A stretch of 64,000 bases of DNA from Amycolatopsis acidiphila (GTDB taxonomy: Bacteria; Actinomycetota; Actinomycetes; Mycobacteriales; Pseudonocardiaceae): the NCBI RefSeq assembly GCF_021391495.1, contig NZ_CP090063.1, forward strand, positions 1,240,001 to 1,304,000, given 5' to 3'. Positions 1-64,000 of this stretch are shown here, one piece after another. Made by a program: the position numbers and the translations under genes. Position 1 is the stretch's first letter. Each line of letters opens with the position of its first letter. The notes under the pieces were generated by a model, which did no database searches, had not been told where the DNA came from, and saw only the letters and a list, made by a program, of their open reading frames with translations.

Positions 1-132
1 TCCGGCTCGGGTAGTACGAGCTCGGCGCACAGCCGCCCGATGAGCAGCTCGTCGAGGTCGGCCTTGTTGACCACGTGGGCGTAGAGCGAGGCGGGACCGG
101 TGTCCAGCGCGCGGGCCAGCCGACCCAGTTGG
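1..132 (-). pseudogene. TetR-family regulator fragment (HTH region, cut by window edge)
   Basis: Reading leftward from about position 130, one frame gives ADQLGRLARALDTGPASLY, then AHVVNKADLDELLIGRL and AELVLPEP. This is the recognition helix and the start of the ligand-binding domain of a TetR repressor; the ASLYxHVxNK signature is clear. No TetR N-terminus precedes it: upstream sequence is the MFS gene in a different frame. The piece therefore looks like the 3' part of a regulator joined to a transporter by a deletion. The rest lies outside the window. The identification of the piece is good; whether it is still expressed is unknown. Confidence 0.6.
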
Positions 133-649
133 TCAGCACACCGCCGAGCACCGGCCCGAGTCCCGCGGCCACACCGCCGAGGCCACCCCAGACGCCGATG
201 GCGCGGGCGCGCTGCTCCCGGTCGGGGTACGAGGCGTTGATGAGGGCCAGCGACGTCGGCAGCGCCAGCGCGGCACCCGCCCCCTGGACCACGCGCGCCC
301 CGATCAGGACCGGCAGGCGCGGCGCGAGGCCGCACACCAGCGAAGCGATCGTGAACACCGCCAGCCCGGCCAGGAACACCCGGCGCGAGCCCAGCCGGTC
401 ACCGAGCGAGCCCGCGGACAGCAGCAGGCAGGCGAACACCAGCGTGTAGCCGGCGGTCACCCACTGCAGTCCGCTGACGGTGGCCGTCAGATCCTGGCCG
501 ATGACGGGCAACGCCGTGTTCACCACGGTCGCGTCCATCATGATCATGAAGAAACCGAGGCACAGCGCCAGGAGGGGCAGCCTGCTGCCGGTGCGCGGCG
601 CAGGTCGGGGCTTCTCCGCCGTCGACCGGTCGACATGCTGGGAAGACAT
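119..649 (-). pseudogene. MFS drug transporter (DHA2/EmrB-like), N-terminal fragment
   Basis: The ATG at 649 opens a frame with membrane segments and major-facilitator motifs: FFMIMMDATVVNTALP in TM1, GLQWVTAGYTLVFA in TM2, the loop GSLGDRLGSRR (motif A) and GVWGGLGGVAAGLGPVLGG (motif C). This matches the first four or five helices of a 14-TM DHA2 proton-coupled efflux pump. After LTNWVGWPAR the frame loses all MFS character, and a TetR helix-turn-helix appears in another frame within the same bases. Only about 175 of some 480 residues remain, so the gene is broken. TetR-DHA2 pairs are commonly adjacent, which suggests an internal deletion fused neighbours. Confidence 0.7.
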
Positions 650-753
650 TGCCGCGATTCCTCGTCTCGTCGAAGGAAAGGACCGGTCTCGGCCCTTGCG
701 CCGACGTTAGGCGGCTGTTTTTACGCGTGCCGTCGAAATGTGCCCGGCACCGG

Positions 754-1590
754 TCACCTTTTCGGTCGCAGCGGGGTGACCGGGGGTGCGGCGGCGGTCG
801 CCAGGGTGTCGGTGTCGATGCCGAAATGCTCGGCGAATCCGTGTTTTCCGGCGTCGGTGACGGTCAGTGCGCGTGGCGCCCCTTTGGTTTTGCGACGCAA
901 CCATTCCAGTTCCTCGAAACGGTTCAGCAGCGCGGCTCCCGCGGTTCCGCCGAGGTGATGCCGTTGCTCGGTCCAGTCGACGCAGTACGCGACCAGGCGC
1001 CGCCGCTTCCGCGAGTCGACGGCCGCCGGCAGGTGCACGCCCAGCTCGGTGAACAGCACGTGGCCGGGCTCGGTGAGTTCGTAGTCGACGTCCTTGCCGG
1101 GCGCGGAAAGGCGGTCGTGGCGGGCGTGGGCCGGCCGGTGCACCCCGTCCCCACCCCGCACGGCGTCCTTGTCCAGCAGGGACTGCATGACGGCCACCCC
1201 GAGATGTCCCGCCAGGTGGTCGTAACAGCTGCGGGCCAGGCGCATCGCCCGCGCCCTGGTGTCCGCGCGCAGCGAGCGGACGGGCCGGATCGGGGAGACC
1301 CGGGCTAGTGCCTCGAGCGCGTCGGCCACGCTGCGGGAGGACAGTTCGTAGTAGCGGTGCCGGCCCTGCCGGCGCACGCGCAGCAGGCCTCCGTCCACCA
1401 GTTTCGTGAGGTGGGCGCTCGCGGTGGACGGCGAGACGCCTGCTTCGCTCGCGAGCATCGACATCGGCAGAGCGTGCCTGTCCAGCAGGGCCACCAGCAT
1501 CGCCGACCGGGCCGGATGCCCGATCAGTTCGGCGGGCACGCTGAAGTCGATGTCACCGCCGGCGGCGATCGATTCACGGCTCGTACTCAT
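754..1590 (-). CDS. ArsR/winged-helix transcriptional regulator
   Basis: A 278-residue protein from the ATG at 1590 (MSTSRESIAAGG). Its N-terminal third is an ArsR-type winged helix: ELIGHPARSAMLVALLD, the HTH stretch ASEAGVSPSTASAHLTKLVD, then the wing GGLLRVRRQGRHRYYEL. The C-terminal 170 residues resemble the extension seen in actinobacterial ArsR-like proteins and include ELTEPGHVLFTELGV. I see no metal-binding Cys pair in the recognition helix, so metal sensing is not supported. It lies in tandem with the broken MFS gene (104 bp gap) and may once have controlled it. An in-frame ATG exists further upstream, but the fold begins just after 1590. Confidence 0.8.
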   Translation of the reverse strand: MSTSRESIAAGGDIDFSVPAELIGHPARSAMLVALLDRHALPMSMLASEAGVSPSTASAHLTKLVDGGLLRVRRQGRHRYYELSSRSVADALEALARVSPIRPVRSLRADTRARAMRLARSCYDHLAGHLGVAVMQSLLDKDAVRGGDGVHRPAHARHDRLSAPGKDVDYELTEPGHVLFTELGVHLPAAVDSRKRRRLVAYCVDWTEQRHHLGGTAGAALLNRFEELEWLRRKTKGAPRALTVTDAGKHGFAEHFGIDTDTLATAAAPPVTPLRPKR

Positions 1591-1754
1591 GATTCGACCG
1601 TAACGCCGGAACATTTCGCCGGCAGGCGAAGCGTGCCTGGCAGCGCATTTCGGCAAATACGGAATCCGCGGTATGTCCGTATGGGGGAAGACTCGTTTCG
1701 TCTCCGGGCGAAAAGGCGGGCCTCTAGCGTCGCTGTCGAACCTGGTGAACAGCA

Positions 1755-1835
1755 CGAGGGAGGGTTGCTCCGGGTCAGGCCGAGGGGCAGAAGACGCTAC
1801 TGCGAGCTCGCCTCGCTGGAGGCCTTCGGTGTCGT
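1755..1835 (+). pseudogene. Relic of an ArsR winged-helix gene
   Basis: The plus strand reads GGLLRVRPRGRRRYCELAS followed by LEAFGVVLP. This closely matches the wing of the intact regulator next door (GGLLRVRRQGRHRYYELSS). No HTH precedes it and the frame degrades after about 1835. Further on, another frame gives FGIDVPGLLARAGHLVHDG, possibly more of the same decayed gene. I take the stretch 1591-1953 as the remains of a second ArsR-like gene that lay ahead of the CapA-like gene. Confidence 0.4.
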
Positions 1836-1953
1836 CCTGCCCTGGTCGTCAGCGACGTCGGGCGGGCCGGGTGCGGGCAGGCGTTCGGCATCGACGTTCC
1901 CGGCCTGCTCGCCCGGGCGGGCCACCTGGTTCACGACGGAAAGGAGCTTCGTC

Positions 1954-3129
1954 ATGGCCGCACGCAACGGACTGACCATCACCGCGGTGGGGGACGTGTT
2001 CCTCGACCGCGACCAGCCGGGGTCGGCGTTCGACCACGTCTCGGATCTGTTCCACGACGCCGATCTCGCGTTCGCGAACCTGGAGGGCGTCTACGCCGAA
2101 TCCTGGGAGCGGGCGCCCAGCGCCGGTGTTCCGCTGACCGCGGACCCCGGGTTCGTCGGGCACCTGGCGAAATCCGGGCTGAACGTGTTCTCGCTGGCCA
2201 ACAACCACAGTGGACGGCGGTTTCGCCGCGCTGCTGCGCACGCGTGAGCTGCTGGAGGAACAGGGCGCCGCGGTTGCCGGCGCCGGTGAGAACCAGGCCG
2301 CGGCACGACGCCCGGTGATCCGGCGGACGCCGCACGGCACAGTCGCCGTGCTCGCCTACAGCGCGGTCTTCCCGCAGGTTACGAGGCGCGTCCCGGCTGG
2401 CCCGGCCTCGCCCCGCTGCGCGCGTACAGCCAGTACACGCCGTGGGAGGAGAACGAGTGGAATCCCGGGCTGCTGCCGCGCGTGACGACGGTTCCACACG
2501 AAGCGGATCTGGCTGCCCTGCGCTCCGACATCGCCGAAGCGCGCACGCAGGCGGACGTGGTGCTCGTCAGCGTGCACTGGGGCGATTTCAGCCGGCCGTA
2601 CGTGCTGACCGATCACGAGCGGCGCGTCGCGCGGGTCTCGGTCGAAGCCGGTGCCGACGCGGTCCTCGGGCACCATCACCACCTGCTCCGGGGAATCGAG
2701 TTCTACCAAGGGAAACCGGTGTTCTACGGGCTCGGGCACTTCGTGTTCGACCTTCCGGACTTCGAGAACCGACTGGCCCGCGAGGCCTACCTCGGACGCG
2801 GCGACGAGGCGACGGTGCGCGCCGGCAAGCGGCGCTTCGGCGAGTACCGGATCGGCGCGCGCGAAGGCTATCCGCTGCTACCGTTTCACGCCGACGGCCG
2901 GCTGACCGGTGTCGCCGTGCTCCGGCACGACGGCGAGGCGCTGCGGCCGGCCTTCGTCCCCTGGGTGCTGGGGCCGGACAACCGGCCGCGCCCGGCGACG
3001 GAGGAGGGCGAGCTCGAGCGCGTGGCCGGCTACCTGCGCCGGTGCATCGCGGAGGAAGACCTGGAAGCGGTTCTGCACGAGGACCGGACGGGAGCGGGCT
3101 TGCCGCTGCTGCGGGTCACGTCCTCCTGA
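1954..3129 (+). pseudogene. CapA-family (poly-gamma-glutamate/capsule type) phosphoesterase, two frameshifts
   Basis: The ATG at 1954 follows a good Shine-Dalgarno (AAGGAG at 1941-1946). Family blocks appear in order but in different frames. Frame 1 carries TAVGDVFLDRD, LAFANLEGVY and FSLANNH. From about 2209 the protein continues in a second frame (VDGGFAALLRTRELLEEQGA). At about 2380 it returns to frame 1 (GYEARPGWPGLAPL), and continues through VLVSVHWGDFSRPY and LGHHHHLLRGIEF to the stop at 3129. The shifts are compatible with loss of two bases after NNH and one base near 2380, so the original frame is restored. A full-length product of about 390 residues would be a CapA-like metallophosphoesterase-fold protein. 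Either real decay or base-call errors could explain it. Confidence 0.7.
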
Positions 3130-3457
3130 ATGAGGAAAGGAGCACGCCCGGCCATCTTGGTGCTCGCCGACGCCTGTCTTTGTGGACAGTGACAGGGTTG
3201 GTCGCTACAGCGAAAAAAAGCAACAAGACGTCCGGCTCGAGCTACTCAAAGTAACCTCGTAAAGATTGTTAACGGCACGCAAGTACCAAGCGATAACACA
3301 ATCGCCACAGGCCAGGAACCGGCCCGCGGGCTCAGACGGAAATTCCGCTGATTCCGATCTGCGACTTGGAGGTTGCCGTTCACCTGAATCCGGCGGGGTC
3401 GGTAATAACTTGCCTCTGTCACGCTGCCTTTGTTGTTCTCGACGTGAGGACTGTTCA
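3130..3457. other. Intergenic, no gene seen; relatively AT-rich leader
   Basis: About 330 bp between the CapA-like pseudogene and the SGNH hydrolase. The stretch 3210-3310 is markedly more AT-rich than its surroundings (AAAAAAAG, GTAAAGATTGTTAACGG) and probably carries the promoter of the secreted hydrolase. I find no convincing ORF, tRNA or strong hairpin. Confidence 0.4.
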
Positions 3458-4231
3458 GTGAGAAATCTGATGAAGACAGTACTCGCGGCGATGACCGCGG
3501 CGATCGCGCTGACGTCCTCGGTCGTCGTCGCGACGGCGCCGAACGCATCGGCGGGGGCGGCGGGCACCTGGTGCGGCAGCGGCAGGGCGAACCTGGCGAT
3601 CCTGGGCGCCAGCTCGGAAACCGGGTACGGCACGACCGGCTATCCCGCGAACGTCAACACCTACTACCCCACCCAGTTCGGCTGGACCAAGCACCTTTCC
3701 GATCTGCTGCACGCCGCGTGGGGCACCACCACGGAGAACTACAGCCACAACGGCGCCCTGGTCAGCGACTACCTGCCCGGCGGCCGCTGGAGCACCACCA
3801 CCGGCGCCGTCGCGAACCTGGCCACCACCAAGCCGACCCTGGTCATCGTCGACCTCGGCGGGAACGAGTACTGGAGCCAGGTCGACCCCGCGGTCTTCGA
3901 GAGCAACCTCCGCACCATGATCGCCGACATTCGCGCCGTCCGCCCCGACGTGGACCTCATGCTCTACCTCCACGAAGAGATCTCCTGGCCCGCCAAGGGA
4001 AACGAGTTCTGGGCGCAGGCCACCCCCAAGTACCCGTGGTCGCAGTACGCGGCCCGGATCTTCGCGGTCGCCTCCAGTGTGCCCACCGGCATGGTCGACA
4101 TGCGCCAGTTCATCTACCCGTCCAAGACCAACCCCGCCGGACTCTGGTACTCCGACGGGATCCACCTCGACGACGCCGGCCAGTCCGTCGTCAACGCCGC
4201 GTGGTGGGGCTGGCTCGCCTCCTCCTGCTGA
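3458..4231 (+). CDS. Secreted SGNH/GDSL-family hydrolase
   Basis: A 257-residue protein. The GTG at 3458 sits seven bases after GAGGA; the ATG at 3470 is an alternative start. The N-terminus MKTVLAAMTAAIALTSSVVV ending in PNASAG is a Sec signal peptide. SGNH blocks are present: NLAILGASSETGYG (block I, nucleophile Ser in GASS rather than the classical GDS), VIVDLGGNEYW (block III, Asn), and SDGIHLDDAGQ near the C-terminus (Asp and His of the catalytic group). Two cysteines (WCGSG and the C-terminal SSC) could form a disulfide. Likely an extracellular esterase or carbohydrate deacylase; the substrate is unknown. Confidence 0.8.
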   Translation: MRNLMKTVLAAMTAAIALTSSVVVATAPNASAGAAGTWCGSGRANLAILGASSETGYGTTGYPANVNTYYPTQFGWTKHLSDLLHAAWGTTTENYSHNGALVSDYLPGGRWSTTTGAVANLATTKPTLVIVDLGGNEYWSQVDPAVFESNLRTMIADIRAVRPDVDLMLYLHEEISWPAKGNEFWAQATPKYPWSQYAARIFAVASSVPTGMVDMRQFIYPSKTNPAGLWYSDGIHLDDAGQSVVNAAWWGWLASSC

Positions 4232-4307
4232 CCGGCGGTGGGGGAAGTGGCTGTCAGCTCTGCGCCGTTCCGCGCCGCCGGGCTCTCCAGCCGTCGGGCT
4301 GATGCGG

Positions 4308-5246
4308 TCAGTCGCGCCCGCCTGGGCCGACTTCGGCCTCACGATCAACGCGGTGTGCGGCCGGGGGGCCCGTCAGGTGGGCTTCGGCGGATTTCCGGAA
4401 GGCGGCCACCAGCCGGTTGCGTTCGCCGGCGCGGGTGGCGAGTGCGACGTGGCTCGGTTCGACGCCTTCGAGGGGCACCATCGCGAGGTCGGGGCGAAGG
4501 CCGCCGAAGACGGCGCACGCCGGGATGATCGCCACGGCGTCCCCGCCCGCGATGAGTTCGATCTTGTCCTCGACGGCCGTCAGGAGGGGGCCGTCCGGAG
4601 CGGGGCGGCCGTCGGGGCGGGGGTCGACTCGCCAGAAGGCGTTCCAGGTGGCGTCGGCCGCACGGGGGAGCGGCTCGTCGGCGATGTCGTCCAGCGTCAC
4701 GGATTCCTTGCCCGCCAGGCGATGGTCGATCGGGACCAGGAGCGCGCGTGGCTCGTCGTAGAGGACCGTCACGTGCAGCTGGTCGGTGGGGAAGGGCAGC
4801 CGGACCACGGCGGCGTCCACGCGGTGCTCCAGCAGGGCGGCGCGTGGCTCGTGCCAGTCCAGGTGCAGCGTGCGCACGTCGGCCTCGGGATGGCGATGGC
4901 GCAGGTCGCGCACGGCCGGGGTGATGATCAGGTTCTCGATGTAGCCGACCGTGATCCGGCTGGGCTGTGCCGCCGCCCGGGTGCGAGCGGCGGCCTGGGC
5001 CGCGGACCGCAGCACCGCGGTGGCGAGCGGCAGGAAGACCTCGCCGGCCTCGGTGAGCCTGCTGCCCTGCGGGGTGCGGTCCAGCAGGCGTGCACCCAGC
5101 TGCTGTTCGAGGCGGCTGATCTGCCGGCTGAGCGAGGACTGGGTGACGTGCAGCGCCGCGGCGGCGCGGCCGAAGTGCCGGTGCTCGGCGACGACCGTGA
5201 AGCACCGCACCAGTCGTAGGTCGAGATCGGCCGGAGGCTGGGTCAT
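4308..5246 (-). CDS. LysR-family transcriptional regulator
   Basis: A 312-residue protein of typical LTTR length. The N-terminal winged HTH reads DLRLVRCFTVVAEHRHFGRA, then ALHVTQSSLSRQISRLEQQL and ARLLDRTPQGSRLTEAG. A substrate-binding domain follows from about residue 90 (ITVGYIENLIITPAVRDLR through IELIAGGDAVAIIPA). It is transcribed away from the LLM oxidoreductase at 5378, with 131 bp between the starts, the usual LysR arrangement for controlling a divergent target. A perfect TTGCGCAA palindrome at 5276-5283 lies in that gap and may be part of its binding site. The inducer is unknown. Confidence 0.88.
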   Translation of the reverse strand: MTQPPADLDLRLVRCFTVVAEHRHFGRAAAALHVTQSSLSRQISRLEQQLGARLLDRTPQGSRLTEAGEVFLPLATAVLRSAAQAAARTRAAAQPSRITVGYIENLIITPAVRDLRHRHPEADVRTLHLDWHEPRAALLEHRVDAAVVRLPFPTDQLHVTVLYDEPRALLVPIDHRLAGKESVTLDDIADEPLPRAADATWNAFWRVDPRPDGRPAPDGPLLTAVEDKIELIAGGDAVAIIPACAVFGGLRPDLAMVPLEGVEPSHVALATRAGERNRLVAAFRKSAEAHLTGPPAAHRVDREAEVGPGGRD

Positions 5247-5275
5247 GCCTCAGTGTATCCCTCTGACGTGCGGTG

Positions 5276-5283
5276 TTGCGCAA
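5276..5283. promoter_or_regulatory. TTGCGCAA palindrome in LysR/LLM divergent promoter
   Basis: An eight-base perfect palindrome lies 30 bp from the LysR start and 95 bp from the LLM start, followed by a TGCGCC / TTGCGG pair. LysR proteins bind short dyads in such gaps, so it is a candidate operator. It is too short to be sure. Confidence 0.3.
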
Positions 5284-5377
5284 AGCGAGATGCGCCTTGC
5301 GGAACATTCATTGGACCTGGAGCCGTGCGCGGGCACAGGGTGGAAGAAGATCCTCCACTTTTCCCGAAAGGAACTCC

Positions 5378-6313
5378 ATGGAGACCGTGGTCGAAGGTCG
5401 CCGGACCTTGGGGCCTGTCGGCGTGTACCTGCCGATCTCGATGACCAGCACGCCGGGCGTCGACCTGCAACGCGACGCCGCGAAGCGGCTGGAGCACGCG
5501 GGCTACCGCATGGTCTGGACCAACGAGGTAGTCGGTGGCAAGGACGCACTCGTGCAGCTGGCCGTGCTGCTGGCGGCGACCGAGCGGTTGGCGTTCGGCA
5601 CCGGTATCGCCAACATCTGGGCCAGGGAACCGCAAACCACGCACGCCGCGGCCGCGATGCTGGCGCAGGCCTACCCCGGCCGGTTCGTGCTCGGCCTGGG
5701 GGTCGGCTACCGCGAGCAGGCGGCGGGCACCGGCCGGGAGTTCGGCAGCCCGCCCGCCACGATGCGGGACTACCTGGACCGGATGACCACCCAGACCTGG
5801 CCGCCCGCGGCCGAGACCAGGTACCCCCGGATCATCGGCGCGAACGGCCCGAAGATGCTCGCGCTGGCCGCCGCCTGCGCCGATGGGGCGTTTCCCGCGA
5901 TGCTGCCGCCCGGACACACCGTGCGGGCCAGACAGCTGCTCGGTCCGGACAAGCTCTTGGTCGTCGGGCTGTCCGTGGTCGTGGACAGCGATCGCGACCG
6001 GGCGAAAGCAACTGCGCGGGAGAAGGTGGCGGGCCGGCTCGGCATGCCGTCGTACGCGGCGGGCATCGCGCGGCTGGGCTACTCGGACCAGGAGATCAGC
6101 GAGGTGAGCGACCGGCTCGTGGACGCGATCGTGGCCCACGGCGATGCGGCGGCGATCGTGGCGAAGGTGCGCGAACACCTGACCGCGGGCGCGGACCACG
6201 TGGTCCTGATGCCCCCGACGACCGGCTTCGCCGCCGACGTGGACCTGCTCGAACACCTCGCCCCGGCGCTGGCGGACCTGGACTTCGCGGACGCTCCCCA
6301 GCTGTACACCTAG
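5378..6313 (+). CDS. LLM-class flavin/F420-dependent oxidoreductase
   Basis: A 311-residue luciferase-like (beta/alpha)8 protein. The ATG at 5378 has AAAGGA about seven bases upstream. Typical elements are RLEHAGYRMVWTNEVVGGKD near the N-terminus, RLAFGTGIANIWAREPQTT, and PGRFVLGLGVGYREQA. YPRIIGANGPKMLALAA and ADGAFPAMLPP follow in the C-terminal half. The architecture matches F420-dependent LLM subfamilies common in actinomycetes. The substrate cannot be read from sequence. Control by the divergent LysR regulator is likely. The last four bases overlap the convergent MEDS-ATPase gene. Confidence 0.85.
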   Translation: METVVEGRRTLGPVGVYLPISMTSTPGVDLQRDAAKRLEHAGYRMVWTNEVVGGKDALVQLAVLLAATERLAFGTGIANIWAREPQTTHAAAAMLAQAYPGRFVLGLGVGYREQAAGTGREFGSPPATMRDYLDRMTTQTWPPAAETRYPRIIGANGPKMLALAAACADGAFPAMLPPGHTVRARQLLGPDKLLVVGLSVVVDSDRDRAKATAREKVAGRLGMPSYAAGIARLGYSDQEISEVSDRLVDAIVAHGDAAAIVAKVREHLTAGADHVVLMPPTTGFAADVDLLEHLAPALADLDFADAPQLYT

Positions 6314-7260
6314 ATCCGGCAGAGCGCCTGGACCGTCGTGCCGGACGGGGTGGTGTGGATGCGCACGAGGTCCGCCAGGTGGTTCACCATCAGCAGACCG
6401 CGACCGCCGGGCTGGGAGCTCGTGCGGGGGAGCCGGCCCGCCATCGGGTCGCTCACGTGGCCGTCGTCGCGGACCTGGCACGTCACGTGGTCGCCGTCGC
6501 GCCAGAGGCGCAGCTCCGCGCGGGCGCTGGGGGTGTGCAGGAGGCTGTTGGTCACCAGCTCGGTGGCGATGAGCGCCAGGTCCGCGGCCCGGTCGCGGCT
6601 CAGGCCGTGGCGCACCGCCCCGGCGCCGACGAACCGCCGCATCGCGGGCAGCAGCGTGACCTTGTCCACGAGGAACCGCGCGGCATCCGCCGGGCTGTTC
6701 AACGGCTCGTTGTAGCGGCTCACGACCACATCGGGTGCGTAGGCCTCGCTGACCGCCTCCGCGCCCGACTCCCACAACACCGGATGCGTGGCACGCGCGT
6801 CGGCCAGGGCGACCTCGTCCAGGCCGTCCTTGTCGTACGGGCACAGGATCGTCACGTCCCGGCCGGTGAACGCCTCGTTGATCAGCGCCTCGTGCTGTGC
6901 GCACGCCGGGTACTCGGTCCGGCTCCGGCCGGGCCAGATCGGCTCGCCGATGATCCGGACGTGCGTGTCACGGTGCTTGTCCGCGAACGCGCGCAGCACG
7001 CCGGGGATGATCCGGCCCGGGTTCCGGCCCGCCTCGGACATGTCGAGCATGAACACGCTGTCCGCGGCGCCGCCGAGCGCGGCGCGGAGGAGCTCGAGCT
7101 TGCGGCCCGGGACCGCCACGGCGACCGGGCCGCCCTGCTCGAGCCCTTCGGCCAGGAACGGGACCAGCGCGCTCAGGTACTCGTCGTCACCGCGGTAGAA
7201 CAGGGCCGGGTGCACGAACGGCTCGGCTCCGGGTGGAGAACTTCGCATCGGTTTCCGCAA
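6310..7260 (-). CDS. MEDS-domain protein with anti-sigma-type histidine-kinase-like ATPase
   Basis: A 316-residue protein in two parts. Residues 15-190 resemble the MEDS/DcmR sensory domain: HPALFYRGDDEYLSALVPFL, HVRIIGEPIWPGR, EALINEAFTGRDVTILCPYD. The C-terminal 120 residues are a GHKL ATPase of the RsbW-like type: ALIATELVTNSLLHT (N box) and CQVRDDGHVSDP followed by GGRGLLMVNHLAD (G boxes). There is no transmembrane segment or phospho-accepting His. It is probably a soluble sensor that regulates a sigma factor or its antagonist by partner binding or Ser phosphorylation; no partner gene is adjacent. It faces the LLM gene tail to tail. Confidence 0.8.
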   Translation of the reverse strand: MRKPMRSSPPGAEPFVHPALFYRGDDEYLSALVPFLAEGLEQGGPVAVAVPGRKLELLRAALGGAADSVFMLDMSEAGRNPGRIIPGVLRAFADKHRDTHVRIIGEPIWPGRSRTEYPACAQHEALINEAFTGRDVTILCPYDKDGLDEVALADARATHPVLWESGAEAVSEAYAPDVVVSRYNEPLNSPADAARFLVDKVTLLPAMRRFVGAGAVRHGLSRDRAADLALIATELVTNSLLHTPSARAELRLWRDGDHVTCQVRDDGHVSDPMAGRLPRTSSQPGGRGLLMVNHLADLVRIHTTPSGTTVQALCRI

Positions 7261-7303
7261 CTACGTGAATGACCTGGGACCCCCCACGATAGACCTCCCC
7301 GCG

Positions 7304-8017
7304 TCACGCCGTCGCCGTCGCGAGGGCCGCCGCCAGCGCGGCGGGCTCGGAGAACATCGGCCAGTGACCCGTGGCCAGGTCGACGCGGCGCCACGGTGGC
7401 CGGTTGACCGACGCGAGCGCGGGCACGCCGGCGTCCAGCATCGTCGAGAAGTCGTGGCAGGCGACGATGGCCCGGCCGACGTGCGGCGCGAGTTCGGCGG
7501 GCCCCGGCAACGGCTGCTCGTAGCTGTCGAACGGATGCGGCACCGCGCGGGTGCGCATGAGCTCCCGATGGTCCTCGGTCAGGCCGGCCAGACTGCTCGA
7601 CTGCGCCAGGACCTCGAACGGCGGCATGGGCAGCAGGCCGTCGGTGATCTGGGAGCGCAGCTGCTCGGCCGCCTCGGGCGGCATCAGGTCGAGCATCCGC
7701 ATGCCCTCGGTGAGCGGTGCGCTGTCGACGTAGACGACGTGCGCGAGCCTGTCGCCCAGCCGCGCGGCGGCGCCGGTGACCGGGATACCGCCGTAGCTGT
7801 GCCCGACCAGGGCGAACTCGCGCAGGTCCTGCTGCTCGGCGAAGGCGACGATGTCCTTGATGTGGGTGGCGAGGTCCGCCTCCGGCGCCGGGGTGCCGTC
7901 GAGTCCCGTGAGCGTCAGCGGGCGTGGGTCGTGCCCCTGCGCCCGCAGCGCCTCGGCGGTCCCGGCCCAGGCCCAACCGCCCAGCCAGGCACCGGGGACG
8001 AGGACGAAAGTGGTCAT
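7304..8017 (-). CDS. Alpha/beta-fold hydrolase
   Basis: A 237-residue protein starting MTTFVLVPGAWLGGWAW, whose PGAWLGGW is the oxyanion-side HG-type loop. The nucleophile elbow is LVGHSYGG, an acid may lie in YVDSAP or near FDSYEQP, and the catalytic His is in DLATGHWPMFSEP near the C-terminus. Size and motifs fit the salicylate-esterase/methylesterase-like group of small hydrolases. It is divergent from a WYL-type regulator with 80 bp between the starts, so that regulator is its likely controller. The substrate is not predictable. Confidence 0.85.
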   Translation of the reverse strand: MTTFVLVPGAWLGGWAWAGTAEALRAQGHDPRPLTLTGLDGTPAPEADLATHIKDIVAFAEQQDLREFALVGHSYGGIPVTGAAARLGDRLAHVVYVDSAPLTEGMRMLDLMPPEAAEQLRSQITDGLLPMPPFEVLAQSSSLAGLTEDHRELMRTRAVPHPFDSYEQPLPGPAELAPHVGRAIVACHDFSTMLDAGVPALASVNRPPWRRVDLATGHWPMFSEPAALAAALATATA

Positions 8018-8059
8018 GGTTCCTCCGTGTTCTCTTCTGTGCGGCGACCGTATGCTCGA

Positions 8060-8082
8060 AACAGGACAGAATCCGCCCTGTT
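8060..8082. promoter_or_regulatory. Inverted repeat AACAGG-N11-CCTGTT, candidate WYL operator
   Basis: Perfect six-base arms at 8060-8065 and 8077-8082 lie in the 80 bp gap between the divergent hydrolase and WYL-regulator starts, 16 bp ahead of the regulator. A dyad at this position is what an autoregulating WYL/YafY-type repressor would use. Confidence 0.4.
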
Positions 8083-8097
8083 GAGTCGAGTGATTTC

Positions 8098-9051
8098 GTG
8101 ACGCATCCGCTGATCCGCGTGCTGGCCCTCCTCGAACTGCTGCAGGCGCACGCCGGGCTGACCGGCACCGAGCTGGCCGGACGCCTCGGCACCGACGTCC
8201 GCACGGTGCGCCGGTACGTCGCGCACCTGCGTGAGCTGGGCATTCCCGTCGAGGCCGGGCGCGGTCGCCACGGCGGTTACCGGCTCGCGCGCGGCTACCG
8301 GATGCCGCCGCTGGTGTTGAGCAACGACGAAGCGCTCGCCGTCGTGCTGGGGCTGCTCGCCGGGGAGCGGCTGGGCATGAACCCCGCCGCGCCCGCCGGT
8401 GCCGGGGCGCTGGCCAAGATCGAACGGGTGCTTCCCGACGCGCTGCGTGAGCCGCTCGCGGCGATGCGGGACACGCTGGGGTTCACCGCGCACACGGTGA
8501 CCGGCCGGGCGCCGGAGGCAGGTGTGCTGCTCGCGCTCGCGCAGGCTTCGCGGCGGGGGCGGAGCGTCGGCCTGCGGTACGAGTCGTGGCGCGGGGAACA
8601 GACCGAGCGCGACCTCGATCCCTACGGCGTCGTCTTCCACGCCGGGCGGTGGTACGTCACCGGCCACGACCACCTGCGCGGCACACTGCGGACGTTCCGG
8701 ATCGACCGCATCGCGTCGGTGGTGCCGGGGTCCGGCGCGTTCGTGGCGCCGGCCGGGTTCGACCCGGTCGCGCGGGTCGCGTCGTCGCTCGCGCGGGCGC
8801 CGTACCGCTGGGAAGTCGAGGTGTTGATCGACGGCCCGCCCGCCGAGGTGGCGCGCCGGCTGCCGACGACGGTCGCCGCGCTCACCCCGGCAGGCGACGG
8901 GGTCCTGCTGGTCGCGCGGGCGGAGCGGCTCGACGGGATGGCACATCTGCTGGCTGCCCTGGAATGGCCGTTCACGATCCGCCGCCCGGACGAGTTGCGG
9001 GTGGCGCTCGGTGAGCTCGCGCAACGGCTGGCCGCCATCGCGAGGGCCTGA
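8098..9051 (+). CDS. HTH regulator with WYL domain (YafY/PafBC-like)
   Basis: A 317-residue protein from the GTG at 8098 (VTHPLIRVLALLELLQ). The N-terminal DeoR-like winged HTH includes ELAGRLGTDVRTVRRYVAHL and GIPVEAGRGRHGGYRLARGY. The WYL domain follows (RGRSVGLRYESWRGEQTERD, then AGRWYVTGHDHL; here W-Y-V replaces the name-giving W-Y-L). A WCX-type C-terminal region completes it. WYL regulators sense small ligands or nucleic-acid stress. The divergent alpha/beta hydrolase is the obvious target. The dyad at 8060 and the hairpin after its stop frame the transcription unit. Confidence 0.88.
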   Translation: MTHPLIRVLALLELLQAHAGLTGTELAGRLGTDVRTVRRYVAHLRELGIPVEAGRGRHGGYRLARGYRMPPLVLSNDEALAVVLGLLAGERLGMNPAAPAGAGALAKIERVLPDALREPLAAMRDTLGFTAHTVTGRAPEAGVLLALAQASRRGRSVGLRYESWRGEQTERDLDPYGVVFHAGRWYVTGHDHLRGTLRTFRIDRIASVVPGSGAFVAPAGFDPVARVASSLARAPYRWEVEVLIDGPPAEVARRLPTTVAALTPAGDGVLLVARAERLDGMAHLLAALEWPFTIRRPDELRVALGELAQRLAAIARA

Positions 9052-9069
9052 ACGAGGGCCGGCATCTCC

Positions 9070-9594
9070 GTGAAAGTTCGCCGCACCCGCCGCCGCGGCG
9101 AACTACCCCACGGGCCCGACTCCGGCAACGGCACGCTCTGGTACTGGACGGCGTACCAGGACGGTGACAGCGCGGAACTGCGCCAGGGCGCACCGGCGAC
9201 GCACTCGGCGTTCATCACCGGGGCCCGCCAGGCCGGGCACGTCGTGCGCGGCTGGGACTTCGATTCGGCGAGCCTGGCGACGGACCCGCTCGCGAACTAC
9301 CCGGCGACCAACCATCCGTGGGACGCCTGGTACCGGTCCCTGCTGAGCCAGGCTGTCGAGCGACCGGTCACGGCACGAACGTCTGCAGGTGGTCGACGAC
9401 GGCGAACCGGCTGGACGGGCTCGCCTGCGCCACGGCTGTGCGCAGAGCCGCCAGGCCTCCCCAGTCGCGGGCCGGTTCGTCCAGCGGGTAGTCGAAGTCG
9501 TCCCAGTGCGTCGGGAGCACGTAACGCGGGAAGCCGACCGTGCGCAGCAGCCGGGCCGCGTACTCGTGGATCGAGCCGCCGCCCACGGGCATGA
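9070..9594 (+). CDS. Hypothetical ORF, possibly a gene remnant
   Basis: From about 9115 to 9360 the frame has protein-like composition (GNGTLWYWTAYQDGDSAEL, ATHSAFITGARQAGHVVRGW, YPATNHPWDAWYRSLLSQ), with aromatic residues unlike a chance frame. After about 9368 it runs antisense into the metallo-hydrolase gene for 227 bp and loses that character. I do not recognise the family. The 5' end is uncertain because the nominal GTG at 9070 sits at a hairpin. The most economical reading is a gene fragment that has lost its own stop. Low confidence that it is functional. Confidence 0.3.
   Translation: MKVRRTRRRGELPHGPDSGNGTLWYWTAYQDGDSAELRQGAPATHSAFITGARQAGHVVRGWDFDSASLATDPLANYPATNHPWDAWYRSLLSQAVERPVTARTSAGGRRRRTGWTGSPAPRLCAEPPGLPSRGPVRPAGSRSRPSASGARNAGSRPCAAAGPRTRGSSRRPRA
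9075..9104 (+). terminator. Perfect 10-bp hairpin downstream of the WYL gene
   Basis: AGTTCGCCGC at 9075-9084 pairs exactly with GCGGCGAACT at 9095-9104 across a 10-base loop, 24 bases after the WYL stop codon. There is no T-run, as is common for hairpin terminators in GC-rich actinomycetes. It overlaps the 5' end of the weak ORF at 9070, which argues against that start. Confidence 0.45.
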
Positions 9595-10306
9595 GTACCA
9601 CATCGGGGCGCAGCCCGGCCAGTTCCGATTCGACGTAGTTGGACCCGCCGAAGTCGAGCACGCTGACCCCGCCGCCGGCGACCTCGTAGGCGAGGGTGCC
9701 ACCCTCGACGAGGTGGCGGATCTCCGTCGGCACCGGCGGTTTCGTCAGGCCGAAGCCGGGCCGGGTGCCGGGGAACGCCACCGTGGCACGGGATCCGCTC
9801 TCCGAGTGCAGGGCGCGCAGCACGCGGATCGTGTAGCTGCCGAAGTCGAGGTACTCGCCGCCGGTCGCGAGCGAAAGCTGGCCCTCGGGCGCGCCGAGGG
9901 CGGCCAGCAGGTTGAGGTGGGTCTCCGTGCCCAGCACCGTCGCGCCCGTTTTCCGTGCCAGGTAAGGAACATCGGTGAGGTGGTCGTAGTGGCCGTGGGT
10001 GACCAGGATGTGGTCGGCCCGTAGCTCACCCGAGTCGACGTACCGGTCGATCAGCGCGGTGTCCACGGAGATGGGCGTCTTCGGGTCGGCGCCTGCCGGG
10101 GTGTAGGTGCCGGTTCTGAACCGGGTGAGCCACGGGTCGATCAGCACCGTCCTGCCGCCGGGCAACCGGATTTCCCAGCCGTTGTTGCCCCACCAGCGCA
10201 GGCTCACGCCGTTGCCCTGGGCGGCGGCGGCCGGAAGGGCGCCGGCCAGGACGGCGGCGGCCCCCGCGCTCGCGCCGAAGAGTCCCCGTCTGGTGAAAGT
10301 CGTCAT
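9368..10306 (-). CDS. Tat-exported MBL-fold metallo-hydrolase
   Basis: A 312-residue protein from the ATG at 10306. MTTFTRRGLFGASAGAAAVL ending in ALPAAAAQG is a twin-arginine signal. The mature part is a metallo-beta-lactamase fold: GNNGWEIRLPGGRTVLIDPW, the metal motif ILVTHGHYDHL (HxHxDH), a further ligand region VLDFGGSNY, and late His residues in VLPTHWDDFDYP. It belongs to the broad UlaG/L-ascorbate-lactonase-like group of MBL hydrolases and should act outside the membrane after folding with its metals. It is divergent from an LLM oxidoreductase at 10522 (215 bp gap). The substrate is unknown. Confidence 0.85.
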   Translation of the reverse strand: MTTFTRRGLFGASAGAAAVLAGALPAAAAQGNGVSLRWWGNNGWEIRLPGGRTVLIDPWLTRFRTGTYTPAGADPKTPISVDTALIDRYVDSGELRADHILVTHGHYDHLTDVPYLARKTGATVLGTETHLNLLAALGAPEGQLSLATGGEYLDFGSYTIRVLRALHSESGSRATVAFPGTRPGFGLTKPPVPTEIRHLVEGGTLAYEVAGGGVSVLDFGGSNYVESELAGLRPDVVLMPVGGGSIHEYAARLLRTVGFPRYVLPTHWDDFDYPLDEPARDWGGLAALRTAVAQASPSSRFAVVDHLQTFVP

Positions 10307-10521
10307 GAGCGCCACATCAGCACGAAATCGGCCCGGTTGTCCAAGACCGGCGGCATGCTCCTGCGATATCGGTTCTGATATCGGCCCAAGTGCCGCGGGC
10401 CGCGGCAATGGTCTGGACATGAACGAGCAGAGGCGTCCGGATGGAGCAGCCGGTGGAGTTTTTCCGCCGCTTGCCGAACACTGGACCGCACTGCGTGCTC
10501 GACGGTGAGTAGGAGGCGGTC

Positions 10522-11700
10522 ATGACCAGGTTGCGCTTCGGGGCTTTCCTCGCGCCGTTCCACCCCGCGGGGGAGAACCCGACGCTGGCGCTGCAGCGGG
10601 ACCTGCGGCTCATCGAGCACATGGACGAGCTCGGCTACGACGAGGTGTGGGTCGGCGAGCACCATTCGGCGGGCAGCGAGCTGATCGCGTCGCCGGAGAT
10701 CTTCATCGCGGCCGCCGCCGAGCGCACGAAACACATCCGGCTCGGGACCGGGGTGACCTCGGTGAGCTACCACAACCCGTTGTGGGTGGCCGACCGGATG
10801 GTGCTGCTGGACCACCTCACGCGCGGGCGGACGATGCTCGGCGTCGGGCCGGGGTCGCTGCCCACCGACTCGGCGATGATCGGGCTCGACCCGACCGACA
10901 CGCGCGAGCTGCTCGACGTCAACCTGGACATCATCATGCGGCTGCTGGCCGGTGAGACGGTCACGGCCGAGACGAAGACCCACCGGCTCGTCGACGCGCA
11001 GCTGCAACTGCGGCCCTACACCGAGCCGTGCTTCGACATCGCCGTCGCGGCCGTGGCCTCGCCCACCGGCCCGCGGCTGGCCGGGCGGCACGGCACGGGC
11101 CTGCTCTCGATCGGCGCCACGCTGACCAAGGAGGGGTTCGACGCGCTCGCCCACCACTGGAACGTCGTCGAGGAGCGCGCGGAGCACTTCGGGCAGCCTG
11201 CGCCGGACCGCGCGGGCTGGCGACTGGTCGGGCTGATGCACGTCGCCGAGACCCGCGAGCAGGCCTACCGCGACGTCGAGCACGGCATCGAGCAGTGGTT
11301 CCGGTACTTCCAGCGGGTCGCGGCGTTCCCCCAGATGGCCGTCGAGGGCGGCGACCTCAAGGAGATGATCGACTTCATCAACGAGGCCGGCGTCGGCGCC
11401 ATCGGCACCCCGGAGGACGCCCGCGCCCAGGTGGAGCGGCTGTGGGAGCAGTCGGGCGGCTTCGGCGCGATGCTGCTCCTCGCGCATGAATGGGCGAACC
11501 CGGCGGCGACGCGGCGGTCGCTGGAGCTGATCGCACAGCACGTGATGCCGCATTTCCAGGGGCCGGGCCGCAGCCACGCGCAGTCCACTTCGGACGCCAG
11601 GGAGCGGGCGCGCGGCACCCGGGACGGGCACGCGAAGGCGCAGCTGTCGGCGGTGGAGCACATGACCGGCAAATACGCCAAGGAGGTCGCGGACAAATAG
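10522..11700 (+). CDS. LLM-class flavin-dependent monooxygenase
   Basis: A 392-residue luciferase-family protein (MTRLRFGAFLAPFHPAGENP), with AGGAGG just upstream. Family marks are HMDELGYDEVWVGEHHSAGS near residue 40, HIRLGTGVTSVSYHNPLWVA and GRTMLGVGPGSLPTDSAMIG. It is longer than F420-type LLMs and closer to FMN-dependent alkanal/limonene-type monooxygenases. The C-terminal 60 residues after HVMPHFQG are hydrophilic and probably a tail. No flavin reductase gene is nearby, so reduced FMN must come from elsewhere. Divergent from the exported metallo-hydrolase; the XRE regulator follows after a gap of some 70 bp. Confidence 0.85.
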   Translation: MTRLRFGAFLAPFHPAGENPTLALQRDLRLIEHMDELGYDEVWVGEHHSAGSELIASPEIFIAAAAERTKHIRLGTGVTSVSYHNPLWVADRMVLLDHLTRGRTMLGVGPGSLPTDSAMIGLDPTDTRELLDVNLDIIMRLLAGETVTAETKTHRLVDAQLQLRPYTEPCFDIAVAAVASPTGPRLAGRHGTGLLSIGATLTKEGFDALAHHWNVVEERAEHFGQPAPDRAGWRLVGLMHVAETREQAYRDVEHGIEQWFRYFQRVAAFPQMAVEGGDLKEMIDFINEAGVGAIGTPEDARAQVERLWEQSGGFGAMLLLAHEWANPAATRRSLELIAQHVMPHFQGPGRSHAQSTSDARERARGTRDGHAKAQLSAVEHMTGKYAKEVADK

Positions 11701-11772
11701 CGGCCCCTTGTCGTGACGCGGGCACTGGGAAAGGATGCGGACGGACCGCAACCTGATCGGGGACGAAGGACC

Positions 11773-12678
11773 GTGGACGCTCCAGCAGTGGCACGCACGC
11801 CGACCGGCCGCAAGCTGCAGCTGGCCGCGCTCGTGCGGCACCTGCGGGAGAAGCGGCAGCTCACCCAGCACGAGGCGGGGCGCGAGGTGTGGCCGCACGC
11901 CAGCGCCGGCAGCGTGCAGAACAAGATCGCCCGCCTGGAGAGCGCGGACACCGGCATCACGCCCGAGGACCTCGACGCGCTGTTGCGGTTGTACGACACG
12001 AGCGACGTCCACCGGCGGCTCGCGTCCACGCTGAACAGCGACCTCTCGCAGCGTGGCCGGTGGCAGGGGTACCGCTCGATCTACTCCGAGTCCTACCGGC
12101 GCTACGTCGACCTCGAGGAGGACGCCGAGCTCATCCGGTACGTGTCGAACGAGCGGATCCCCGAGCTGCTGCAGTGCGAGGCGTACGTGCGGGCGGAGTT
12201 CGTCCACTCGACGGATGGGATAGAGGACCTCACGGTGCGGGCGAGCCGGGCCAGACAGGAGGGTGTGCTGCTGCGGGCGGACCCGCCGTGGTTCTACGCG
12301 GCGCTCAGCGAGTCGGCGCTGCGCCGGGTCCAGGGCGACGAAGTGGTGATGCGCAAGCAGATCGAGTACCTGGTCGCGCTGTCCGAACGGCCGAACATCA
12401 CCGTGCAGGTGGTGCCGTTCAGCTCCCGCTCCCGGCCGAACGTGATCACGCACAAGGGGATCCTGGAACGCTTCGCGCTGCTGCGGCTGGCGTCACCCGG
12501 CGTGATCGGCGAGCTGCCGCGGCATCTGGACTACGCGTTCACGAAGGTCGGCGAAGAGCTGAGCTGGAGCGACGAGGTGCAGCACTATGAGGACCTGTGG
12601 AGCAGGGCGAGCAGTGCCGCCCTGTCCCCGCACGAGAGCCGGGCGTTCCTCCGCGAGGTCGCCCGGGACTTCCGCTGA
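11773..12678 (+). CDS. XRE-type HTH regulator with DUF5753 domain
   Basis: The HTH lies near the N-terminus (KLQLAALVRHLREKRQLTQH, then SAGSVQNKIARLESADTGI). The C-terminal DUF5753 region includes YVSNERIPELLQCEAYVRAE, DPPWFYAALSESALRR, KQIEYLVALSERPNITVQV and HYEDLWSRASSAALSP. Such proteins abound in Streptomyces and Pseudonocardiaceae, usually next to DUF397 proteins. Here the neighbour is a PF04672 methyltransferase, 11 bp downstream and probably in the same operon. The start is uncertain: GTG at 11773 is tight behind GAAGGA, GTG at 11788 better fits family N-termini, and GTG 11713 is also in frame. Confidence 0.8.
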   Translation: MDAPAVARTPTGRKLQLAALVRHLREKRQLTQHEAGREVWPHASAGSVQNKIARLESADTGITPEDLDALLRLYDTSDVHRRLASTLNSDLSQRGRWQGYRSIYSESYRRYVDLEEDAELIRYVSNERIPELLQCEAYVRAEFVHSTDGIEDLTVRASRARQEGVLLRADPPWFYAALSESALRRVQGDEVVMRKQIEYLVALSERPNITVQVVPFSSRSRPNVITHKGILERFALLRLASPGVIGELPRHLDYAFTKVGEELSWSDEVQHYEDLWSRASSAALSPHESRAFLREVARDFR

Positions 12679-12689
12679 CGAGGAGAGCG

Positions 12690-13481
12690 ATGCTGGGGGA
12701 GGAACGGACGACCGCCACCGCGGCGGGGGTCTACGACTGGTTTCTCGGCGGGCGGCACCACGTGGCCGCCGACCGGGAGGCGGCGATCGACAGCCAGCGG
12801 TCGTTCCCGCTGGCCTCACGCGTGGTGAAGTACAACCGTGAGTTCCTGCGACGTGCGGTCCGGTATGTCGCCGGCGCGGGGGTGCGGCAGTTCCTCGACA
12901 TCGGGTCCGGCTACCCGACCGTGGGCAACGTGCACGAGGTCGCACCGGGCAGCCGTGTCGTGTACGTCGACTACGAGCAGGACACGGTCGACGTCAGCCG
13001 TCGCATCCTGGCGGACAACCCGGACGCCACGTCGATCCACGGCGACCTGCGGGAGCCCGACGGCATCCTGTCGCATCCGGAGGTGCGCGAACTGCTGGAC
13101 TTCGGGCAGCCGGTGGGGCTGCTGCTGATCGCGGTGCTGCACTTCGTCCCGGAGGAGCTCGGGCCGGCGCGGCTGGTGCGCCGGTACCTCGAGCCGCTGG
13201 CGCCGGGCAGCCACCTGGTGATCAGCCACGGCACGTCCCCCGCCGACGAGCGCGGGCGGCGGATCCAGGACGAGTGGCGGCAGGTGTACAACCACACGGT
13301 CGCCGAGACCTACCGCAACCGTCCGGTCGACCAGCTGACGTCGTTCTTCGCCGGGACGACGCTGCTGCCGCCGGGCCTCGTGCCCGCCCCGGACTGGCGT
13401 CCGGAGGACCCGGCGTACGTCCCGGACCCCGAGGACGAGTCGAGGCAGGTCATCGTCGGCGGCGTCGGCGTGGTGGGCTAG
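12690..13481 (+). CDS. SAM-dependent methyltransferase, PF04672 (DUF574) family
   Basis: A 263-residue protein. The ATG at 12690 has GAGGAG four bases upstream; the frame stays open further 5' but overlaps the regulator. Family signatures are AAGVYDWFLGGRHHVAADRE, KYNREFLRRAVRYVAG, the SAM loop VRQFLDIGSGYPTVGNVHEV, and VVYVDYEQDTVDVSRRIL. GLLLIAVLHFVPEE follows. It is a paralogue of the gene at 16660. These proteins typically sit beside XRE/DUF5753 regulators, as here. Methyl acceptors are not known for the family. Confidence 0.88.
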   Translation: MLGEERTTATAAGVYDWFLGGRHHVAADREAAIDSQRSFPLASRVVKYNREFLRRAVRYVAGAGVRQFLDIGSGYPTVGNVHEVAPGSRVVYVDYEQDTVDVSRRILADNPDATSIHGDLREPDGILSHPEVRELLDFGQPVGLLLIAVLHFVPEELGPARLVRRYLEPLAPGSHLVISHGTSPADERGRRIQDEWRQVYNHTVAETYRNRPVDQLTSFFAGTTLLPPGLVPAPDWRPEDPAYVPDPEDESRQVIVGGVGVVG

Positions 13482-13586
13482 CCCTTCGAGATTTCCCTGT
13501 CGTGCCAACGAGAAGGGGCCGGGTTGCTGCTCTCGAACGCCTGTTCTAAGGTGGGTGGCGAGGGTAGGAGTCGCAGGGGAGTCGAG

Positions 13587-13757
13587 ATGGCATACAAGAT
13601 CATGCACCGGTCGCGCGAGCAGGAGATCCGGTTCCCGACGCAGGCGGCGGCGGAGCGTTACGCCGAGCAACTGGCGGGTGGGCTCGGCAACTGGACCGTC
13701 GTGGAAGCGGGTGCCGTCCCGCTTCCGGCCGAGGCGCCGGGCGACGAGGTGCGCTGA
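13587..13757 (+). CDS. Small protein of 56 residues, function unknown
   Basis: The ATG at 13587 opens MAYKIMHRSREQEIRFPTQA followed by AAERYAEQLAGG and NWTVVEAGAVPLPAEAP. Composition and codon bias are those of a real gene, with a GGGGA-like purine stretch 5-10 bases upstream. The pattern resembles small actinobacterial proteins that form a single strand-helix unit. It is not a recognised family. It lies 50 bp before the phosphatase gene on the same strand and could be co-transcribed. Confidence 0.55.
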   Translation: MAYKIMHRSREQEIRFPTQAAAERYAEQLAGGLGNWTVVEAGAVPLPAEAPGDEVR

Positions 13758-13806
13758 CGCCGGGGCCGCATTTTACGATCTCGCGGGCCTGGGTAGTCCT
13801 CCGTTC

Positions 13807-14550
13807 GTGACGATGCGGATGGAATGGGTCGGTCTGTTGCGCCACGGGCAGAGCAGCGGCAACGTGGCGCGTGAGGAGGCCGAGGCCGACGGCCACCAGG
13901 TGATCGATATCGCCGAGCGGGACGCCGACGTGCCGTTGACGCGGCTCGGCGAGGAACAGGCCGCGGCGGCGGGCGACTGGGTCGCCCGCCACCCGGTCGA
14001 CCTCGTCGTCGCGTCGCCGTACGTGCGGGCCGCCGAGACGGCGCGACTGGCACTTGCCGCTGCGGCCCGTCAGGGCGCGGCGGTGCCACGCCACCCGGTC
14101 GTCGACGAACGCCTGCGCGACCGTGAGCTCGGCGTGCTGGATCTGTTGACCAGCAAGGGGGTTCGCGAGCGCCGGCCGGACGAGCTCGAGCGCAAGCGGC
14201 GGCACGGCAAGTTCTACTACCGCCCGCCCGGCGGCGAGTCCTGGGCGGACGTCGTGCTGCGCGTGCGGTCGCTGCTGCGGGAGCTGCAGGCCGACGCGGC
14301 GGGCAAGCGCGTCCTGCTGGTGGCCCACGAGATGACCGTCTTCACCCTGCGCTACCTGCTCGAAGGCATCGCCGAGCCGGAGTTGTTGCACATCGCCGCG
14401 TGCACCGAGGTGGCGAACGGGTCGATCACCGGCTGGCAGCACGTCGCCGACGGCCGTTACCGCATGACCGAAGCGCAGGAGACGATGCACCTGCACGCCG
14501 CCGACGCCCCGCCGACCGAGGACGACGATGCCGCAGCCTCCCTCACCTGA
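13807..14550 (+). CDS. Histidine phosphatase family protein (phosphoglycerate-mutase-like)
   Basis: About 247 residues. VGLLRHGQSSGNVAREEAEA is the RHG phosphohistidine motif. LTRLGEEQAAAAGDWVA, VVASPYVRAAETARLAL (second Arg), VVDERLRDRELGVLD (Glu) and LLVAHEMTVFTLRYLLEG (catalytic His of the second motif) follow. All catalytic residues are present. It is a broad phosphatase family; no substrate can be named. The start could be GTG 13807, ATG 13813 or ATG 13819. Its 3' end overlaps the NAD(P)HX dehydratase gene by 23 bp, so the two are translationally coupled. Confidence 0.82.
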   Translation: MTMRMEWVGLLRHGQSSGNVAREEAEADGHQVIDIAERDADVPLTRLGEEQAAAAGDWVARHPVDLVVASPYVRAAETARLALAAAARQGAAVPRHPVVDERLRDRELGVLDLLTSKGVRERRPDELERKRRHGKFYYRPPGGESWADVVLRVRSLLRELQADAAGKRVLLVAHEMTVFTLRYLLEGIAEPELLHIAACTEVANGSITGWQHVADGRYRMTEAQETMHLHAADAPPTEDDDAAASLT

Positions 14551-15400
14551 CGCCACCCCGATCAGCTCCGCGCTCCTGCGCGAGTGGCCCGTCCCGGCCG
14601 ACGATCGCGGCACCGCCTTCGTCCTCGGCGGCGCGCGCACGGTTCCGGGCGCGGTGCTGCTGACCGGCACCGCCGCGCTGCGTGCGGGCGCGGGCACGCT
14701 GCAGCTGGGCGCGAGCGAGCGGCATGCCGTCGCGCTGGGCGTGGCCGTGCCGGAGTCGTCGGTGTTCGGCCTGCCCGAGACCGCAGGAGGCGCGATCTCC
14801 CGGGACGCCGCGGACGTCCTCGCCGACGTGCTGCCGCAGGCGCGCGCGGTGGTGATCGGGCCAGGGCTCACCGATGCGGACGAGACTTTCGCGTTGCTGG
14901 AACGGGTTCTCCCGCTGGTGTCCGCCGACGCGCGGCTCGTGCTGGACGCGTTCGCGCTCGGTGCGCTCAGCAGGCAGCCCGCGCTGGTCAAGTCGTGGGC
15001 CGGGCACGTCGTGCTCTCGCCGAACCACGTCGAGGCGGCCTTCCTGCTGGACCGCGCGAAGGAGGAGATCGACGACTACGAGCGCGCCGCGGCGGAGATC
15101 GCCGACCGCTACCAGGCGGTGGTCACGCTGATGGGCGCGATCGCGACACCCGCCGGCGACCTGTGGGTGGACGGCGGTGGGCACATCGGCCTGGCGACCT
15201 CCGGCAGCGGGGACGTGCTCGCGGGACTCATCGGCGGTTTCCTGGCCCGCGCGGCGGACCCCGCCCAAGCCGCCTGCTGGGCGACGCACGTGCACGCGAT
15301 GGCGGGCCAGCGGCTGATCCCGCGGACCGGCCTGACGGGACTTCTCGCGCGGGACCTCGTCGGCGAGGTCGGTGCGGTGATCTCCGAGCTGACCGCCTGA
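14528..15400 (+). CDS. nnrD: ADP-dependent NAD(P)H-hydrate dehydratase
   Basis: A 290-residue protein of the CARKD/YjeF C-terminal family, which repairs hydrated NAD(P)H (NADHX/NADPHX) using ADP. Visible marks are RGTAFVLGGARTVPGAVLLT, the RAGAGTLQLGA segment, VVIGPGLTDADETFALLERV, LSPNHVEAAFLL, and HIGLATSGSGDVLAGLIGGF, which contains the signature GSGDVLAG with the catalytic Asp. No epimerase (NnrE) domain is fused, so epimerisation must come from another gene. It overlaps the preceding phosphatase by 23 bp. Confidence 0.87.
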   Translation: MPQPPSPDATPISSALLREWPVPADDRGTAFVLGGARTVPGAVLLTGTAALRAGAGTLQLGASERHAVALGVAVPESSVFGLPETAGGAISRDAADVLADVLPQARAVVIGPGLTDADETFALLERVLPLVSADARLVLDAFALGALSRQPALVKSWAGHVVLSPNHVEAAFLLDRAKEEIDDYERAAAEIADRYQAVVTLMGAIATPAGDLWVDGGGHIGLATSGSGDVLAGLIGGFLARAADPAQAACWATHVHAMAGQRLIPRTGLTGLLARDLVGEVGAVISELTA

Positions 15401-15408
15401 AACGGCGG

Positions 15409-15915
15409 CTACGGCACCACGGTGACCGGCCACAGCCCGGCGCGCACGAGGCGCGTCGCGACGGAGCCGACGAGCCGGTGGCCCGCGCTCTCGGACGCGC
15501 CGACCACGACGAGGTCCGCCTGGCGGGTGACCGCCACCCGCTTCAGTTCCGTGTACGCGTCGCCGCGGCGCACCTCGAGGGTGATCGAGATGTGCGCCTC
15601 CGCGGCCAGGTTCTGGATCGGCCGGCGCAGCTCGTCGATCATGTCGCTGTGGGCCTGCTCCTGTGCGGCCGCGAGCAGGCTCGGCGACATCCCCGTCCAT
15701 GCCGAAGGCGACAACACGTACACCACGACCAGCCGGGAGCGCTGCCGCCGGGCGAGGCCCGCCGCGTAGGCGCCGGCCCGCAGCGCCGTGGGTGAGCCGT
15801 CGACCCCGGCGAGGATGAGCTGCGGCCCGTCGGTCCCGCGCTCGAACGGCCCGGGCACCCACGCCGGCCCGTACTCCTCGACGAACGGCAGGGAGGCGGT
15901 GTCGTCGGTGCTCAC
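15409..15915 (-). CDS. Universal stress protein (UspA family)
   Basis: A 168-residue single Usp domain. The N-terminal strand is PQLILAGVDGSPTALRAGAY with the Asp that contacts adenine. The C-terminal ATP-binding loop is LVVVGASESAGHRLVGSVAT followed by RLVRAGLWPVTVVP, a variant of G-2x-G-9x-G(S/T) in which the first glycine pair is partly replaced by SES. A 30-residue leader precedes the fold. It is convergent with nnrD, and no dormancy-regulon neighbours are visible. Confidence 0.85.
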   Translation of the reverse strand: MSTDDTASLPFVEEYGPAWVPGPFERGTDGPQLILAGVDGSPTALRAGAYAAGLARRQRSRLVVVYVLSPSAWTGMSPSLLAAAQEQAHSDMIDELRRPIQNLAAEAHISITLEVRRGDAYTELKRVAVTRQADLVVVGASESAGHRLVGSVATRLVRAGLWPVTVVP

Positions 15916-16025
15916 CCGCCCATTATCCCCGGTGCCCCCGCGGCCCCGGTGAGGCGGCAGCGCGCGGCAAGAATCGCGATCGCCTAGGATTTCGGCACTT
16001 CTGCGAGAGCTGGGGGCAGACCGGG

Positions 16026-16649
16026 ATGAGGGCGCGCACCGCCGATGTCGTCGCCAGTGTCGCGCTCGCGGGCGCGTCGGGGGCGGTCGACCTGCTCGCG
16101 CTCGCTGATCTCGGCGGGGCGTTCGCCAGCGTCGTCACCGGCAACCTGGTCAACACCGGGTTCGGCCTCGGCACGGCGGATCTCGCCCGGATCCTGCCGT
16201 CGGTGACCGCGGTCGTGGCCTTCGCGGCGGGCGTGATCGCGTGGACCGTCGTGTGGCGCCGGTCGTTGCTGGGGCCGCTGTTCGCCGAGCTGGTGCTGTT
16301 GCTCGGCGTCCTGGCGGGCTGGCTCGCGACGGGCACCCACCCGGGCAGGTCCGTGGCGCTGGTGCTGCTCGCGCTGGCGGCGCTGGCCATGGGCGGGCAG
16401 AGCGTGGCGGCGCTGCGACTGGGCGCCGCGACGACCTACCTGACCGGTGCGCTCACCAACGCCCTGCACGACCTGGTCAGCGGCAAGGCGGGCGGCCGTC
16501 GTGCGGCGGCGCGTCAGCTGCTGGCGCTGGTGCTCGGCGCGCTGGCCGCCGCCGGCCTGCGCGGGGTACTGCGCTGGGCGGTGCCAGTGCTGCCGGTGGT
16601 GCTGCTGGTGATCGCGATCACGGCCGTGCTGGTCAGGAAGCGCGGCTGA
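16026..16649 (+). CDS. DUF1275 (YoaK-like) membrane protein
   Basis: A 207-residue integral membrane protein with about six hydrophobic segments. The DUF1275 start is recognisable (ASGAVDLLALADLGGAFASV followed by VTGNLVNTGFGLG), as is GGQSVAALRLGAATTYLTGA. It is shorter than the usual 220-240 residues but appears complete, ending in the basic VRKRG. The family is widespread and uncharacterised. It stands alone, divergent from the UspA gene with 110 bp between them, and is convergent with a methyltransferase. Confidence 0.8.
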   Translation: MRARTADVVASVALAGASGAVDLLALADLGGAFASVVTGNLVNTGFGLGTADLARILPSVTAVVAFAAGVIAWTVVWRRSLLGPLFAELVLLLGVLAGWLATGTHPGRSVALVLLALAALAMGGQSVAALRLGAATTYLTGALTNALHDLVSGKAGGRRAAARQLLALVLGALAAAGLRGVLRWAVPVLPVVLLVIAITAVLVRKRG

Positions 16650-16659
16650 GCGGGCACAC

Positions 16660-17523
16660 CTAGGGCTTGCGCCCGACCCCGACCCAGATGACCGACTCCT
16701 CGGGGCTGGCGAAATCGAGCTCCGGCGAGTTCGGGCCGCTCTCCTCCGGATGCCACAGCGGGGTCCAGGTCATCCCGGGCTCGACGAGCTCGAAGTCGCC
16801 CAGCAGCGCGCGGATCTCGCTTTGCTTGCGCCACACCACCGGGTTCGACGACGCGTCGTAGAGCTCCTTGACCTCGACGAGCTTCTGCCCGACCTCCGGC
16901 GGGACGCCCTCGTCGCTGACCTGCGAGACCACCAGGTACGAGCCCGGGTTCATCAGCTCGCGGTAGCGGGCCACGGACTGCGGACCGACGTCCGCGCCGT
17001 CGTGTCCTGGCTGGTGGATGTGCAGCACGGCCACCAGCAGGACCGCGACCGGCTGGTCGAAGTCGATCACGCCGGCCTCGCCGACGCGCTCCCACAGCCC
17101 GTCCGGGTCACGCATGTCCGCGTGGATCACCGCGTGCCGCTTCGGGTCGCCGTGCTTTTCCAGCAGGTACCGCGAATGCGCGACCGCGACCGGCTCGTTG
17201 TCGATGTAGACGACCTTCGAGTCGCCGGCGACCTCGTCCGCGATCTGGTGGGTGTTGCCCATCGTCGGGATGCCGGAGCCGATGTCGATGAACTGTCGCA
17301 CGCCCAGGCGCATCAGGTGCCGCACCGCGCGGTGCAGGAACAGGCGGTTCGAGATCGCGACGGACTTCAGCACCGGGAACCCGGTCAGCACCTTCTCGCC
17401 GAAGACGCGGTCGATCGCCCAGTTGGCCGTGCCGCCCAGCAGGTAGTCGTAGACCCGCGCCACGCTCGGGTGGTCGAGGTCCACGCCTTCCGGCGGGAAG
17501 GGATCAGGTCCCCGTTGGCTCAC
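16660..17523 (-). CDS. SAM-dependent methyltransferase, PF04672 (DUF574) family
   Basis: I start it at the GTG at 17523 (VSQRGPDPFPPEGVDLDHPS) because AAGGAA precedes it closely; the open frame extends to 17682 without family similarity. The 287-residue product has ARVYDYLLGGTANWAIDRVF, RLFLHRAVRHLMRLGVRQF, the SAM loop IDIGSGIPTMGNTHQIAD, and VVYIDNEPVAVAHSRYLL. VLLVAVLHIHQPG and EIRALLGDFELVEPGM follow. It is a paralogue of the 12690 gene. No XRE regulator is adjacent to this copy. Confidence 0.87.
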   Translation of the reverse strand: MSQRGPDPFPPEGVDLDHPSVARVYDYLLGGTANWAIDRVFGEKVLTGFPVLKSVAISNRLFLHRAVRHLMRLGVRQFIDIGSGIPTMGNTHQIADEVAGDSKVVYIDNEPVAVAHSRYLLEKHGDPKRHAVIHADMRDPDGLWERVGEAGVIDFDQPVAVLLVAVLHIHQPGHDGADVGPQSVARYRELMNPGSYLVVSQVSDEGVPPEVGQKLVEVKELYDASSNPVVWRKQSEIRALLGDFELVEPGMTWTPLWHPEESGPNSPELDFASPEESVIWVGVGRKP

Positions 17524-17781
17524 CGCAGTTCCTTTCCCATCGCTTTTGGGGCAATAGTAGCGGCCTGGGAGGGCTGTCGTGGTGACGACCACCACTTCTC
17601 CCGGCTGCCCGGGATCCTCCATTGTGGATAATCGAAAACCGTTGATACGGAAGGGTTTCACGAAGGAAAACGAGTCGTTCATTACCTACTCAGCGGTAGG
17701 CGGCGGGCCCGCTCGGCCGAACGGCGTAGTGCCCGAGCGGTCGTCCGCGCCCGGGTGAACGGGCAGACTTCGCTCGGTCCC

Positions 17782-17940
17782 CTGACGCCGAAGCGGAGTT
17801 CCTGCGAAACCGAACGCTTTCGGGGACGTCGGGACGAACTGTCGGCGCTGCGGTCCGCCGCGCGCTCCGGCCGGGGGTGCGTCGTGCTGGTCCGCGGTCC
17901 GGCGGGGATGGGCAAGAGCGCGCCGCCGTCCCGCTGTGGC
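17782..17940 (+). pseudogene. Relic of a LuxR-type ATPase regulator (P-loop region)
   Basis: The plus strand encodes ERFRGRRDELSALRSAARSG followed by CVVLVRGPAGMGKSA. This is the start of the AAA/NB-ARC module of large LuxR (LAL) regulators, with Walker A GPAGMGKS. After KSAPPSRC the frame becomes meaningless. There is no helix B, sensor motif or LuxR HTH, so only about 50 residues remain of a protein normally near 900. Confidence 0.5.
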
Positions 17941-17989
17941 GCGCCGACGGCGCACGCCTTGGCCACCGGCCAGACCGGTTCGCCGAGCA

Positions 17990-18360
17990 GCCGCAGCGCC
18001 GGTCGGCGGCCGGTCGGGTGGGGTCAGGAAGGCGTACCGGTCGACGGTCCGCAGCGAGTCCGCGCGCTGGTAACCCGCGACGGCGCCGTGCAGCGCCGCG
18101 GGTCTCGCGGTGCAGTTTCGCGACGAGCTCCGCGGCGGGCTCGGCCTGCAGGAGGTCGGTCAGCAGGTCCTGATCTCGCCCGGGTCGAGCGGCCGCAGGG
18201 TGACGATGTCGGCCAGCTTGTCACCGGCGAGCCGGGCGAACGCCGCGCGAAGCGGGCCAGGCGGGACGGGGAGGCGGCGGACGCAGGCGATCCGGGCGGT
18301 CCGAGGCGAGCACGCGCCCGAGCGCTTCGGCCCGGCAGCCCCCGTGAGGTCACGCAACCA
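17990..18360 (-). pseudogene. Relic of a LuxR-type ATPase regulator (inverted middle segment)
   Basis: On the minus strand, FARLAGDKLADIVTLRPLD followed by PGEI ends at a frameshift near 18170. The next frame then continues DLLTDLLQAEPAAELVAKLH with RETRG. This is the post-Walker B part of an AAA/LuxR regulator, where target sequences read LxPLDxxEIxxLL. It is in opposite orientation to the P-loop fragment at 17782, so the ancestral gene was both broken and rearranged. The remaining DNA to 18555 shows nothing I can assign. Confidence 0.45.
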
Positions 18361-18555
18361 GTATGTCCTGCACGCGGTTCACCCGGTGAGACCGTTCGCG
18401 TCGCCCGTCTCCGCGGCAGAGATCGCGATCGGTGACCTCCAGTTCCGCCGATCGAGCTGCGTAGCGCCGGCGATGTCAGGGAATCACCTGGAAAGCTTCA
18501 ACATGCATCGGACAAGTCCCCCGGTCCCCGCCGAACCAACGTCCCCCGGCGGACG

Positions 18556-18600
18556 AAAGCCGGCCTTTTGCCCAGGAAGGGCGGGCGAAAGGCCGGCTTT
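18556..18600 (-). terminator. Strong terminator-like hairpin after the ESX operon
   Basis: AAAGCCGGCCTTT at 18556-18568 pairs perfectly with AAAGGCCGGCTTT at 18588-18600 across a 19-base loop. Thirteen base pairs flanked by A/T triplets make it the best hairpin in the window. It lies 120 bp beyond the stop of the last ESX-operon gene and should end that minus-strand transcript. Its symmetry would also block transcription from the other side. Confidence 0.65.
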
Positions 18601-18719
18601 CCGTTGTGCGCGCTCAAGGGGTGTCGATGCCGGTGGGCCCGCCCGAGCTGCGGCCGAGCGGCTGCGCTGCTGGCCTCGCCGGCGGAGACTCGACCGGCGG
18701 CCGGGCCGCCCCCACCGCG

Positions 18720-19223
18720 CTACCAGGGGTTGTTGTCCTCGTCGTCGTTCTCGGCGTTGCCGGAGCTCGCGGGACGCTGCGGCTCGTCCGGCGGCTCGTC
18801 GGCCGGCTCCTCGTCCTCGTCGGCATCCAGGCTGGGGAACCGGCTGCGCAGGTTGTCCACCAGCAGCGACCGGGTCTCCGGGTCCTCGTCGCCGACCTCT
18901 TCGGTCATCACCTCGGAGACCCGCTCGGCGATACCGGACTGCGCGCGCCGCATCGTCGTCAGGATCTGCGCGGACAGCTCCTCCAGTGGCATGCTGCGCG
19001 CCCGGCCCGAGAGGTTCAGGTCGGTGACGCTGCCGTCGGCCCGCACGGTGACCCGCACCGAGCCGTCGGTGTTGCTCGAGCTGAGCCGGATCTCCTCGGT
19101 GCGCTCCTGCGCGGCGCGGTAGCGCTCGGCCTTCTGCGCGAAGCCCTCCGCCCACGCGTCGATCTGCCTGGCCGCCTCGTCGGGGTCGCGCATCAGGCCG
19201 CCGAGTCCGTTCGGGGCGGTCAT
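18720..19223 (-). CDS. YbaB/EbfC-family protein of the ESX operon
   Basis: A 167-residue protein starting at the ATG at 19223 (MTAPNGLGGLMRDPDEAARQ), which overlaps the EspC-like stop codon by four bases. The central region is YbaB-like: EEIRLSSSNTDGSVRVTVRA, DGSVTDLNLSG, then a helical stretch EELSAQILTTMRRAQSGIAE. A highly acidic tail ends the protein (DADEDEEPADEPPDEPQRP). YbaB proteins bind DNA as dimers, but versions inside ESX loci of actinobacteria are common and their role there is unknown. It is the last gene of the operon, before the hairpin at 18556. Confidence 0.78.
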   Translation of the reverse strand: MTAPNGLGGLMRDPDEAARQIDAWAEGFAQKAERYRAAQERTEEIRLSSSNTDGSVRVTVRADGSVTDLNLSGRARSMPLEELSAQILTTMRRAQSGIAERVSEVMTEEVGDEDPETRSLLVDNLRSRFPSLDADEDEEPADEPPDEPQRPASSGNAENDDEDNNPW

Positions 19224-19636
19224 TCCGACACCACCGTCCCGATCCGCGGCGACACGGTGGCCGGTTCGGCGACGGTGCCCTCCCGCAACATCGGGGTGCC
19301 GATCCGCGGCGAGGCCGTCGCCGGCTCGTCCGACCGCAGCTGCGCCTCGAACGGCTGGGCGTTGGCCTGGTCCTGCTCGTCGTAGTTCGACGCCGCCGTG
19401 CGGACGTTGTCGGCCGTCGTGGTCATCCCCTCGACCGCCGCCTTGAGCGCGTCCGTCGCGTCCTGCTGCGTCGTCGCGTTGACGATCGGCGGCAGGAACG
19501 CGCACAGCAGGCCGTAGGCCGAGCTGTCCATGACGACGGAGTTCGCGGCGTCGACCGCCGTGTTGAGCCGGTCGGTCAGGCCGTCCAGATGGCTCGCGTG
19601 CGTGCGCAGCTCGTCCGGAACCACTTCGAAAGACAT
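19220..19636 (-). CDS. EspC/DUF2580-like type VII secretion target
   Basis: A 138-residue protein (MSFEVVPDELRTHASHLDGL) with a strong AAGGGGGG ribosome site. The N-terminal 90 residues form the two-helix WXG100-like fold of the EspC family: DRLNTAVDAANSVVMDSSAY, AFLPPIVNATTQQDATD, and helix 2 with TADNVRTAASNYDEQDQAN, which ends in a secretion-type YxxxD motif (YDEQD). The C-terminal 45 residues contain a duplicated unit, EPATASPRIGT and EPATVSPRIGT. Likely secreted by the ESX machinery, perhaps as a partner of the PPE-like protein encoded just upstream. Confidence 0.75.
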   Translation of the reverse strand: MSFEVVPDELRTHASHLDGLTDRLNTAVDAANSVVMDSSAYGLLCAFLPPIVNATTQQDATDALKAAVEGMTTTADNVRTAASNYDEQDQANAQPFEAQLRSDEPATASPRIGTPMLREGTVAEPATVSPRIGTVVSE

Positions 19637-19648
19637 GACGCCCCCCTT

Positions 19649-21502
19649 CTACTTCTTCTTGCCCTCTTTGGTCTTCTTCCAGTCACCGATGACCGGCGGG
19701 GCGACCACCTGGCCCGGTTCGAAGAGTTCGGGATCGCCCTCGAGGTAGTCGGCGACCCGGTGCTCCTTGTCCTCCTCGCCCTTGCCTCGGCCACCGTGAC
19801 CGCCCATGCCCGACCCGGACGTGCCGTTGCGGCCCGCGGCTCCCGCGGCTCCCGTGCCACCACGCCCGGCCGCGCCCTCCTCGGCGGCGGCCGCCGAGCC
19901 GGAGCTGGCACCGGCAGCGAGCTTGCCACCGCCCGAGCCGGCAGCACCGCCACCGCCGAGGCCGCCGGCGCCCTTCACGCCACCTGCGCCCTCACTGTCG
20001 CCGAGCCCGCCGACGCCCTTGAGCGAGCCGGCGCCACCGAGACCACTGCTGCCGCCGAGGCCGGGAATGCCCTTGAGCCCGCTGGAGCCGCCGAGACCGC
20101 TCGATCCGCCGAGCCCGGCGCCGCCGACCCCGCTGATCCCACTGGTGCCGCCCAGCGAGTCCAGCCCGCCCAGCGGGTTGCCGGTGGGCGAGCCGGAACC
20201 GCCGAGGCGGCTGGCGATGCTGTCGCCGTTGATACCGCCGGAGTAGCCGATCGTCGGCATCCGGGTGGACCCGCCGCCGGCCGAGCTGAGGTCGGTGCCG
20301 GTGACCGAGGAGGGCAGCGTGCTGTCCGGAATGGACGGCAGCGAGCCGCTCAGCGAGCCACCCGAGGGCGAGCCTCCGCCGGAGAGTGAACCGCCCGAGA
20401 GTCCAGGCACGTTGCCGCCGCCCGACGCGCTCAGCGGCGTCCCGTTCGCCGAGGAACCGCCGTCGAGCGACGGCAGGTTCGCACCGCCGCCCGAGGCGCC
20501 ACCCGCTCCCGCGCCGGCCAGACCGGCTGGCGTGCCCGCGCCGCCGGGCGCCCCCGCGCCGGTGAGCTGGTCCGCTCCGGCGTCGGGCAGCTGCTGCGTC
20601 CCGAACCTGGGGGAGGCCGGTACCGCACCGCCGGACGACATCGGGCTCGCGCCGGACGGCAGGGTCGCCGTCCTCGCCGTGGAGCCCGGCAGCTTCGGCG
20701 GCGCCGGGAACGCCGGCGTCGTGGTCGCCGAGCCGACCGTGTCGTCGTACTGCGACATGATCCGCGCGGCCTGCTGGCGCGAGGCCTCCTGCTGCCGCAG
20801 CGCCGTCTGGTCGACCTGCGCCTGCTGCGCGTACACCACCGGGTCGGTGATGGTCTGCAGACGGGCGTTCGCGGCCTGCACGTCGAACTGGACGGGCGGG
20901 TTCGCCGCCATCTGCTTCTGCGTCTCGTTCAGCGCCTGCGAGTGGATCTCCTGCTGACGGCCGGTCAGCGCTGCGCCCTTGGCCGTGGTGCCGAGCCACT
21001 TGCCGACGTTGGCCAGGTGCTCGCGTGCCGCGTCCCCGCCCGAGCCCTGCCAGTCGGCCATGCTGTCGCTGATGGCACCGGCCAGGTTCTGCTGGTGGTC
21101 GGTGAGCTCGTTGCCCAGCCGCACCCACTCCTCGGAGGTGACCGCGACGGCCGCCGAGTCCGCGTTCTGGCTGATCGCCTCGACCATCTGCGGGTGCGTG
21201 GCGTTGTCCCACATCGTGCTCGGCGCGGTGCCGTTGTCCCGTATCTCCAGGCCTTCGTCGAGGTGGTTGCGCGCGTTGGAGATCCGCTGCTCGTAGCGCT
21301 TCTGGATCTCCTTGTCGCGCGCCAGCGGGGTGACCACGTCGCCGAGCCAGCCGTGCGCGATGTCGTCGTCTACCTGCCGGGTGACCTCGGCGCGGATCTC
21401 GTCGCCCGAGGCGACCTCGGAGCCGACCGGCCCGATGTAGTACGGCGAGCTGGGGTCCGCGGTGATGTCGTCGAAAGCGCTACCCGGTGCGGACAAGGCC
21501 AC
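19649..21502 (-). CDS. PPE/WXG-like secreted protein with Gly/Ser-rich tail
   Basis: A 617-residue protein from the GTG at 21502 with GGAGGAGAAC just upstream. The first 240 residues are helical and WXG-like: EEWVRLGNELTDHQQNLAGA, SMADWQGSGGDAAREHLANV (W-x-G), and GKWLGTTAKGAALTGRQQEI. From about residue 270 the chain is low complexity, dominated by Gly, Ser, Ala and Pro with repeats such as GLGGSSGLGG. It ends in a charged WKKTKEGKKK tail. This is the architecture of actinobacterial PPE-like ESX substrates. The tail may span the cell wall or be displayed; no enzymatic motif is visible. Confidence 0.72.
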   Translation of the reverse strand: MALSAPGSAFDDITADPSSPYYIGPVGSEVASGDEIRAEVTRQVDDDIAHGWLGDVVTPLARDKEIQKRYEQRISNARNHLDEGLEIRDNGTAPSTMWDNATHPQMVEAISQNADSAAVAVTSEEWVRLGNELTDHQQNLAGAISDSMADWQGSGGDAAREHLANVGKWLGTTAKGAALTGRQQEIHSQALNETQKQMAANPPVQFDVQAANARLQTITDPVVYAQQAQVDQTALRQQEASRQQAARIMSQYDDTVGSATTTPAFPAPPKLPGSTARTATLPSGASPMSSGGAVPASPRFGTQQLPDAGADQLTGAGAPGGAGTPAGLAGAGAGGASGGGANLPSLDGGSSANGTPLSASGGGNVPGLSGGSLSGGGSPSGGSLSGSLPSIPDSTLPSSVTGTDLSSAGGGSTRMPTIGYSGGINGDSIASRLGGSGSPTGNPLGGLDSLGGTSGISGVGGAGLGGSSGLGGSSGLKGIPGLGGSSGLGGAGSLKGVGGLGDSEGAGGVKGAGGLGGGGAAGSGGGKLAAGASSGSAAAAEEGAAGRGGTGAAGAAGRNGTSGSGMGGHGGRGKGEEDKEHRVADYLEGDPELFEPGQVVAPPVIGDWKKTKEGKKK

Positions 21503-21532
21503 GATCGTTCTCCTCCGTGTGCTTCTCGGGCG

Positions 21533-21961
21533 TCAGGCCTGCTCGGTGCCGACCCGGGTCAGGGTGGTGCCGGTGTCGCCGTCCTGAGACTGGTAGTTCG
21601 ACTTCGCGAGCTTGATCGCCTCGATGTAGGTGGGCAGCTCCGCCTTCGCCTGCTGGAGCTGGGTGAGCAGCCCGCGGTCGTCGGCCGCGGTCCGGACCAT
21701 CACGTCGGACACCCACTTCGACGTCGCGGTGGTGCTCAGCGGCGGCGCCTGCTGGAACTGCTGCAGCGCCGACCAGCGCGCCTCGAGGCTGTCGATGATG
21801 CCCTGCAGCGCCTGGATCATCCGGTCGCCGGTCGTCTCGTCGACGGCGAAGCCGCCGGTGGTGGCCATCTGCTTCAGCTCGACGCCGCTGAGCAGGCGCC
21901 GGGACTCGGTGACCGCTGTCGCCTGCTGCCTGACCTGCGCGGTGGTGTCGTCGTCGCTCAT
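21533..21961 (-). CDS. Hypothetical ESX-locus protein (helical, WXG-like size)
   Basis: A 142-residue all-helical protein (MSDDDTTAQVRQQATAVTES) with GGGAG upstream, between EspG and the PPE-like gene with 20-30 bp gaps. It has LEARWSALQQFQQAPPLS in the middle and KAELPTYIEAIKLAKSNYQS near the C-terminus. The single W and the Tyr-containing last helix suggest an ESX substrate or partner. A strict WXG motif is absent, so the assignment is by size and context only. Confidence 0.6.
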   Translation of the reverse strand: MSDDDTTAQVRQQATAVTESRRLLSGVELKQMATTGGFAVDETTGDRMIQALQGIIDSLEARWSALQQFQQAPPLSTTATSKWVSDVMVRTAADDRGLLTQLQQAKAELPTYIEAIKLAKSNYQSQDGDTGTTLTRVGTEQA

Positions 21962-21981
21962 TCTCCCGTGCCCTCCCGAAC

Positions 21982-22824
21982 TCAGTAGACGGCGGAAATC
22001 AAGGTGCGGACGCCCTCGGCGACGTCGGTGAACCCGGCTGGAACATACCGGGCGGTGAGCGTGCCCGACCCGTCGGTCGAGGTCTGGACCAGGTAGCGGC
22101 CGGCCTCGGTGTCGAGCCAGGTCAGTGGTGGCGCGGACCGGCGCTCGCCGTGGCGGCCGCGGCCGCTCGCGGTGAAGTAGCCGCCGCCGAACCGCGGCTC
22201 GGCGAAGATCTCCTCGAGAAGCTCGGCGTCGCTATCGCCGCGCTCGGGCACCGCCACCCGGGTACGCACGACCTCCTGCAACTCCAGGCTGCCGAAGGCC
22301 GCGGTCTCCTCCTCGTCGAACTCCGCCTCGGCCTGGCGCCGCGCGGCCATCGCCGAGCGGGGCCTGTCCTCGCGGTGGGAGATGCTCAGCGGGCCGGTGG
22401 GCGCGGGGTCCATCGCGGGCAGCGCCTGGGCGATGGTGCGGACCAGTTCCTCGTCGGGGAACAGGGAGAACCACAGCCCGTCCTCGCCGTCGGCCTGGCT
22501 GATCGCCAGCGCCTGCGCGCCATCGGTCGCGGCGAACAGCGCGAGGTCGCCGTACCGGCTGTCGTTGCCGCTCGCCGTCACCGCGACGCGGTGCTCGCCC
22601 AGCAGCTCGAAGGCCAGCCGCACCTGCCGGTTGAGCTCGCCCTGCACCGACAGGCGCCGGTCCTCCAGGTCGAAGTAGACCTGCCGCGCCAGCTTGGCGA
22701 AGCGGACCGGATCCACGGTCGTGTTACTGATGCGCAGCGGGAAGACGCGGACGTCCACACCCACCGCGCGCCCGACGACGACGGCCTCCACGCTGCCGAG
22801 CGTGAAGTCGAACCGAGACACCAT
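21982..22824 (-). CDS. espG: EspG-family ESX secretion chaperone
   Basis: A 280-residue protein (MVSRFDFTLGSVEAVVVGRA). EspG features include PLRISNTTVDPVRFAKLARQ, LSVQGELNRQVRLAFELLGE, VAVTASGNDSRYGDLALFAA, and AGRYLVQTSTDGSGTLTARY near the C-terminus. EspG proteins bind PPE-type substrates in the cytosol and keep them soluble for ESX export. Its place as first gene of an operon with a PPE-like and an EspC-like protein fits that role. The ESX core (EccB-E, MycP) is not in this window, so export depends on a distant locus. Confidence 0.85.
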   Translation of the reverse strand: MVSRFDFTLGSVEAVVVGRAVGVDVRVFPLRISNTTVDPVRFAKLARQVYFDLEDRRLSVQGELNRQVRLAFELLGEHRVAVTASGNDSRYGDLALFAATDGAQALAISQADGEDGLWFSLFPDEELVRTIAQALPAMDPAPTGPLSISHREDRPRSAMAARRQAEAEFDEEETAAFGSLELQEVVRTRVAVPERGDSDAELLEEIFAEPRFGGGYFTASGRGRHGERRSAPPLTWLDTEAGRYLVQTSTDGSGTLTARYVPAGFTDVAEGVRTLISAVY

Positions 22825-23208
22825 CGACGCTTACGTCACCTTTCCGGGAGCAGATCTCGACAAAACAGCAGGTTTCCCACCGTGAAGCGTTGGCGGTGAG
22901 TGTGGCCTCTTCGTTCTTCAGTGTCCCGCGCCAGGGCGGCCCGTGTCGAGCCGCGCACGCCGCGGAGTCGGTGATTCACAGCGCATCGGCGGGCGGCGAA
23001 CACCGTGGATGGGACGGTCCGCGGCGGATGTTGGTTCACACCTTTCGGTGACATTGCCTCAACGGCCACAGGAGTCCGGGCTGATCGGGCAGTGGTGAGG
23101 CGGCAAGACGTCCGCAGAGTCCGAAACGGCTGCGAATGCCGGATTTTCCGTCTCCGAGCCAGCTAGTAAATCCGTGAACTACCCGCTCTCGGCGGTTAGG
23201 CTGCTCCC
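22825..23208. other. Intergenic, divergent promoters; no gene seen
   Basis: 384 bp separate the espG operon start from the MarR-type gene. It must hold the promoters of both. Apart from the palindrome at 23164-23181, I see no coding frame with acceptable codon bias and no strong hairpin. Confidence 0.45.
23164..23181. promoter_or_regulatory. TAGT-N10-ACTA palindrome upstream of the MarR gene
   Basis: TAGTAAATCCGTGAACTA lies 27 bp ahead of the MarR start. The same TAGT-N10-ACTA frame occurs at 23754-23771 ahead of hmgA, and 13 of the 18 positions are identical. Shared sites at the regulator and the first catabolic gene suggest autoregulation plus control of the pathway. Confidence 0.55.
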
Positions 23209-23733
23209 ATGGCTGCCGGCGAGCTCGACTTCTGGTCCTTCGTCGAGCTGGCCAACCGCCGCCTCGCCGAGGAGTACGGCTTCCGGCACCAGCTCGCCAC
23301 CGAGGTCCTGCTGACGCTCAACCGCGCGTCGAACACCGTGACCTACGACCTCGAAGCCAGCGTGCACCGGCCACGCGGGCGCTCCTGGTCCGGGTTCCGC
23401 CTGCTGTTCGTCACCTGGCTGGCCGGCCCGCTGGAGGCGAAGAAGGCCGCCGAGCTCACCGGGATGAGCCGGGCGGCGGTGTCCAATCTGGCCAAGACCC
23501 TCGTCGCGGACGGCCTGCTCGCGCGGACGCCGGGCGAGCACGACGGCCGTTCGGTGCTGCTCTCGCTGACCGGGGACGGGCGCCGCGAGATGGTCGAGGT
23601 GTTCCGCGCGCAGAACGAGCGGGAGTACGAGTGGACGAACGTGCTCACCGAGGCCGAGCAGCGAATCCTGGTGATGCTGCTGGACAAGCTCATCACCAAC
23701 CGGCACCAGTTCGACGTGCGCGGCCGCAACTGA
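23209..23733 (+). CDS. MarR-family regulator, likely of homogentisate catabolism
   Basis: A 174-residue protein (MAAGELDFWSFVELANRRLA). The winged HTH reads AKKAAELTGMSRAAVSNLAK, TLVADGLLARTPGEHDGRSV, LLSLTGDGRREMVEVF. Length and organisation match MarR proteins that repress aromatic-acid catabolism. It lies 67 bp upstream of hmgA on the same strand. Matching palindromes precede both genes, so repression lifted by homogentisate or a relative is the likely mode. The ligand is inferred from context. Confidence 0.85.
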   Translation: MAAGELDFWSFVELANRRLAEEYGFRHQLATEVLLTLNRASNTVTYDLEASVHRPRGRSWSGFRLLFVTWLAGPLEAKKAAELTGMSRAAVSNLAKTLVADGLLARTPGEHDGRSVLLSLTGDGRREMVEVFRAQNEREYEWTNVLTEAEQRILVMLLDKLITNRHQFDVRGRN

Positions 23734-23753
23734 CCCCTTGTTCGTCGCCCAGA

Positions 23754-23771
23754 TAGTACATACATTGACTA
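23754..23771. promoter_or_regulatory. TAGT-N10-ACTA palindrome upstream of hmgA
   Basis: TAGTACATACATTGACTA lies 29 bp before the hmgA start and overlaps a TACATTG direct repeat. It pairs with the site at 23164, having the same half-sites and spacing. Its placement would let the MarR protein block RNA polymerase at the hmgA promoter. Confidence 0.55.
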
Positions 23772-23800
23772 CATTGGCCGAGCGCGAGGAGGCGAAGGTC

Positions 23801-24991
23801 ATGGCGTACTACCGCCAGGTCGGGCAGGTGCCGCCGAAACGGCACACCCAGCACCGCACGCCGGAAGGCGGCCTCTACTACGAGGAGCTGATGGGGGAGG
23901 AAGGCTTCTCGAGCGGCTCCTCGCTGCTGTACCACCGCCACCTCCCCGCCGCGATCGTCGACTCGGCGCGGTGGGAGCTTCCGGACCTGGGCACCGAGGC
24001 CAACCATCCGCTCAAGCCGCGGCACCTGAAGCCGCACGAGCTGTTCCCCGGCGAGGAGTGGAAGCGGCACGACGTGGTGACCGGCCGCAGGCTCGTGCTG
24101 GGCAACGGCGACGTCCGGATCTCGTACGCCGCCGCCGGGGAGGCGTCCCCGCTCTACCGCAACGCGATCGGCGACGAGTGCGTATACGTCGAGGCCGGCG
24201 AAGGCGTCGTCGAGACGGTGTTCGGCGCGCTGCCGTTCCGCGCGGGTGACTACGTGATCCTCCCGCGCGCCACGACGCACCGGTGGGTGCCGCACGGGCT
24301 CGTGCGCGCTTACGTCATCGAGGCCAGCTCGCACATCACACCCGCGCGCCGCTACCTGTCGAAGTTCGGGCAGCTGCTGGAGCACTCCCCGTTCTGCGAG
24401 CGTGACCTGCACGGTCCCGCCGAACCGCTGCAGGCCGAGGGCGAGGACGTCGAGGTGCTGGTCAAGCACCGCGGCAGCCGCGGCGTCGTGGGCACGAGGT
24501 TCGTCTACCCGCGGCACCCGTTCGACGTCGTCGGCTGGGACGGCTGCCTCTACCCGTACACGTTCAACATCGAGGACTTCGAGCCGATCACCGGCCGCGT
24601 GCACCAGCCGCCGCCCGCGCACCAGGTGTTCGAGGGCGAGAACTTCGTCATCTGCAATTTCGTCCCGCGCAAGGTGGACTACCACCCGCTGGCCATCTCG
24701 GTGCCGTACTACCACTCCAATGTGGACTCCGACGAGGTGATGTTCTACTGCGGCGGGGACTACGAGGCGCGCAAGGGCTCGGGCATCGGGCAGGGCTCGA
24801 TCTCGCTGCACCCCGGCGGGCACTCGCACGGCCCGCAGCCGGGCGCGTACGAGCGCAGCATCGGAGCCGGGTTCTTCGACGAGCTGGCCGTCATGGTCGA
24901 CACGTTCCGCCCGCTGGAGCTGGGCGAAGGCGGCCTGGCAGCGGAGGATCCGGGGTACGCGTGGACGTGGGCGGCCCGGGGGCCGGCGTGA
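23801..24991 (+). CDS. hmgA: Homogentisate 1,2-dioxygenase
   Basis: A 396-residue enzyme that opens the ring of homogentisate to maleylacetoacetate in tyrosine/phenylalanine breakdown. The ATG at 23801 follows GAAGG. Recognised stretches are YRQVGQVPPKRHTQHRTPEG, RNAIGDECVYVEAGEGVVET, DYVILPRATTHRWVPHG, and PFDVVGWDGCLYPYTFNIED. The metal-site region VPYYHSNVDSDEVMFYCGGD and HPGGHSHGPQPG carry the iron-binding His/Glu residues. It is shorter than fungal/mammalian HGDs (about 440) but normal for actinomycetes. Its stop overlaps the next gene by GTGA. Confidence 0.93.
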   Translation: MAYYRQVGQVPPKRHTQHRTPEGGLYYEELMGEEGFSSGSSLLYHRHLPAAIVDSARWELPDLGTEANHPLKPRHLKPHELFPGEEWKRHDVVTGRRLVLGNGDVRISYAAAGEASPLYRNAIGDECVYVEAGEGVVETVFGALPFRAGDYVILPRATTHRWVPHGLVRAYVIEASSHITPARRYLSKFGQLLEHSPFCERDLHGPAEPLQAEGEDVEVLVKHRGSRGVVGTRFVYPRHPFDVVGWDGCLYPYTFNIEDFEPITGRVHQPPPAHQVFEGENFVICNFVPRKVDYHPLAISVPYYHSNVDSDEVMFYCGGDYEARKGSGIGQGSISLHPGGHSHGPQPGAYERSIGAGFFDELAVMVDTFRPLELGEGGLAAEDPGYAWTWAARGPA

Positions 24992-25406
24992 TCCCCGCGC
25001 TGTTCCGCGGCCTGCTCGACGACGCGGCGGTCTTCCCGCCCGGGCTGATGCCGCTGAACGACGCGGTGACCGCGCCGGGCGGGCCGGCGGGGCTGCCGGA
25101 CGTGCTCGCCCGGGCGGGAACCGGTTGGTGGCGCTGGAAGTCGCGGTCCCGGAGGCGATGCCGCCTGCCGAGTTCTTCGCCGCGCTCGAACCGGTGGACG
25201 TGCCCGTGTTCGTCGGGGTCCCGCGCGACGAGCGCCGGGCGGAGGTGCTCGCGCTGCGTGACGGGACGGCCCTGGCGTCCACGGTGGACGAGTCGGCCCG
25301 CGCGGCCTTCCGGTCCTTCGGCACCTGCGGCATCATCGAGCCCCTGACCGAGCCGGCGGCGCTGGGCCTGGTCCCGGCGCCCGCCACGGAAGGAGTGACC
25401 CCGTGA
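24988..25406 (+). pseudogene. Unknown protein gene between hmgA and fahA, one frameshift
   Basis: A GTG at 24988 overlaps the hmgA stop and gives MIPALFRGLLDDAAVFPPGL, which continues to LARAGTG. At about 25123 the reading moves to another frame, LVALEVAVPEAMPPAEFFAA, ending PATEGVTP at 25406, where the fahA GTG overlaps. Restoring one base in the GG run at 25123-25124 joins the halves into about 139 residues. I recall longer actinobacterial relatives with this DDAAVFPPG start, which would make this copy internally shortened as well; that is from memory. Coupling on both sides shows it belonged to the operon. Function unknown. Confidence 0.55.
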
Positions 25407-26578
25407 GGATCGACGTGCCCGAAGGTTCGCTGTTCGGCCCCGCGAACCTGCCCTACGGCGTGTTCTCCACGCCCGGCACCGCGCCGCGGGTCGGCGTGCG
25501 CGTCGGGGACTCGGTGCTCGACCTGGCGGCCGCGCTGGGCGACGACGTGTTCGCCGCGCCGACGCTGAACCCGTTCATGGCGCAGGGGCACGAACGCTGG
25601 GCCGAGGTCCGGCGGCGGCTGACCGACCTGGTGTCGGCGGAGGTGCCCGGCGAAGCCGTGCACGCCGTGGCTGACGTCACGCTGCACCTGCCCGTCGAGG
25701 TCGCGGACTACGTGGACTTCTACGCCTCCGAGCACCACGCGTCGAACCTCGGGCGGCTCTTCCGGCCGGACGCCGAGCCGCTGACGCCGAACTGGAAGCA
25801 CCTGCCCGCCGGCTACCACGGCCGCGCCGGCACGGTTGTGGTGTCGGGCACCGACGTCGTGCGCCCCCGTGGCCAGCGGAAGGCGCCGGACGAGCCGTCC
25901 CCGGTGTTCGGCGAGTGCCGCAGGCTCGACATCGAGGCCGAGCTGGGCTTCGTCGTCGGCACCGGCTCCGCCCTGGGCAGCACAGTGTCCACTTCGGACT
26001 TCGCGAGCCGGGTGTTCGGCGCGGTGCTGGTGAACGACTGGTCCGCACGCGACATCCAGGCGTGGGAGTACGTGCCGCTCGGGCCGTTCCTCGGCAAGAG
26101 CTTCGCGACGTCGGTCTCGCCGTGGGTGGTGCCGCTGGCGGCGCTCGGGGCCGCGCGCGTGCCGACCCCGGTGCAGGACCCCGAGCCGCTGCCGTACCTG
26201 CGGGAACGCGAGCCGTGGGGACTGGACATCGAGCTGGCCGTCACGTGGAACGGCGAGGAGGTGTCGCGGCCGCCGTACCGGGAGATGTACTGGTCGCCGG
26301 CGCAGATGCTGGCGCACCTGACGGTCAACGGGGCGGCCACCCGCACCGGCGACCTGTACGCGTCGGGCACGATCTCGGGCCCTGCGAAGGATCAGCGCGG
26401 CGCGTTCATCGAGCTGACCTGGGGCGGCAAGGAACCGGTGCGGGTCGGCGGCGAGTCCCGCACGTTCCTGCTCGACGGCGACGAGGTCTCGATCACCGCG
26501 ACGGCTCCGGCTGCCGACGGCACCCGCCTCGGCTTCGGCGAGGTGCGCGGCCGCGTCCTCCCCAGCCGCGACGGCTGA
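25403..26578 (+). CDS. fahA: Fumarylacetoacetase
   Basis: A 391-residue enzyme for the last step of tyrosine degradation, cleaving fumarylacetoacetate to fumarate and acetoacetate. The N-terminal SH3-like part has SLFGPANLPYGVFSTPG. The catalytic C-terminal part has YVDFYASEHHASNLGRLFRP (catalytic His region), HLPAGYHGRAGTVVVSGTDV, RRLDIEAELGFVVGTGSALG (metal-binding Glu residues), and FGAVLVNDWSARDIQAWEYV. The start GTG overlaps the previous stop, so it is in the hmgA operon. No maleylacetoacetate isomerase is adjacent, so that step is encoded elsewhere or bypassed. Confidence 0.93.
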   Translation: MRIDVPEGSLFGPANLPYGVFSTPGTAPRVGVRVGDSVLDLAAALGDDVFAAPTLNPFMAQGHERWAEVRRRLTDLVSAEVPGEAVHAVADVTLHLPVEVADYVDFYASEHHASNLGRLFRPDAEPLTPNWKHLPAGYHGRAGTVVVSGTDVVRPRGQRKAPDEPSPVFGECRRLDIEAELGFVVGTGSALGSTVSTSDFASRVFGAVLVNDWSARDIQAWEYVPLGPFLGKSFATSVSPWVVPLAALGAARVPTPVQDPEPLPYLREREPWGLDIELAVTWNGEEVSRPPYREMYWSPAQMLAHLTVNGAATRTGDLYASGTISGPAKDQRGAFIELTWGGKEPVRVGGESRTFLLDGDEVSITATAPAADGTRLGFGEVRGRVLPSRDG

Positions 26579-26579
26579 G

Positions 26580-26886
26580 GCGCTTCCCGCGGCCACGAGT
26601 CGGCCGGCGTCCGCTGCGCGAGCAGCCCGTCGACGAAGGCGCGCAGGCCTTGGCGTAGATGTCCCGCGAGACCAGGCTCGGCCAGCGGCTCCCGAGCGCC
26701 GCGAGGTGCGGGAAGCGGGACTCGTCGAGCCGGGCGAAAGCGGTGTCGCGGTACCGCGGCCGGTCCTCGTCGGCGCGGCGCCTGGCGTGGGCCCGGACCA
26801 GGATCTCGCCGACCCTGCTGGCCACCCGCGAGGAGCAGGGAGCCGTGGCCGGGGCTGGTCGGCTCGAGCACCGCGCTCACCTTCAT
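26580..26886 (-). pseudogene. TetR-family regulator, C-terminal relic
   Basis: The minus strand has MKVSAVLEPTSPGHGSLLL from 26886. Then, in another frame, ASRVGEILVRAHARRRADED and FARLDESRFPHLAALGSRWP are followed by LVSRDIYAK. Back in the first frame comes GLRAFVDGLLAQRTPADSW. Together these are the ligand-binding C-terminus of a TetR/AcrR repressor with at least two frameshifts and no HTH. The upstream break falls at the dispersed repeat at 26906-26940. Confidence 0.5.
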
Positions 26887-26905
26887 GCTCGGGCCGCTGC
26901 TGGGC

Positions 26906-26940
26906 ACCGGCCCGCAAGCCACCTCTGACACAGTCCCTAG
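26906..26940 (-). repeat. Dispersed repeat, partial copy (inverted)
   Basis: Reverse-complemented, this reads CTAGGGACTGTGTCAGAGGT then GGCTTGCGGGCCGGTG. It matches the 5' part of the copy at 58457 (CTAGGGACTGTCAGAGGT, GACTTGCGGGCCGGTG), apart from a two-base GT insertion and one substitution. It sits exactly where the TetR relic loses its 5' half, so it marks a breakpoint. Confidence 0.6.
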
Positions 26941-27719
26941 ACCTGCGACACCGTCGGCCTTGGCGCCGGCGTCTCCGGTCGGGAGCCGGGCGCCGGCGCC
27001 ATCAGGACGGCGCAGATGGGGACCGCGAGCGCCAGCGCGGCCAGCACGAACACCGGGAACAGGAACGAGAACACCTCGACCCCGGACGGGTCCGGCGCGG
27101 ACAGGTCCAGGTGGACCTCCATCGCCGCCATGCCGGTGTAGTGCATGCCCGTCACCGCGACGCCCGCGACGACGCCCGCCGCCAGCCGGTGCAACGGCTT
27201 GTCCACCGCGACGGTGAACCACAGCGCGGCCGTCGCGGCGACGACGGCGATCACCACGGACAGCAGCACCAGCCAGGGGTTGTACCCGATCGTCCCCTTG
27301 ATCTCCAGCGCCCGCATGCCGGTGTAGTGCATGAGGTTCACCGCGCCACCGGTGATGACCCCGCCCGCGACCAGCCGCCACCAGGCGAACTTCGCCCGCA
27401 CCCCGAACACCAGCAGCCCGCAGAACACGGCGACCACCGCCATGATCGCCGACAGCACCGTCCACAGGATGTTGTAGCGCACCGGCATCCCGGGCGTCGC
27501 GAAGCCGAGCATGGCGATGAAGTGCATGACCCAGATGCCGACCCCGCCGAGGGACAGCGACGCGAGCCCGAGCCAGCCCAGCCGGGTGCGCGCGTCGGTC
27601 GCGTACCGCGCCTGCAGCGTGCACGCCAGGCCGAGGGTGCAGCCGACCGCGGACGTGAGGTAGGCGAGCACCAGCAGCCAGTCGCCCATGGCGAAGTGCT
27701 GGACGTGATTCATGTCCAC
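26937..27719 (-). CDS. MHYT-domain membrane sensor
   Basis: A 260-residue integral membrane protein with seven hydrophobic helices. Three copies of the MHYT motif are spaced along it: VMHFIAM at residues 65-68, LMHYTGM at 130-133 and GMHYTGM at 192-195. These His/Met residues near the outer face are thought to bind copper and sense O2, CO or NO. There is no attached GGDEF, EAL or kinase domain, so the signal must pass to a partner. It is on the same strand as the conservon 1.5 kb upstream; the IS110 element now separates them. The ATG at 27719 follows AGGAGG; ATG 27713 is also possible. Confidence 0.88.
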   Translation of the reverse strand: MDMNHVQHFAMGDWLLVLAYLTSAVGCTLGLACTLQARYATDARTRLGWLGLASLSLGGVGIWVMHFIAMLGFATPGMPVRYNILWTVLSAIMAVVAVFCGLLVFGVRAKFAWWRLVAGGVITGGAVNLMHYTGMRALEIKGTIGYNPWLVLLSVVIAVVAATAALWFTVAVDKPLHRLAAGVVAGVAVTGMHYTGMAAMEVHLDLSAPDPSGVEVFSFLFPVFVLAALALAVPICAVLMAPAPGSRPETPAPRPTVSQV

Positions 27720-27739
27720 TGGGGAAGCCTCCTGGAAGA

Positions 27740-27821
27740 TGTCGGAACTGAGTTGCCCGGCGGTGCGGGTGGCGGAACCTCGGACGGCCCCTCGCGGTGG
27801 GACCGCCTCCTCATGACTGCC
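27740..27821 (-). repeat. Dispersed repeat, copy beside the IS110 element
   Basis: 82 bp that align without gaps to 58466-58547. The core GGTGCGGGTGGCGGAACCT is identical in both, and the flanks are about three-quarters identical. On the minus strand both copies can be read as RRSHxEGPxxVPPPAP, which may be chance. It lies between the MHYT gene and the left end of the IS element. Confidence 0.65.
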
Positions 27822-28045
27822 CTACCTTCTGTGGTGGGTGAGGTAGTCCGTTCGTAGGGTCGGTTCACCCAGGGGTGTCGGGTATGGCTTTCATGACGCT
27901 GCCCTCGATGGTTCAGGTGGCTTGGCCGCCTGGCACCCCACGACGACCCGGCCGCTGATTGGGATGTGCGAGTAGATCGCTGTGTAGGGCCATGCCGGCG
28001 AGGTCGTCTCCGGGAGGAAAATCCATCGAGTGTGCGGAGGTGACC
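27820..28045 (+). ncRNA. Candidate bridge RNA region of the IS110 element
   Basis: Non-coding left end of the IS with several competing stems. CTACCT (27822-27827) pairs with AGGTAG (27841-27846); CCCTAC (27820-27825) with GTAGGG (27854-27859); and GGGTG (27836-27840) with CACCC (27866-27870). IS110-group elements are known to encode a structured bridge RNA here that specifies target and donor. Extent and loops are inferred, not demonstrated. Confidence 0.45.
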
Positions 28046-29239
28046 GTGCCCCAGGTCTGGGCCGGTGTGGATGCCGGGAAAACTCATCACCACTGCGTGG
28101 TGATCGACACTGAAGGACAGCGGTTGATGTCGCGTCGGGTCCTCAACGACGAGACCGAGTTGCTGCGCCTGATCGCCGATGTCATCGCGCTTGGCACCGA
28201 CAACGCGGTGACCTGGGCGGTGGACCTGGCCGACGGCGGGGCCGCTTTGCTGATCGGGCTGCTGGCAGCCCATGACCAGTGGCTGCTCTACATCCCCGGC
28301 CGCGCGGTCAACCGCGCAGCCAGTGGCTACCGGGGTGAGGGCAAGACCGACGCCCGCGACGCCGCGATCATCGCAGACCAGGCCCGGATGCGCCGCGACC
28401 TGCACCCGATCCGTCCTGGTGACGAGATCACCACCGAACTGAAGCTGCTCACCGGCCGCCGCACCGACCTCGTCCACGACCGCACCCGCACTATCAGCCG
28501 CCTGCGGGAACTGCTCACCAGCATCTTCCCCGGCCTGGAACGCGTCCTGGATGTCACCAACACCGGACCACTGGTCCTGCTCACCGGCTACCAGACCCCC
28601 GCCGCGCTGCGCCGGACCGGCCAGGCCCGGCTGGAGAGCTGGTTGGGCCACCGCAAGGTCCGAGGCGCCGCCGAACTGGCCGCCAAAGCAATCCAGGCCG
28701 CCCAAGGACAGCACACCACGTTGCCCGCCGAAGCGTTGACCGCTCAGCTCATCGCCACGCTGGCCGGGGAGGTGATGGCCCTCAACGAGCAGATCCGCGA
28801 CACCGACAAGCTCATCGAGGGCCGGTTTCGCCGCCACCGCCACGCCGAGCTGATCACCAGCCTGCCCGGCATCGGCACCTTGCTCGGCGCGGAGTTCCTG
28901 GCCGCCACCGGCGGCGACCTGAGCGCCTTCACCAGCGCCGACCACCTGGCCGGCTTCGCCGGCCTGGCACCCGCACCCCGCGACTCCGGCCGCGTCCGCG
29001 GCAACCTGCACCGGCCCCAGCGCTATCACCGTGGCCTGCAACGGGTCTTCTACACCTCCGCGCTGATCAGCATCCAGTTCAGCCCCGAATCGCGTCGCTT
29101 CTACGACCGAAAACGCGCCGAAGGCAAACATCACACCCAAGCCGTCCTCGCGTTGGCCAGACGACGAGTCAACGTGCTGTGGGCACTCCTGCGCGACGGG
29201 CGCTACTACCAACCCGTACCGGTCACCGCCACCGCTTGA
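28046..29239 (+). CDS. IS110-family transposase (DEDD recombinase)
   Basis: 397 residues from the GTG at 28046, five bases after GGAGG; GTG 28040 is also in frame. The N-terminal RuvC-like DEDD domain shows VWAGVDAGKTHHHCVVIDTE (first Asp), TWAVDLADGGAALLIGLL, GEGKTDARDAAIIADQARM (later acidic pair). The C-terminal PF02371 domain shows LITSLPGIGTLLGAEFLAAT and FAGLAPAPRDSGRVRGN, then LQRVFYTSALISIQFSPESR with the conserved Ser implicated in strand cleavage. The frame is uninterrupted and complete, so the element may still be active. Confidence 0.9.
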   Translation: MPQVWAGVDAGKTHHHCVVIDTEGQRLMSRRVLNDETELLRLIADVIALGTDNAVTWAVDLADGGAALLIGLLAAHDQWLLYIPGRAVNRAASGYRGEGKTDARDAAIIADQARMRRDLHPIRPGDEITTELKLLTGRRTDLVHDRTRTISRLRELLTSIFPGLERVLDVTNTGPLVLLTGYQTPAALRRTGQARLESWLGHRKVRGAAELAAKAIQAAQGQHTTLPAEALTAQLIATLAGEVMALNEQIRDTDKLIEGRFRRHRHAELITSLPGIGTLLGAEFLAATGGDLSAFTSADHLAGFAGLAPAPRDSGRVRGNLHRPQRYHRGLQRVFYTSALISIQFSPESRRFYDRKRAEGKHHTQAVLALARRRVNVLWALLRDGRYYQPVPVTATA

Positions 29240-29269
29240 CATCAGCATTAGGAAGCCACCTCCGGGGAG

Positions 29270-29851
29270 TCAGTTCGCCGCGGTCAGCTGGACCATGGCG
29301 TGTTCGGTGGCGGCGATGAGCGCCTGTTTCGTCGATTCGGTCGAGCGGGCGTCGCAGGTGATCACCGGAACCGCGGCGCCGATGGCGAGCGCGTCCCGGA
29401 CGTCCTGCACCGAGTGCTGCTGGACGTCGTTGAACTTGTTGATCGCGATCAGGAACGGCAGCCGCCGCGACTCGAAGAAGTCGATGGCGGCGAAGCTGTC
29501 GGCGAGCCGTCTGGTATCGACCAGCACGACCGCGCCGATCGCGCCGCGCACCAGGTCGTCCCACATGAACCAGAACCGATGCTGACCCGGCGTGCCGAAC
29601 AGGTAGAGCACCAGGTCGTCGGCCAGCGTGATCCGGCCGAAGTCCATGGCGACGGTGGTGGAGGTCTTGTCGGGCACGGCGGTCAGCTCGTCGATCCCGG
29701 CCGAGGCCGCGGTCATCACGGCCTCGGTGCGCAGCGGGATGATCTCCGACAGCGCGCCGACGAAGGTGGTCTTGCCGACCCCGAAGCCGCCCGCGACGAT
29801 GATCTTCGCGGAGGTGATGCCCGGCCTCGGGTCAGAGTGTGCGTAGTCCAC
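29270..29851 (-). CDS. cvnD: Conservon small GTPase (CvnD-type, MglA-like)
   Basis: 193 residues. The P-loop is KIIVAGGFGVGKTTFVGALS, switch region TTVAMDFGRITL, G3-like LYLFGTPGQHRFWFMWDDLV, and G4 LIAINKFND. These ATP/GTP-binding proteins close the four-gene conservon (sensor, roadblock, DUF742, GTPase) known from Streptomyces. They are thought to form a membrane-associated complex resembling eukaryotic G-protein signalling. It overlaps the DUF742 gene by 20 bp. The IS110 element lies just after its stop. Confidence 0.9.
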   Translation of the reverse strand: MDYAHSDPRPGITSAKIIVAGGFGVGKTTFVGALSEIIPLRTEAVMTAASAGIDELTAVPDKTSTTVAMDFGRITLADDLVLYLFGTPGQHRFWFMWDDLVRGAIGAVVLVDTRRLADSFAAIDFFESRRLPFLIAINKFNDVQQHSVQDVRDALAIGAAVPVITCDARSTESTKQALIAATEHAMVQLTAAN

Positions 29852-30206
29852 TGAGGACCCTTTCCAGCAGGTCGTGTCGTTCGTCCCAGGACGCGTTCTC
29901 GGAGAGAGTGTCCCGCACGATCACCCAACCGGAACCGAGGAGATCCGCTACGAGCACCCTGGCCACCTGGAGCGGCACCGTCAGGTGCGCCGCGATCTCG
30001 GCCATCGACCGTGGTTGCAGGCACAACTGGGTCACCATGGACAGCGGGCTCGCGCGGTTGAAGGGCACCGTACGCCCCTCCGGCGTCGTTTGGACCAGGG
30101 CCTCGATGGCGAGCTCGACCGTCGGCCGGGTCCGGCCCTCGGTCCAGGCGTAGGGGCGCGCCAGTGACGGGCCGGACCGGCCGCCGGGCGGCCCCGGGTC
30201 ACTCAC
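29832..30206 (-). CDS. cvnC: DUF742 protein (CvnC-type)
   Basis: 124 residues ([20 protein letters not shown]). It contains the DUF742 core [28 protein letters not shown], then a winged-helix-like segment [20 protein letters not shown] and [17 protein letters not shown]. It is third in the conservon and overlaps both neighbours. Its biochemical role is unresolved; the HTH-like fold suggests either protein or DNA contact. Confidence 0.88.
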
Positions 30207-30651
30207 GGTCCCGCCTGCCGCCCCCGATGGAGGCGCCCCGCGCCGGCGGGCCTGCCAGCTGGCGCAGCGGGGTGTCGACCATCTTGCCCACCCGGTCGAC
30301 CAGCAACGTCATCTCGTAGCCGACGAGGCCGATGTCGCAGCCGGGGCTGGCGAGCACGACCAGGTTCGAGCCGTCGCCGACGCTCATCAGGAGCAGGAAC
30401 CCCTCCTCCATCTCGATCACCGACTGCACGACCCGGCCCGCGGTGAACAGCTCGGAGGTGCCCAGCGCGAGGCTGGACAGCCCGGAGGCGATCGCGGACA
30501 GCTGGTCGGCGCGGTCCCGTGGCAGGCTCTGCGACGCGGCCACGAGCAGCCCGTCGGCGGAGACCAGTGCGGCGTGCGCGACGCCGGCGACCTCCTCGGT
30601 GAACGCGGAGACCAGCCAGCTCGGGGACGGCGCGGTCGGTGAGTGCGTCAC
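30199..30651 (-). CDS. cvnB: Roadblock/LC7 protein (CvnB-type)
   Basis: 150 residues. The roadblock fold is visible in [60 protein letters not shown] and [20 protein letters not shown]. Members act as dimeric regulators of the MglA/CvnD GTPase, as MglB does in myxobacteria. It overlaps the sensor gene by four bases and DUF742 by eight, so the four proteins are translationally coupled. Confidence 0.9.
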
Positions 30652-33020
30652 GATCTCTCCTCGTTCGCGGTGCGCTGCCTGGCCGCCCGCATTCCGTTGT
30701 AGTGCCTGGACAGGTTGTTCCGGACCGCGGCCGGGTCGCGGAAGTCGCCGGGTTGCACCCGCGCCTTGCCCTCGGGGCGGGGCAGCGCGGCCCCGGGCGC
30801 GAGCTGCGCACCCGGGGTACGGGTGGGCAGGCCCGCGGAGCTGACGACGCTCGACGCCGGTGACTGCACCGCGGTCTCCGCGGCACGGCGGGCGTCGTCG
30901 GCCGGGGTGACCCAGTTCTTCGAGGTGGGCGCGGTCTCCGCCGGCGCGTCGGGGTCGTGCTCGGTGAACCAGTTGGAGACGACGCGGTCGAAGATCGGGG
31001 TGCGGACCTGTGGCTGGACCGGCACCGACGGGCGCGGCGCGGAGTACGCCGAGCCGTTGACCGCCGAACCGTTGACGGCCGAGCCGTTGTAGGCCGAGCC
31101 GTTCACCCCGGCCGTCACCGGGACGCGCGCCGGGGCGCCCTCGGCGATGATGAGATCGCCGGGCAGGTGCACGCTCGCGGTGACCCCGGTGCGCCCCGCG
31201 CGGGTCAGGGTCGGGCGCAGCCGCACCGTGACCCCGTGGATGGCCGCGAGCCTGCCGACCACGAACAACCCCATCCGCCGCGCGGTCTCCGGGCTCACGA
31301 TGTCGCCCGAGGCGAGCCGCTGGTTCGCCGCGTCGAGGTCCTCGCCGGTCATCCCGAGCCCGTTGTCGACGACCTCCACGAGCAGGCCGCCGTCGCTGCC
31401 GCGGTCCGCGGTCAGGTACACCTTCTCCTCCGGCGGGGAGAACCTCGTCGCGTTCTCCAACAGCTCGGCCAGGATGTGCACGACGTCCGCCGCGGCCTGC
31501 GAGCGCACGGCGCCGTTGGGCACGTTGACGAGCGAGACCCGCCGGTAGTCCTTGACCTCCGAGGTCGCGCCACGCAGCAGTTCGACCATCGAGACCGGGC
31601 CGGTGTCGCGGCGTGCCGGGCTGCCGCCCGCGAGGACCTGCAGGTTCTCGCCGTTGCGGCGCAGGCGGGTCGCGAGGTGGTCGAGGCGGAACAGCTCGTC
31701 GAGCCGCTGCGGGTCCCGTTCGTCGGACTCGAGCCCCTCCAGCACGGTCAGCTGCAGCTCGACCATCGACTGGCTGCGCCGGGCCAGCGTCATGAACATC
31801 TCACTGACCTGCTTGCGCAGCTCGGCCTGCTCACCGGCGAGGCGCACGGCCTGGCGGTGCATGTCGTCGAAGGCGTGCGCCAGCTGGCCGATCTCCTCCT
31901 CGGTGTTGATACCGACGGGCTCGACCGAGTCCCACGACACCACCTCGCCCTTGCGCACGCGTTCGATGGTGTCCGGCAGCCGCCGGTGCGCCGCGTCGAG
32001 CGCCGCCTGGTGCAGCCGCCGCACGGGCGAGACGAGCGAGCGCGCCATCATCAGGGCCACCGCGAGCGCGGCGAGCAGTGCGCCGATCACCAGCGCCGTG
32101 TCGCGCAGCGCGGTCGAGCGGGCGGTGTCGGTCTGGCTGGAGATCGACGTGCTGAGCGAGCCGAAGGTCTCGGTGACCAGGTCGCCCAGCCCGGCGCTCT
32201 CGGTGGCGATCGGCAGCAGCAGCGAGCTCAGCTCGGCCCTGCGGTCGGTCGCGAGCGAGGACTGGAGCACGGCGCGGCGGTCGGTGGCCGAGGTGGTCGC
32301 GGAGTTGAACCGGGCCGCGGCGTCGGTGCCGAGCCCGCGCTGGACCTGGCCGTGGATCACCGACTCCTCGGCGGCGGCCTGTGCCGCGGCGGCCAGCACG
32401 GCCTGGTCCGCGCCGTCCGGTTTGATCGAGCGCAGCAACGCTTCCTGCACTGCGAGTGTCGTCCGCAGCTGGACCAGTGAGCGCGCGGTGTTCGCCGTCG
32501 CGTCGAGTGCGCTGTCGCCGGCCCCCGCGATCAGACCGGGCACGAGCTCGGCGAGCGAGTAGACGATGTCGCGGTAGCCGGAGGTGGCGCCGACCGGATC
32601 ACCGCCCGCGTTCGCGGTCCGCAGGCCGGCCAGCCTGCCCAGCGCGGTGCTCAGCGCGCGGCCGCTTCCGGCGGGCAGGCCCGCGAAGTCGGCGTCGTGC
32701 TGGACCGCGGCGGCCTTCGCGTCGACCGCGTCGATCTCCGCCGTGGGCGTGGCGCCGGCGGTCGCCGAAGCCATCGCCACCATCTCCTGGTCCACCAGGT
32801 CGGCCAGGTCCGACACCCCCTGCACGACGGACAGCTGGTCGCGCACCACGCTGAGCCTGCTCGCCTGGTCCAGCTCCGAGCGCACCCGCGCGCCGGCCAG
32901 CGTGAGGGCGACGATCACCGGCAGCAGCAGGACGACGGAGATCTTGGTCCGGAGACTCCAGCCGCCGGGTGGCCAGGCCGCCCGGCCGGGCCGCGGCGGA
33001 GCCGGCACGGTTTGTTCCAT
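30648..33020 (-). CDS. cvnA: Nitrate/nitrite-sensing-type sensor ATPase of the conservon (CvnA-type)
   Basis: 790 residues from the ATG at 33020. TM1 spans about residues 27-46 ([17 protein letters not shown]), an extracytoplasmic NIT-like domain runs to about 305, and TM2 lies near 308-330 ([16 protein letters not shown]). HAMP and coiled-coil segments follow, then a GHKL ATPase with [18 protein letters not shown] (N box) and [14 protein letters not shown] (G1). There is no obvious phosphorylatable His at the canonical H-box. The C-terminal 170 residues are Pro/Ala-rich and contain four NGSA units at about 31050-31110. It heads the operon and is the likely membrane anchor and input of the complex. 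Confidence 0.88.
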
Positions 33021-33437
33021 TCGACGCCGCTCGATTCGTGAACTCACGGAAAACCGACAGAATTGAAATGGTCCCCCCGGATGGACCAAATCGCGTAGGA
33101 GACAACCGCAGACCGGGTCGCGTTGTCAAGCGTTCAAGCGGAGTAACGGCAGGTGCGGAATTGGCGGAACGACCCGTTTCGGCTCCGGTAGGTGACGGGT
33201 GATCAACTAGTTGTGCCAGCAGGCGGGGACGAGAGGGTGCACAGGCACAGAAAGCGGTTTCCCGGTCACGGACGGTGCGGGCGGGGGTCCGCCGGTATTC
33301 GCCGGAATTTAATTCGATCTCTCGCAAATGGCGGCAGTAATACCGGCAGGAGGTCATTTCCCGCGGCGCCCCGGTGGTTGTTTATTTTCCGGGTCGGCGG
33401 TATCGCGGTGATCTCGCGTCGGCGCTAATCTCGGACC
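33021..33437. other. Intergenic, divergent promoters; no gene seen
   Basis: 417 bp between the conservon sensor and the isochorismatase-like gene. It contains several AT-rich pockets (near 33050-33075 and 33300-33345), suitable for two promoters. I see no small ORF with codon bias and no strong hairpin. Confidence 0.4.
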
Positions 33438-34034
33438 GTGACAGCAATCGGGCGGGCCGTGCTGGCCCTGCACTGGCAGGTCAACGTCATCTCCCCGGAC
33501 GGGTTCTTCGGCGGGCTGCTCGGCGAGCCGGTGGCCCGCAGCGGGGTGGTGGGCCGGGCGGTCCGGTTCCACCAGGCCGCGCGTGCCGCCGGACTGCCGG
33601 TGATCTTCACCCGCTTCACGATCCCCGAGGGGGAAGGCGAACTGGTCCGCAACACCGGGTTCATGCGCGCGGTGGGGGAGGCGCAGGAGGCGTTCCGGCC
33701 CGGGGCGCCGGGTGCGCAGCTGATCCCGGAGCTGGCCGGGCTGGCGAGTGCGGTGGTGGACAACCAGAAGTTGTCCGGGCTCGCGGGCAACGGGCTGGCG
33801 CGGGAGCTGCGGTCGCAGGGCGTCGACACGCTGCTGATCACCGGTGTCGCGACGAACCTGACCGTCGAGCAGACCGCCCGGCACGCCACCGACCTGGGCT
33901 TCACGGTGCACGTCGTGAGCGACTGCGTGACGGCCGCCGACGAGACGACGCAGGCCGCCTCGCTGGCGAACCTCGAACTGACGACCGCGGGCTGCCTCGC
34001 GGCCCCGGACGCGCTGGCGCAGGTGACGGCCTAG
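33438..34034 (+). CDS. Isochorismatase-fold protein lacking catalytic Asp and Cys
   Basis: 198 residues from the GTG at 33438. The fold is clear: RAVLALHWQVNVISPDGFFG, GLPVIFTRFTIPEGEGE, SAVVDNQKLSGLAGNGLARE, and VDTLLITGVATNLTVEQTAR with HATDLGFTVHVVSDCVTAAD. Cysteine hydrolases of this family use Asp-Lys-Cys. Lys111 is kept, but the Asp of the usual DxQ is His12 (LHWQ) and the nucleophile Cys after GVATN is Thr142. It is thus probably not a classical amidase or isochorismatase. It may bind a ligand, act as an isochorismatase-like domain without Cys, or use another chemistry. Confidence 0.78.
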   Translation: MTAIGRAVLALHWQVNVISPDGFFGGLLGEPVARSGVVGRAVRFHQAARAAGLPVIFTRFTIPEGEGELVRNTGFMRAVGEAQEAFRPGAPGAQLIPELAGLASAVVDNQKLSGLAGNGLARELRSQGVDTLLITGVATNLTVEQTARHATDLGFTVHVVSDCVTAADETTQAASLANLELTTAGCLAAPDALAQVTA

Positions 34035-34077
34035 CTGTTGCCATGAGCCGTGCTCGGCGTCATTCCCGCCCCGCTCC

Positions 34078-34998
34078 CTAGCCGCGCCTCGGGCGGGGGA
34101 GGGCCGTGCGAGTGTCCGGCAGCCCGGCGAACAGGTCGCCAAGGCGGTCCACCCGCTCCAGCGTCTCCTCGCTCGCGAACGTCATGTCCGCCACCCGGCG
34201 GCACGCGCGCACCTCGTCCCAGGTGACCGGCGTCGAGACGGTCGGCAACTCCCTGCCCCGCAAGGAGTACGGCGCCACCGTCGTCTTCGCCGGGTTGTTC
34301 TGGCTCCAGTCGATGAACACCTTCCCCGGCCGCAGCGCCTTCGCCATCTTCGCCACGACCAGGTCGGGATGCTCGGCGGCCAGCAGCTCCGCGAGCGACT
34401 CGGCGTACTCCGAGGGCGCCTCCGGCCGGCGGGTGCGGATCGAGCAGTAGAGCTGAAGTCCCTTGGAGCCACTGGTCTTCGCGAACGCCGTCAGCCCGTC
34501 GTCGGCCAGCACCTCGCGCAGCCACCCCGCCACCCGGCAGCATTCGACGACCGTCGCGGGCTCACCCGGGTCCAGGTCGAACACCAGCAGGTCCGGGTTG
34601 CGCCGGGCGTCCTTCGGCCCCACCGTCCACTGTGGAACGTGCAGCTCCAGCGCCGCCAGGTTCGCCGCCCACACCAGTGTCGGCATGTCGTTCACCAGCG
34701 GGTAGGCGTTGCTGCCCTCGCCACGGCGCCGGCTCTCCAGCCGCGCGGTCTTCACCCACTCCGGCGCGTGCCGTCCGGCGTCCTTCTCGTAGAACGGCTC
34801 GCCGCGCACGCCTTCGGGGAACCGCCGGAACGTGGCGGGCCGCTTCCGCAGATGCGGCAGCATGACCGGCGCGATCCGGGCGTAGTAGTCGATCACGTCG
34901 CGCTTGGTGAACTCCGCGGCCGGGTACAGCACCTTGTCCAGATTGGACAGCGTGAGCCGACGGCCCGCCACCTCCACCGTGATCCGTTCCCCGGCCAT
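34078..34998 (-). CDS. LigD-type polymerase (archaeo-eukaryotic primase domain, NHEJ)
   Basis: 306 residues from the ATG at 34998 (MAGERITVEVAGRRLTLSNL). Prim-Pol features are DKVLYPAAEFTKRDVIDYYA, TFRRFPEGVRGEPFYEKDAG, DLLVFDLDPGEPATVVECC (metal-binding D-x-D), FAKTSGSKGLQLYCSI, and FIDWSQNNPAKTTVAPYSLR. This is the stand-alone polymerase form of LigD, which adds nucleotides, often ribonucleotides, at break ends. Neither ligase nor Ku genes are in the window, so partners are distant. An in-frame open stretch to 35634 lacks similarity. Confidence 0.9.
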   Translation of the reverse strand: MAGERITVEVAGRRLTLSNLDKVLYPAAEFTKRDVIDYYARIAPVMLPHLRKRPATFRRFPEGVRGEPFYEKDAGRHAPEWVKTARLESRRRGEGSNAYPLVNDMPTLVWAANLAALELHVPQWTVGPKDARRNPDLLVFDLDPGEPATVVECCRVAGWLREVLADDGLTAFAKTSGSKGLQLYCSIRTRRPEAPSEYAESLAELLAAEHPDLVVAKMAKALRPGKVFIDWSQNNPAKTTVAPYSLRGRELPTVSTPVTWDEVRACRRVADMTFASEETLERVDRLGDLFAGLPDTRTALPRPRRG

Positions 34999-35305
34999 GG
35001 CTCCACCCTGCCGCACCGCGGCGGCGCTCGCACGGGGAGGACGGGGTGGTCCCCGGCGGGGCAGGGGAGCCCGCCGGGGACCGCTCGACGCCACAGCGCC
35101 CCGAGGGGGAGGAGGGCACTGGGCTGCCGGTGAGTAAGCGCTTTCAGCTCGCCCACCCGCCCAGTGTAGAACCGAACTCGGAACGCGCACAGCGATCCGC
35201 CGCCCCCCGGCCCGGCATGGCCTGCTGACCAGGCCGGATGGGAAGCGGCGCATACACTGCGTTATTCGGTGTCCGGCGCGTCGTGACGGATGGTAAGGAG
35301 AACGC
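34999..35305. other. Intergenic, divergent promoters; no gene seen
   Basis: 307 bp between the LigD-type polymerase and the ABC ATPase gene. The stretch is partly open on several strands but without family similarity. An AAGGAG ribosome site at 35295-35300 serves the ABC gene. Nothing else was recognised. Confidence 0.4.
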
Positions 35306-36124
35306 ATGCCCAAACCCGTGTTCGCGCAACCCGACCCGGCCGGCCCGGCGATCGGGCTGACCGGGGTCACCGTGCACGTGCGCCGGGTGCCGCTCATCGA
35401 GGACGTCGACTGGCGGGTCGAGTACGGCCAGCACTGGGTCGTGCTCGGCCGCAACGGCGCCGGCAAGACCACGATGATGTCCGTCGCCGCGGCGCAGCGG
35501 TTCCCCAGCGCGGGCACCGCCGTCGTGCTCGGCAGGCGGATGGGCAGGGTGGACCTGCGCGACCTGCGCACGCACATCGGCCTGGTGAGCCCGAAACAAC
35601 GCCTGCCGGACGAGGAGAACCACATCGCGCACACGGTCGTGCTGACCGGGCACAGCGGCAGCGTGCTCCCGCTGTGGGAGCGCTACGACCAGCCGTTGCG
35701 CGACCGTGCGACGAAGCTGCTCGAGCTCGTCGGCTGCGCCGAGTTGGCCGATCGTCCGGTGCGCGTCTGCTCGCAGGGCGAGCGCGCCCGCGTCCGGCTC
35801 GCGCGTGCGCTGCTGGCCGACCCGCTCCTGCTGATCCTCGACGAGCCGTTCGCCGGGCTCGACATGCCCTCGCGCGAGGACCTGCTCGAAGCGCTGCACA
35901 CCCTCGCCCGCGCGCAGCCGGAGCTGGCGACCGTCACGGTCACCCACCACCTCGAGGAGATCCCGGCGACCACGACGCACGCGTTGTTGCTGCGCAAGGG
36001 AAAGGTGCTGACCGCGTGCCCGGCCGAGCGGACGGTCACCAGCGAGCAGCTCTCGACGTGCTTCGAGCGGGCGCTGGACGTGCACCGGATCAACGGCCGC
36101 TGGACGGCGCACGCCCGCGTTTGA
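35306..36124 (+). CDS. ABC transporter ATP-binding protein (no adjacent permease)
   Basis: 272 residues with AAGGAG upstream. Walker A is VVLGRNGAGKTTMMSVAA, the Q-loop lies in HIGLVSPKQRLPDEENH, the signature is [17 protein letters not shown], Walker B is LLLILDEPFAGLD, and the H-loop is ATVTVTHHLEEIPATTTHAL. The signature is SQGER rather than LSGGQ. This fits the ModF/YlmA-type subgroup, which often has no membrane partner gene. None is adjacent here; the next gene, an SDR, begins 28 bp on. The transport or translation-related role cannot be told apart. Confidence 0.85.
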   Translation: MPKPVFAQPDPAGPAIGLTGVTVHVRRVPLIEDVDWRVEYGQHWVVLGRNGAGKTTMMSVAAAQRFPSAGTAVVLGRRMGRVDLRDLRTHIGLVSPKQRLPDEENHIAHTVVLTGHSGSVLPLWERYDQPLRDRATKLLELVGCAELADRPVRVCSQGERARVRLARALLADPLLLILDEPFAGLDMPSREDLLEALHTLARAQPELATVTVTHHLEEIPATTTHALLLRKGKVLTACPAERTVTSEQLSTCFERALDVHRINGRWTAHARV

Positions 36125-36152
36125 CCGGCCGGCGGCGGGTATCCCAGCCACC

Positions 36153-36944
36153 GTGACGGACACCACGGGCAAACCACTGGCGGTCGTGACCGGCGCCTCC
36201 ACGGGGATCGGGCGCGAGCTGGCTAAGCAGTTCGCCGAGCACGGCTTCGACCTGGTCATCGCGGCCGAGAACGCGGAGCTGGACGACGCGAAGCGGGAGA
36301 TCCCCGCGCTCGGCGCGCAGGTCGACGCCCTGCGCGTCGACCTCGCCAAGCCCGAGGGCGTGGAGGAGCTGGTCGGTCACGTCGGCGGCCGGCCGGTGAC
36401 GGCGCTGGCGCTCAACGCCGGGGTGGGGGTCGGCGGCTCCTTCACCGACGGCGGGTCGCTGGAGGACCAGCTCACCATCGTCGACCTCAACGTGCGGTCG
36501 ACCGTGCACCTGGCCAAGCGCGTCATCCCGCGGATGGTCGAGCAGGGTGGCGGCCGCGTGCTGTTCACGTCCTCGATCGCGGCCAGCACCCCCGGCCCGT
36601 TCCAGTCGGTCTACCACGCGTCGAAGTCCTTCGTCGGCTCGTTCGCCCAGGCGCTGCGCGAGGAGCTGAAGGACACCGGCGTGACGGTGACCGCGCTGAT
36701 GCCCGGCCCGACCGACACGGAGTTCTTCACCCGCGCCGGGATGGAGGACACCAAGCTCGGCGCCGGCCCGAAGGACGACGCGGCCGAGGTCGGCAAGGAG
36801 GGCTACGAGGCGCTCATGAACGGCAAGGACCACGTGATCACCGGCGCCCGCAACAAGGTCCAGGCGAAGGTCTCGCAGCACAGCCCGGACACCCTCGCGA
36901 CCAAGATGACCCGCAAGATGTCCGAGCCGGGCAGCGCGAGCTGA
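36153..36944 (+). CDS. Short-chain dehydrogenase/reductase
   Basis: 263 residues from the GTG at 36153. The classical SDR elements are all present: cofactor loop VVTGASTGIGRELAKQ, LALNAGVGVGG (NAG), active-site Ser in VLFTSSIAAS, and YHASKSFVGSFAQALREEL (YxxxK). The Asn-Ser-Tyr-Lys tetrad is complete. The absence of an Asp after strand 2 (VIAAENAEL) leaves NAD versus NADP preference open. The C-terminal tail is lysine-rich. It is probably co-transcribed with the upstream ABC gene. The substrate is unknown. Confidence 0.88.
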   Translation: MTDTTGKPLAVVTGASTGIGRELAKQFAEHGFDLVIAAENAELDDAKREIPALGAQVDALRVDLAKPEGVEELVGHVGGRPVTALALNAGVGVGGSFTDGGSLEDQLTIVDLNVRSTVHLAKRVIPRMVEQGGGRVLFTSSIAASTPGPFQSVYHASKSFVGSFAQALREELKDTGVTVTALMPGPTDTEFFTRAGMEDTKLGAGPKDDAAEVGKEGYEALMNGKDHVITGARNKVQAKVSQHSPDTLATKMTRKMSEPGSAS

Positions 36945-36957
36945 GCCGGCGCCGTCC

Positions 36958-38355
36958 TCAGCGCTGGGCGCTCACCACGTCGCGGGCCTCCTGCCTGCTC
37001 TCCACGATGGGCGCCGAACCGTCGAGTGGCCGCCGTGCGGTCTCGCGGGTGAGCAGGATGCAGATCGCCCCGACGACCCCGGCGGCCATCAGGTAGTAGG
37101 CGGGCCAGTTGAGGTCGCCGGTGCCCGCGACGAGCGCGCTCATCACCGCCGAGGTCGTGCCGCCGAACAGCGAGACCGCGATGTTGAACGAGATCGAGAG
37201 CCCGCCTGCCCGGATGTGGGTCGGGAACATCGCGGGCAGCGTCGAGGGCAGCACGGCGGAGAAGCAGATCAGGATCAGCCCCGTGATGAGCAGCCCGGCG
37301 AGCGTCCGGACGTCACCGCCGGCCTGCAGCAGCAGCACCGCCGGCAGCGACAGCACGACCAGCCCGACGCAGCCTGCCAGCACGACCTTCCGCCGGCCGA
37401 CCTTGTCCGACAGCCGCCCGAGGAACGTGATCACCACCATCAGCACGACCAGCATCACGATCTGCAGGACCTCCGCGGCGGTCTCCCCGGTACCGGTGTG
37501 CCCGTGGCTGGGCAGGGTGTCGGTGAGGTAGGTCGGGAAGTAGCTGGTGAGCATGTAGTTCGTGACGTTCCAGGCCAGCACGAGCCCGCCGCACAGCAGC
37601 ATGACCCGCCAGTAGTCGACGAAGACGGTGCGGTACTCGCTCTTCTTGGGCTTGTTCGCGTCCCCGGCCTTCTTCATCAGCTCCGCGAACGCGGGCGTCT
37701 CCTCCAGCTTCAGCCGCAGGTAGAGGCCGACCACGCCGAGCGGCAGGGCGATCAGGAACGGGATCCGCCAGCCCCAGCTCAACAGCTGGTCGGTGCTGAG
37801 CACGCCGCTCAGCACGGTCGCGATCGTCGCGCCGAACGCGTAGCCGGTGAGCGTGCCGAACTCCAGCCAGCTGCCGAAGAACCCGCGGCGCCTGTCGGGC
37901 GCGTACTCGGCGATGAAGGTCATCGCGTTGCCGTACTCGCCGCCGGTGGACACGCCCTGGATCAGCCGCGCGAGCAGCACCAGCAGCGGCGCCGCGATGC
38001 CGATCTGCGCGTAGCTGGGCACCACGCCGATCACGAACGTGCCCGCGGCCATCAGGATCACTGTGATCGAGAGCACGCGTTTGCGGCCGATCCGGTCGCC
38101 GAGCGGGCCGAAGAACAGGCTGCCGAACGGGCGGATCAGGAAGGACACGGCGAACAGGCCGAACGTGGCGATCGTGCCCATCGCCGGCGGCAACCCCGAG
38201 AAGAAGACCTTGGTGATCGTCGTCGCGAGGTACCCGTAGACGCCGAAGTCGTACCACTCCGTGATGTTGCCGACGGCGGCCGCCCCCACGGCTCTGCGCA
38301 CCGTTGCGGGGTCGGCGATGTTGACGTCTTCGAGCCGCAGTTTTCCATTTTGCAC
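36958..38355 (-). CDS. MFS transporter, metabolite:H+ symporter (MHS/ProP-like) family
   Basis: 465 residues, about 12 transmembrane helices. MHS markers are AAVGNITEWYDFGVYGYLAT at TM1, PFGSLFFGPLGDRIGRKRVL in the TM2-3 loop, RLIQGVSTGGEYGNAMTFIA, and GWRIPFLIALPLGVVGLYLR ahead of LKLEETPAF. These symporters import small organic acids, betaine or proline with protons. The particular substrate is not evident. It is convergent with the SDR gene and divergent from the CobW-like GTPase (63 bp). Confidence 0.9.
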   Translation of the reverse strand: MQNGKLRLEDVNIADPATVRRAVGAAAVGNITEWYDFGVYGYLATTITKVFFSGLPPAMGTIATFGLFAVSFLIRPFGSLFFGPLGDRIGRKRVLSITVILMAAGTFVIGVVPSYAQIGIAAPLLVLLARLIQGVSTGGEYGNAMTFIAEYAPDRRRGFFGSWLEFGTLTGYAFGATIATVLSGVLSTDQLLSWGWRIPFLIALPLGVVGLYLRLKLEETPAFAELMKKAGDANKPKKSEYRTVFVDYWRVMLLCGGLVLAWNVTNYMLTSYFPTYLTDTLPSHGHTGTGETAAEVLQIVMLVVLMVVITFLGRLSDKVGRRKVVLAGCVGLVVLSLPAVLLLQAGGDVRTLAGLLITGLILICFSAVLPSTLPAMFPTHIRAGGLSISFNIAVSLFGGTTSAVMSALVAGTGDLNWPAYYLMAAGVVGAICILLTRETARRPLDGSAPIVESRQEARDVVSAQR

Positions 38356-38418
38356 GGTCTGGAGTGCCCCTCCGGTGGTCTGCTGAAACCTTTCTGGTTA
38401 CCCGTTAACCTGGCGATT

Positions 38419-39396
38419 ATGCATCCCCCGGTGCCCGTCCTCGTGCTGGCGGGCTTCCTCGGCGTGGGGAAGACCACCCTGCTCAACCACCTGCTGCACA
38501 ACGACCGGGGCGTGCGCATCGGCGTGCTGGTCAACGACTTCGGCGCGATCAATGTGGACGCTCTCACCGTCGCCGGTCAGGTTGACGCGTCGGTCTCGCT
38601 GGGCAACGGCTGTCTCTGCTGCGCGGTCGACGCGAGTGGGCTCGACAGGATGCTCGACCGGCTCACCCGGGCGGGTGGGCTCGACCTCATCGTGATCGAG
38701 GCGAGCGGGCTCGCCGAGCCGCGCGAGCTGGTGCGGCTGGTGCTGTCCGCGGAGCACGAGGGGATCGAGTACGGCGGCCTGGTCGAGGTCGTGGACGCGG
38801 CCGAGTTCGAGGCGACCCGCGCGCGGCATCCGGAGCTCGACCGGCACTTGGCGTTCGCGGACCTGGTGGTGCTGAACAAGATCGACCGCGTGGGCGCCGA
38901 GGACGTGGCGCGCGTGCGGGAGCTGGCCGGAAAGCTCAGCGGTGGCAGGCCGGTCCTCCCGGTCAGCCACGGCGGGATCGACGTCACGCTGCTGCTCGAC
39001 CCCGTCGCGCGCCCGCGGCCGCCGGTCGAGCAGCTGTCGTTCGACGAGCTGCTCGAGCACGGCGACCATCTGCACGCGGAGTACCAGACGGTGGCGTTCG
39101 AGACCGCGGCAGTGCTGCACCCGCGGAAGTTCCTGCGCTTCCTCGACGAGCGGCCCGCCGGGCTCTACCGCGCGAAGGGCACGGTCGACTTCGGTGAGCG
39201 GTTCACGCTGCACACCGTCGGCCGTTTCCTGCGCTTCGAACGCGCCGAGCGCGCGGCGGGCGGAACTTCGCTCGTGCTCATCGGCACCGGGCTCGACGAG
39301 GAGGCGCTGCGGGCCGCGCTGAACTCGTGCGTCGAGCCGGACCCGGACTCGATCGAACCGAACGCGATGCTGCGGGTGTGGAGGTACACGTCGTGA
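38419..39396 (+). CDS. CobW/COG0523-family metal chaperone GTPase
   Basis: 325 residues. P-loop VLAGFLGVGKTTLLNHLLHN, switch VNDFGAINVDALTVAG, the metal-binding CXCC motif in GNGCLCCAVDASGLD, Walker B-like LIVIEASGLAEPRELVRLVL, and base-specificity LVVLNKIDR. The C-terminal CobW_C region runs through FLRFLDERPAGLYRAKGTVD. The family delivers zinc or other metals to client proteins. No Zur box or ribosomal-protein paralogue is apparent nearby. A 41-codon Cys-containing ORF overlaps its stop and may be functionally tied. Confidence 0.88.
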   Translation: MHPPVPVLVLAGFLGVGKTTLLNHLLHNDRGVRIGVLVNDFGAINVDALTVAGQVDASVSLGNGCLCCAVDASGLDRMLDRLTRAGGLDLIVIEASGLAEPRELVRLVLSAEHEGIEYGGLVEVVDAAEFEATRARHPELDRHLAFADLVVLNKIDRVGAEDVARVRELAGKLSGGRPVLPVSHGGIDVTLLLDPVARPRPPVEQLSFDELLEHGDHLHAEYQTVAFETAAVLHPRKFLRFLDERPAGLYRAKGTVDFGERFTLHTVGRFLRFERAERAAGGTSLVLIGTGLDEEALRAALNSCVEPDPDSIEPNAMLRVWRYTS

Positions 39397-39518
39397 GCAC
39401 GTTCGAGGAGTTGCCGGCCGAGGGCCGGGACTTCTCCTGGTTCGACGGCCGTGTCACGGAGGAGTGCCCGGTGTGCGCGCCGTGCGCGCGGCGGTTCCTG
39501 ATCGAGGCGAGGGCGTGA
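39393..39518 (+). CDS. Small 41-residue Cys-rich protein coupled to the CobW-type gene
   Basis: The GTG at 39393 overlaps the CobW stop (GTGA). It encodes VSTFEELPAEGRDFSWFDGR followed by VTEECPVCAPCARRFLIEAR. The CPVCAPC stretch provides three cysteines in CxxCxxC spacing, with no further His or Cys cluster, so a single chain would bind metal incompletely or as a dimer. Codon bias is normal for the genome. I do not know the family; its place behind a metal chaperone suggests a metal-binding helper or client. Too short for certainty. Confidence 0.5.
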   Translation: MSTFEELPAEGRDFSWFDGRVTEECPVCAPCARRFLIEARA

Positions 39519-39552
39519 CGTCCCAGCACTGCAAGGGTTTTCGCGGAAAGAG

Positions 39553-40497
39553 CTAGCCGAAAGGGGATCGCGATTCCCACTCGGCGAGGGATTCCCAGGC
39601 CTGCAGGGTGCGGCGGCTTTCGAACCGGCGGTGCTCGCCGGTGAGCGGATCGGGGAACTCCAGCGTCTTCGCCAGCAGCTGCAGTGGCCTGCTGAAGTCG
39701 TGCAACGGGGTTTCCCGCACGACGGGGTAGAAGCGGTCACCCAGGATCGGGACGCCGAGTGCGCTCATGTGCACCCGCAGCTGATGCGTCCGCCCGGTCG
39801 CCGGCACCAGCCGGTACCGGCCGATCCCGCCCGCGTGCTCGATCAGCTCGACGTGGGTCTCGGCGTTCGGCGGGCCCGGAACCTCCTCCGCCGTAACGGT
39901 TCCGCGTTCCTTCACGATCCGGCTGAGCACCGTGCGCGGCAGCTCCAGCGCGGGGTCGAACCGCGCGATCGCCTCGTACTCCTTGCGCACCCGGCGGTCC
40001 CGGAACAACGTCTGGTACGCGCCGCGGTGCTCGCGGCGGGTGACGAACATCAGCAGCCCGGCGGTGACCCGGTCGAGCCGGTGCGCCGGGCTCAGCTCGG
40101 GCAGCGCGAGGTCGCAGCGCAGCCGGACCAGCGCGGTCTCGAGCACGTGCTGCCCGCGCGGGATGGTCGCCAGGAAATGCGGTTTGTCGACCACCACGAG
40201 GTTCTCGTCGGCGTGCACGACCGAGATCTCGAACGGCACCGGGACCTCGTCGGGCAGGTCGCGGTGGAACCAGACGTACGCACCGGCCTTGAACGGTGTT
40301 TCCGGCGTGACCGGCCCGTCCAGCCCGACGATCCGCCCCTCCGCCAGCATCTCGTCCAGCCGTCCCGGCGGCAGCCGCGGGATGCGCTCGACGAGGTGGT
40401 CCCGGATCGTCGCCCACGGCCCCTCGACCGGCAGTTTCATCCGTGCCGGGTCCAGTCCGTTGCGCGGCGGCAGCGGGGCTTCGGGCCTGCGTCTCAC
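39553..40497 (-). CDS. RluA-family pseudouridine synthase
   Basis: 314 residues from the GTG at 40497. The catalytic motif is LSPAHRLDRVTAGLLMFVTR (HRLDR with the essential Asp). It is preceded by PFEISVVHADENLVVVDKPH and followed by EYEAIARFDPALELPRTV and RLVPATGRTHQLRVHMSALG with the family's RTHQLRVH. A partial S4-like RNA-binding region occupies the first 90 residues. It modifies uridines in rRNA or tRNA; which position cannot be told. It is divergent from parE with 120 bp between. Confidence 0.9.
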   Translation of the reverse strand: MRRRPEAPLPPRNGLDPARMKLPVEGPWATIRDHLVERIPRLPPGRLDEMLAEGRIVGLDGPVTPETPFKAGAYVWFHRDLPDEVPVPFEISVVHADENLVVVDKPHFLATIPRGQHVLETALVRLRCDLALPELSPAHRLDRVTAGLLMFVTRREHRGAYQTLFRDRRVRKEYEAIARFDPALELPRTVLSRIVKERGTVTAEEVPGPPNAETHVELIEHAGGIGRYRLVPATGRTHQLRVHMSALGVPILGDRFYPVVRETPLHDFSRPLQLLAKTLEFPDPLTGEHRRFESRRTLQAWESLAEWESRSPFG

Positions 40498-40617
40498 GGC
40501 CTCGAGGGTACGGCACGCGCCGAGAAGCACGGTTCTGTCCGACCGGTCCGATACCCTGTCCTATCGTGGCCCGCCCCTTCGAGACCACATAACGCCACGA
40601 CCTGGGAGTAAGACCCT

Positions 40618-43600
40618 GTGACCGCTTCTGCTGAGCCCCTGTACGGGGCCGACGACCTCACGCACCTCGAGGGACTGGAAGCCGTCCGGAAGCGACCCGG
40701 GATGTACATCGGGTCCACCGACAGCCGCGGGATCAACCACCTCTTCACCGAGATCGTGGACAACTCCACCGACGAGGGTGTCGCTGGTCACGCCGGCCGC
40801 GTCGTGGTGACCCTGCACGCGGACGGCAGCGTCCAGGTCGACGACGACGGCCGCGGCATCCCCACCGACAAGCACGCCAAGTCCGGGCTCTCGGGCGTCG
40901 AGCTGGTGCTGACCAGGCTGCACGCGGGCGGCAAGTTCGGCGGCTCGGGCTACAAGACCTCCGGCGGCCTGCACGGTGTCGGCGCCTCCGCGGTCAACGC
41001 GCTGTCGCACCGCTTCGACGTGACGGTCAAACGGGACGGCAAGGTGCACGAAATGTCCTTCGCGCACGGCGTGCCGGGTGTGTTCGACGGCGCGGGCCCG
41101 AAGGCGAAGTTCACGCCGCAGCCCGGGTTGCGGGTCGTGGGCAAGATGAAGCGCGGCGAGAAGACCGGCACCTCCATCCGGTACTGGTACGACTCCCGCT
41201 ACTTCGAGACCGGTGCGAAGCTCGACGTCGAGGGCGTCCGCGACAAGCTGCGCAACACCGCGTTCCTCGTGCCCGGCGTGGAGTACGTGCTGCGCTCCGC
41301 GACCGAGGACGCGATCAGCGAAGAGAAGTTCGCCTACCCCAACGGCCTACGCGACATGGTGGACTTCCTGACCCCGGACGGCGACAAGCCGGTGTCCGGC
41401 ACGCTGATGATCACCGGCGAGGGCACCTACAAGGAGAACGCCGCCGACGAGAACGGCGTGATGAAGTCCAATGTGGAGCGACGGGCCGAGGTCGAGGTCG
41501 CGCTGCGCTGGAGCACCGGCTACGAGCGCACGGTGGAGTGCTTCACCAACACGATCCGCAACGTGCATGGCGGCACCCACCGCCGCGGCTTCGACCGCGG
41601 CGCGGTGAAAGCCTTGCAGGAGGCCATCTCCAAGACCCGCGGGCTGCTCAAGCCCAAGGAGGACATGCCGGGGGTCGACGACGTCCTCGAGGGCATGACC
41701 GCGGTCATCCACGTGCGCATCCCCGAGCCGCAGTTCACCTCGCAGACCAAGGACGAGCTGTCCACGGCGGGGATCACCCGGGTGCTCCAGGGGGTGGTGG
41801 AGAAGCAGCTCAAGGCCTGGACCGAGGACCGCAAGACCAAGTCCGAGGCCAAGATCGTGCTGCAGAAGGTGGTCGACGCCGCGCGCGTGCGGCTGACCCA
41901 GAAGCAGCAGAAGGACGCGGCCCGCCGCAAGACGGCGCTCGAAGGCGCGGCCATGCCGCCCAAGCTGGTCGACTGCCGCACCACGGGCGTCGCGCGCAGC
42001 GAGCTGTTCCTGGTGGAGGGCGACAGCGCGCTGGGCTGTTTCACGGCGGACACGAGGGTCGCGCTGGCTTCGGGGGAGAGTAAGTCCTTCGCCGAGCTGG
42101 CCGGCGACTGGGCACGAGGCGTCACGCATTTCGGTTATACGACGAACAAGGCGGGCAGGGTGGTCGTGGCACCGCTGGTCGAGCCGCGTCTCACGAAGCG
42201 CGATGCGCCACTGGTGCGGGTGACCTTGGACAACGATGAGTCCGTCCGCTGCACCCCAGACCACCTCTTCCGGCTTCGGGACGGCTCCTATCGGCGAGCC
42301 GACCAACTCACGGCCGGTGACTCCCTGATGCCGCTCTACCGGTCCGTGTCGTCCAAGGCGAAGGGCGACAAGCTCGACGGGTACGAGCGCGTCTGGATGA
42401 ACGATCGCGACGAGTGGGTCTACACCCACTACGTGGCGGACGCCCACAACCTCCGGCAGGGTCTGGACAGCGCTGACAACGGCAACGTCCGCCACCACGT
42501 CGACGTGAACAAACGCAACAACGATCCCCGCAACCTGCGGCGGATGACCTGGGACGACCGTGCCGCACTGCATGCCTCGATGATGGGGCAGCACGTTCAC
42601 GACGGTTACCGGGAGTGGCTCGGTCGTGGTGGCCTGGAGTTCAAGTCGGCCATGCTGTCAGCTCAGTGGGAGGACCCGGCGTTTCGCGAGGCTTGCCTGG
42701 CACGGCTGGCGAGGCTGAACGACGATGCCGACTTCCGTGCTCGGATCGAACAGGGCTTCCAGGACTGGTACGCCTCGCTCAGCGATGACGAACTGAGTGC
42801 GTATGCCGAGCGCATGCGGGAGCGACAGGCGGCGTACTGGGCGCGCTCGGAGAACCGCGCCGAGGCTGCCGAGCGCGTCCGGATCTTCTTCGCGCAGCCG
42901 GGGCGCCGGGCGGAGTGGAGCGAGCGGTCCAAGGAGCAGTGGCAGGACGAGGATCTGCGGGCGTGGCGGTCGAACAAGACGGCCGAACAGTTCTCCGATC
43001 CGAGCGAGCGGGAGCGTCAGCGCGCGGCGGTCATGGCCTGGCATCAGGAGCATCCGGAGTTCGGGCTGCGGCACTCGTTGCGGATGAAGCTGCGGTTGCG
43101 CGACCCGGAAAACGGGCACCTTGCGAAGGTTCAGGAGGGCCGCGCTCGTTATGTGTCGAGTGTGCCCCGCGCGGACCGGGTCGCTCAGCAGACCGAGGGG
43201 CGCCGCATCGCGGCGCTCAGGCGGCTGGCCGGCGTGCTGTCGGAGCCGGACTCCGAACTGGCCGAGGCATACGAAACCCAGCGCCTGCGCACGGCTCGAA
43301 CGGGGTTGCGCTTCGACCGCCTGCTGGCGCACTACGACGGTGACTACGCCCGGCTGCGTGAGGCAGCGAGCCTGGTCAACCACCAAGTGGTCGCAGTGGA
43401 GAAACTGACCGAGACCGCGGACGTGTACGACCTGACCGTCGAGGGCTACCACAACTTCGCGCTCGAAGCGGGCGTCTTCGTGCACAACAGCGCTCGCATG
43501 GCGCGGGTGTCGGAGTACCAGGCGCTGCTGCCGTTGCGCGGCAAGATCCTCAACGTGCAGAAGGCGTCGCTGGGCGACACGCTGAAGAACGCCGAGATCG

Positions 43601-44127
43601 CGTCGATCGTGCAGGTGCTCGGCGCGGGCACCGGGCGCACCTTCGACCTGTCGACGATGCGCTACGGCCGGGTCATCCTGATGGCGGACGCCGATGTCGA
43701 CGGCTCGCACATCCGCACGCTGCTGATCACGCTGTTCGCCCGGTACATGCGCCCGGTCATCGAGGACGGGCGGCTGTACGCGGCGATGCCGCCGCTGCAC
43801 AAGATCACCACCAAGGGCCGGAACCCGGAGACGCACTTCACCTTCAGCCAACGGGAGATGGAGGCGAAGGCCGCGGAGCTGGAGCAGGCGGGCAAGCAGA
43901 TCGTCACCCCGGTGCCGCGGTTCAAGGGCCTCGGCGAGATGGACGCGGACGAGCTGTGGGAGACCACGATGAACCCGGCCACCCGCTCGGTCCGCCGGAT
44001 CACCCTGGACGACGTGGAAGCCGCGGAGGCCGCGCTCGACCTGTTGATGGGCGAGAAGGTCGAACCCCGGCGCAACTGGCTGGTCGAGTCCGCCGCGCGG
44101 GTGGACCAGGCCGCGATCGACATCTGA
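40618..44127 (+). CDS. parE: Type IIA topoisomerase subunit B (topoisomerase IV/gyrase B), with intein
   Basis: 1169 residues as translated, 685 after removal of the intein. The GHKL ATPase has [31 protein letters not shown] and [19 protein letters not shown]. The TOPRIM domain is split: [11 protein letters not shown] before the intein, then [20 protein letters not shown] and [20 protein letters not shown]. The catalytic EGDSA and DxD are intact after splicing. With ParC it relaxes and decatenates DNA. The parE-parC pairing, distant from any dnaA/dnaN/recF, favours topoisomerase IV over the replication-origin gyrase, but family trees would be needed. GTG start behind GGGAG. Confidence 0.9.
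42037..43488 (+). other. Intein in ParE/GyrB with HNH homing endonuclease
   Basis: 484 residues (protein positions 474-957) inserted between LVEGDSALG and SARMARV in the TOPRIM active site. Block [16 protein letters not shown] (Cys1). Block [21 protein letters not shown] (T-x-x-H). Block [16 protein letters not shown]. Block G: AGVFVHN with penultimate His and terminal Asn, then Ser+1. An HNH-type core, [20 protein letters not shown], lies in the middle. A long charged helical stretch follows it. All splicing residues are present, so it should be active. Confidence 0.9.
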
Positions 44128-44143
44128 GGCCGCAGGAGAACTC

Positions 44144-47100
44144 ATGGCACGCCGCAAGACACCCACGACCAGGGTCGATCCCGCCGCCTTCGACCAGGCG
44201 GGCGCCCAGGTCTTCGAGAACCCGGTCAAGACCGAGATGGAGGACTCGTACCTCGAGTACGCGTACTCGGTCATCCACTCGCGCGCCCTGCCGGACGCGC
44301 GGGACGGCTTGAAGCCGGTGCACCGCCGGATCCTGTTCTCGATGAACGAGGCCGGCTACCGCCCGTCGCACGCGTACGTGAAGTCCTCCCGCGTCGTCGG
44401 CGACGTGATGGGCCGCTACCACCCCCACGGCGACACGGCGATCTACGACGCGATGGTCCGCCTGGCACAGGACTTCTCGATGAACGCGCCACTCGTGGAC
44501 GGGCACGGGAACTTCGGCAGCCCGGACGACGGCCCGGCGGCTTCGAGGTACTGCGTCGTCGGCGACACGCGGATCCGGCTCGCGGACGGCTCGAGCCCGC
44601 GCATCGCCGACGTGGTGGATCTGCCCGCCGACAGCGAGGCCGCCGCGGACTTCGAGGTCCTGGACAAGGACGGCAAGCCGGTCCGGGTGACGAAGGTGTT
44701 CAACTCCGGCGTCCACCCCACGATCCGGACGACCACCAAGTCGGGTTTCTCGCTTCGGGGCAGCGAAAACCACCTGGTCCTGTGTCTGGAGGCGCCGCTG
44801 GGAGTGCCGCTGTTCCAGTGGCGGCGCCTGGACGAGCTGAAGCCCGGCGCGGTCGTGGCCGTCGCACGTAACGCCTGGCTGCAGGTAGTGCCCACGGCTC
44901 GCGAGTACATGCTCGGCGTGCTCGCCGGTGCGTGGGTTTCGGAAGGCCGGGCGAGCGAGAACCGGGCGGGCTTCAACAACACGGACGAGCACTTCTTCGG
45001 CGAGGTCCTGCACGCCTACGACCAGGTCGTAGGCGGGCCGCGATATGTATCGGCGCGGCGCACCCGGCGGGACCGCAAGCAGGTGCACGAGCTGGACATC
45101 CAGGACTACGCCGGTGGCATGGCGGCGTTCCGGGAGAGCCCGCTGGCCGAGCTGATCGGTCACCAGGCCAGGGACAAGTTCGTGCCCGAGTTCGTCTGGC
45201 ACGGCGGCTGGGGCGTCAAGCGCGCGTTCCTGATGGCGCTGTTCGAGGGCGACGGCGGCCCGCGCCTCGCTGTGGACGGCTTCAACGTCCAATACACCAG
45301 CTACAGCGAGCGCCTGACCAGCGAGGTTCAGGAGCTGCTTGCCGAGTTCGGGGTCATCGCCCGGCATTGCCGGTACACGCGAACGAGTGGCGCAGTCGAG
45401 CACCGGCTCGTGATCTCCGGGCTTCGCAACGTACGGGCGTTCGTGGAGCGTGTCGGCTTCCTCGAGACGAAGCGGGCGAAGGTGACCGAGTTGTTGCGGC
45501 GCTCGGTCCTGAGTCCGCACCGGCTCAGCCAGGACAAGGTCCCGTTCGTCGCGGACTACGTGCGGGGCGCGCTCGACTTCGATCGCCGCGGCAGCGACCG
45601 GAAGTGGCTGACCCAGCACAATTTCGACCGCGTCGAGCGGTGGGAGACCGAGCGGCTGCGAATCATCGACCGGATCAAGGACACCGAGGTACTGGCCACG
45701 ATCCTGCCGGTGATGGATTCCGGCTACCGCTTCGAGGAGGTCACCGAGGTCTCGGCAGCCGAACCGGCGGAGGTCTATTCGGTCCGGGTCGAGTCCGACG
45801 ACCACTCCTTCCTCGCCGGCGGGTTCGTGAACCACAACACCGAAGCCCGGATGTCGCCCGAGGCGATGCTGCTCGTCGGGGAGCTGGGCGAGGAGACGGT
45901 CGACTTCCGGCCCAACTACGACGGGTCGCTGCAGGAGCCGTCGGTGCTGCCGGCGGCGTACCCGAACCTGCTGGTCAACGGTACGTCCGGGATCGCGGTC
46001 GGGATGGCGACGAACATGATCCCGCACAACATGGGCGAGGTCATCGGCGCCGCCCGCTGGCTGATCAACCATCCGAACGCCTCGCTGGACAAGCTGATGG
46101 AGTTCGTGCCCGGCCCCGACCTGCCGACCGGCGGCATGCTGCTGGGCCTGGACGAGGTGCGCAAGGCCTACGAGACCGGCCGCGGCGTGGTGCGGATGCG
46201 GGCGAAGGTCCAGATCGGCCCGCTGGAGGGCAGCCGCGGCCGGCAGGCCATCACGGTCACCGAGCTGCCGTACGGCGTCGGGCCGGAGAAGGTGATCGAG
46301 AAGATCACCGACGAGGTCAACAAGTCCAAGCGGCTCACCGGGATCGCGGACGTCAAGGACCTCACCGACCGCGAGAACGGGACCCGCCTCGTCATCGAGT
46401 GCAAGGTCGGGGTGAACCCGCAGCCGCTGCTGGCGGACCTGTACCGGCTCACGCCGCTGGAGCAGTCGTTCGGCATCAACAACCTGGTGCTCGTCGACGG
46501 CCAGCCGCAGACGCTGGGGCTCAAGCAGCTGCTCGACGTGTTCCTGGCCCACCGCTACGAGGTCGTCACCCGCCGGACCAGGTACCGCCGGCGCAAGCGC
46601 GAGGAGCGGCTGCACCTGGTCGAGGGCCTGCTGCTGGCGCTGCTGGACATCGACAAGGTGATCCGCCTGATCCGCAACAGCGACAACGCCGCCGAGGCCA
46701 AGGAAGGCCTGATGAAGCGGTTCAAGCTCTCGGAGATCCAGGCGACGTACATCCTGGACACCCCGCTGCGGCGGCTGACCAAGTACGACAAGCTCGAGCT
46801 GGAGGAGGAGCAGGAGCGGCTGCGCGAGGAGATCGCGGAGCTGACCAAGATCCTCAAGGACGATGGCGTGCTGAAGCGGGTCGTGTCCAACGAGCTGGCC
46901 AAGATCGCCAAGGACTTCCGCACCGAGCGGCGCACGGCGCTGATCGACGGTGACCTCAAGGAGGTGCTGGCGGCGTCGCAGCCGGCTGGTCCCCGCGAGG
47001 TCGCCGACGACCCGTGCCAGGTGATCCTGTCGGCCACCGGCCTGGTCGCGCGGACCGCGGCGGAGTCGGAGGAGGCGCCGGAAGGGCGGCGGCGCAACGG

Positions 47101-47917
47101 CCGCGTCAAGCACGACGCGGTGGCGGCGCTCGTGCATTCGACCGCACGCAGCCAGGTGCTGCTGATCAGCAGCCGTGGGCGCGCCTTCAAGACCGACGTG
47201 CTGCCGTTGCCGGTCCTGCCGGAGCAGGCGGGCACGGTGTCGCTGCGCGGCGGGATGGCCGCGCGGGAGCTGGTGCCGCTGGACAAGGGCGAGCGGGTCG
47301 TCGGCATCGCGCCGCTGGGCGAGCAGGCGGCGGACTCGCCGGGGCTCGCGCTCGGCACGCGCCAGGGCGTGGTGAAGGTGTGCGCGCCGGAGTGGCCGGT
47401 GCGGGCGGACGAGTTCGAGGTCATCAGCCTCAAGGACGGGGACGAACTGGTCGGTGCGACCTGGCTGACCAACAGGAACGAGACGCTGGCGTTCGTGGCG
47501 TCCGACGCGTCGCTGCTGAGGTTGTCGGTGTCGCTGGTGCGGCCGCAGGGGCTCAAGAGCGGCGGGATGGCGGGCATCAAGCTCACCGACGGGGCACACG
47601 TGGTGTTCTTCGGCGCGGTCCGCACGGACGACCCGGAACGCGGCGAGCCGATGGTGGTCACGGCCACCGGCACGACGGTCAAGATGACGCCGTTCGCGGA
47701 GTACCCCGCGAAGGGCCGGGCGACCGGCGGTGTCCGCGCACACCGGTTCCTCAAGGGCGAGGACGCGTTGTCGGTGGCGTGGATCGGGCCGCGCCCCGCC
47801 GGGGCGGCGTGCAACGGCGACCCGGTGGAGCTCCCCGAGCCGGTCGACCGCCGCGACGGCTCCGGGGCAGCGCACCCGGGCCCGGACTTCGTCGGGCACC
47901 TGATCGAACGTGGCTGA
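44144..47917 (+). CDS. parC: Type IIA topoisomerase subunit A (topoisomerase IV/gyrase A), with intein
   Basis: 1257 residues as translated, 828 after removal of the intein; 16 bp after parE with AGGAG. The breakage-reunion domain has [60 protein letters not shown], and GPAASRY with the catalytic Tyr136, after which the intein is inserted. The extein resumes [20 protein letters not shown]. Later: [20 protein letters not shown] and [20 protein letters not shown]. The C-terminal propeller (from about residue 940) shows no QRRGGKG GyrA box, supporting a ParC-type relaxing enzyme. Confidence 0.9.
44552..45838 (+). other. Intein in ParC/GyrA with LAGLIDADG-type endonuclease
   Basis: 429 residues (protein positions 137-565) inserted directly after the catalytic tyrosine (ASRY / TEARM). 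Block [21 protein letters not shown]. Block [14 protein letters not shown] (S-x-N-H in place of T-x-x-H). Endonuclease motifs: [17 protein letters not shown] (block C) and [19 protein letters not shown] (block E). Block [18 protein letters not shown]. Block G: FVNHN, then Thr+1. The insertion point equals that of mycobacterial GyrA inteins. Splicing residues look complete. Confidence 0.9.
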
Positions 47918-48094
47918 GGCCCTGGCCGGTCGCCCCCACCACCCCTCCCCAGCTGCGGGGTTACCGGGGCGAACCGGTCAGGCACGCACGGTGATGCAAG
48001 GCTTGATCGGTTGGCGGGAATGGCGTGGCCGGGATACCTTGTGCTGAGTAACGATGTGGGTTTCCCAAGTCCCGAGGCTGGTTAACTACCGATC

Positions 48095-49690
48095 ATGGCA
48101 ACGACGGCGAGCGCGGAAGAACGGCTCCGCCGGTTCGGATCGGTGAGCGACAGCGCGCTCGCCCACATCGAGGGCGACGAGGTTCTCACCGAGTTGCTGG
48201 GCCGGGTCCGCGAAGGTCTCCAGAGCGACACAGTGGCTGTGCTGCTGGTCGAACCCGGCGGTCGCGAACTGGTCGCCACCGCCACGCAGGGCATCGAGAC
48301 CGAGGTCCGCCAGGGCGTGCGCGTCCCGCTCGGCAAGGGCTTCGCCGGCCGAGTCGCCGCCGAGAAGTCGCCGGTGATGCTCGACCGCGTCGACAGCACC
48401 ACGGTGGTCAACCAGCTCCTGTGGGAGAAGGGCATCCAGACCCTGGTCGGCGTCCCGCTGCTGGTCAGTGGCGAGGTGCTGGGCGTGCTGCACGCCGGCA
48501 GCCTCACCCCCCGCCGGTTCACCGAGGACGACGTCGAGTTCCTGCAGGCCGCCGCCGACCGGATCGCGCTCGTCGTGCACGCCCACCAATCCCAGGCCGC
48601 CCGCGCCGCCGCCACCGCGTTGCAGCGCAGCCTGCTGCCGCCGCAGCTGCCGCAGGTTCCGTCGCTGGACTTCGCCGCCCGGTACGTGCCCGGCGGCGGG
48701 TCGAACGTGGCCGGCGACTGGTACGACGTGTTCACCCTGCCGAACGGCTGGCTCGGTCTCGTCATCGGCGATGTCGTCGGCCACGACCTGCCCGCCGCGG
48801 TCGTGATGGGGCGCCTGCGCAGTGCGCTGCGCGCGTACTCGCTCGAGACCACCGATCCCGCCGACGTGCTCACCCGGCTCGACCGCAAGGCCCAGCACTT
48901 CGAGCCCGGCATGATGGCCACCGTCCTCTACGGCACCCTCGAACCCGATTTCGGGCGGCTGTACCTGTCCTCGGCCGGGCACCTCGCGCCGGTGCTGGCC
49001 CGCCCCGGCGAACCGGCGCACTTCGCCGACCTGCCGATCGACCCGCCGATCGGCGCGATCCGCGAGGTCCGGCGCCGCAAGACGACGATCGAGCTGCAAC
49101 CGGGCACGATCACCTGCTTCTACACCGACGGCCTCGTCGAGCGCCGGTACGCCCCGCTCGACGACGGGCTGGAGCTGCTTCGCTCGACGGTGAGGGCCGC
49201 GTCGGCCGACGCGGTGTGCGCGCAGGTCATGACGACGCTGATCGGCGAGTACGTCTCGGAGGACGACGTCGCCATCCTGACCTTCCGGCGGCAGGACCTG
49301 AAAGAGGTCAACTCGCTCGACATGATCGTGCCTGCCGTGCCCGAGTCCCTCAAGGACATCCGGGCGGCGATGCGCCGGTGGCTCTCGTCGGCGGGAATCA
49401 GCGGAGACCTCGCGGGGGACCTGCTGCTGGCCGTGGGGGAGGCGTCCACCAACTCGGTCGAGCACGCCTACGGCCCCGCCGGCGGCACCGTACACCTGAA
49501 GATCGACCTGATCGGTGCGGAGGTCGTGATCAGGGTGCGGGACACGGGACACTGGCGCCCGGCGCGCGGGGAGAACCGGGGACGAGGCCTGACCCTGATG
49601 AACAAGTGCGGTGACGTCCAGGTCGACAGGAGCGACGAAGGCACCACAGTGGTGATCCGCCGCAGGCTCGAAGCGGAGGCGCAAGCATGA
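48095..49690 (+). CDS. GAF - SpoIIE-type PP2C phosphatase - HATPase signalling protein
   Basis: 531 residues, three modules. GAF at about 25-170: VLTELLGRVREGLQSDTVAV, VPLGKGFAGRVAAEKSPVML, VGVPLLVSGEVLGVLHAGSL. PP2C/SpoIIE at 175-400: LQRSLLPPQLPQVPSLDFAA, SNVAGDWYDVFTLPNGWLGL, VIGDVVGHDLPAAVVMGRLR, TCFYTDGLVERR, with metal-binding Asp residues. RsbW-like ATPase at 410-525: LLLAVGEASTNSVEHAYGP (N box) and RVRDTGHWRP with GRGLTLMNKCGDVQ. A phosphatase and an anti-sigma kinase in one chain can set the phosphorylation of the STAS protein encoded next, which overlaps by four bases. Confidence 0.9.
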   Translation: MATTASAEERLRRFGSVSDSALAHIEGDEVLTELLGRVREGLQSDTVAVLLVEPGGRELVATATQGIETEVRQGVRVPLGKGFAGRVAAEKSPVMLDRVDSTTVVNQLLWEKGIQTLVGVPLLVSGEVLGVLHAGSLTPRRFTEDDVEFLQAAADRIALVVHAHQSQAARAAATALQRSLLPPQLPQVPSLDFAARYVPGGGSNVAGDWYDVFTLPNGWLGLVIGDVVGHDLPAAVVMGRLRSALRAYSLETTDPADVLTRLDRKAQHFEPGMMATVLYGTLEPDFGRLYLSSAGHLAPVLARPGEPAHFADLPIDPPIGAIREVRRRKTTIELQPGTITCFYTDGLVERRYAPLDDGLELLRSTVRAASADAVCAQVMTTLIGEYVSEDDVAILTFRRQDLKEVNSLDMIVPAVPESLKDIRAAMRRWLSSAGISGDLAGDLLLAVGEASTNSVEHAYGPAGGTVHLKIDLIGAEVVIRVRDTGHWRPARGENRGRGLTLMNKCGDVQVDRSDEGTTVVIRRRLEAEAQA

Positions 49691-50019
49691 CCACGGCGGA
49701 CCTGACCTCGGTGCTGGACGGCGAGTCGGTGCGGATCCGGATAGCAGGCGAGATCGACCTCGCGAATGCCACCGAGGTGCAGGACGAGATCAACGGGATG
49801 ATCACCAACGACGCCAGCCGGGTGGTGCTCGAACTGGCGGAGCTGGAGTACCTCGACAGCGCGGGGCTGCGCGTGCTGTTCACGCTCGCCGAGCGGCTGC
49901 GGGTGCTGCAGATGAAACTGGACCTGCTGGTGCCCGTGGGCGCGCCGGTGCGCCGGGTGGTGGAGATGTCCGGGCTGGATCCGGTGGCACGGCTGCTTCC
50001 CGAACCCGCCGGGGATTGA
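49687..50019 (+). CDS. STAS-domain anti-sigma-factor antagonist
   Basis: 110 residues, a single STAS domain: VRIRIAGEIDLANATEVQDE, VVLELAELEYLDSAGLRVLF. The Ser in YLDSAGLR is the phosphorylation site in SpoIIAA/RsbV proteins. ATGA overlap with the phosphatase-kinase gene makes the pair a two-gene partner-switching module. Unphosphorylated, it would sequester an anti-sigma factor. No sigma factor lies in the window. Confidence 0.9.
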   Translation: MTTADLTSVLDGESVRIRIAGEIDLANATEVQDEINGMITNDASRVVLELAELEYLDSAGLRVLFTLAERLRVLQMKLDLLVPVGAPVRRVVEMSGLDPVARLLPEPAGD

Positions 50020-50047
50020 GCCCGGCGCCGCCGGGTAGCCGGACGGC

Positions 50048-51001
50048 ATGGTGAGTTTCGGCTACTTCCTTTCGTGTGAGGAGTTCGGCCCCCGCGAGCT
50101 CGTGGAGCAGGCGAGGATGGCCGAGGACGCCGGGTTCGAGCGGCTGTGGATCTCCGACCACTTCCATCCGTGGCTGGACGAGCAGGGGCAGAGCCCGTTC
50201 GTGTGGTCGGTGATCGGCGCGCTGTCGCAGGTGACGTCGCTGCCGATCACGACCGCCGTGACCTGCCCGACGATCCGGATCCACCCGGCGATCATCGCCC
50301 AGGCCGCCGCGACCGCGGCCGTGCAGTGCGAGGGCGGGTTCACTCTCGGCGTCGGCAGCGGTGAGGCGCTGAACGAGCACGTGCTCGGCGACCGGTGGCC
50401 GGTCCCGGACGAGCGGCTGGACATGCTGGACGAGGCGATCGACGTGATCCGCGAGCTGCACACCGGCAAGCTCGTCACCCATCGCGGCAAGCACTACACC
50501 GTCGAGCAGGCGCGGATCTACACGCTGCCCGAGCAGCCGGTGCCGATCTACATCTCCGCGTTCGGGCCCAAGGCCGTCCGGCGCGCCGCCGAGCGCGGGG
50601 ACGGGTTGTGCACGGTCATGCCGGACGCCGACCTGGTGCGCCGCTACCGCGACGCCGGGGGCGAGGGGCCGGTGCAGGGCGGCATCAAGGTGTGCTGGGC
50701 CGACTCGGAGAAAGCGGGCCTGCGCACGGCGCACCGGCTGTGGCCGAGCGACCTGCTGCCCGGCAACCTCGGCCGGAACCTGCCGATTCCCAGCGAGTTC
50801 AAGGCCGCGTCGTCGCTCGTCACCGAAGACGCCGTCGGGCAGCAGTTCCCGTGCGGCCCCGACCCGGAGCGGCACGTGCAGGCGGTGCGCCAGTTCGTCG
50901 ACGCCGGCTTCGACGAGGTGTACGTGCAGCAGATCGGCCCGGATCAGGAGAAGTTCTTCGAGGCGTGGTCGGGCAAGGTGTTGCCGGCGCTGAAGTCCTG
51001 A
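50048..51001 (+). CDS. F420-dependent LLM oxidoreductase (TIGR03557-like)
   Basis: 317 residues (MVSFGYFLSCEEFGPRELVE). It has AEDAGFERLWISDHFHPWLD, TTAVTCPTIRIHPAIIAQAA, and FTLGVGSGEALNEHVLGDRW, with the GSGEALNEH stretch shared with F420-dependent glucose-6-phosphate dehydrogenase-like proteins. PVPIYISAFGPKAVRRAAE and VDAGFDEVYVQQIGPDQEKF follow. The cofactor is most likely F420H2/F420. It starts 28 bp after the STAS gene and could be co-transcribed. The substrate is unknown. Confidence 0.88.
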   Translation: MVSFGYFLSCEEFGPRELVEQARMAEDAGFERLWISDHFHPWLDEQGQSPFVWSVIGALSQVTSLPITTAVTCPTIRIHPAIIAQAAATAAVQCEGGFTLGVGSGEALNEHVLGDRWPVPDERLDMLDEAIDVIRELHTGKLVTHRGKHYTVEQARIYTLPEQPVPIYISAFGPKAVRRAAERGDGLCTVMPDADLVRRYRDAGGEGPVQGGIKVCWADSEKAGLRTAHRLWPSDLLPGNLGRNLPIPSEFKAASSLVTEDAVGQQFPCGPDPERHVQAVRQFVDAGFDEVYVQQIGPDQEKFFEAWSGKVLPALKS

Positions 51002-51014
51002 CTGGACACCAGAC

Positions 51015-52739
51015 TTAGTGGGAGTCGCGGGGGATGGTGTGGCCGCGGGTGCCGTGGAGGAAGTCGAAGTCGGCGCCGGTGTCGGCTTGTTGGACGTGCT
51101 GGGTGTAGAGCCAGGTGTAGCCGCTGGTGTAGGGGTTTTCGGGGGGTTGCCAGTGCTGGCGGCGTTGGTCGAGTTCGGCGTCGTCGACGTGCAGGGTCAG
51201 GCTGCGGTGGGGGACGTCGAGGGTGATGCGGTCTCCGGTGTGGACCAGGGCCAGCGGTCCGCCGAGGGCGGACTCGGGGGTGACGTGCAGCACCACGGTG
51301 CCGTATCCGGTGCCGGACATGCGCCCGTCACAGATCCGCACCATGTCCCTCACCCCGGCCTTCAACAGTTTCGCCGGCAGGGCGACGTTGGCCACCTCCG
51401 GCATCCCGGGGTAGCCCTTCGGGCCGGCGCCGCGGATGACCAGCACCGTGTCCGCGGTGACCTCCAACCCGGGGTCATCGGCCACCGCGTGGTAGTCCTC
51501 CACGGTGTCGAACACCAACGCCGGCCCGGTATGGGTCAGCAACGCGGGGGTGGCGGCGGACTGTTTGAGCACCGCCCCACCCGGCGCCAGGTTGCCCCGC
51601 AGCACCGCCGTCCCGGACCCGGCCGGCTGGAACGGCGCCCCCAGCGGCGTGATCACCTCCGGATTCCAGTTCTCCGCCCCGGCCACGTTGTCCGCGACAC
51701 TCTTCCCGGTCACCGTCAACGCCGAGCCGTGCAGCAGGTCGTGTTCCACCAGGTCCCGCATCACGACCGGCACACCCCCGGCGTAGCAGAAGTCCTCCAT
51801 CAGAAACCGGCCCGAGGGCATCACATTCACCAGGGTCGGCACCGCCCGCGCCAGAACATCGAAATCATCCAGGCTCAACTCCACACCCACCCGCCCGGCG
51901 ATCGCCAGCAAATGGATGATCGCGTTCGTCGACCCCCCGATCGCGGCATTCACCCGGATCGCGTTCTCGAACGCCTCCCGCGTCAACACCTGCGACGGGC
52001 GCAGCCCCTCCTCCACCATCGCCACGATCCGCTGCCCCGCCGCCTGCGCGGTCTCGAACCGGCGCGCGTCCACCGCCGGCCACGACGCCGACCCCGGCAA
52101 CTGCATCCCCAACGCCTCGGTGACACACGCCATCGTCGACGCCGTACCCATCGTCATACAGTGCCCGTTCGAACGGGCCATACACCCCTCCGCGAAAAAA
52201 CACTCCTCCTGGCTCATCCGCCCCGCTTTGAGCTCCTCCTCGAACTTCCACACATGCGTGCCCGACCCCACATCCTGACCCCGGTACTTCCCCGTCAACA
52301 TCGGCCCACCGGTCACCAACACCGCCGGCACATCCACACTCGCCGCCGCCATCACCATCGCCGGGGTCGTCTTGTCACACCCGGAGAGCATCACCACCCC
52401 ATCCAACGGGTTCGCCCGGACAAGCTCCTCCACCTCCATCGCCATCAAGTTCCGGTACAACATCGCCGTCGGCCGCATCAACGTCTCACCCGTGGCCATC
52501 GTCGGAAACACCAACGGGAAACCTCCCGCCTGCCACACCCCCCGCCGCACCGCTTCGGCCACCCGATCCAAATGCGCGTTACACGGCGCCAACTCCGACA
52601 CACTCACCGCCACACCAATCACCGGCCGCCCGTCGAACACCTCAGAACCAAAACCCTGATTCCGCATCCACGACCGATAAATCATCCCCGCCCGACCCGT
52701 CGCACCAAACCACGCAGCACTACGCCTCTCACCGGTCAC
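51015..52739 (-). CDS. IlvD/Edd-family dehydratase, probably sugar-acid (arabonate-type)
   Basis: 574 residues from the GTG at 52739, which has AGAGGA about eight bases upstream; ATG 52778 is also in frame. Family blocks: GRPVIGVAVSVSELAPCNAH (first cluster Cys), VVMLSGCDKTTPAMVMAAAS (second Cys), ECFFAEGCMARSNGHCMTMG (third), AAIGGSTNAIIHLLAIAGR, and VRICDGRMSGTGYGTVVLHV. The iron-sulfur Cys set is complete. The RSAAWFGATGRAGM start resembles pentonate dehydratases more than branched-chain IlvD. Codon use (GTG, GGG, TTG, GAT) differs sharply from neighbours, suggesting acquisition. Confidence 0.88.
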   Translation of the reverse strand: MTGERRSAAWFGATGRAGMIYRSWMRNQGFGSEVFDGRPVIGVAVSVSELAPCNAHLDRVAEAVRRGVWQAGGFPLVFPTMATGETLMRPTAMLYRNLMAMEVEELVRANPLDGVVMLSGCDKTTPAMVMAAASVDVPAVLVTGGPMLTGKYRGQDVGSGTHVWKFEEELKAGRMSQEECFFAEGCMARSNGHCMTMGTASTMACVTEALGMQLPGSASWPAVDARRFETAQAAGQRIVAMVEEGLRPSQVLTREAFENAIRVNAAIGGSTNAIIHLLAIAGRVGVELSLDDFDVLARAVPTLVNVMPSGRFLMEDFCYAGGVPVVMRDLVEHDLLHGSALTVTGKSVADNVAGAENWNPEVITPLGAPFQPAGSGTAVLRGNLAPGGAVLKQSAATPALLTHTGPALVFDTVEDYHAVADDPGLEVTADTVLVIRGAGPKGYPGMPEVANVALPAKLLKAGVRDMVRICDGRMSGTGYGTVVLHVTPESALGGPLALVHTGDRITLDVPHRSLTLHVDDAELDQRRQHWQPPENPYTSGYTWLYTQHVQQADTGADFDFLHGTRGHTIPRDSH

Positions 52740-52780
52740 GAGCTGTTCCTCTCCCTCGAATACGGCCGCATCAAACATTA

Positions 52781-52795
52781 AATCATTGGATGATT
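52781..52795. promoter_or_regulatory. Palindrome AATCAT-TGG-ATGATT upstream of the dehydratase
   Basis: Perfect six-base arms around a three-base centre, just ahead of the dehydratase starts (52778 and 52739). AT-rich palindromes of this type are typical GntR-family operators. No GntR gene is present in the window, so the regulator would be encoded elsewhere, or the MarR protein at 54289 may share the region. Confidence 0.5.
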
Positions 52796-52812
52796 CCGTG
52801 TCCAGCACGAAA

Positions 52813-52847
52813 AGTTGTACAGTAGCAACTGTTATAGTCGTACAACT
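52813..52847. promoter_or_regulatory. AGTTGTAC / GTACAACT inverted repeat, candidate MarR operator
   Basis: AGTTGTAC at 52813-52820 and GTACAACT at 52840-52847 are exact inverse copies. Each also sits in a near-palindrome, for instance TAGTCGTACAACTA at 52835-52848. The second is six bases before the GGAG ribosome site of the MFS gene. A dimeric MarR protein encoded at the end of this operon is the natural candidate to bind both. Confidence 0.55.
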
Positions 52848-52861
52848 ACCTTGGAGCGTTC

Positions 52862-54292
52862 TTGCCAGAGTTGACCTACCGCCGCAGACTTCTGGTGCTG
52901 GCGATCTGCTGCATGAGCCTGTTCGTCGTCTCGATGGACAACACGATCGTCAACCTGGCGTTGCCCTCCATCCAGCGAGAGTTCGCGGCACGGGTGTCGA
53001 GCCTGCAGTGGACGATCGACGCCTACTCGCTCGTGCTGGCGAGCCTGCTGATGCTCTCGGGCTCCACCGCCGACCGGCTCGGCAGGCGCCGGACGTTCCA
53101 GACCGGGCTGACGGTGTTCACCATCGGTTCGCTGCTGTGCAGCATCGCGCCGACCGTCGGGCTGCTGGTCGTCTTCCGGATGGTGCAGGCAGTCGGCGGG
53201 TCGATGCTGAACCCGGTCGCGATGTCCATCGTCACCAACACGTTCACCGAACCGAAGGAGCGGGCGCGTGCGATCGGTGTCTGGGGCGCGGTGTTCGGGG
53301 TAAGCATGGCGCTCGGGCCGGTCGTCGGCGGCGCGCTCGTCGACGCGATCGGCTGGCGGTCGATCTTCTGGATCAACGTGCCCATCGGCATCGCCGCGTT
53401 CGTGCTGGCCGCGGTGTTCGTGCCCGAGTCACGGGCGGCGCGCGCCCGCCGCGTCGACCCGGTGGGGCAGCTGCTCGTCATCGTGATCCTCGGCAGCCTG
53501 ACCTACGGGATCATCGAGGCGCCGCGTGCGGGCTGGGGCTCCGCGCAGACCCTCGGCTGCTTCGCGCTCGCCGTGCTCGCGGTGCTTTGCCTTGTGCCGT
53601 ACGAGAAACGCCGGGCGGAACCGCTCATCGACCCGCGGTTCTTCTCCAGCGTCCCGTTCTCCGGTGCCACGCTGATCGCGGTATCCGGGTTCGCCTGCAT
53701 GGGCGGGTTCCTGTTCCTCAACGCGATCTACCTGCAGAACGTGCGCGGGTACTCGCCGCTGCACGCCGGGCTGCTGACGCTGCCGACCGCGGCGATGATC
53801 CTCGCGTTGTCGCCGGTGTCCGGGCGGATCGTCGGCAGCTGGGGTGCGCGGATTCCGCTGATGGCAGGCGGTGGCGGCATCATCGCCGCCGGCCTGCTGC
53901 TCACCACCCTGACCGCGCACTCCTCACTGTTGATGCTGGTGGTGACGTACTTCGTGTTCGGCGTCGGGTTCGGCATGGTCAACCCGCCCATCACCAACAC
54001 CGCGGTGTCCGGGATGCCACGGGAACAGGCCGGGGTCGCGTCGGCGGTCGCGTCGACGAGCCGGGTGACCGGGGGTGCGCTGGGCGTGGCGGTGCTGGGC
54101 GCGGTCGTGACGTCGCGGGTGCGGGGTCCGCTCGCGACCGGGTTCGCCCCGGCGAGCCAGGTCGCATGGTGGATCATGGTCGGATGCGGGATCACGGTGC
54201 TCGTGCTCGGGTTCGTCACGACGGGAACGTGGGCGCGCCGGACGGCGGCGCGGTTCGTCGAGGGGGAGCTGATCGCGGTGGGCGAGCGGTGA
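52862..54292 (+). CDS. MFS multidrug transporter, DHA2 (EmrB/QacA) family
   Basis: 476 residues, TTG start at 52862 behind GGAG. About 14 helices. TM1 MSLFVVSMDNTIVNLALPSI, LQWTIDAYSLVLASLLMLSG, motif A GSTADRLGRRRTFQTGL, motif C VFGVSMALGPVVGGALVDAI, and GWRSIFWINVPIGIAAFVLA. A proton-driven exporter. It is coupled by GTGA to a MarR regulator, the usual drug- or metabolite-inducible pair. It is intact, unlike the related broken gene at the left edge. Confidence 0.9.
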   Translation: MPELTYRRRLLVLAICCMSLFVVSMDNTIVNLALPSIQREFAARVSSLQWTIDAYSLVLASLLMLSGSTADRLGRRRTFQTGLTVFTIGSLLCSIAPTVGLLVVFRMVQAVGGSMLNPVAMSIVTNTFTEPKERARAIGVWGAVFGVSMALGPVVGGALVDAIGWRSIFWINVPIGIAAFVLAAVFVPESRAARARRVDPVGQLLVIVILGSLTYGIIEAPRAGWGSAQTLGCFALAVLAVLCLVPYEKRRAEPLIDPRFFSSVPFSGATLIAVSGFACMGGFLFLNAIYLQNVRGYSPLHAGLLTLPTAAMILALSPVSGRIVGSWGARIPLMAGGGGIIAAGLLLTTLTAHSSLLMLVVTYFVFGVGFGMVNPPITNTAVSGMPREQAGVASAVASTSRVTGGALGVAVLGAVVTSRVRGPLATGFAPASQVAWWIMVGCGITVLVLGFVTTGTWARRTAARFVEGELIAVGER

Positions 54293-54696
54293 GCGAGACG
54301 GCGATCCGCGTGTGGGAGCGGATGCGTGAGCTGGTGGTCGACCGGCACGACCGGCGCAAGGAGGTCGTCGAGCGGCTCGGCATGAGCTTCGTGAAGACCA
54401 AGGCGCTCCGGCTGCTGGCGAAGCGGCCGATGACGATGCGCGAGCTGGCCGAGGAGCTGCTGACCGACCGCCCGTACGCGACCGTGCTGGTGGACGACCT
54501 GGAGCAGCGCGGGCTGGTGGAGCGCACGGTGCACCCGGACGACCGCCGCTCGAAGATCGTCAGCACGACGGACACCGGCCGCGCCGCGGCCGCCATCGCC
54601 ACGGAGATCATGGGCAGGCCGCCCGCTTCGCTGCTCGCGCTGCCCGCGGCGGAACTGGCCGCGCTGGACGAGATCCTGGCCCGCGTGGCGGACTAA
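54289..54696 (+). CDS. MarR-family regulator of the MFS operon
   Basis: 135 residues from the GTG at 54289, overlapping the transporter stop. The winged HTH reads FVKTKALRLLAKRPMTMREL, AEELLTDRPYATVLVDDLEQ, RGLVERTVHPDDRRSKIVST. Somewhat short for MarR, with reduced dimerisation helices. It likely represses its own operon through the AGTTGTAC sites at 52813-52847. Its last four bases overlap the convergent methyltransferase gene. Confidence 0.87.
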   Translation: MSETAIRVWERMRELVVDRHDRRKEVVERLGMSFVKTKALRLLAKRPMTMRELAEELLTDRPYATVLVDDLEQRGLVERTVHPDDRRSKIVSTTDTGRAAAAIATEIMGRPPASLLALPAAELAALDEILARVAD

Positions 54697-55418
54697 CGCC
54701 GCGCGGCGAGGAACACGAGCTCCCGCCCCGGCCTGTCGGGCGCGCCCCGGACCTCCGCGACGGCGAACCCCTGTGCGGTCAGTGCTGCCTCGACCTCGTC
54801 CCGGTCGCGGAAGCGCAGGGTCGAGTCGGACGTCAGCACCTGCCCGTCCGAGGCGAAGACGTAGGTCCAGCGGAAGGTCACCAGCGGGAGGCTGAGGTCG
54901 ACCAGTTCGACCCAGCTCTCGACCGCACCTCCGTCCGGGATCTCAGTGAACCGGTGTGACGCCTCGCGAGTCCAGCCCTCCCAGGCGCGGAAGGCCGGGT
55001 CGCGGGTCTCGAACACCAGGTGCCCGCCCGGCCGGAGTGCGGCGTGGATGCCGCGCAGCGTCGCGTCCCAGGCAGCGGGTTCGGCGATCGCCTGTGCGAC
55101 GTTCGCGGTCATCGTGGCGAGGTCGGCCCGCATCGGCGGGAGGGTGCCGGCGTCGCCGTGGAGCCAGCGGACCCTGCCGGCGCCCGGCTTGGCCCGCGCC
55201 ACGTCCAGCGAGCCCTTCGCCGGCTCGACCCCGGTCACCCGCCGGCCGTGGTCGGCGAGCAGCAGCGCGAACGTGCCTGTGCCGCAGCCGATGTCGAGCA
55301 CCTCGTGTGCCGCCAGCTCGTCGGCGATCGCCAGGTAGGCGTCGAGATCGGAGCGATCGGACTCGAGCGCGTCGTAGATCGCGGCGAGCCGCGGATGCTC
55401 GAAGACCTCGTCGGCCAC
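54693..55418 (-). CDS. Class I SAM-dependent methyltransferase
   Basis: 241 residues. Motif I EVLDIGCGTGTFALLLADHG, motif II GVEPAKGSLDVARAKPGAGR, motif III ATMTANVAQAIAEPAAWDAT, then ALRPGGHLVFETRDPAFRAW. It is a Methyltransf_25-like domain with a beta-rich cap (TFRWTYVFASDGQVLTSDST). It is the last gene of the minus-strand catabolic operon, two bases after pucR, so it is probably co-transcribed although its link to the pathway is unclear. Confidence 0.87.
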   Translation of the reverse strand: MADEVFEHPRLAAIYDALESDRSDLDAYLAIADELAAHEVLDIGCGTGTFALLLADHGRRVTGVEPAKGSLDVARAKPGAGRVRWLHGDAGTLPPMRADLATMTANVAQAIAEPAAWDATLRGIHAALRPGGHLVFETRDPAFRAWEGWTREASHRFTEIPDGGAVESWVELVDLSLPLVTFRWTYVFASDGQVLTSDSTLRFRDRDEVEAALTAQGFAVAEVRGAPDRPGRELVFLAARR

Positions 55419-55419
55419 G

Positions 55420-56910
55420 TCAGTCCCCCATCGTCACGATGCGGCAGGCCAGGTGCAGCGCGAGCCGTTCGTCGCGGCGGCCCAGGTCCACGTCCAGCAG
55501 CTGCTCGACGCGGGCGATCCGGGCGGCGACGGTGTTGCGGTGCACCCCCAGCACCGCGGCCGTCTCCGCGAGGGAGGACTCCGCGTCGAGGTAGGCCGCC
55601 AGGGTGCGCACCAGGTCGCCGGGCGCTTGCCGCAGCGGGGCGACCAGTGCGCGGGCCGCGGGCTCGAAGGTGTCGGTGCGGGTCCATTCGAGCAGCAGCT
55701 GCGCCATCCCCAGCTGGTCGACGTGCAGGAAGTGCCCGGCCTCCGGCCTGGTCGCGGCGAGCCGCGCGGCATCGGTCGCCTCCGCGATCGTCGTCGCCAG
55801 CCCCTCCGGGCGGGGGTGCGGGCGCCCCACTCCCATGTGCGTGCCGAGTGTCCGGCCGAGGCCCTGGTGCGCCGCGCGCAGGCGGGCCGCGAGCTTCCGC
55901 ACCCGCGCGGCCGTCGGCTCCTGGTCGAGGGTCAGCCAGCCGGTCCAGCCCTCGCCGTGCTCGACGATCACGGTGTCCTCGGCGCCGAGCGCCCGTACCA
56001 CCTCACGGGTCCGCGCGACTGTGTCCACTGTGGATGAAGCACCGATGCGGAGACCGATGTGCCATCCGCCGAGCCGCCAGCCCGCGTCCGCGACGCGGCG
56101 GCGGAGGTCCGCACCGGGCTCCGCGTCCAGGCGCAGCAGGTCACCGAGCAGCGCGGCCCGCGAGCGGGCGTCCCGTTCCAGCTCCAGCCGGTTCGCCAGC
56201 AGCCACCGTTGCACCGCGCCGGCGGCGACCGCCAGCGCGGGCGGCACGATCTCCGCCCGCGCCGCCGCCGTGCCCTTGAGCGCCGCGGCGACCCACAGGC
56301 CGGGGCGGGGACGCAGCGCGGGATGGGCGAGCAGCACGCCGTCGTCGAGGTCGATCCGTTGCGCCACCGGCTCGTCGACCCGGACGAGCCGGGCGTCGGC
56401 GAGCTCGCCCGCGAACGGCCGGCCACGGTCGTCGAGCAGCGCGACGGGGGAACGCAGCAGGTCCCGGAGCACGGTGACCACGTCCTCCGGTGACTGCGGC
56501 CGATCGCCCAGCGCGCGCTGCGTCGCCATCACCAGCTGCGCCTGGTCGAGGTCCGGTTCGGCGAGGTGCAGCCGGGCGGTCACCAGTAGCTCCAGCGGAT
56601 CGGCCTCGGTGACCAGCAACGGCATGCCGAGCCGGTCGGCGAGCAGCCGCGTGCCGGTCAGCGGCGCGAGCCCGGGCAGCAGCACCCCGGCACCGCCGGC
56701 GTCCGCGCTGCGCCGCAGCAGCGCGTCGATCCGCCAGTCGGTCGCGGACACCGGCCCGGCGACGAGCACGAGCTCACCGGGGGCCGGCAGATGCCCGGGG
56801 TCGAGCGTGGCCCGCACTGTCCGCAAAGGACGGTCGAGCTGCGCGCCACCGGCGAGGACACGGACGGCGTTTGCCCAATCGGGAACGGCGAGCAGGCGGC
56901 GCAGGTTCAT
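55420..56910 (-). CDS. PucR-family transcriptional regulator
   Basis: 496 residues from the ATG at 56910, overlapping the DUF917 stop (ATGA). The N-terminal PucR domain has MNLRRLLAVPDWANAVRVLA and GVLLPGLAPLTGTRLLADRL. A CdaR/GGDEF-like middle domain follows (WHIGLRIGASSTVDTVARTR, then GRTLGTHMGVGRPHPRPEG). The C-terminal HTH_30 is SSLAETAAVLGVHRNTVAAR followed by IARVEQLLDVDL. PucR proteins activate purine and related nitrogen-compound catabolism. Being inside the operon, it most likely controls the permease, hydantoinase-like and DUF917 genes. Confidence 0.9.
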   Translation of the reverse strand: MNLRRLLAVPDWANAVRVLAGGAQLDRPLRTVRATLDPGHLPAPGELVLVAGPVSATDWRIDALLRRSADAGGAGVLLPGLAPLTGTRLLADRLGMPLLVTEADPLELLVTARLHLAEPDLDQAQLVMATQRALGDRPQSPEDVVTVLRDLLRSPVALLDDRGRPFAGELADARLVRVDEPVAQRIDLDDGVLLAHPALRPRPGLWVAAALKGTAAARAEIVPPALAVAAGAVQRWLLANRLELERDARSRAALLGDLLRLDAEPGADLRRRVADAGWRLGGWHIGLRIGASSTVDTVARTREVVRALGAEDTVIVEHGEGWTGWLTLDQEPTAARVRKLAARLRAAHQGLGRTLGTHMGVGRPHPRPEGLATTIAEATDAARLAATRPEAGHFLHVDQLGMAQLLLEWTRTDTFEPAARALVAPLRQAPGDLVRTLAAYLDAESSLAETAAVLGVHRNTVAARIARVEQLLDVDLGRRDERLALHLACRIVTMGD

Positions 56911-57962
56911 CGCAGCACCGGCTCGGTGTCGATCCCGAACGCGCGTGGTCCGAGCACCGGCAGGTGCCGCGGATCGGTCCAGAACGAAGCGGCCGGCAGC
57001 CGGAGCACCGCGACCTCCACGCCCTCGCGGATCGCGTCGCAGCTGATCGGCACGCACGTTCGGCGGTCGGCGACCGTGAGCACGTCCGGGGTCGAGGCGA
57101 CCGCGTGCCCGTCGCGCAACGCGAGCAGGTACTCGTTCTCCATCTCCAGCCGCAGCAACGAGCCGTCGCGGTGGTCGGTCAGCGTGACGCTGCCGCGACC
57201 GAAGCCGGGGCGGCCGTGCTCGCCGGGCCCGACGCGCCGGGACACCTCCAGTACGCGGCCGGTCGCGAGCACCTCACCCCTGATCGCCGCTGCGAGCGCC
57301 GCCGGGTCCGGGCTCTCGCCGAGCGCGAGCACCCGCCGGCCCAGCTCCAGCGCTCCGCTGACCGTGTCCAGGACCGCCGCCGCCGGCAGCGCCGAGGCGG
57401 GGATCGGGGCCAGCGCCAGGATGGCCCAGCCGCTGGAGCTGGCGAGGAAGGCGCGGGCGGTGCGCTCGATCGTCGCGTCGGAGCCGGTCGCCAGCACGAG
57501 CACCTGCCCGCTGGGTTCCGCGACCACGGCGGGCGCGAGCCCGCGGCCCACCGTGGCGACCGACAGCTGGTCGAGGCGGGGCAGGCCACGTCCCGACAGA
57601 TCGGCGTCCACAACGGACAGACCCAGCTCGTGCGCGGCGACGATCGGCAGCAGCCCGTTGAGGCCGCCGACCTCGATCGAGATGAGGGCGTCCGCCCGCT
57701 CCGCGGTCCACCGCTCGATCGCGGCGACGGCGGTGGCGACCTCGTCACCGCCGGGCAGCTTCTCGGTGAACACCGCCGTGGCGCCGACGACCCCGACCGG
57801 GACGACCTTCGCCTCGGGGGGCAGGTCGCCGACCGGGGTCACGGCGGCAGGCAAGCGTTTGCGCAGCAGAGCCGCGGCGGTGATCGTGTCGCCGCCACCT
57901 CCCGAGCCGAGCAGCGCGACCCCGCGTTCCAGCGCGGGGACGTCCTGGGCCGTGATCTTCAT
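56907..57962 (-). CDS. DUF917 protein, copy 1
   Basis: 351 residues (MKITAQDVPALERGVALLGS). The DUF917 start GSGGGGDTITAAALLRK and PVGVVGATAVFTEKLPGGDE are conserved with the two copies upstream. So are LISIEVGGLNGLLPIVAAHE, GLSVVDADLSGRGLPRLDQL and LRLEMENEYLLALRDGHAVA. It is the most divergent of the three (GRGLP replaces GMGRAFPELQM). DUF917 proteins accompany hydantoinase/oxoprolinase-like enzymes and their function is unsettled; some relatives are annotated as hydantoinase-associated or acyclic-amide enzymes. Confidence 0.85.
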   Translation of the reverse strand: MKITAQDVPALERGVALLGSGGGGDTITAAALLRKRLPAAVTPVGDLPPEAKVVPVGVVGATAVFTEKLPGGDEVATAVAAIERWTAERADALISIEVGGLNGLLPIVAAHELGLSVVDADLSGRGLPRLDQLSVATVGRGLAPAVVAEPSGQVLVLATGSDATIERTARAFLASSSGWAILALAPIPASALPAAAVLDTVSGALELGRRVLALGESPDPAALAAAIRGEVLATGRVLEVSRRVGPGEHGRPGFGRGSVTLTDHRDGSLLRLEMENEYLLALRDGHAVASTPDVLTVADRRTCVPISCDAIREGVEVAVLRLPAASFWTDPRHLPVLGPRAFGIDTEPVLR

Positions 57963-57993
57963 GGAACCGCCTCATACCTGGCACAGTGCACTC

Positions 57994-58470
57994 GTGACGA
58001 CGGTAGACGAACAGATGTCCGTGACGGCGGAAATGATCGTGGACGGGCGCGTGCCGACCGGCCCCGTGCTGTCCCGGACGGCCGGTGGGTCGCCTACCTG
58101 CTCGTCGAGGACGAGCTGTGGCTCGCCGCGGTGGACGGGAGCGAGCCGCCCCGGCAGCTGGCCGGCGGCGGGCGGTACCGCGCGCCGAGATGGGCGCCGG
58201 ACTCGCGGTCGGTCTTCGTCCTGGCCGGTCAGCTGTACCGGGTGTGGCTCACCGGAGAGGCCGAGGTGCTGACCCGCTGGGAGGCCGGGATCAGCGACTG
58301 CCGCCCGCTGGCCGACCCCGATCTGGTCGTCCTGATCGCCCCTGAACACCGGGAGGACCAGGACATCCGGGTGTGCGGCCGGCACGTGGCTCCCGACCGG
58401 TTGTGGCTGCTCGACCTGCGCGACCGGAGCGTGCGCCTGGTTCGATCGCTGGCTCACCTAGGGACTGTCA
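57994..58470 (+). pseudogene. S9-type peptidase (propeller domain) fragment, frameshifted and truncated
   Basis: The GTG at 57994 gives VTTVDEQMSVTAEMIVDGRV with PTGPVLS. One base is then missing near 58074, and the next frame continues PDGRWVAYLLVEDELWLAAV, APRWAPDSRSVFVLAGQLYR, and VAPDRLWLLDLRDRSVRLVR. This is the start of the beta-propeller of a dipeptidyl-peptidase/prolyl-oligopeptidase-like protein. Homology ends at about 58458, exactly where the dispersed repeat begins; no catalytic domain follows. The frameshift and truncation make it non-functional. Confidence 0.65.
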
Positions 58471-58547
58471 GAGGTGACTTGCGGGCCGGTGCGGGTGGCG
58501 GAACCTGAGGCGGCCCCTCGCTGTGGGATCGCCTCTTCGTGACCGCC
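58457..58547 (+). repeat. Dispersed repeat, longest copy
   Basis: It begins CTAGGGACTGTCAGAGGTGA and contains GGTGCGGGTGGCGGAACCT. The part 58466-58547 aligns without gaps to 27740-27821 in opposite strand sense relative to neighbouring genes, and the first 33 bases match the reverse complement of 26906-26940. It truncates the S9-type gene. Confidence 0.65.
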
Positions 58548-58692
58548 AGGTCACCACGTCGGCGCTGTCCTCTCGATGAGCCGCCCACCCGCCGGCCCAC
58601 CACCACCCTCAACCGGCACGCTCCGCGCGGCTGCCTCGATTCAAACCCGCGGCGGTGCAAGCTGACGGCGCAGGCGCAAGCGGCTCGGCCGC
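58548..58692. other. Non-coding remainder of the insertion in the DUF917 operon
   Basis: 145 bp between the repeat and the stop of DUF917 copy 2. No ORF with codon bias, no hairpin of note. It is probably residue of whatever brought the S9 fragment and the repeat. Confidence 0.35.
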
Positions 58693-59787
58693 TTATGAAC
58701 ACAACCTAGCCTCGACGGGCTCGAACGCGTACGGCAGGCCGAACGCCGCCGGGCCGAAGGTCGCCAGCGCCTCGGGTGTGCGCATGATGTCCGGGGTCGA
58801 GATGCCCACGACCGTCACGCGCTGGCCGTAGCGCAGCGTCTCGGTGGTGATCGGCTCCGCCGACTCCGACTCCAGCACGCAGATCAGGTCCGGCACGAGG
58901 CATTTCACCTCGCCGTCGACGAGCGCCACCAGGTTCTCGTTCTGGAACTCCAGCTCCAGCTTGTGCTCGCCGTCGAAGGACACCGCCGCCGCCCGGCCAC
59001 GCGCGAAACCGGCCTCCGTGCGCCGTTCGACGTCGGAGATCTTGCCGCGGAACAGCACCCGCAGGTTCGAGTACAGGGTCGTGGAAAGCGCTTGCGCCAG
59101 CTGCGCGACCGGGTCCTTGCCCCGTCCTTCGCGGATCGCCCGGCCGACCTTCAGCGCCAGGGTGAGCGTGTTCGGGATCGCGGTGCGCTTGACGTCCGCG
59201 CCGCGCATCGAGTACTCCGCGATGTGCGCGACCCCGCCGAGCCGGATCGTCACCCCGCGCGCGATCCACTCCATCCGCCGGTTGTCGGCGCCGGTGTCGA
59301 TCACGGTGACCTCGCCGCCCTCGCCCGCGACCGCCATCGGCGACCCCGGCACGCCGTACACGCCGAAGGTCTCCATCTGCAGCTCGGGAAACGCCCGGCC
59401 CATCCCGTCCGCGTCCACCACGGGCAGCCCGGTCCGGGCGCCGACGACGAGCGGGATCATCGAGTTGATCCCGCCGCACTCGATCGGCATCGTCGCCGCC
59501 GCCTTGACGCCGAGGTGCTTTTCCAGTGCCGCCAACGCCGTTTCGGGTTCGCGCCCGCTGGGCAGCTTCTCGAACACTACGGTCGGGGCGCCCATCTGCG
59601 CCGTCGGGATCACCAGCGCGTCGTCGTCGAGCTCGGCCGGGTCGAGGATGGTGACCGGGCCGAACTCGCGGATCGCCTGCCGCACCAGCAGCCGTCCGAC
59701 GTACGGGTCGCCACCGCCGCCGGTGCCCAGCACCGCCGCGCCACGGGCGAGGTCTTCGAGGTGGTCTTCGGTCAGTTGCCAACTCAC
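58693..59787 (-). CDS. DUF917 protein, copy 2
   Basis: 364 residues (MSWQLTEDHLEDLARGAAVL). It has GTGGGGDPYVGRLLVRQAIR, AQMGAPTVVFEKLPSGREPE, MPIECGGINSMIPLVVGART, and GLPVVDADGMGRAFPELQME. LELEFQNENLVALVDGEVKC and VPDLICVLESESAEPITTET follow. It is the closest to copy 3. It overlaps copy 3 by four bases and is translationally coupled to it. The two could form a heteromer, as hydantoinase A/B-like subunits do; that is inference. Confidence 0.88.
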   Translation of the reverse strand: MSWQLTEDHLEDLARGAAVLGTGGGGDPYVGRLLVRQAIREFGPVTILDPAELDDDALVIPTAQMGAPTVVFEKLPSGREPETALAALEKHLGVKAAATMPIECGGINSMIPLVVGARTGLPVVDADGMGRAFPELQMETFGVYGVPGSPMAVAGEGGEVTVIDTGADNRRMEWIARGVTIRLGGVAHIAEYSMRGADVKRTAIPNTLTLALKVGRAIREGRGKDPVAQLAQALSTTLYSNLRVLFRGKISDVERRTEAGFARGRAAAVSFDGEHKLELEFQNENLVALVDGEVKCLVPDLICVLESESAEPITTETLRYGQRVTVVGISTPDIMRTPEALATFGPAAFGLPYAFEPVEARLCS

Positions 59788-60839
59788 GCGGTGACTCCCA
59801 CCGGGTCGATGTCGTATCCGAAGTACCGCGGGCCGGCCAGCTCGATCCCCGCCTCGGTGTGCCAGCGCGGGTCCGCCGGCGCGGCGATCACCGTGACCCG
59901 CTGGCCGAACCGCAGCAGCTCCGTGGTCACGGCCTCGCTGGTCTCGGTGTGCAGCACGCAGATCAGGTCCGGCACCGACGCCAGCACGACGCCGTCGCGC
60001 TCGGCGACCAGGTGCTCGTTCTGGAAGCGCAGCACCAGCTCGCGCCCCGCGTCATCGTCCATTCCGGACAGTCGCGCCTCGCCGCGCGCGAAGCCGGTCT
60101 GGGTGCGCCGCGCCACGTCGATCACCTTCCCGGTGAACAACGTCCGCCCGCCGAGCCGCTCGACCACCGCCGCGACCGACTTCGTCGAGCGGGCGAGCCT
60201 GCCCAGCTCCGCGCACAGGCTCAAGGTGCCGGGCACCATCGACTCTCGGGCCTGTGCTCCCGACATCGCGAACGTGCTGATCGCGGACGAGCAACCCATG
60301 TCGATGGCCGCCGAACGCGCGAGCCGCTCGGCCCAGTGGTTGTCCACCGTGTCGAGCACGCCGCGGTTGCCCTTCTCGTCGGCGTACGCCATCGGGGTCG
60401 CGCGGACGCCGTAGATCGTCGGCAACACCATCTGCAGCTCCGGGAACGCGCGGCCCATCCCGTCGGCGTCGACCAGCGGCAGGCCCAGCTGCGCGGCCGC
60501 CACCACCGGGATGAGCGAGTTGACCCCGCCGGCCTCGGCGCACGCGATGTGCGTCAGCTCCTTGCCCAGGTACCCGGCGAGCGTCCGGGCGGCGAGCCCG
60601 ACCTGCTCGGCCGAGGGCAGCTTCTCCACCATCACCGTGGGCGCGCCCATCATCGCGACGGGAAGGACCATCGCGTCGTCGGGGACTTCTTCCAGCGCCA
60701 CAAGGGGAACCGGCCCGTGCTCGCGCACCGCCGCGGCGGCCAGGAGACGCCCGATGTACGGGTCGCCACCGCCGCCGGTGCCGAGGATGGCCGCCCCTCG
60801 CGCCACGTCGTCCAGATGGTCATGCGTCAGCTCCTTCAT
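59784..60839 (-). CDS. DUF917 protein, copy 3
   Basis: 351 residues (MKELTHDHLDDVARGAAILG). It has GTGGGGDPYIGRLLAAAAVR, MMGAPTVMVEKLPSAEQVGL, CAEAGGVNSLIPVVAAAQLG, LPLVDADGMGRAFPELQMVL, and LVLRFQNEHLVAERDGVVLA. The glycine-rich GTGGGGDPY loop and DADGMGRAFPE motif shared with copy 2 probably form the active or ligand-binding centre. Four-base overlaps on both sides place it centrally in the operon, straight after the hydantoinase-like gene. Confidence 0.88.
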   Translation of the reverse strand: MKELTHDHLDDVARGAAILGTGGGGDPYIGRLLAAAAVREHGPVPLVALEEVPDDAMVLPVAMMGAPTVMVEKLPSAEQVGLAARTLAGYLGKELTHIACAEAGGVNSLIPVVAAAQLGLPLVDADGMGRAFPELQMVLPTIYGVRATPMAYADEKGNRGVLDTVDNHWAERLARSAAIDMGCSSAISTFAMSGAQARESMVPGTLSLCAELGRLARSTKSVAAVVERLGGRTLFTGKVIDVARRTQTGFARGEARLSGMDDDAGRELVLRFQNEHLVAERDGVVLASVPDLICVLHTETSEAVTTELLRFGQRVTVIAAPADPRWHTEAGIELAGPRYFGYDIDPVGVTA

Positions 60840-62380
60840 GACGCCGACCCCAGCTGCAGGTCGCCGACCGCCTTGACGCGGATGCGGGTCGCGTTGCCGG
60901 GCAGGTAGGGGATCGGGACCTCGTCGAAGTCCACGATGTCCACACTGGACGGACTGGCACCCGCCGCGATCGCGCGGTCCACCGCCTCCTGCTTGGCCTC
61001 GTCGATCACCGCGTCGCGGCGGCCCGGTTCGATCGCGTACACCCGGTCGACCTCGCCGCCGATCTGCGCGATCGCCGCGCCGATGGCGTTCGCCACGGCG
61101 AAGTGGTCGGGGCGGTGCACCTCGCCGGAGCCGGAAAGCTTGTCGGGCAACAGGATGGACCCGCCACCGACCGCCACCACCGGCAGCGGCTCGGCGGAGG
61201 TCCGCATCCGCTCGACCACGTCGGACACGTCGCCCGCGATCCGGTCGAGCGCCGCCTGCACGAGGTCGCGGCCGAGATGCGCGACCAGCGAGGGGTCGCC
61301 GATCTCGGCGCGGCCCGCGGCGACCGCGATGTCCGTGGCGGTGAGCGTGTCCCCGCCGAACACCAGCGCCTTCGAGGTCAGCTCGTACCCGACCGAGTCG
61401 GGGCCGACCCCTTCCGGGCGCACCCGGCTGCCACCGCCGATGCCGATGGACAGCACGTCGGGCATCCGGAAGTTCGTGCGGATCCCCGCGACGCTGACAT
61501 CCGTGGTCGCCTCTCGCGGGAACCCCTGCCGCAGCACGCCGACGTCGCTCGTCGTGCCGCCGACGTCGACCACCGCGCAGGTGTCCAGACCGGACAGCAC
61601 GGCGGCGCCGCGCATCGAGTTGGTCGGCCCGGAGGCGAACGTCGCCACCGGGTACCGGCGCGCGAAGTCGACGTCCATCAGCGTGCCGTCGTTCTGGCTG
61701 AGGTAGAGCGGCGCGGTGATGCCGGCGCCGGTGACGGACGCGGCGAGCCCGTCCACGATGTGCGCGGCCAGCTCGCGCAGCGCCGCGTTGATCACCGTAG
61801 CGTTTTCCCGCTCCAGCAACCCGATCCGGCCGATCTCGTGCGACAGCGAGATCGCCACGTCCGGCAGCTCGGCGCTGATGATCTCCGCGGCCTGTGCCTC
61901 GAACTCGGCGTTGACCGGCGAGAACACCGAGGTGATCGCGACGCTGCGCACCCCGGCGTTGCCCATGTCCTCAGCCGCCCTGCGCAGCTCGTCGGCGTTC
62001 AGCTCGGAGATGTGCCGCCCGTCGAACTCGTGGCCGCCGTGCGCGAGGTAGCTGCGCCCGGCGATCGCGTCGACGAGGCGCTGCGGCCAGTCCACCATGG
62101 GCGGCAGGGACGCGCCCGCGGGCAGGCTGAGGCGCACCGCGGCGGTCGGGGCCAGGCGGTGGGCCTCCACCAGCGCGTTGATGAAGTGCGTGGTGCCGAT
62201 CATGACCGCCTGCACCGCGGCCGGATCGAACGCCCGCTGCTGTTGCAGGCCGTCGATCGCGGCGACGATGCCGGAGGTGACGTCCTCGGTGGTGCTGGTC
62301 TTGATCTCCGCCAGCACCTCCCGGCCGTCGAGCAGGACCGCGTCGGTGTTGGTGCCGCCGACGTCGATGCCGATGCGCAC
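60836..62380 (-). CDS. Hydantoinase/oxoprolinase-family protein (HyuA-like)
   Basis: 514 residues. The N-terminal ATP-binding part has MRIGIDVGGTNTDAVLLDGR and MIGTTHFINALVEAHRLAPT. Later blocks are SLSHEIGRIGLLERENATVI, YLSQNDGTLMDVDFARRYPV, FASGPTNSMRGAAVLSGLDT, VVDVGGTTSDVGVLRQGFPR and LSIGIGGGSRVRPEGVGPDS. This is the ASKHA-type domain that phosphorylates or activates cyclic amides in hydantoinases and acetone carboxylases. At 514 residues it is shorter than HyuA (about 680), and no HyuB partner is present; the adjacent DUF917 proteins probably take that place. Confidence 0.88.
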   Translation of the reverse strand: MRIGIDVGGTNTDAVLLDGREVLAEIKTSTTEDVTSGIVAAIDGLQQQRAFDPAAVQAVMIGTTHFINALVEAHRLAPTAAVRLSLPAGASLPPMVDWPQRLVDAIAGRSYLAHGGHEFDGRHISELNADELRRAAEDMGNAGVRSVAITSVFSPVNAEFEAQAAEIISAELPDVAISLSHEIGRIGLLERENATVINAALRELAAHIVDGLAASVTGAGITAPLYLSQNDGTLMDVDFARRYPVATFASGPTNSMRGAAVLSGLDTCAVVDVGGTTSDVGVLRQGFPREATTDVSVAGIRTNFRMPDVLSIGIGGGSRVRPEGVGPDSVGYELTSKALVFGGDTLTATDIAVAAGRAEIGDPSLVAHLGRDLVQAALDRIAGDVSDVVERMRTSAEPLPVVAVGGGSILLPDKLSGSGEVHRPDHFAVANAIGAAIAQIGGEVDRVYAIEPGRRDAVIDEAKQEAVDRAIAAGASPSSVDIVDFDEVPIPYLPGNATRIRVKAVGDLQLGSAS

Positions 62381-62398
62381 AGGGATTCTCCTTGCTGG

Positions 62399-63724
62399 TT
62401 ACAGGGCCGCGGCCGGTTCGGTGTCGGCGGTACGGCTCATGCCGACCCCGCGCACCAGGCCGAGCTTTCCGGCGACGACGTAGAGCACGAACGCCACCAC
62501 GAGCGAGTTGATGCTGGGCAGGCCCCACTCGACGAACCTGCCGATGAGCGCCGCGGCGAGCCAGACGACGATCGTCGCGGGCACCCAGCTGGGCGCGTCC
62601 CTGGGCACGGTGCCCGCGGCACGCGCGGTCTCCAGGTCGCCGCGCCAGCGCTTCACCACGAAGTACTCGGCGACCATGATCCCGGCGATCGGCGGGAACG
62701 CGACGCCCAGCACGGTGAGGAAGTCGGTGAACGCGTCGAGGATCCCGGCCGCCGCGAGCACGCTGCCCGCCAGGCCCAGGACGCCGGTCACCACCGCGCG
62801 GTTGAGCCGCTTGCCCGACACCGTGCCGACGAAGTTCACCACGCCGAGCCCGGCGGAGTAGAGGTTCCAGTCGTTGATCTTGATGGTGCCGGCGACGACC
62901 ACGAGGATGCCGATCCAGCCGACCGAGGACGTGACGATCGTGGTGATCTCCGAGGACTTCACCGCATGGGCCAGCAGGACGCCGGCCATCCCGATCACGT
63001 ACTCGCCGAGCGTCACGCCGACCAGCGTCTGCTTCGCGACGTCCGCCGCGCTGCGGTTGAACCGGGTCATGTCCGGCGTGATCACCGCGCCGACGATGAA
63101 CCCGCCGGCGACGAGGGTGGTGCCCTGCAACAGGGTCAGCTGCGGGCCGGGCGGGGCCGACGCCACGAGCGCGCCCACGTCGTGCCGGGTCAGCTCGGAG
63201 ATGATCGACCAGCCGACCAGGATCAGGAAGGCCGGCACGGTCAGGTACGCGGTCCACGCCATGGAGTGGAAGCCGCGCATCACGATCGCCGTCACGATCA
63301 GGCCGAACACCAGTGCCCAGGCCCATTCCGGCAGTACGCCGATGAGCTGGACGAGGCCCTGCGCCGACACCGCGGACTGGATGCCGAACCACCCGATGAG
63401 GCTGATCCCGATGGCCAGCCCGATCAGGGCGGACCCGCCGCGGCCGAACCCGGTCCAGCGGGCGATCATCGAGGTGGAGAGGCCCTCGCGCATGCCCATC
63501 ACGCCGACCAGGATCATGATCAGCTCGAGGATGACGGAGCCGAGCGTGAACGCGAGGAACGCCTGCCAGAAGGCCATCCCGAAGCCGACGGTGGCACCGA
63601 GCAGGAACTGCGACAGTGCGGAGACCTGGCCGAACCGCTGGACAGCGACCGACCACCAGGAGTAGCGGGCGCTTTCGGGCACCCTGGTGAGCGCGTAGTC
63701 GTCGACACCGACAGACGAGGCCAT
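62399..63724 (-). CDS. NCS1-family permease (cytosine/purine/hydantoin type, CodB-like)
   Basis: 441 residues, about 12 helices. It has RYSWWSVAVQRFGQVSALSQ, LLGATVGFGMAFWQAFLAFT, STSMIARWTGFGRGGSALIG, IGWFGIQSAVSAQGLVQLIG, and VGAVITPDMTRFNRSAADVA. INDWNLYSAGLGVVNFVGTV follows. This is the codB branch of the sodium- or proton-coupled NCS1 transporters for nucleobases and hydantoins. It lies first in the operon, 18 bp before the hydantoinase-like gene, and points to a cyclic ureide or nucleobase-like substrate. Confidence 0.9.
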   Translation of the reverse strand: MASSVGVDDYALTRVPESARYSWWSVAVQRFGQVSALSQFLLGATVGFGMAFWQAFLAFTLGSVILELIMILVGVMGMREGLSTSMIARWTGFGRGGSALIGLAIGISLIGWFGIQSAVSAQGLVQLIGVLPEWAWALVFGLIVTAIVMRGFHSMAWTAYLTVPAFLILVGWSIISELTRHDVGALVASAPPGPQLTLLQGTTLVAGGFIVGAVITPDMTRFNRSAADVAKQTLVGVTLGEYVIGMAGVLLAHAVKSSEITTIVTSSVGWIGILVVVAGTIKINDWNLYSAGLGVVNFVGTVSGKRLNRAVVTGVLGLAGSVLAAAGILDAFTDFLTVLGVAFPPIAGIMVAEYFVVKRWRGDLETARAAGTVPRDAPSWVPATIVVWLAAALIGRFVEWGLPSINSLVVAFVLYVVAGKLGLVRGVGMSRTADTEPAAAL

Positions 63725-63816
63725 GCCGACCTCCTTATCCGGGGGAGTGTTCCGACCACCGTAACCGCCGGTCCCCGGGACGTCATCGGGCGAAATGCAC
63801 AGTGCTCACGTCTCGA

Positions 63817-64000
63817 CTATGCATGTCGCACACCTTCGAGGAGGCGGTGCACGTCGTTCTCGTTCGTGTAAGGGGCGATGCCCGCGCGGACCGCGCCGGT
63901 GTCGCCGAGGCCGAGGTGACGGGAGCATTCGATCGCGTAGAAGCTGCCCGCCGGCGCGTTCACCTCGCGGGCGGCGAGGCCGCGGTAGACGTCCGCGGAC
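63817..64000 (-). CDS. Class V aminotransferase / cysteine desulfurase-like protein, C-terminus only
   Basis: Reading leftward from the window edge to the stop at 63817: SADVYRGLAAREVNAPAGSF, YAIECSRHLGLGDTGAVRAG, IAPYTNENDVHRLLEGVRHA. The last segment is the typical C-terminal end of SufS/CsdA-like and related class V PLP enzymes (RxGxxxYTNxxDVxRLL). The PLP lysine and most of the fold lie outside the window. It is upstream of and in the same direction as the permease operon, with a 92 bp gap. Confidence 0.75.
   Translation of the reverse strand, partial: SADVYRGLAAREVNAPAGSFYAIECSRHLGLGDTGAVRAGIAPYTNENDVHRLLEGVRHA

Follow-up and report, generated by a model that had tools for sequence, protein, structure and literature searches.

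The topoisomerase IV operon in the window (the whole 64,000-nucleotide stretch of DNA analysed) appears to have been invaded by two separately mobile, gyrase-type homing inteins that were stacked by sequential invasion, a reading to which we give a probability of roughly 0.88. It is supported by the splicing motifs, the patchy distribution of both inteins, their insertion at the same residues in different hosts, a series of decaying copies, selection, differing histories and spread between paralogues.

The parE precursor (topoisomerase IV subunit B; 40618..44127, plus strand) has a GTG start and a frame open throughout its 1169 aa. Its 484-aa intein (42037..43488, plus strand, precursor residues 474-957) lies between EGDSALG and SARMARVSE. 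As ParE residue 473 aligns with E. coli GyrB 430, we place it after the EGDSAGG motif of GyrB, using the presumed role of that motif. The intein has Cys1, a TPDH block B at 73-76, His483-Asn484 and a +1 Ser, all class-1 features, and matches Pfam Intein_splicing with 65.2 bits (cut-off 35.8). Cys1, the block B His and the terminal HN are present in 39/39 ParE inteins of the family, and the +1 Ser in 153/153 family genomes, carriers and empty alleles alike. The central HNH/helical region (42427..43341, plus strand, about intein residues 131-435) corresponds to columns missing from at least half of 11 reduced forms. The earlier note had assigned it an HNH endonuclease and the ParC intein a LAGLIDADG one; the second label stands, while the first is weaker than stated. 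The HNH_3 match is weak in the window's intein (E = 0.36) and recurs in 8 of 16 homologues, the best at E 0.0029, with the putative motif residues H153, D156, N162, P164 and N166 identical in 28/28 full-length copies, so that the motif is weak but conserved. AlphaFold confidence is low here and the model too poor to place the HNH part, and searching solved structures by sequence with this intein gave only matches to its Hint parts and weak hits to unrelated chains.

The parC precursor (subunit A; 44144..47917, plus strand) is likewise open throughout, at 1257 aa, and its 429-aa intein (44552..45838, plus strand, precursor residues 137-565) follows directly on the catalytic Tyr136. Because ParC 566 aligns with E. 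coli GyrA 123, the insertion is placed after GyrA Tyr122, whose role we assume. This intein also has class-1 features (Cys1, SENH block B at 71-74, His428-Asn429, +1 Thr), with Cys1, the block B His and the terminal HN in 34/34 family copies and the +1 Thr in 153/153 genomes, whether occupied or empty. Its Pfam Intein_splicing score of 26.8 bits is under the cut-off (35.8). TIGR01445 and TIGR01443 match both precursors, the C-terminal match of ParC lying exactly at cut-off. The endonuclease region (44888..45718, plus strand, about intein residues 113-389) was delimited by PF14528, conservation and fold matches. LAGLIDADG_3 (PF14528) scores 57.8 bits (cut-off 22.5), the presumed active-site acids are E131 and D234, and the predicted fold matches TliVMA, PI-PfuI and PI-SceI; by motifs with their acids and by modelled fold, this is clearly a LAGLIDADG endonuclease, with a putative role in homing. 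D234 is retained in 23/23 full-length ParC inteins and E131 in 19/23, and since four copies lack the acid at 131 some of these endonucleases may be dead. A second ParC intein site (44402..44407, plus strand) is empty in the window, where the residue is Val. It is occupied in 39 of 153 relatives, every time with Cys at +1.

Block B and the predicted Hint fold place both inteins in class 1, and with complete class-1 splicing motifs both are predicted to excise themselves and ligate their exteins. The earlier note's core observation, that one intein sits in the TOPRIM motif and a second, unrelated one next to the catalytic tyrosine, is borne out by motifs, profile matches and alignments together. 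That each holoenzyme would need two splicing events follows from one intein per subunit, and it is reasonable to expect unspliced precursors to be inactive. Chance or frame error is excluded, because the frames are open and inteins stand at identical positions across relatives, in 39 (ParE) and 34 (ParC) of 153 family genomes. The host was also correctly named as topoisomerase IV: the genome has its own gyrB and gyrA elsewhere, making the par genes a second A/B pair, and GyrA-boxes occur in its GyrA and, by the same pattern, not in ParC. Both gyrase genes are intein-free, ruling out inteins in the host's own gyrase.

The family survey comprised 153 genomes with both genes read, out of 157 with a ParE match, the window's own included; the four excluded were G021, G059, L134, which lies at a contig end, and L201, whose ParC frame is broken. 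The ParE intein occurs in 39, the tyrosine-site ParC intein in 34 and both in 18, so the pair is not unique to the window's genome. Nor is it as unusual as the earlier note supposed: inteins at any ParC site accompany a ParE intein in 26/153 genomes, and the pair is present in 15 of 45 named loci, which were selected for the ParC intein. All eight combinations of the three sites occur, with all three filled in 7 genomes. Single carriers are common: the tyrosine-site ParC intein is missing from 21 of the 39 ParE carriers, and the ParE intein from 16 of the 34 ParC carriers. Within the window's genus (16 genomes) four have both, three the ParC intein alone and nine neither. On the extein tree there were at least 26 state changes for the ParE intein and at least 27 for the ParC intein. 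Copies near full length number 28/39 (ParE) and 23/34 (ParC); reduced copies, 11 in each case, have lost endonuclease parts. A class-wide search of 345 genomes found, among the matches listed, the ParE intein in the window's own genome only and ParC-intein relatives in 21, own included; as only this genome and G045 of the family appear among those listed matches, the search says little about the family.

Intein-free alleles, which the earlier note had proposed seeking, were found in quantity: all three sites are empty in 78 of the 153 relatives, including 9 of 16 in the window's genus. This bears directly on that note's suggestion that the pair gates topoisomerase IV, both inteins splicing conditionally in response to redox, metals or stress and the enzyme being released only if both respond. 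Such a gate must be dispensable, as so many relatives lack it, and the selection seen on the endonuclease parts, in the comparisons computed, would be superfluous for a mere gate. There is an invariant extra cysteine by block B, Cys72 in 39/39 ParE and Cys78 in 34/34 ParC inteins, and some inteins are conditional, among them the mycobacterial DnaB intein, which acts via a disulfide (PMC6195587). However, a conserved cysteine is no marker of gating, since the partner cysteine in the DnaB case is described as non-conserved (PMC6195587). We therefore think a double gate very unlikely, and equally so its specific form in which oxidant or zinc acts through Cys72 and Cys78 to stall both subunits, parasites adopted by the host thus gating the enzyme.

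Sequential invasion by homing inteins fits better with their histories. Between the window and its genus-mate G026, the ParE intein is 79% identical at the amino acid level with dS 0.89-1.05 against an extein dS of 0.32, about three times the extein's synonymous divergence, while the ParC intein (92%, dS 0.56-0.61 against 0.42) tracks the host genus; codon bias in the exteins inflates this intein/extein contrast to some degree. A matched pair, as had been described, is thus not supported, the two inteins differing in history. Since it tracks the genus relatives, the ParC intein has probably been in the window's lineage longer, the ParE intein having probably arrived separately or as a replacement. 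The case for separate arrival rests on synonymous divergence, because the ParE intein tree does not resolve the window's copy and that of G026: both fall, with three copies from another genus, in a five-member group that has weak support. This tree and the one for the ParC intein were restricted to full-length copies (28 and 23). The endonuclease regions had dN/dS of 0.07-0.20 across the ten comparisons computed, indicating purifying selection.

The inteins also have relatives in gyrase. GyrA proteins of Acidimicrobiia and other actinobacterial MAGs contain inteins that share 67-74% identity with the window's ParC intein, although these hosts share just 38-44% with ParC. Seven genomes of genus g47, in the same order, have inteins with 38-41% identity to it, which we take to be mycobacterial GyrA inteins. 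A wide tree of ParC inteins was built without L108 and copies under 410 aa. A single clade of ParC-hosted inteins was not rejected by an AU test (p 0.25), which gave no direction for GyrA/ParC exchange. The survival of that clade in the test, and the filling of matching sites in both A subunits (GyrA, ParC) and both B subunits (GyrB, ParE), would be expected if both inteins had been inherited vertically from before the duplication that separated gyrase from topoisomerase IV. But inteins so much more alike than their hosts, the many state changes on the extein tree and the empty gyrase genes of the window's own genome all oppose vertical inheritance, which is disfavoured and has next to no probability. 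Phage records gave 7 matches to the ParE intein (at most 34.5% identity) and 16 to the ParC intein, of which the 8 listed reach at most 23.6%; plasmid records gave one ParE-intein match, the Bernardetia GyrB, and none for the ParC intein. No close source was found in either set.

The two inteins are not wholly independent of each other. Their association is strong in a naive test (Fisher p 9e-5, 153 genomes), and we compared six gain/loss models on a tree derived from the extein sequences. Letting a resident ParE intein speed up gain of the ParC intein (AICc 298.6) improves on independence (307.9), the gain rate rising from 0.11 without the ParE intein to 1.78 with it; the likelihood ratio of 11.5 was reached in 0/150 simulations. 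This suggests that an allele with one intein may be a better target for the other, as reported for haloarchaeal mcm. The opposite dependence also beats independence (AICc 303.1), but sign tests on independent pairs were not significant (median p 0.22; reversed 0.69), the 18 co-occurrences were reached in 15 of 150 independent simulations, and lineages rich in gene exchange could mimic the signal. The controls gave mixed results: the same test finds no association between the ParE intein and the second-site ParC intein (p 0.54) but does find one between the two ParC sites (p 0.006), where the rates are difficult to interpret. Moreover, the ParC intein appears to be the earlier arrival in the window's own genus. 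With six models tried and the exteins supplying the tree, we regard stepwise facilitation as possible but unlikely.

Among the 18 carriers of both, both inteins are full length in 10, both reduced in 5 and only the ParE intein reduced in 3, the ParC intein alone in none (joint reduction p 0.007, uncorrected for the tree). Intein distance matrices are correlated beyond the exteins across all 18 (p 0.002), less clearly in the 10 full-length in both (p 0.08). These correlations and the association itself are what would be seen if the inteins, about 1 kb apart in an empty allele, were gained or lost in one event of gene conversion or transfer. A term for simultaneous double gain or loss, however, brings no better fit (AICc 311.0 against 307.9; 308.6 against 304.8 when added to a dependent model), single carriers abound, three of them with the ParC intein in the window's own genus, and in the haloarchaeal mcm study two neighbouring inteins invade singly occupied alleles and hardly empty ones (PMC10643990). 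Co-homing as a unit is thus highly doubtful.

It seems most probable that this operon was invaded twice, probably at different times, by unrelated class-1 inteins, the ParC intein coming from a GyrA/ParC tyrosine-site lineage and the ParE intein from a GyrB/ParE EGDSA(G/L)G-site lineage. Self-splicing of each precursor would restore ParE or ParC. Their endonuclease-type domains are under purifying selection, as expected if the inteins still spread into empty alleles after horizontal transfer. In the window's lineage the ParC intein would be the earlier guest, with the ParE intein arriving separately or as a replacement. With three intein sites spread over the neighbouring genes for one enzyme, the family's par operon is a natural experiment in stacked parasites. 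It could show whether resident inteins favour or impede one another, how inteins move between gyrase and topoisomerase IV and whether endonuclease loss is linked between neighbours. A double intein does not imply a regulatory switch.

Our literature search, partial in coverage and so no proof of absence, found nothing on ParE or ParC inteins; the closest known systems are in gyrase. The Hint domain of the M. xenopi GyrA intein (PDB 1am2/4oz6) is homologous to that of the ParC intein (E 9e-27), and the whole of ParC aligns in one continuous stretch with the NCBIfam model for intein-containing DNA gyrase subunit A (NF038098; 1038.7 bits, model cut-off 1850). On these two grounds the ParC site equates with the GyrA tyrosine site, and the ParC intein is, judged by insertion residue and homology, an allele of the GyrA tyrosine-site intein, differing in its ParC host and, in the window's copy, its LAGLIDADG endonuclease. 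Cyanobacterial GyrB inteins lie between EGDSAGG and Ser. A full-length relative of the ParE intein is found in GyrB of Bernardetia sp. (Bacteroidota; WP_338815708.1; 31% over 484 aa, E 5e-56), and shares this site, Cys1 and the terminal HN before Ser, though the hosts are GyrB and ParE of different phyla. By sequence and with this one GyrB host, the ParE intein is an allele of the GyrB EGDSA-site intein.

Haloarchaeal mcm offers a parallel to the pair: two neighbouring inteins, each patchy and often together (both in 38 of 129), with a site whose occupancy is set by the +1 residue and co-homing unsupported (PMC10643990). There, however, both lie in one gene and homing was measured, while here they are in two adjacent genes of one enzyme and we infer homing. 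The M. smegmatis DnaB intein similarly sits in a DNA-handling protein and has cysteines able to form a disulfide (PMC6195587). It is a class 3 intein with a measured response, in which its catalytic cysteine pairs with a further one in a disulfide, whereas the ParE and ParC inteins are class 1 and known from sequence.

The parE and parC genes lie in tandem within the window (contig positions 1,240,001-1,304,000), 16 bases apart, in a genome of 8.18 Mb on one contig. Both reading frames are uninterrupted, giving a ParE of 1169 aa and a ParC of 1257 aa. Alignment to solved gyrases matched the last ParE residue before the insert with E. coli GyrB 430 and the first ParC residue after the insert with E. 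coli GyrA 123. The ParE insert therefore follows EGDSA(G/L)G, presumably the TOPRIM loop preceding the DxD motif, and the ParC insert lies directly behind the counterpart of GyrA Tyr122, which we take to be the catalytic tyrosine. The earlier note was right that the two subunits both carry inteins. Elsewhere the host genome encodes a gyrase of its own, with gyrB in a 659-codon and gyrA in an 881-codon frame and an intein in neither. A pattern search found the boxes QKRGGKG and QGRGGKG in the host GyrA, but no GyrA-box in the window ParC. As gyrase is encoded separately and only GyrA has the boxes, the ParE/ParC enzyme is, by sequence, topoisomerase IV.

We read the locus, with a probability of about 0.88, as a topoisomerase IV operon with two stacked gyrase-type inteins, explained by known biology. 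The figure is 0.88 rather than 0.90 because the ParE intein tree lacks resolution and one endonuclease acid is missing in 4 of 23 ParC inteins.

Across Pseudonocardiaceae, 157 of 249 genomes had a ParE match; 154 par loci were fetched and, with the window, both genes were completely read in 153. ParC has a second intein site, empty in the window, between VVGD and CMGKYH (ParC extein residue 87/88; window 44402-44407). No intein was found at any of the three sites in 78/153, and 75 had at least one. Single sites were filled in 13 (ParE), 12 (ParC tyrosine site) and 20 (second ParC site); ParE was filled with the tyrosine site alone in 11 and with the second site alone in 8, both ParC sites without ParE in 4, and all three in 7. 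The window’s pair thus occurs in 18/153 genomes, and inteins in both genes, at either ParC site, in 26/153, which does not bear out the suggestion that such a pair is unusual. Among 52 named loci chosen for having a ParC intein, 45 had both genes read and 15 of these also had the ParE intein, including Micromonospora inaquosa (L088) from outside the family. In the window’s genus (n=16), both inteins were full-length in 2 genomes and reduced in 2, the ParC intein stood alone in 3 (one reduced), and 9 had neither. Among named genomes, the closest ParC intein is that of A. sacchari (92% identity), which suggests that the window's genus is Amycolatopsis-like. As the paired state was not encountered among the paper titles from our literature searches, a family-wide survey of par inteins is of some value in itself.

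In the other 92/249 family genomes ParE gave no match at E <= 1e-100. Among those examined for ParC, most showed one weak A-subunit hit, the picture expected of gyrase without topoisomerase IV. A few (e.g. G013, G038, G097, G165) matched the A subunit far more strongly (E about 1e-277 to 1e-289) and may hold a GyrA with a related intein.

The histories of the two inteins seem to differ. When the window was compared with G026, a genome of the same genus, synonymous divergence was 0.32 (ParE) and 0.42 (ParC) in the exteins, 0.56-0.61 in the ParC intein and 0.89-1.05 in the ParE intein; extein codon bias raises these extein/intein contrasts somewhat, and the ParC intein serves as internal control. 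The window ParE intein is 79% identical to the G026 copy, with exteins 6% different, and 80% identical to that of L124, a locus from another genus whose par exteins are 16% different. The closest relatives of the ParC intein follow host order (92, 89, 85%). This excess divergence and cross-genus closeness suggest that the ParE intein probably did not descend jointly with the ParC intein. The ParE intein tree does not resolve the window and G026 copies, which both fall in a five-member group with weak support.

On the extein tree (n=153), presence or absence changed at least 26 times for ParE, 27 for the ParC tyrosine site and 21 for the second site. Intein lengths form a decay series in which endonuclease parts are lost: 11/39 ParE inteins have fewer than 470 aa (158-389), and 11/34 tyrosine-site inteins fewer than 420 aa (188-381). 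In ten computed comparisons of full-length copies, dN/dS of the endonuclease regions was 0.07-0.20, showing purifying selection; synonymous sites were saturated in one of them. Cys220 of the ParE intein, in the HNH/helical region (window 42694-42696), is invariant in 28/28 full-length copies and gone from the 11 reduced ones.

Related inteins also sit in gyrase. Six GyrA loci from Acidimicrobiia and other actinobacterial MAGs (L098-L102, L108) have inteins 67-74% identical to the window ParC intein, in GyrA hosts that share only 38-44% identity with ParC. Such values are hardly what inheritance since the gene duplication would leave, and they point to inteins having passed between gyrase and topoisomerase IV. 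The exchange could have run either way: a single clade of ParC-hosted inteins is not rejected by an AU test (p 0.25). A full-length relative of the ParE intein occurs in GyrB of Bernardetia (Bacteroidota), inserted between EGDSAGG and S.

The second ParC site is filled in 39/153 genomes by inteins of 129-436 aa (e.g. L117, L118, L132). Its +1 residue is Cys in 39/39 carriers, and Val (86), Thr (15) or Cys (13) in empties. The median distance to carriers is small for Cys and Thr empties (0.05 and 0.04) and large for Val empties (0.13), so Val may protect the site and Cys may be a footprint. Outside the window, the same genome has a further intein in an Rv2578c-family radical SAM protein (L276, G000:C1:4428496-4429197; NF038136 match 828 bits, cut-off 700).

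Our sequence-level computations gave no sign of conditional splicing, by which the earlier note had supposed decatenation might be gated. Each of the two inteins has one additional invariant Cys adjoining block B. In the redox-sensing DnaB intein the partner Cys is reported to be non-conserved (PMC6195587), so Cys conservation in the par inteins is no evidence of gating. Roughly half of the relatives (78/153) do without all three inteins.

Are the two inteins coupled? They co-occur in 18 genomes against 8.7 expected (Fisher p 9e-5, no tree correction). Independent pairs on the tree gave 5.3 in the same direction, 1.2 opposite and 11.5 without difference (median p 0.22), and with roles reversed 4.7, 2.6 and 11.7 (median p 0.69). 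Three Pagel-type tests gave p 0.019 (ParE and tyrosine site), 0.54 (ParE and second site) and 0.006 (the two ParC sites). In the best of six models the ParC intein is gained about 16 times faster with the ParE intein present (AICc 298.6 vs 307.9 for independence); simultaneous double gain had no support (311.0). The observed likelihood ratio of this ParC-gain-dependent model was matched by 0/150 simulations and the raw co-occurrence of 18 attained in 15/150. Of the 18 double carriers (among L115-L268 and the window), 10 are full-length in both inteins, 5 reduced in both, 3 reduced in ParE only and 0 in ParC only; that reduction goes together is only a lead, with related genomes counted separately. 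For haloarchaeal mcm, one study (PMC10643990) reports stepwise invasion, in which double-intein alleles invade singly occupied alleles far better than empty ones. The par coupling is consistent with that system and fits, without proving, stepwise invasion at this locus too.
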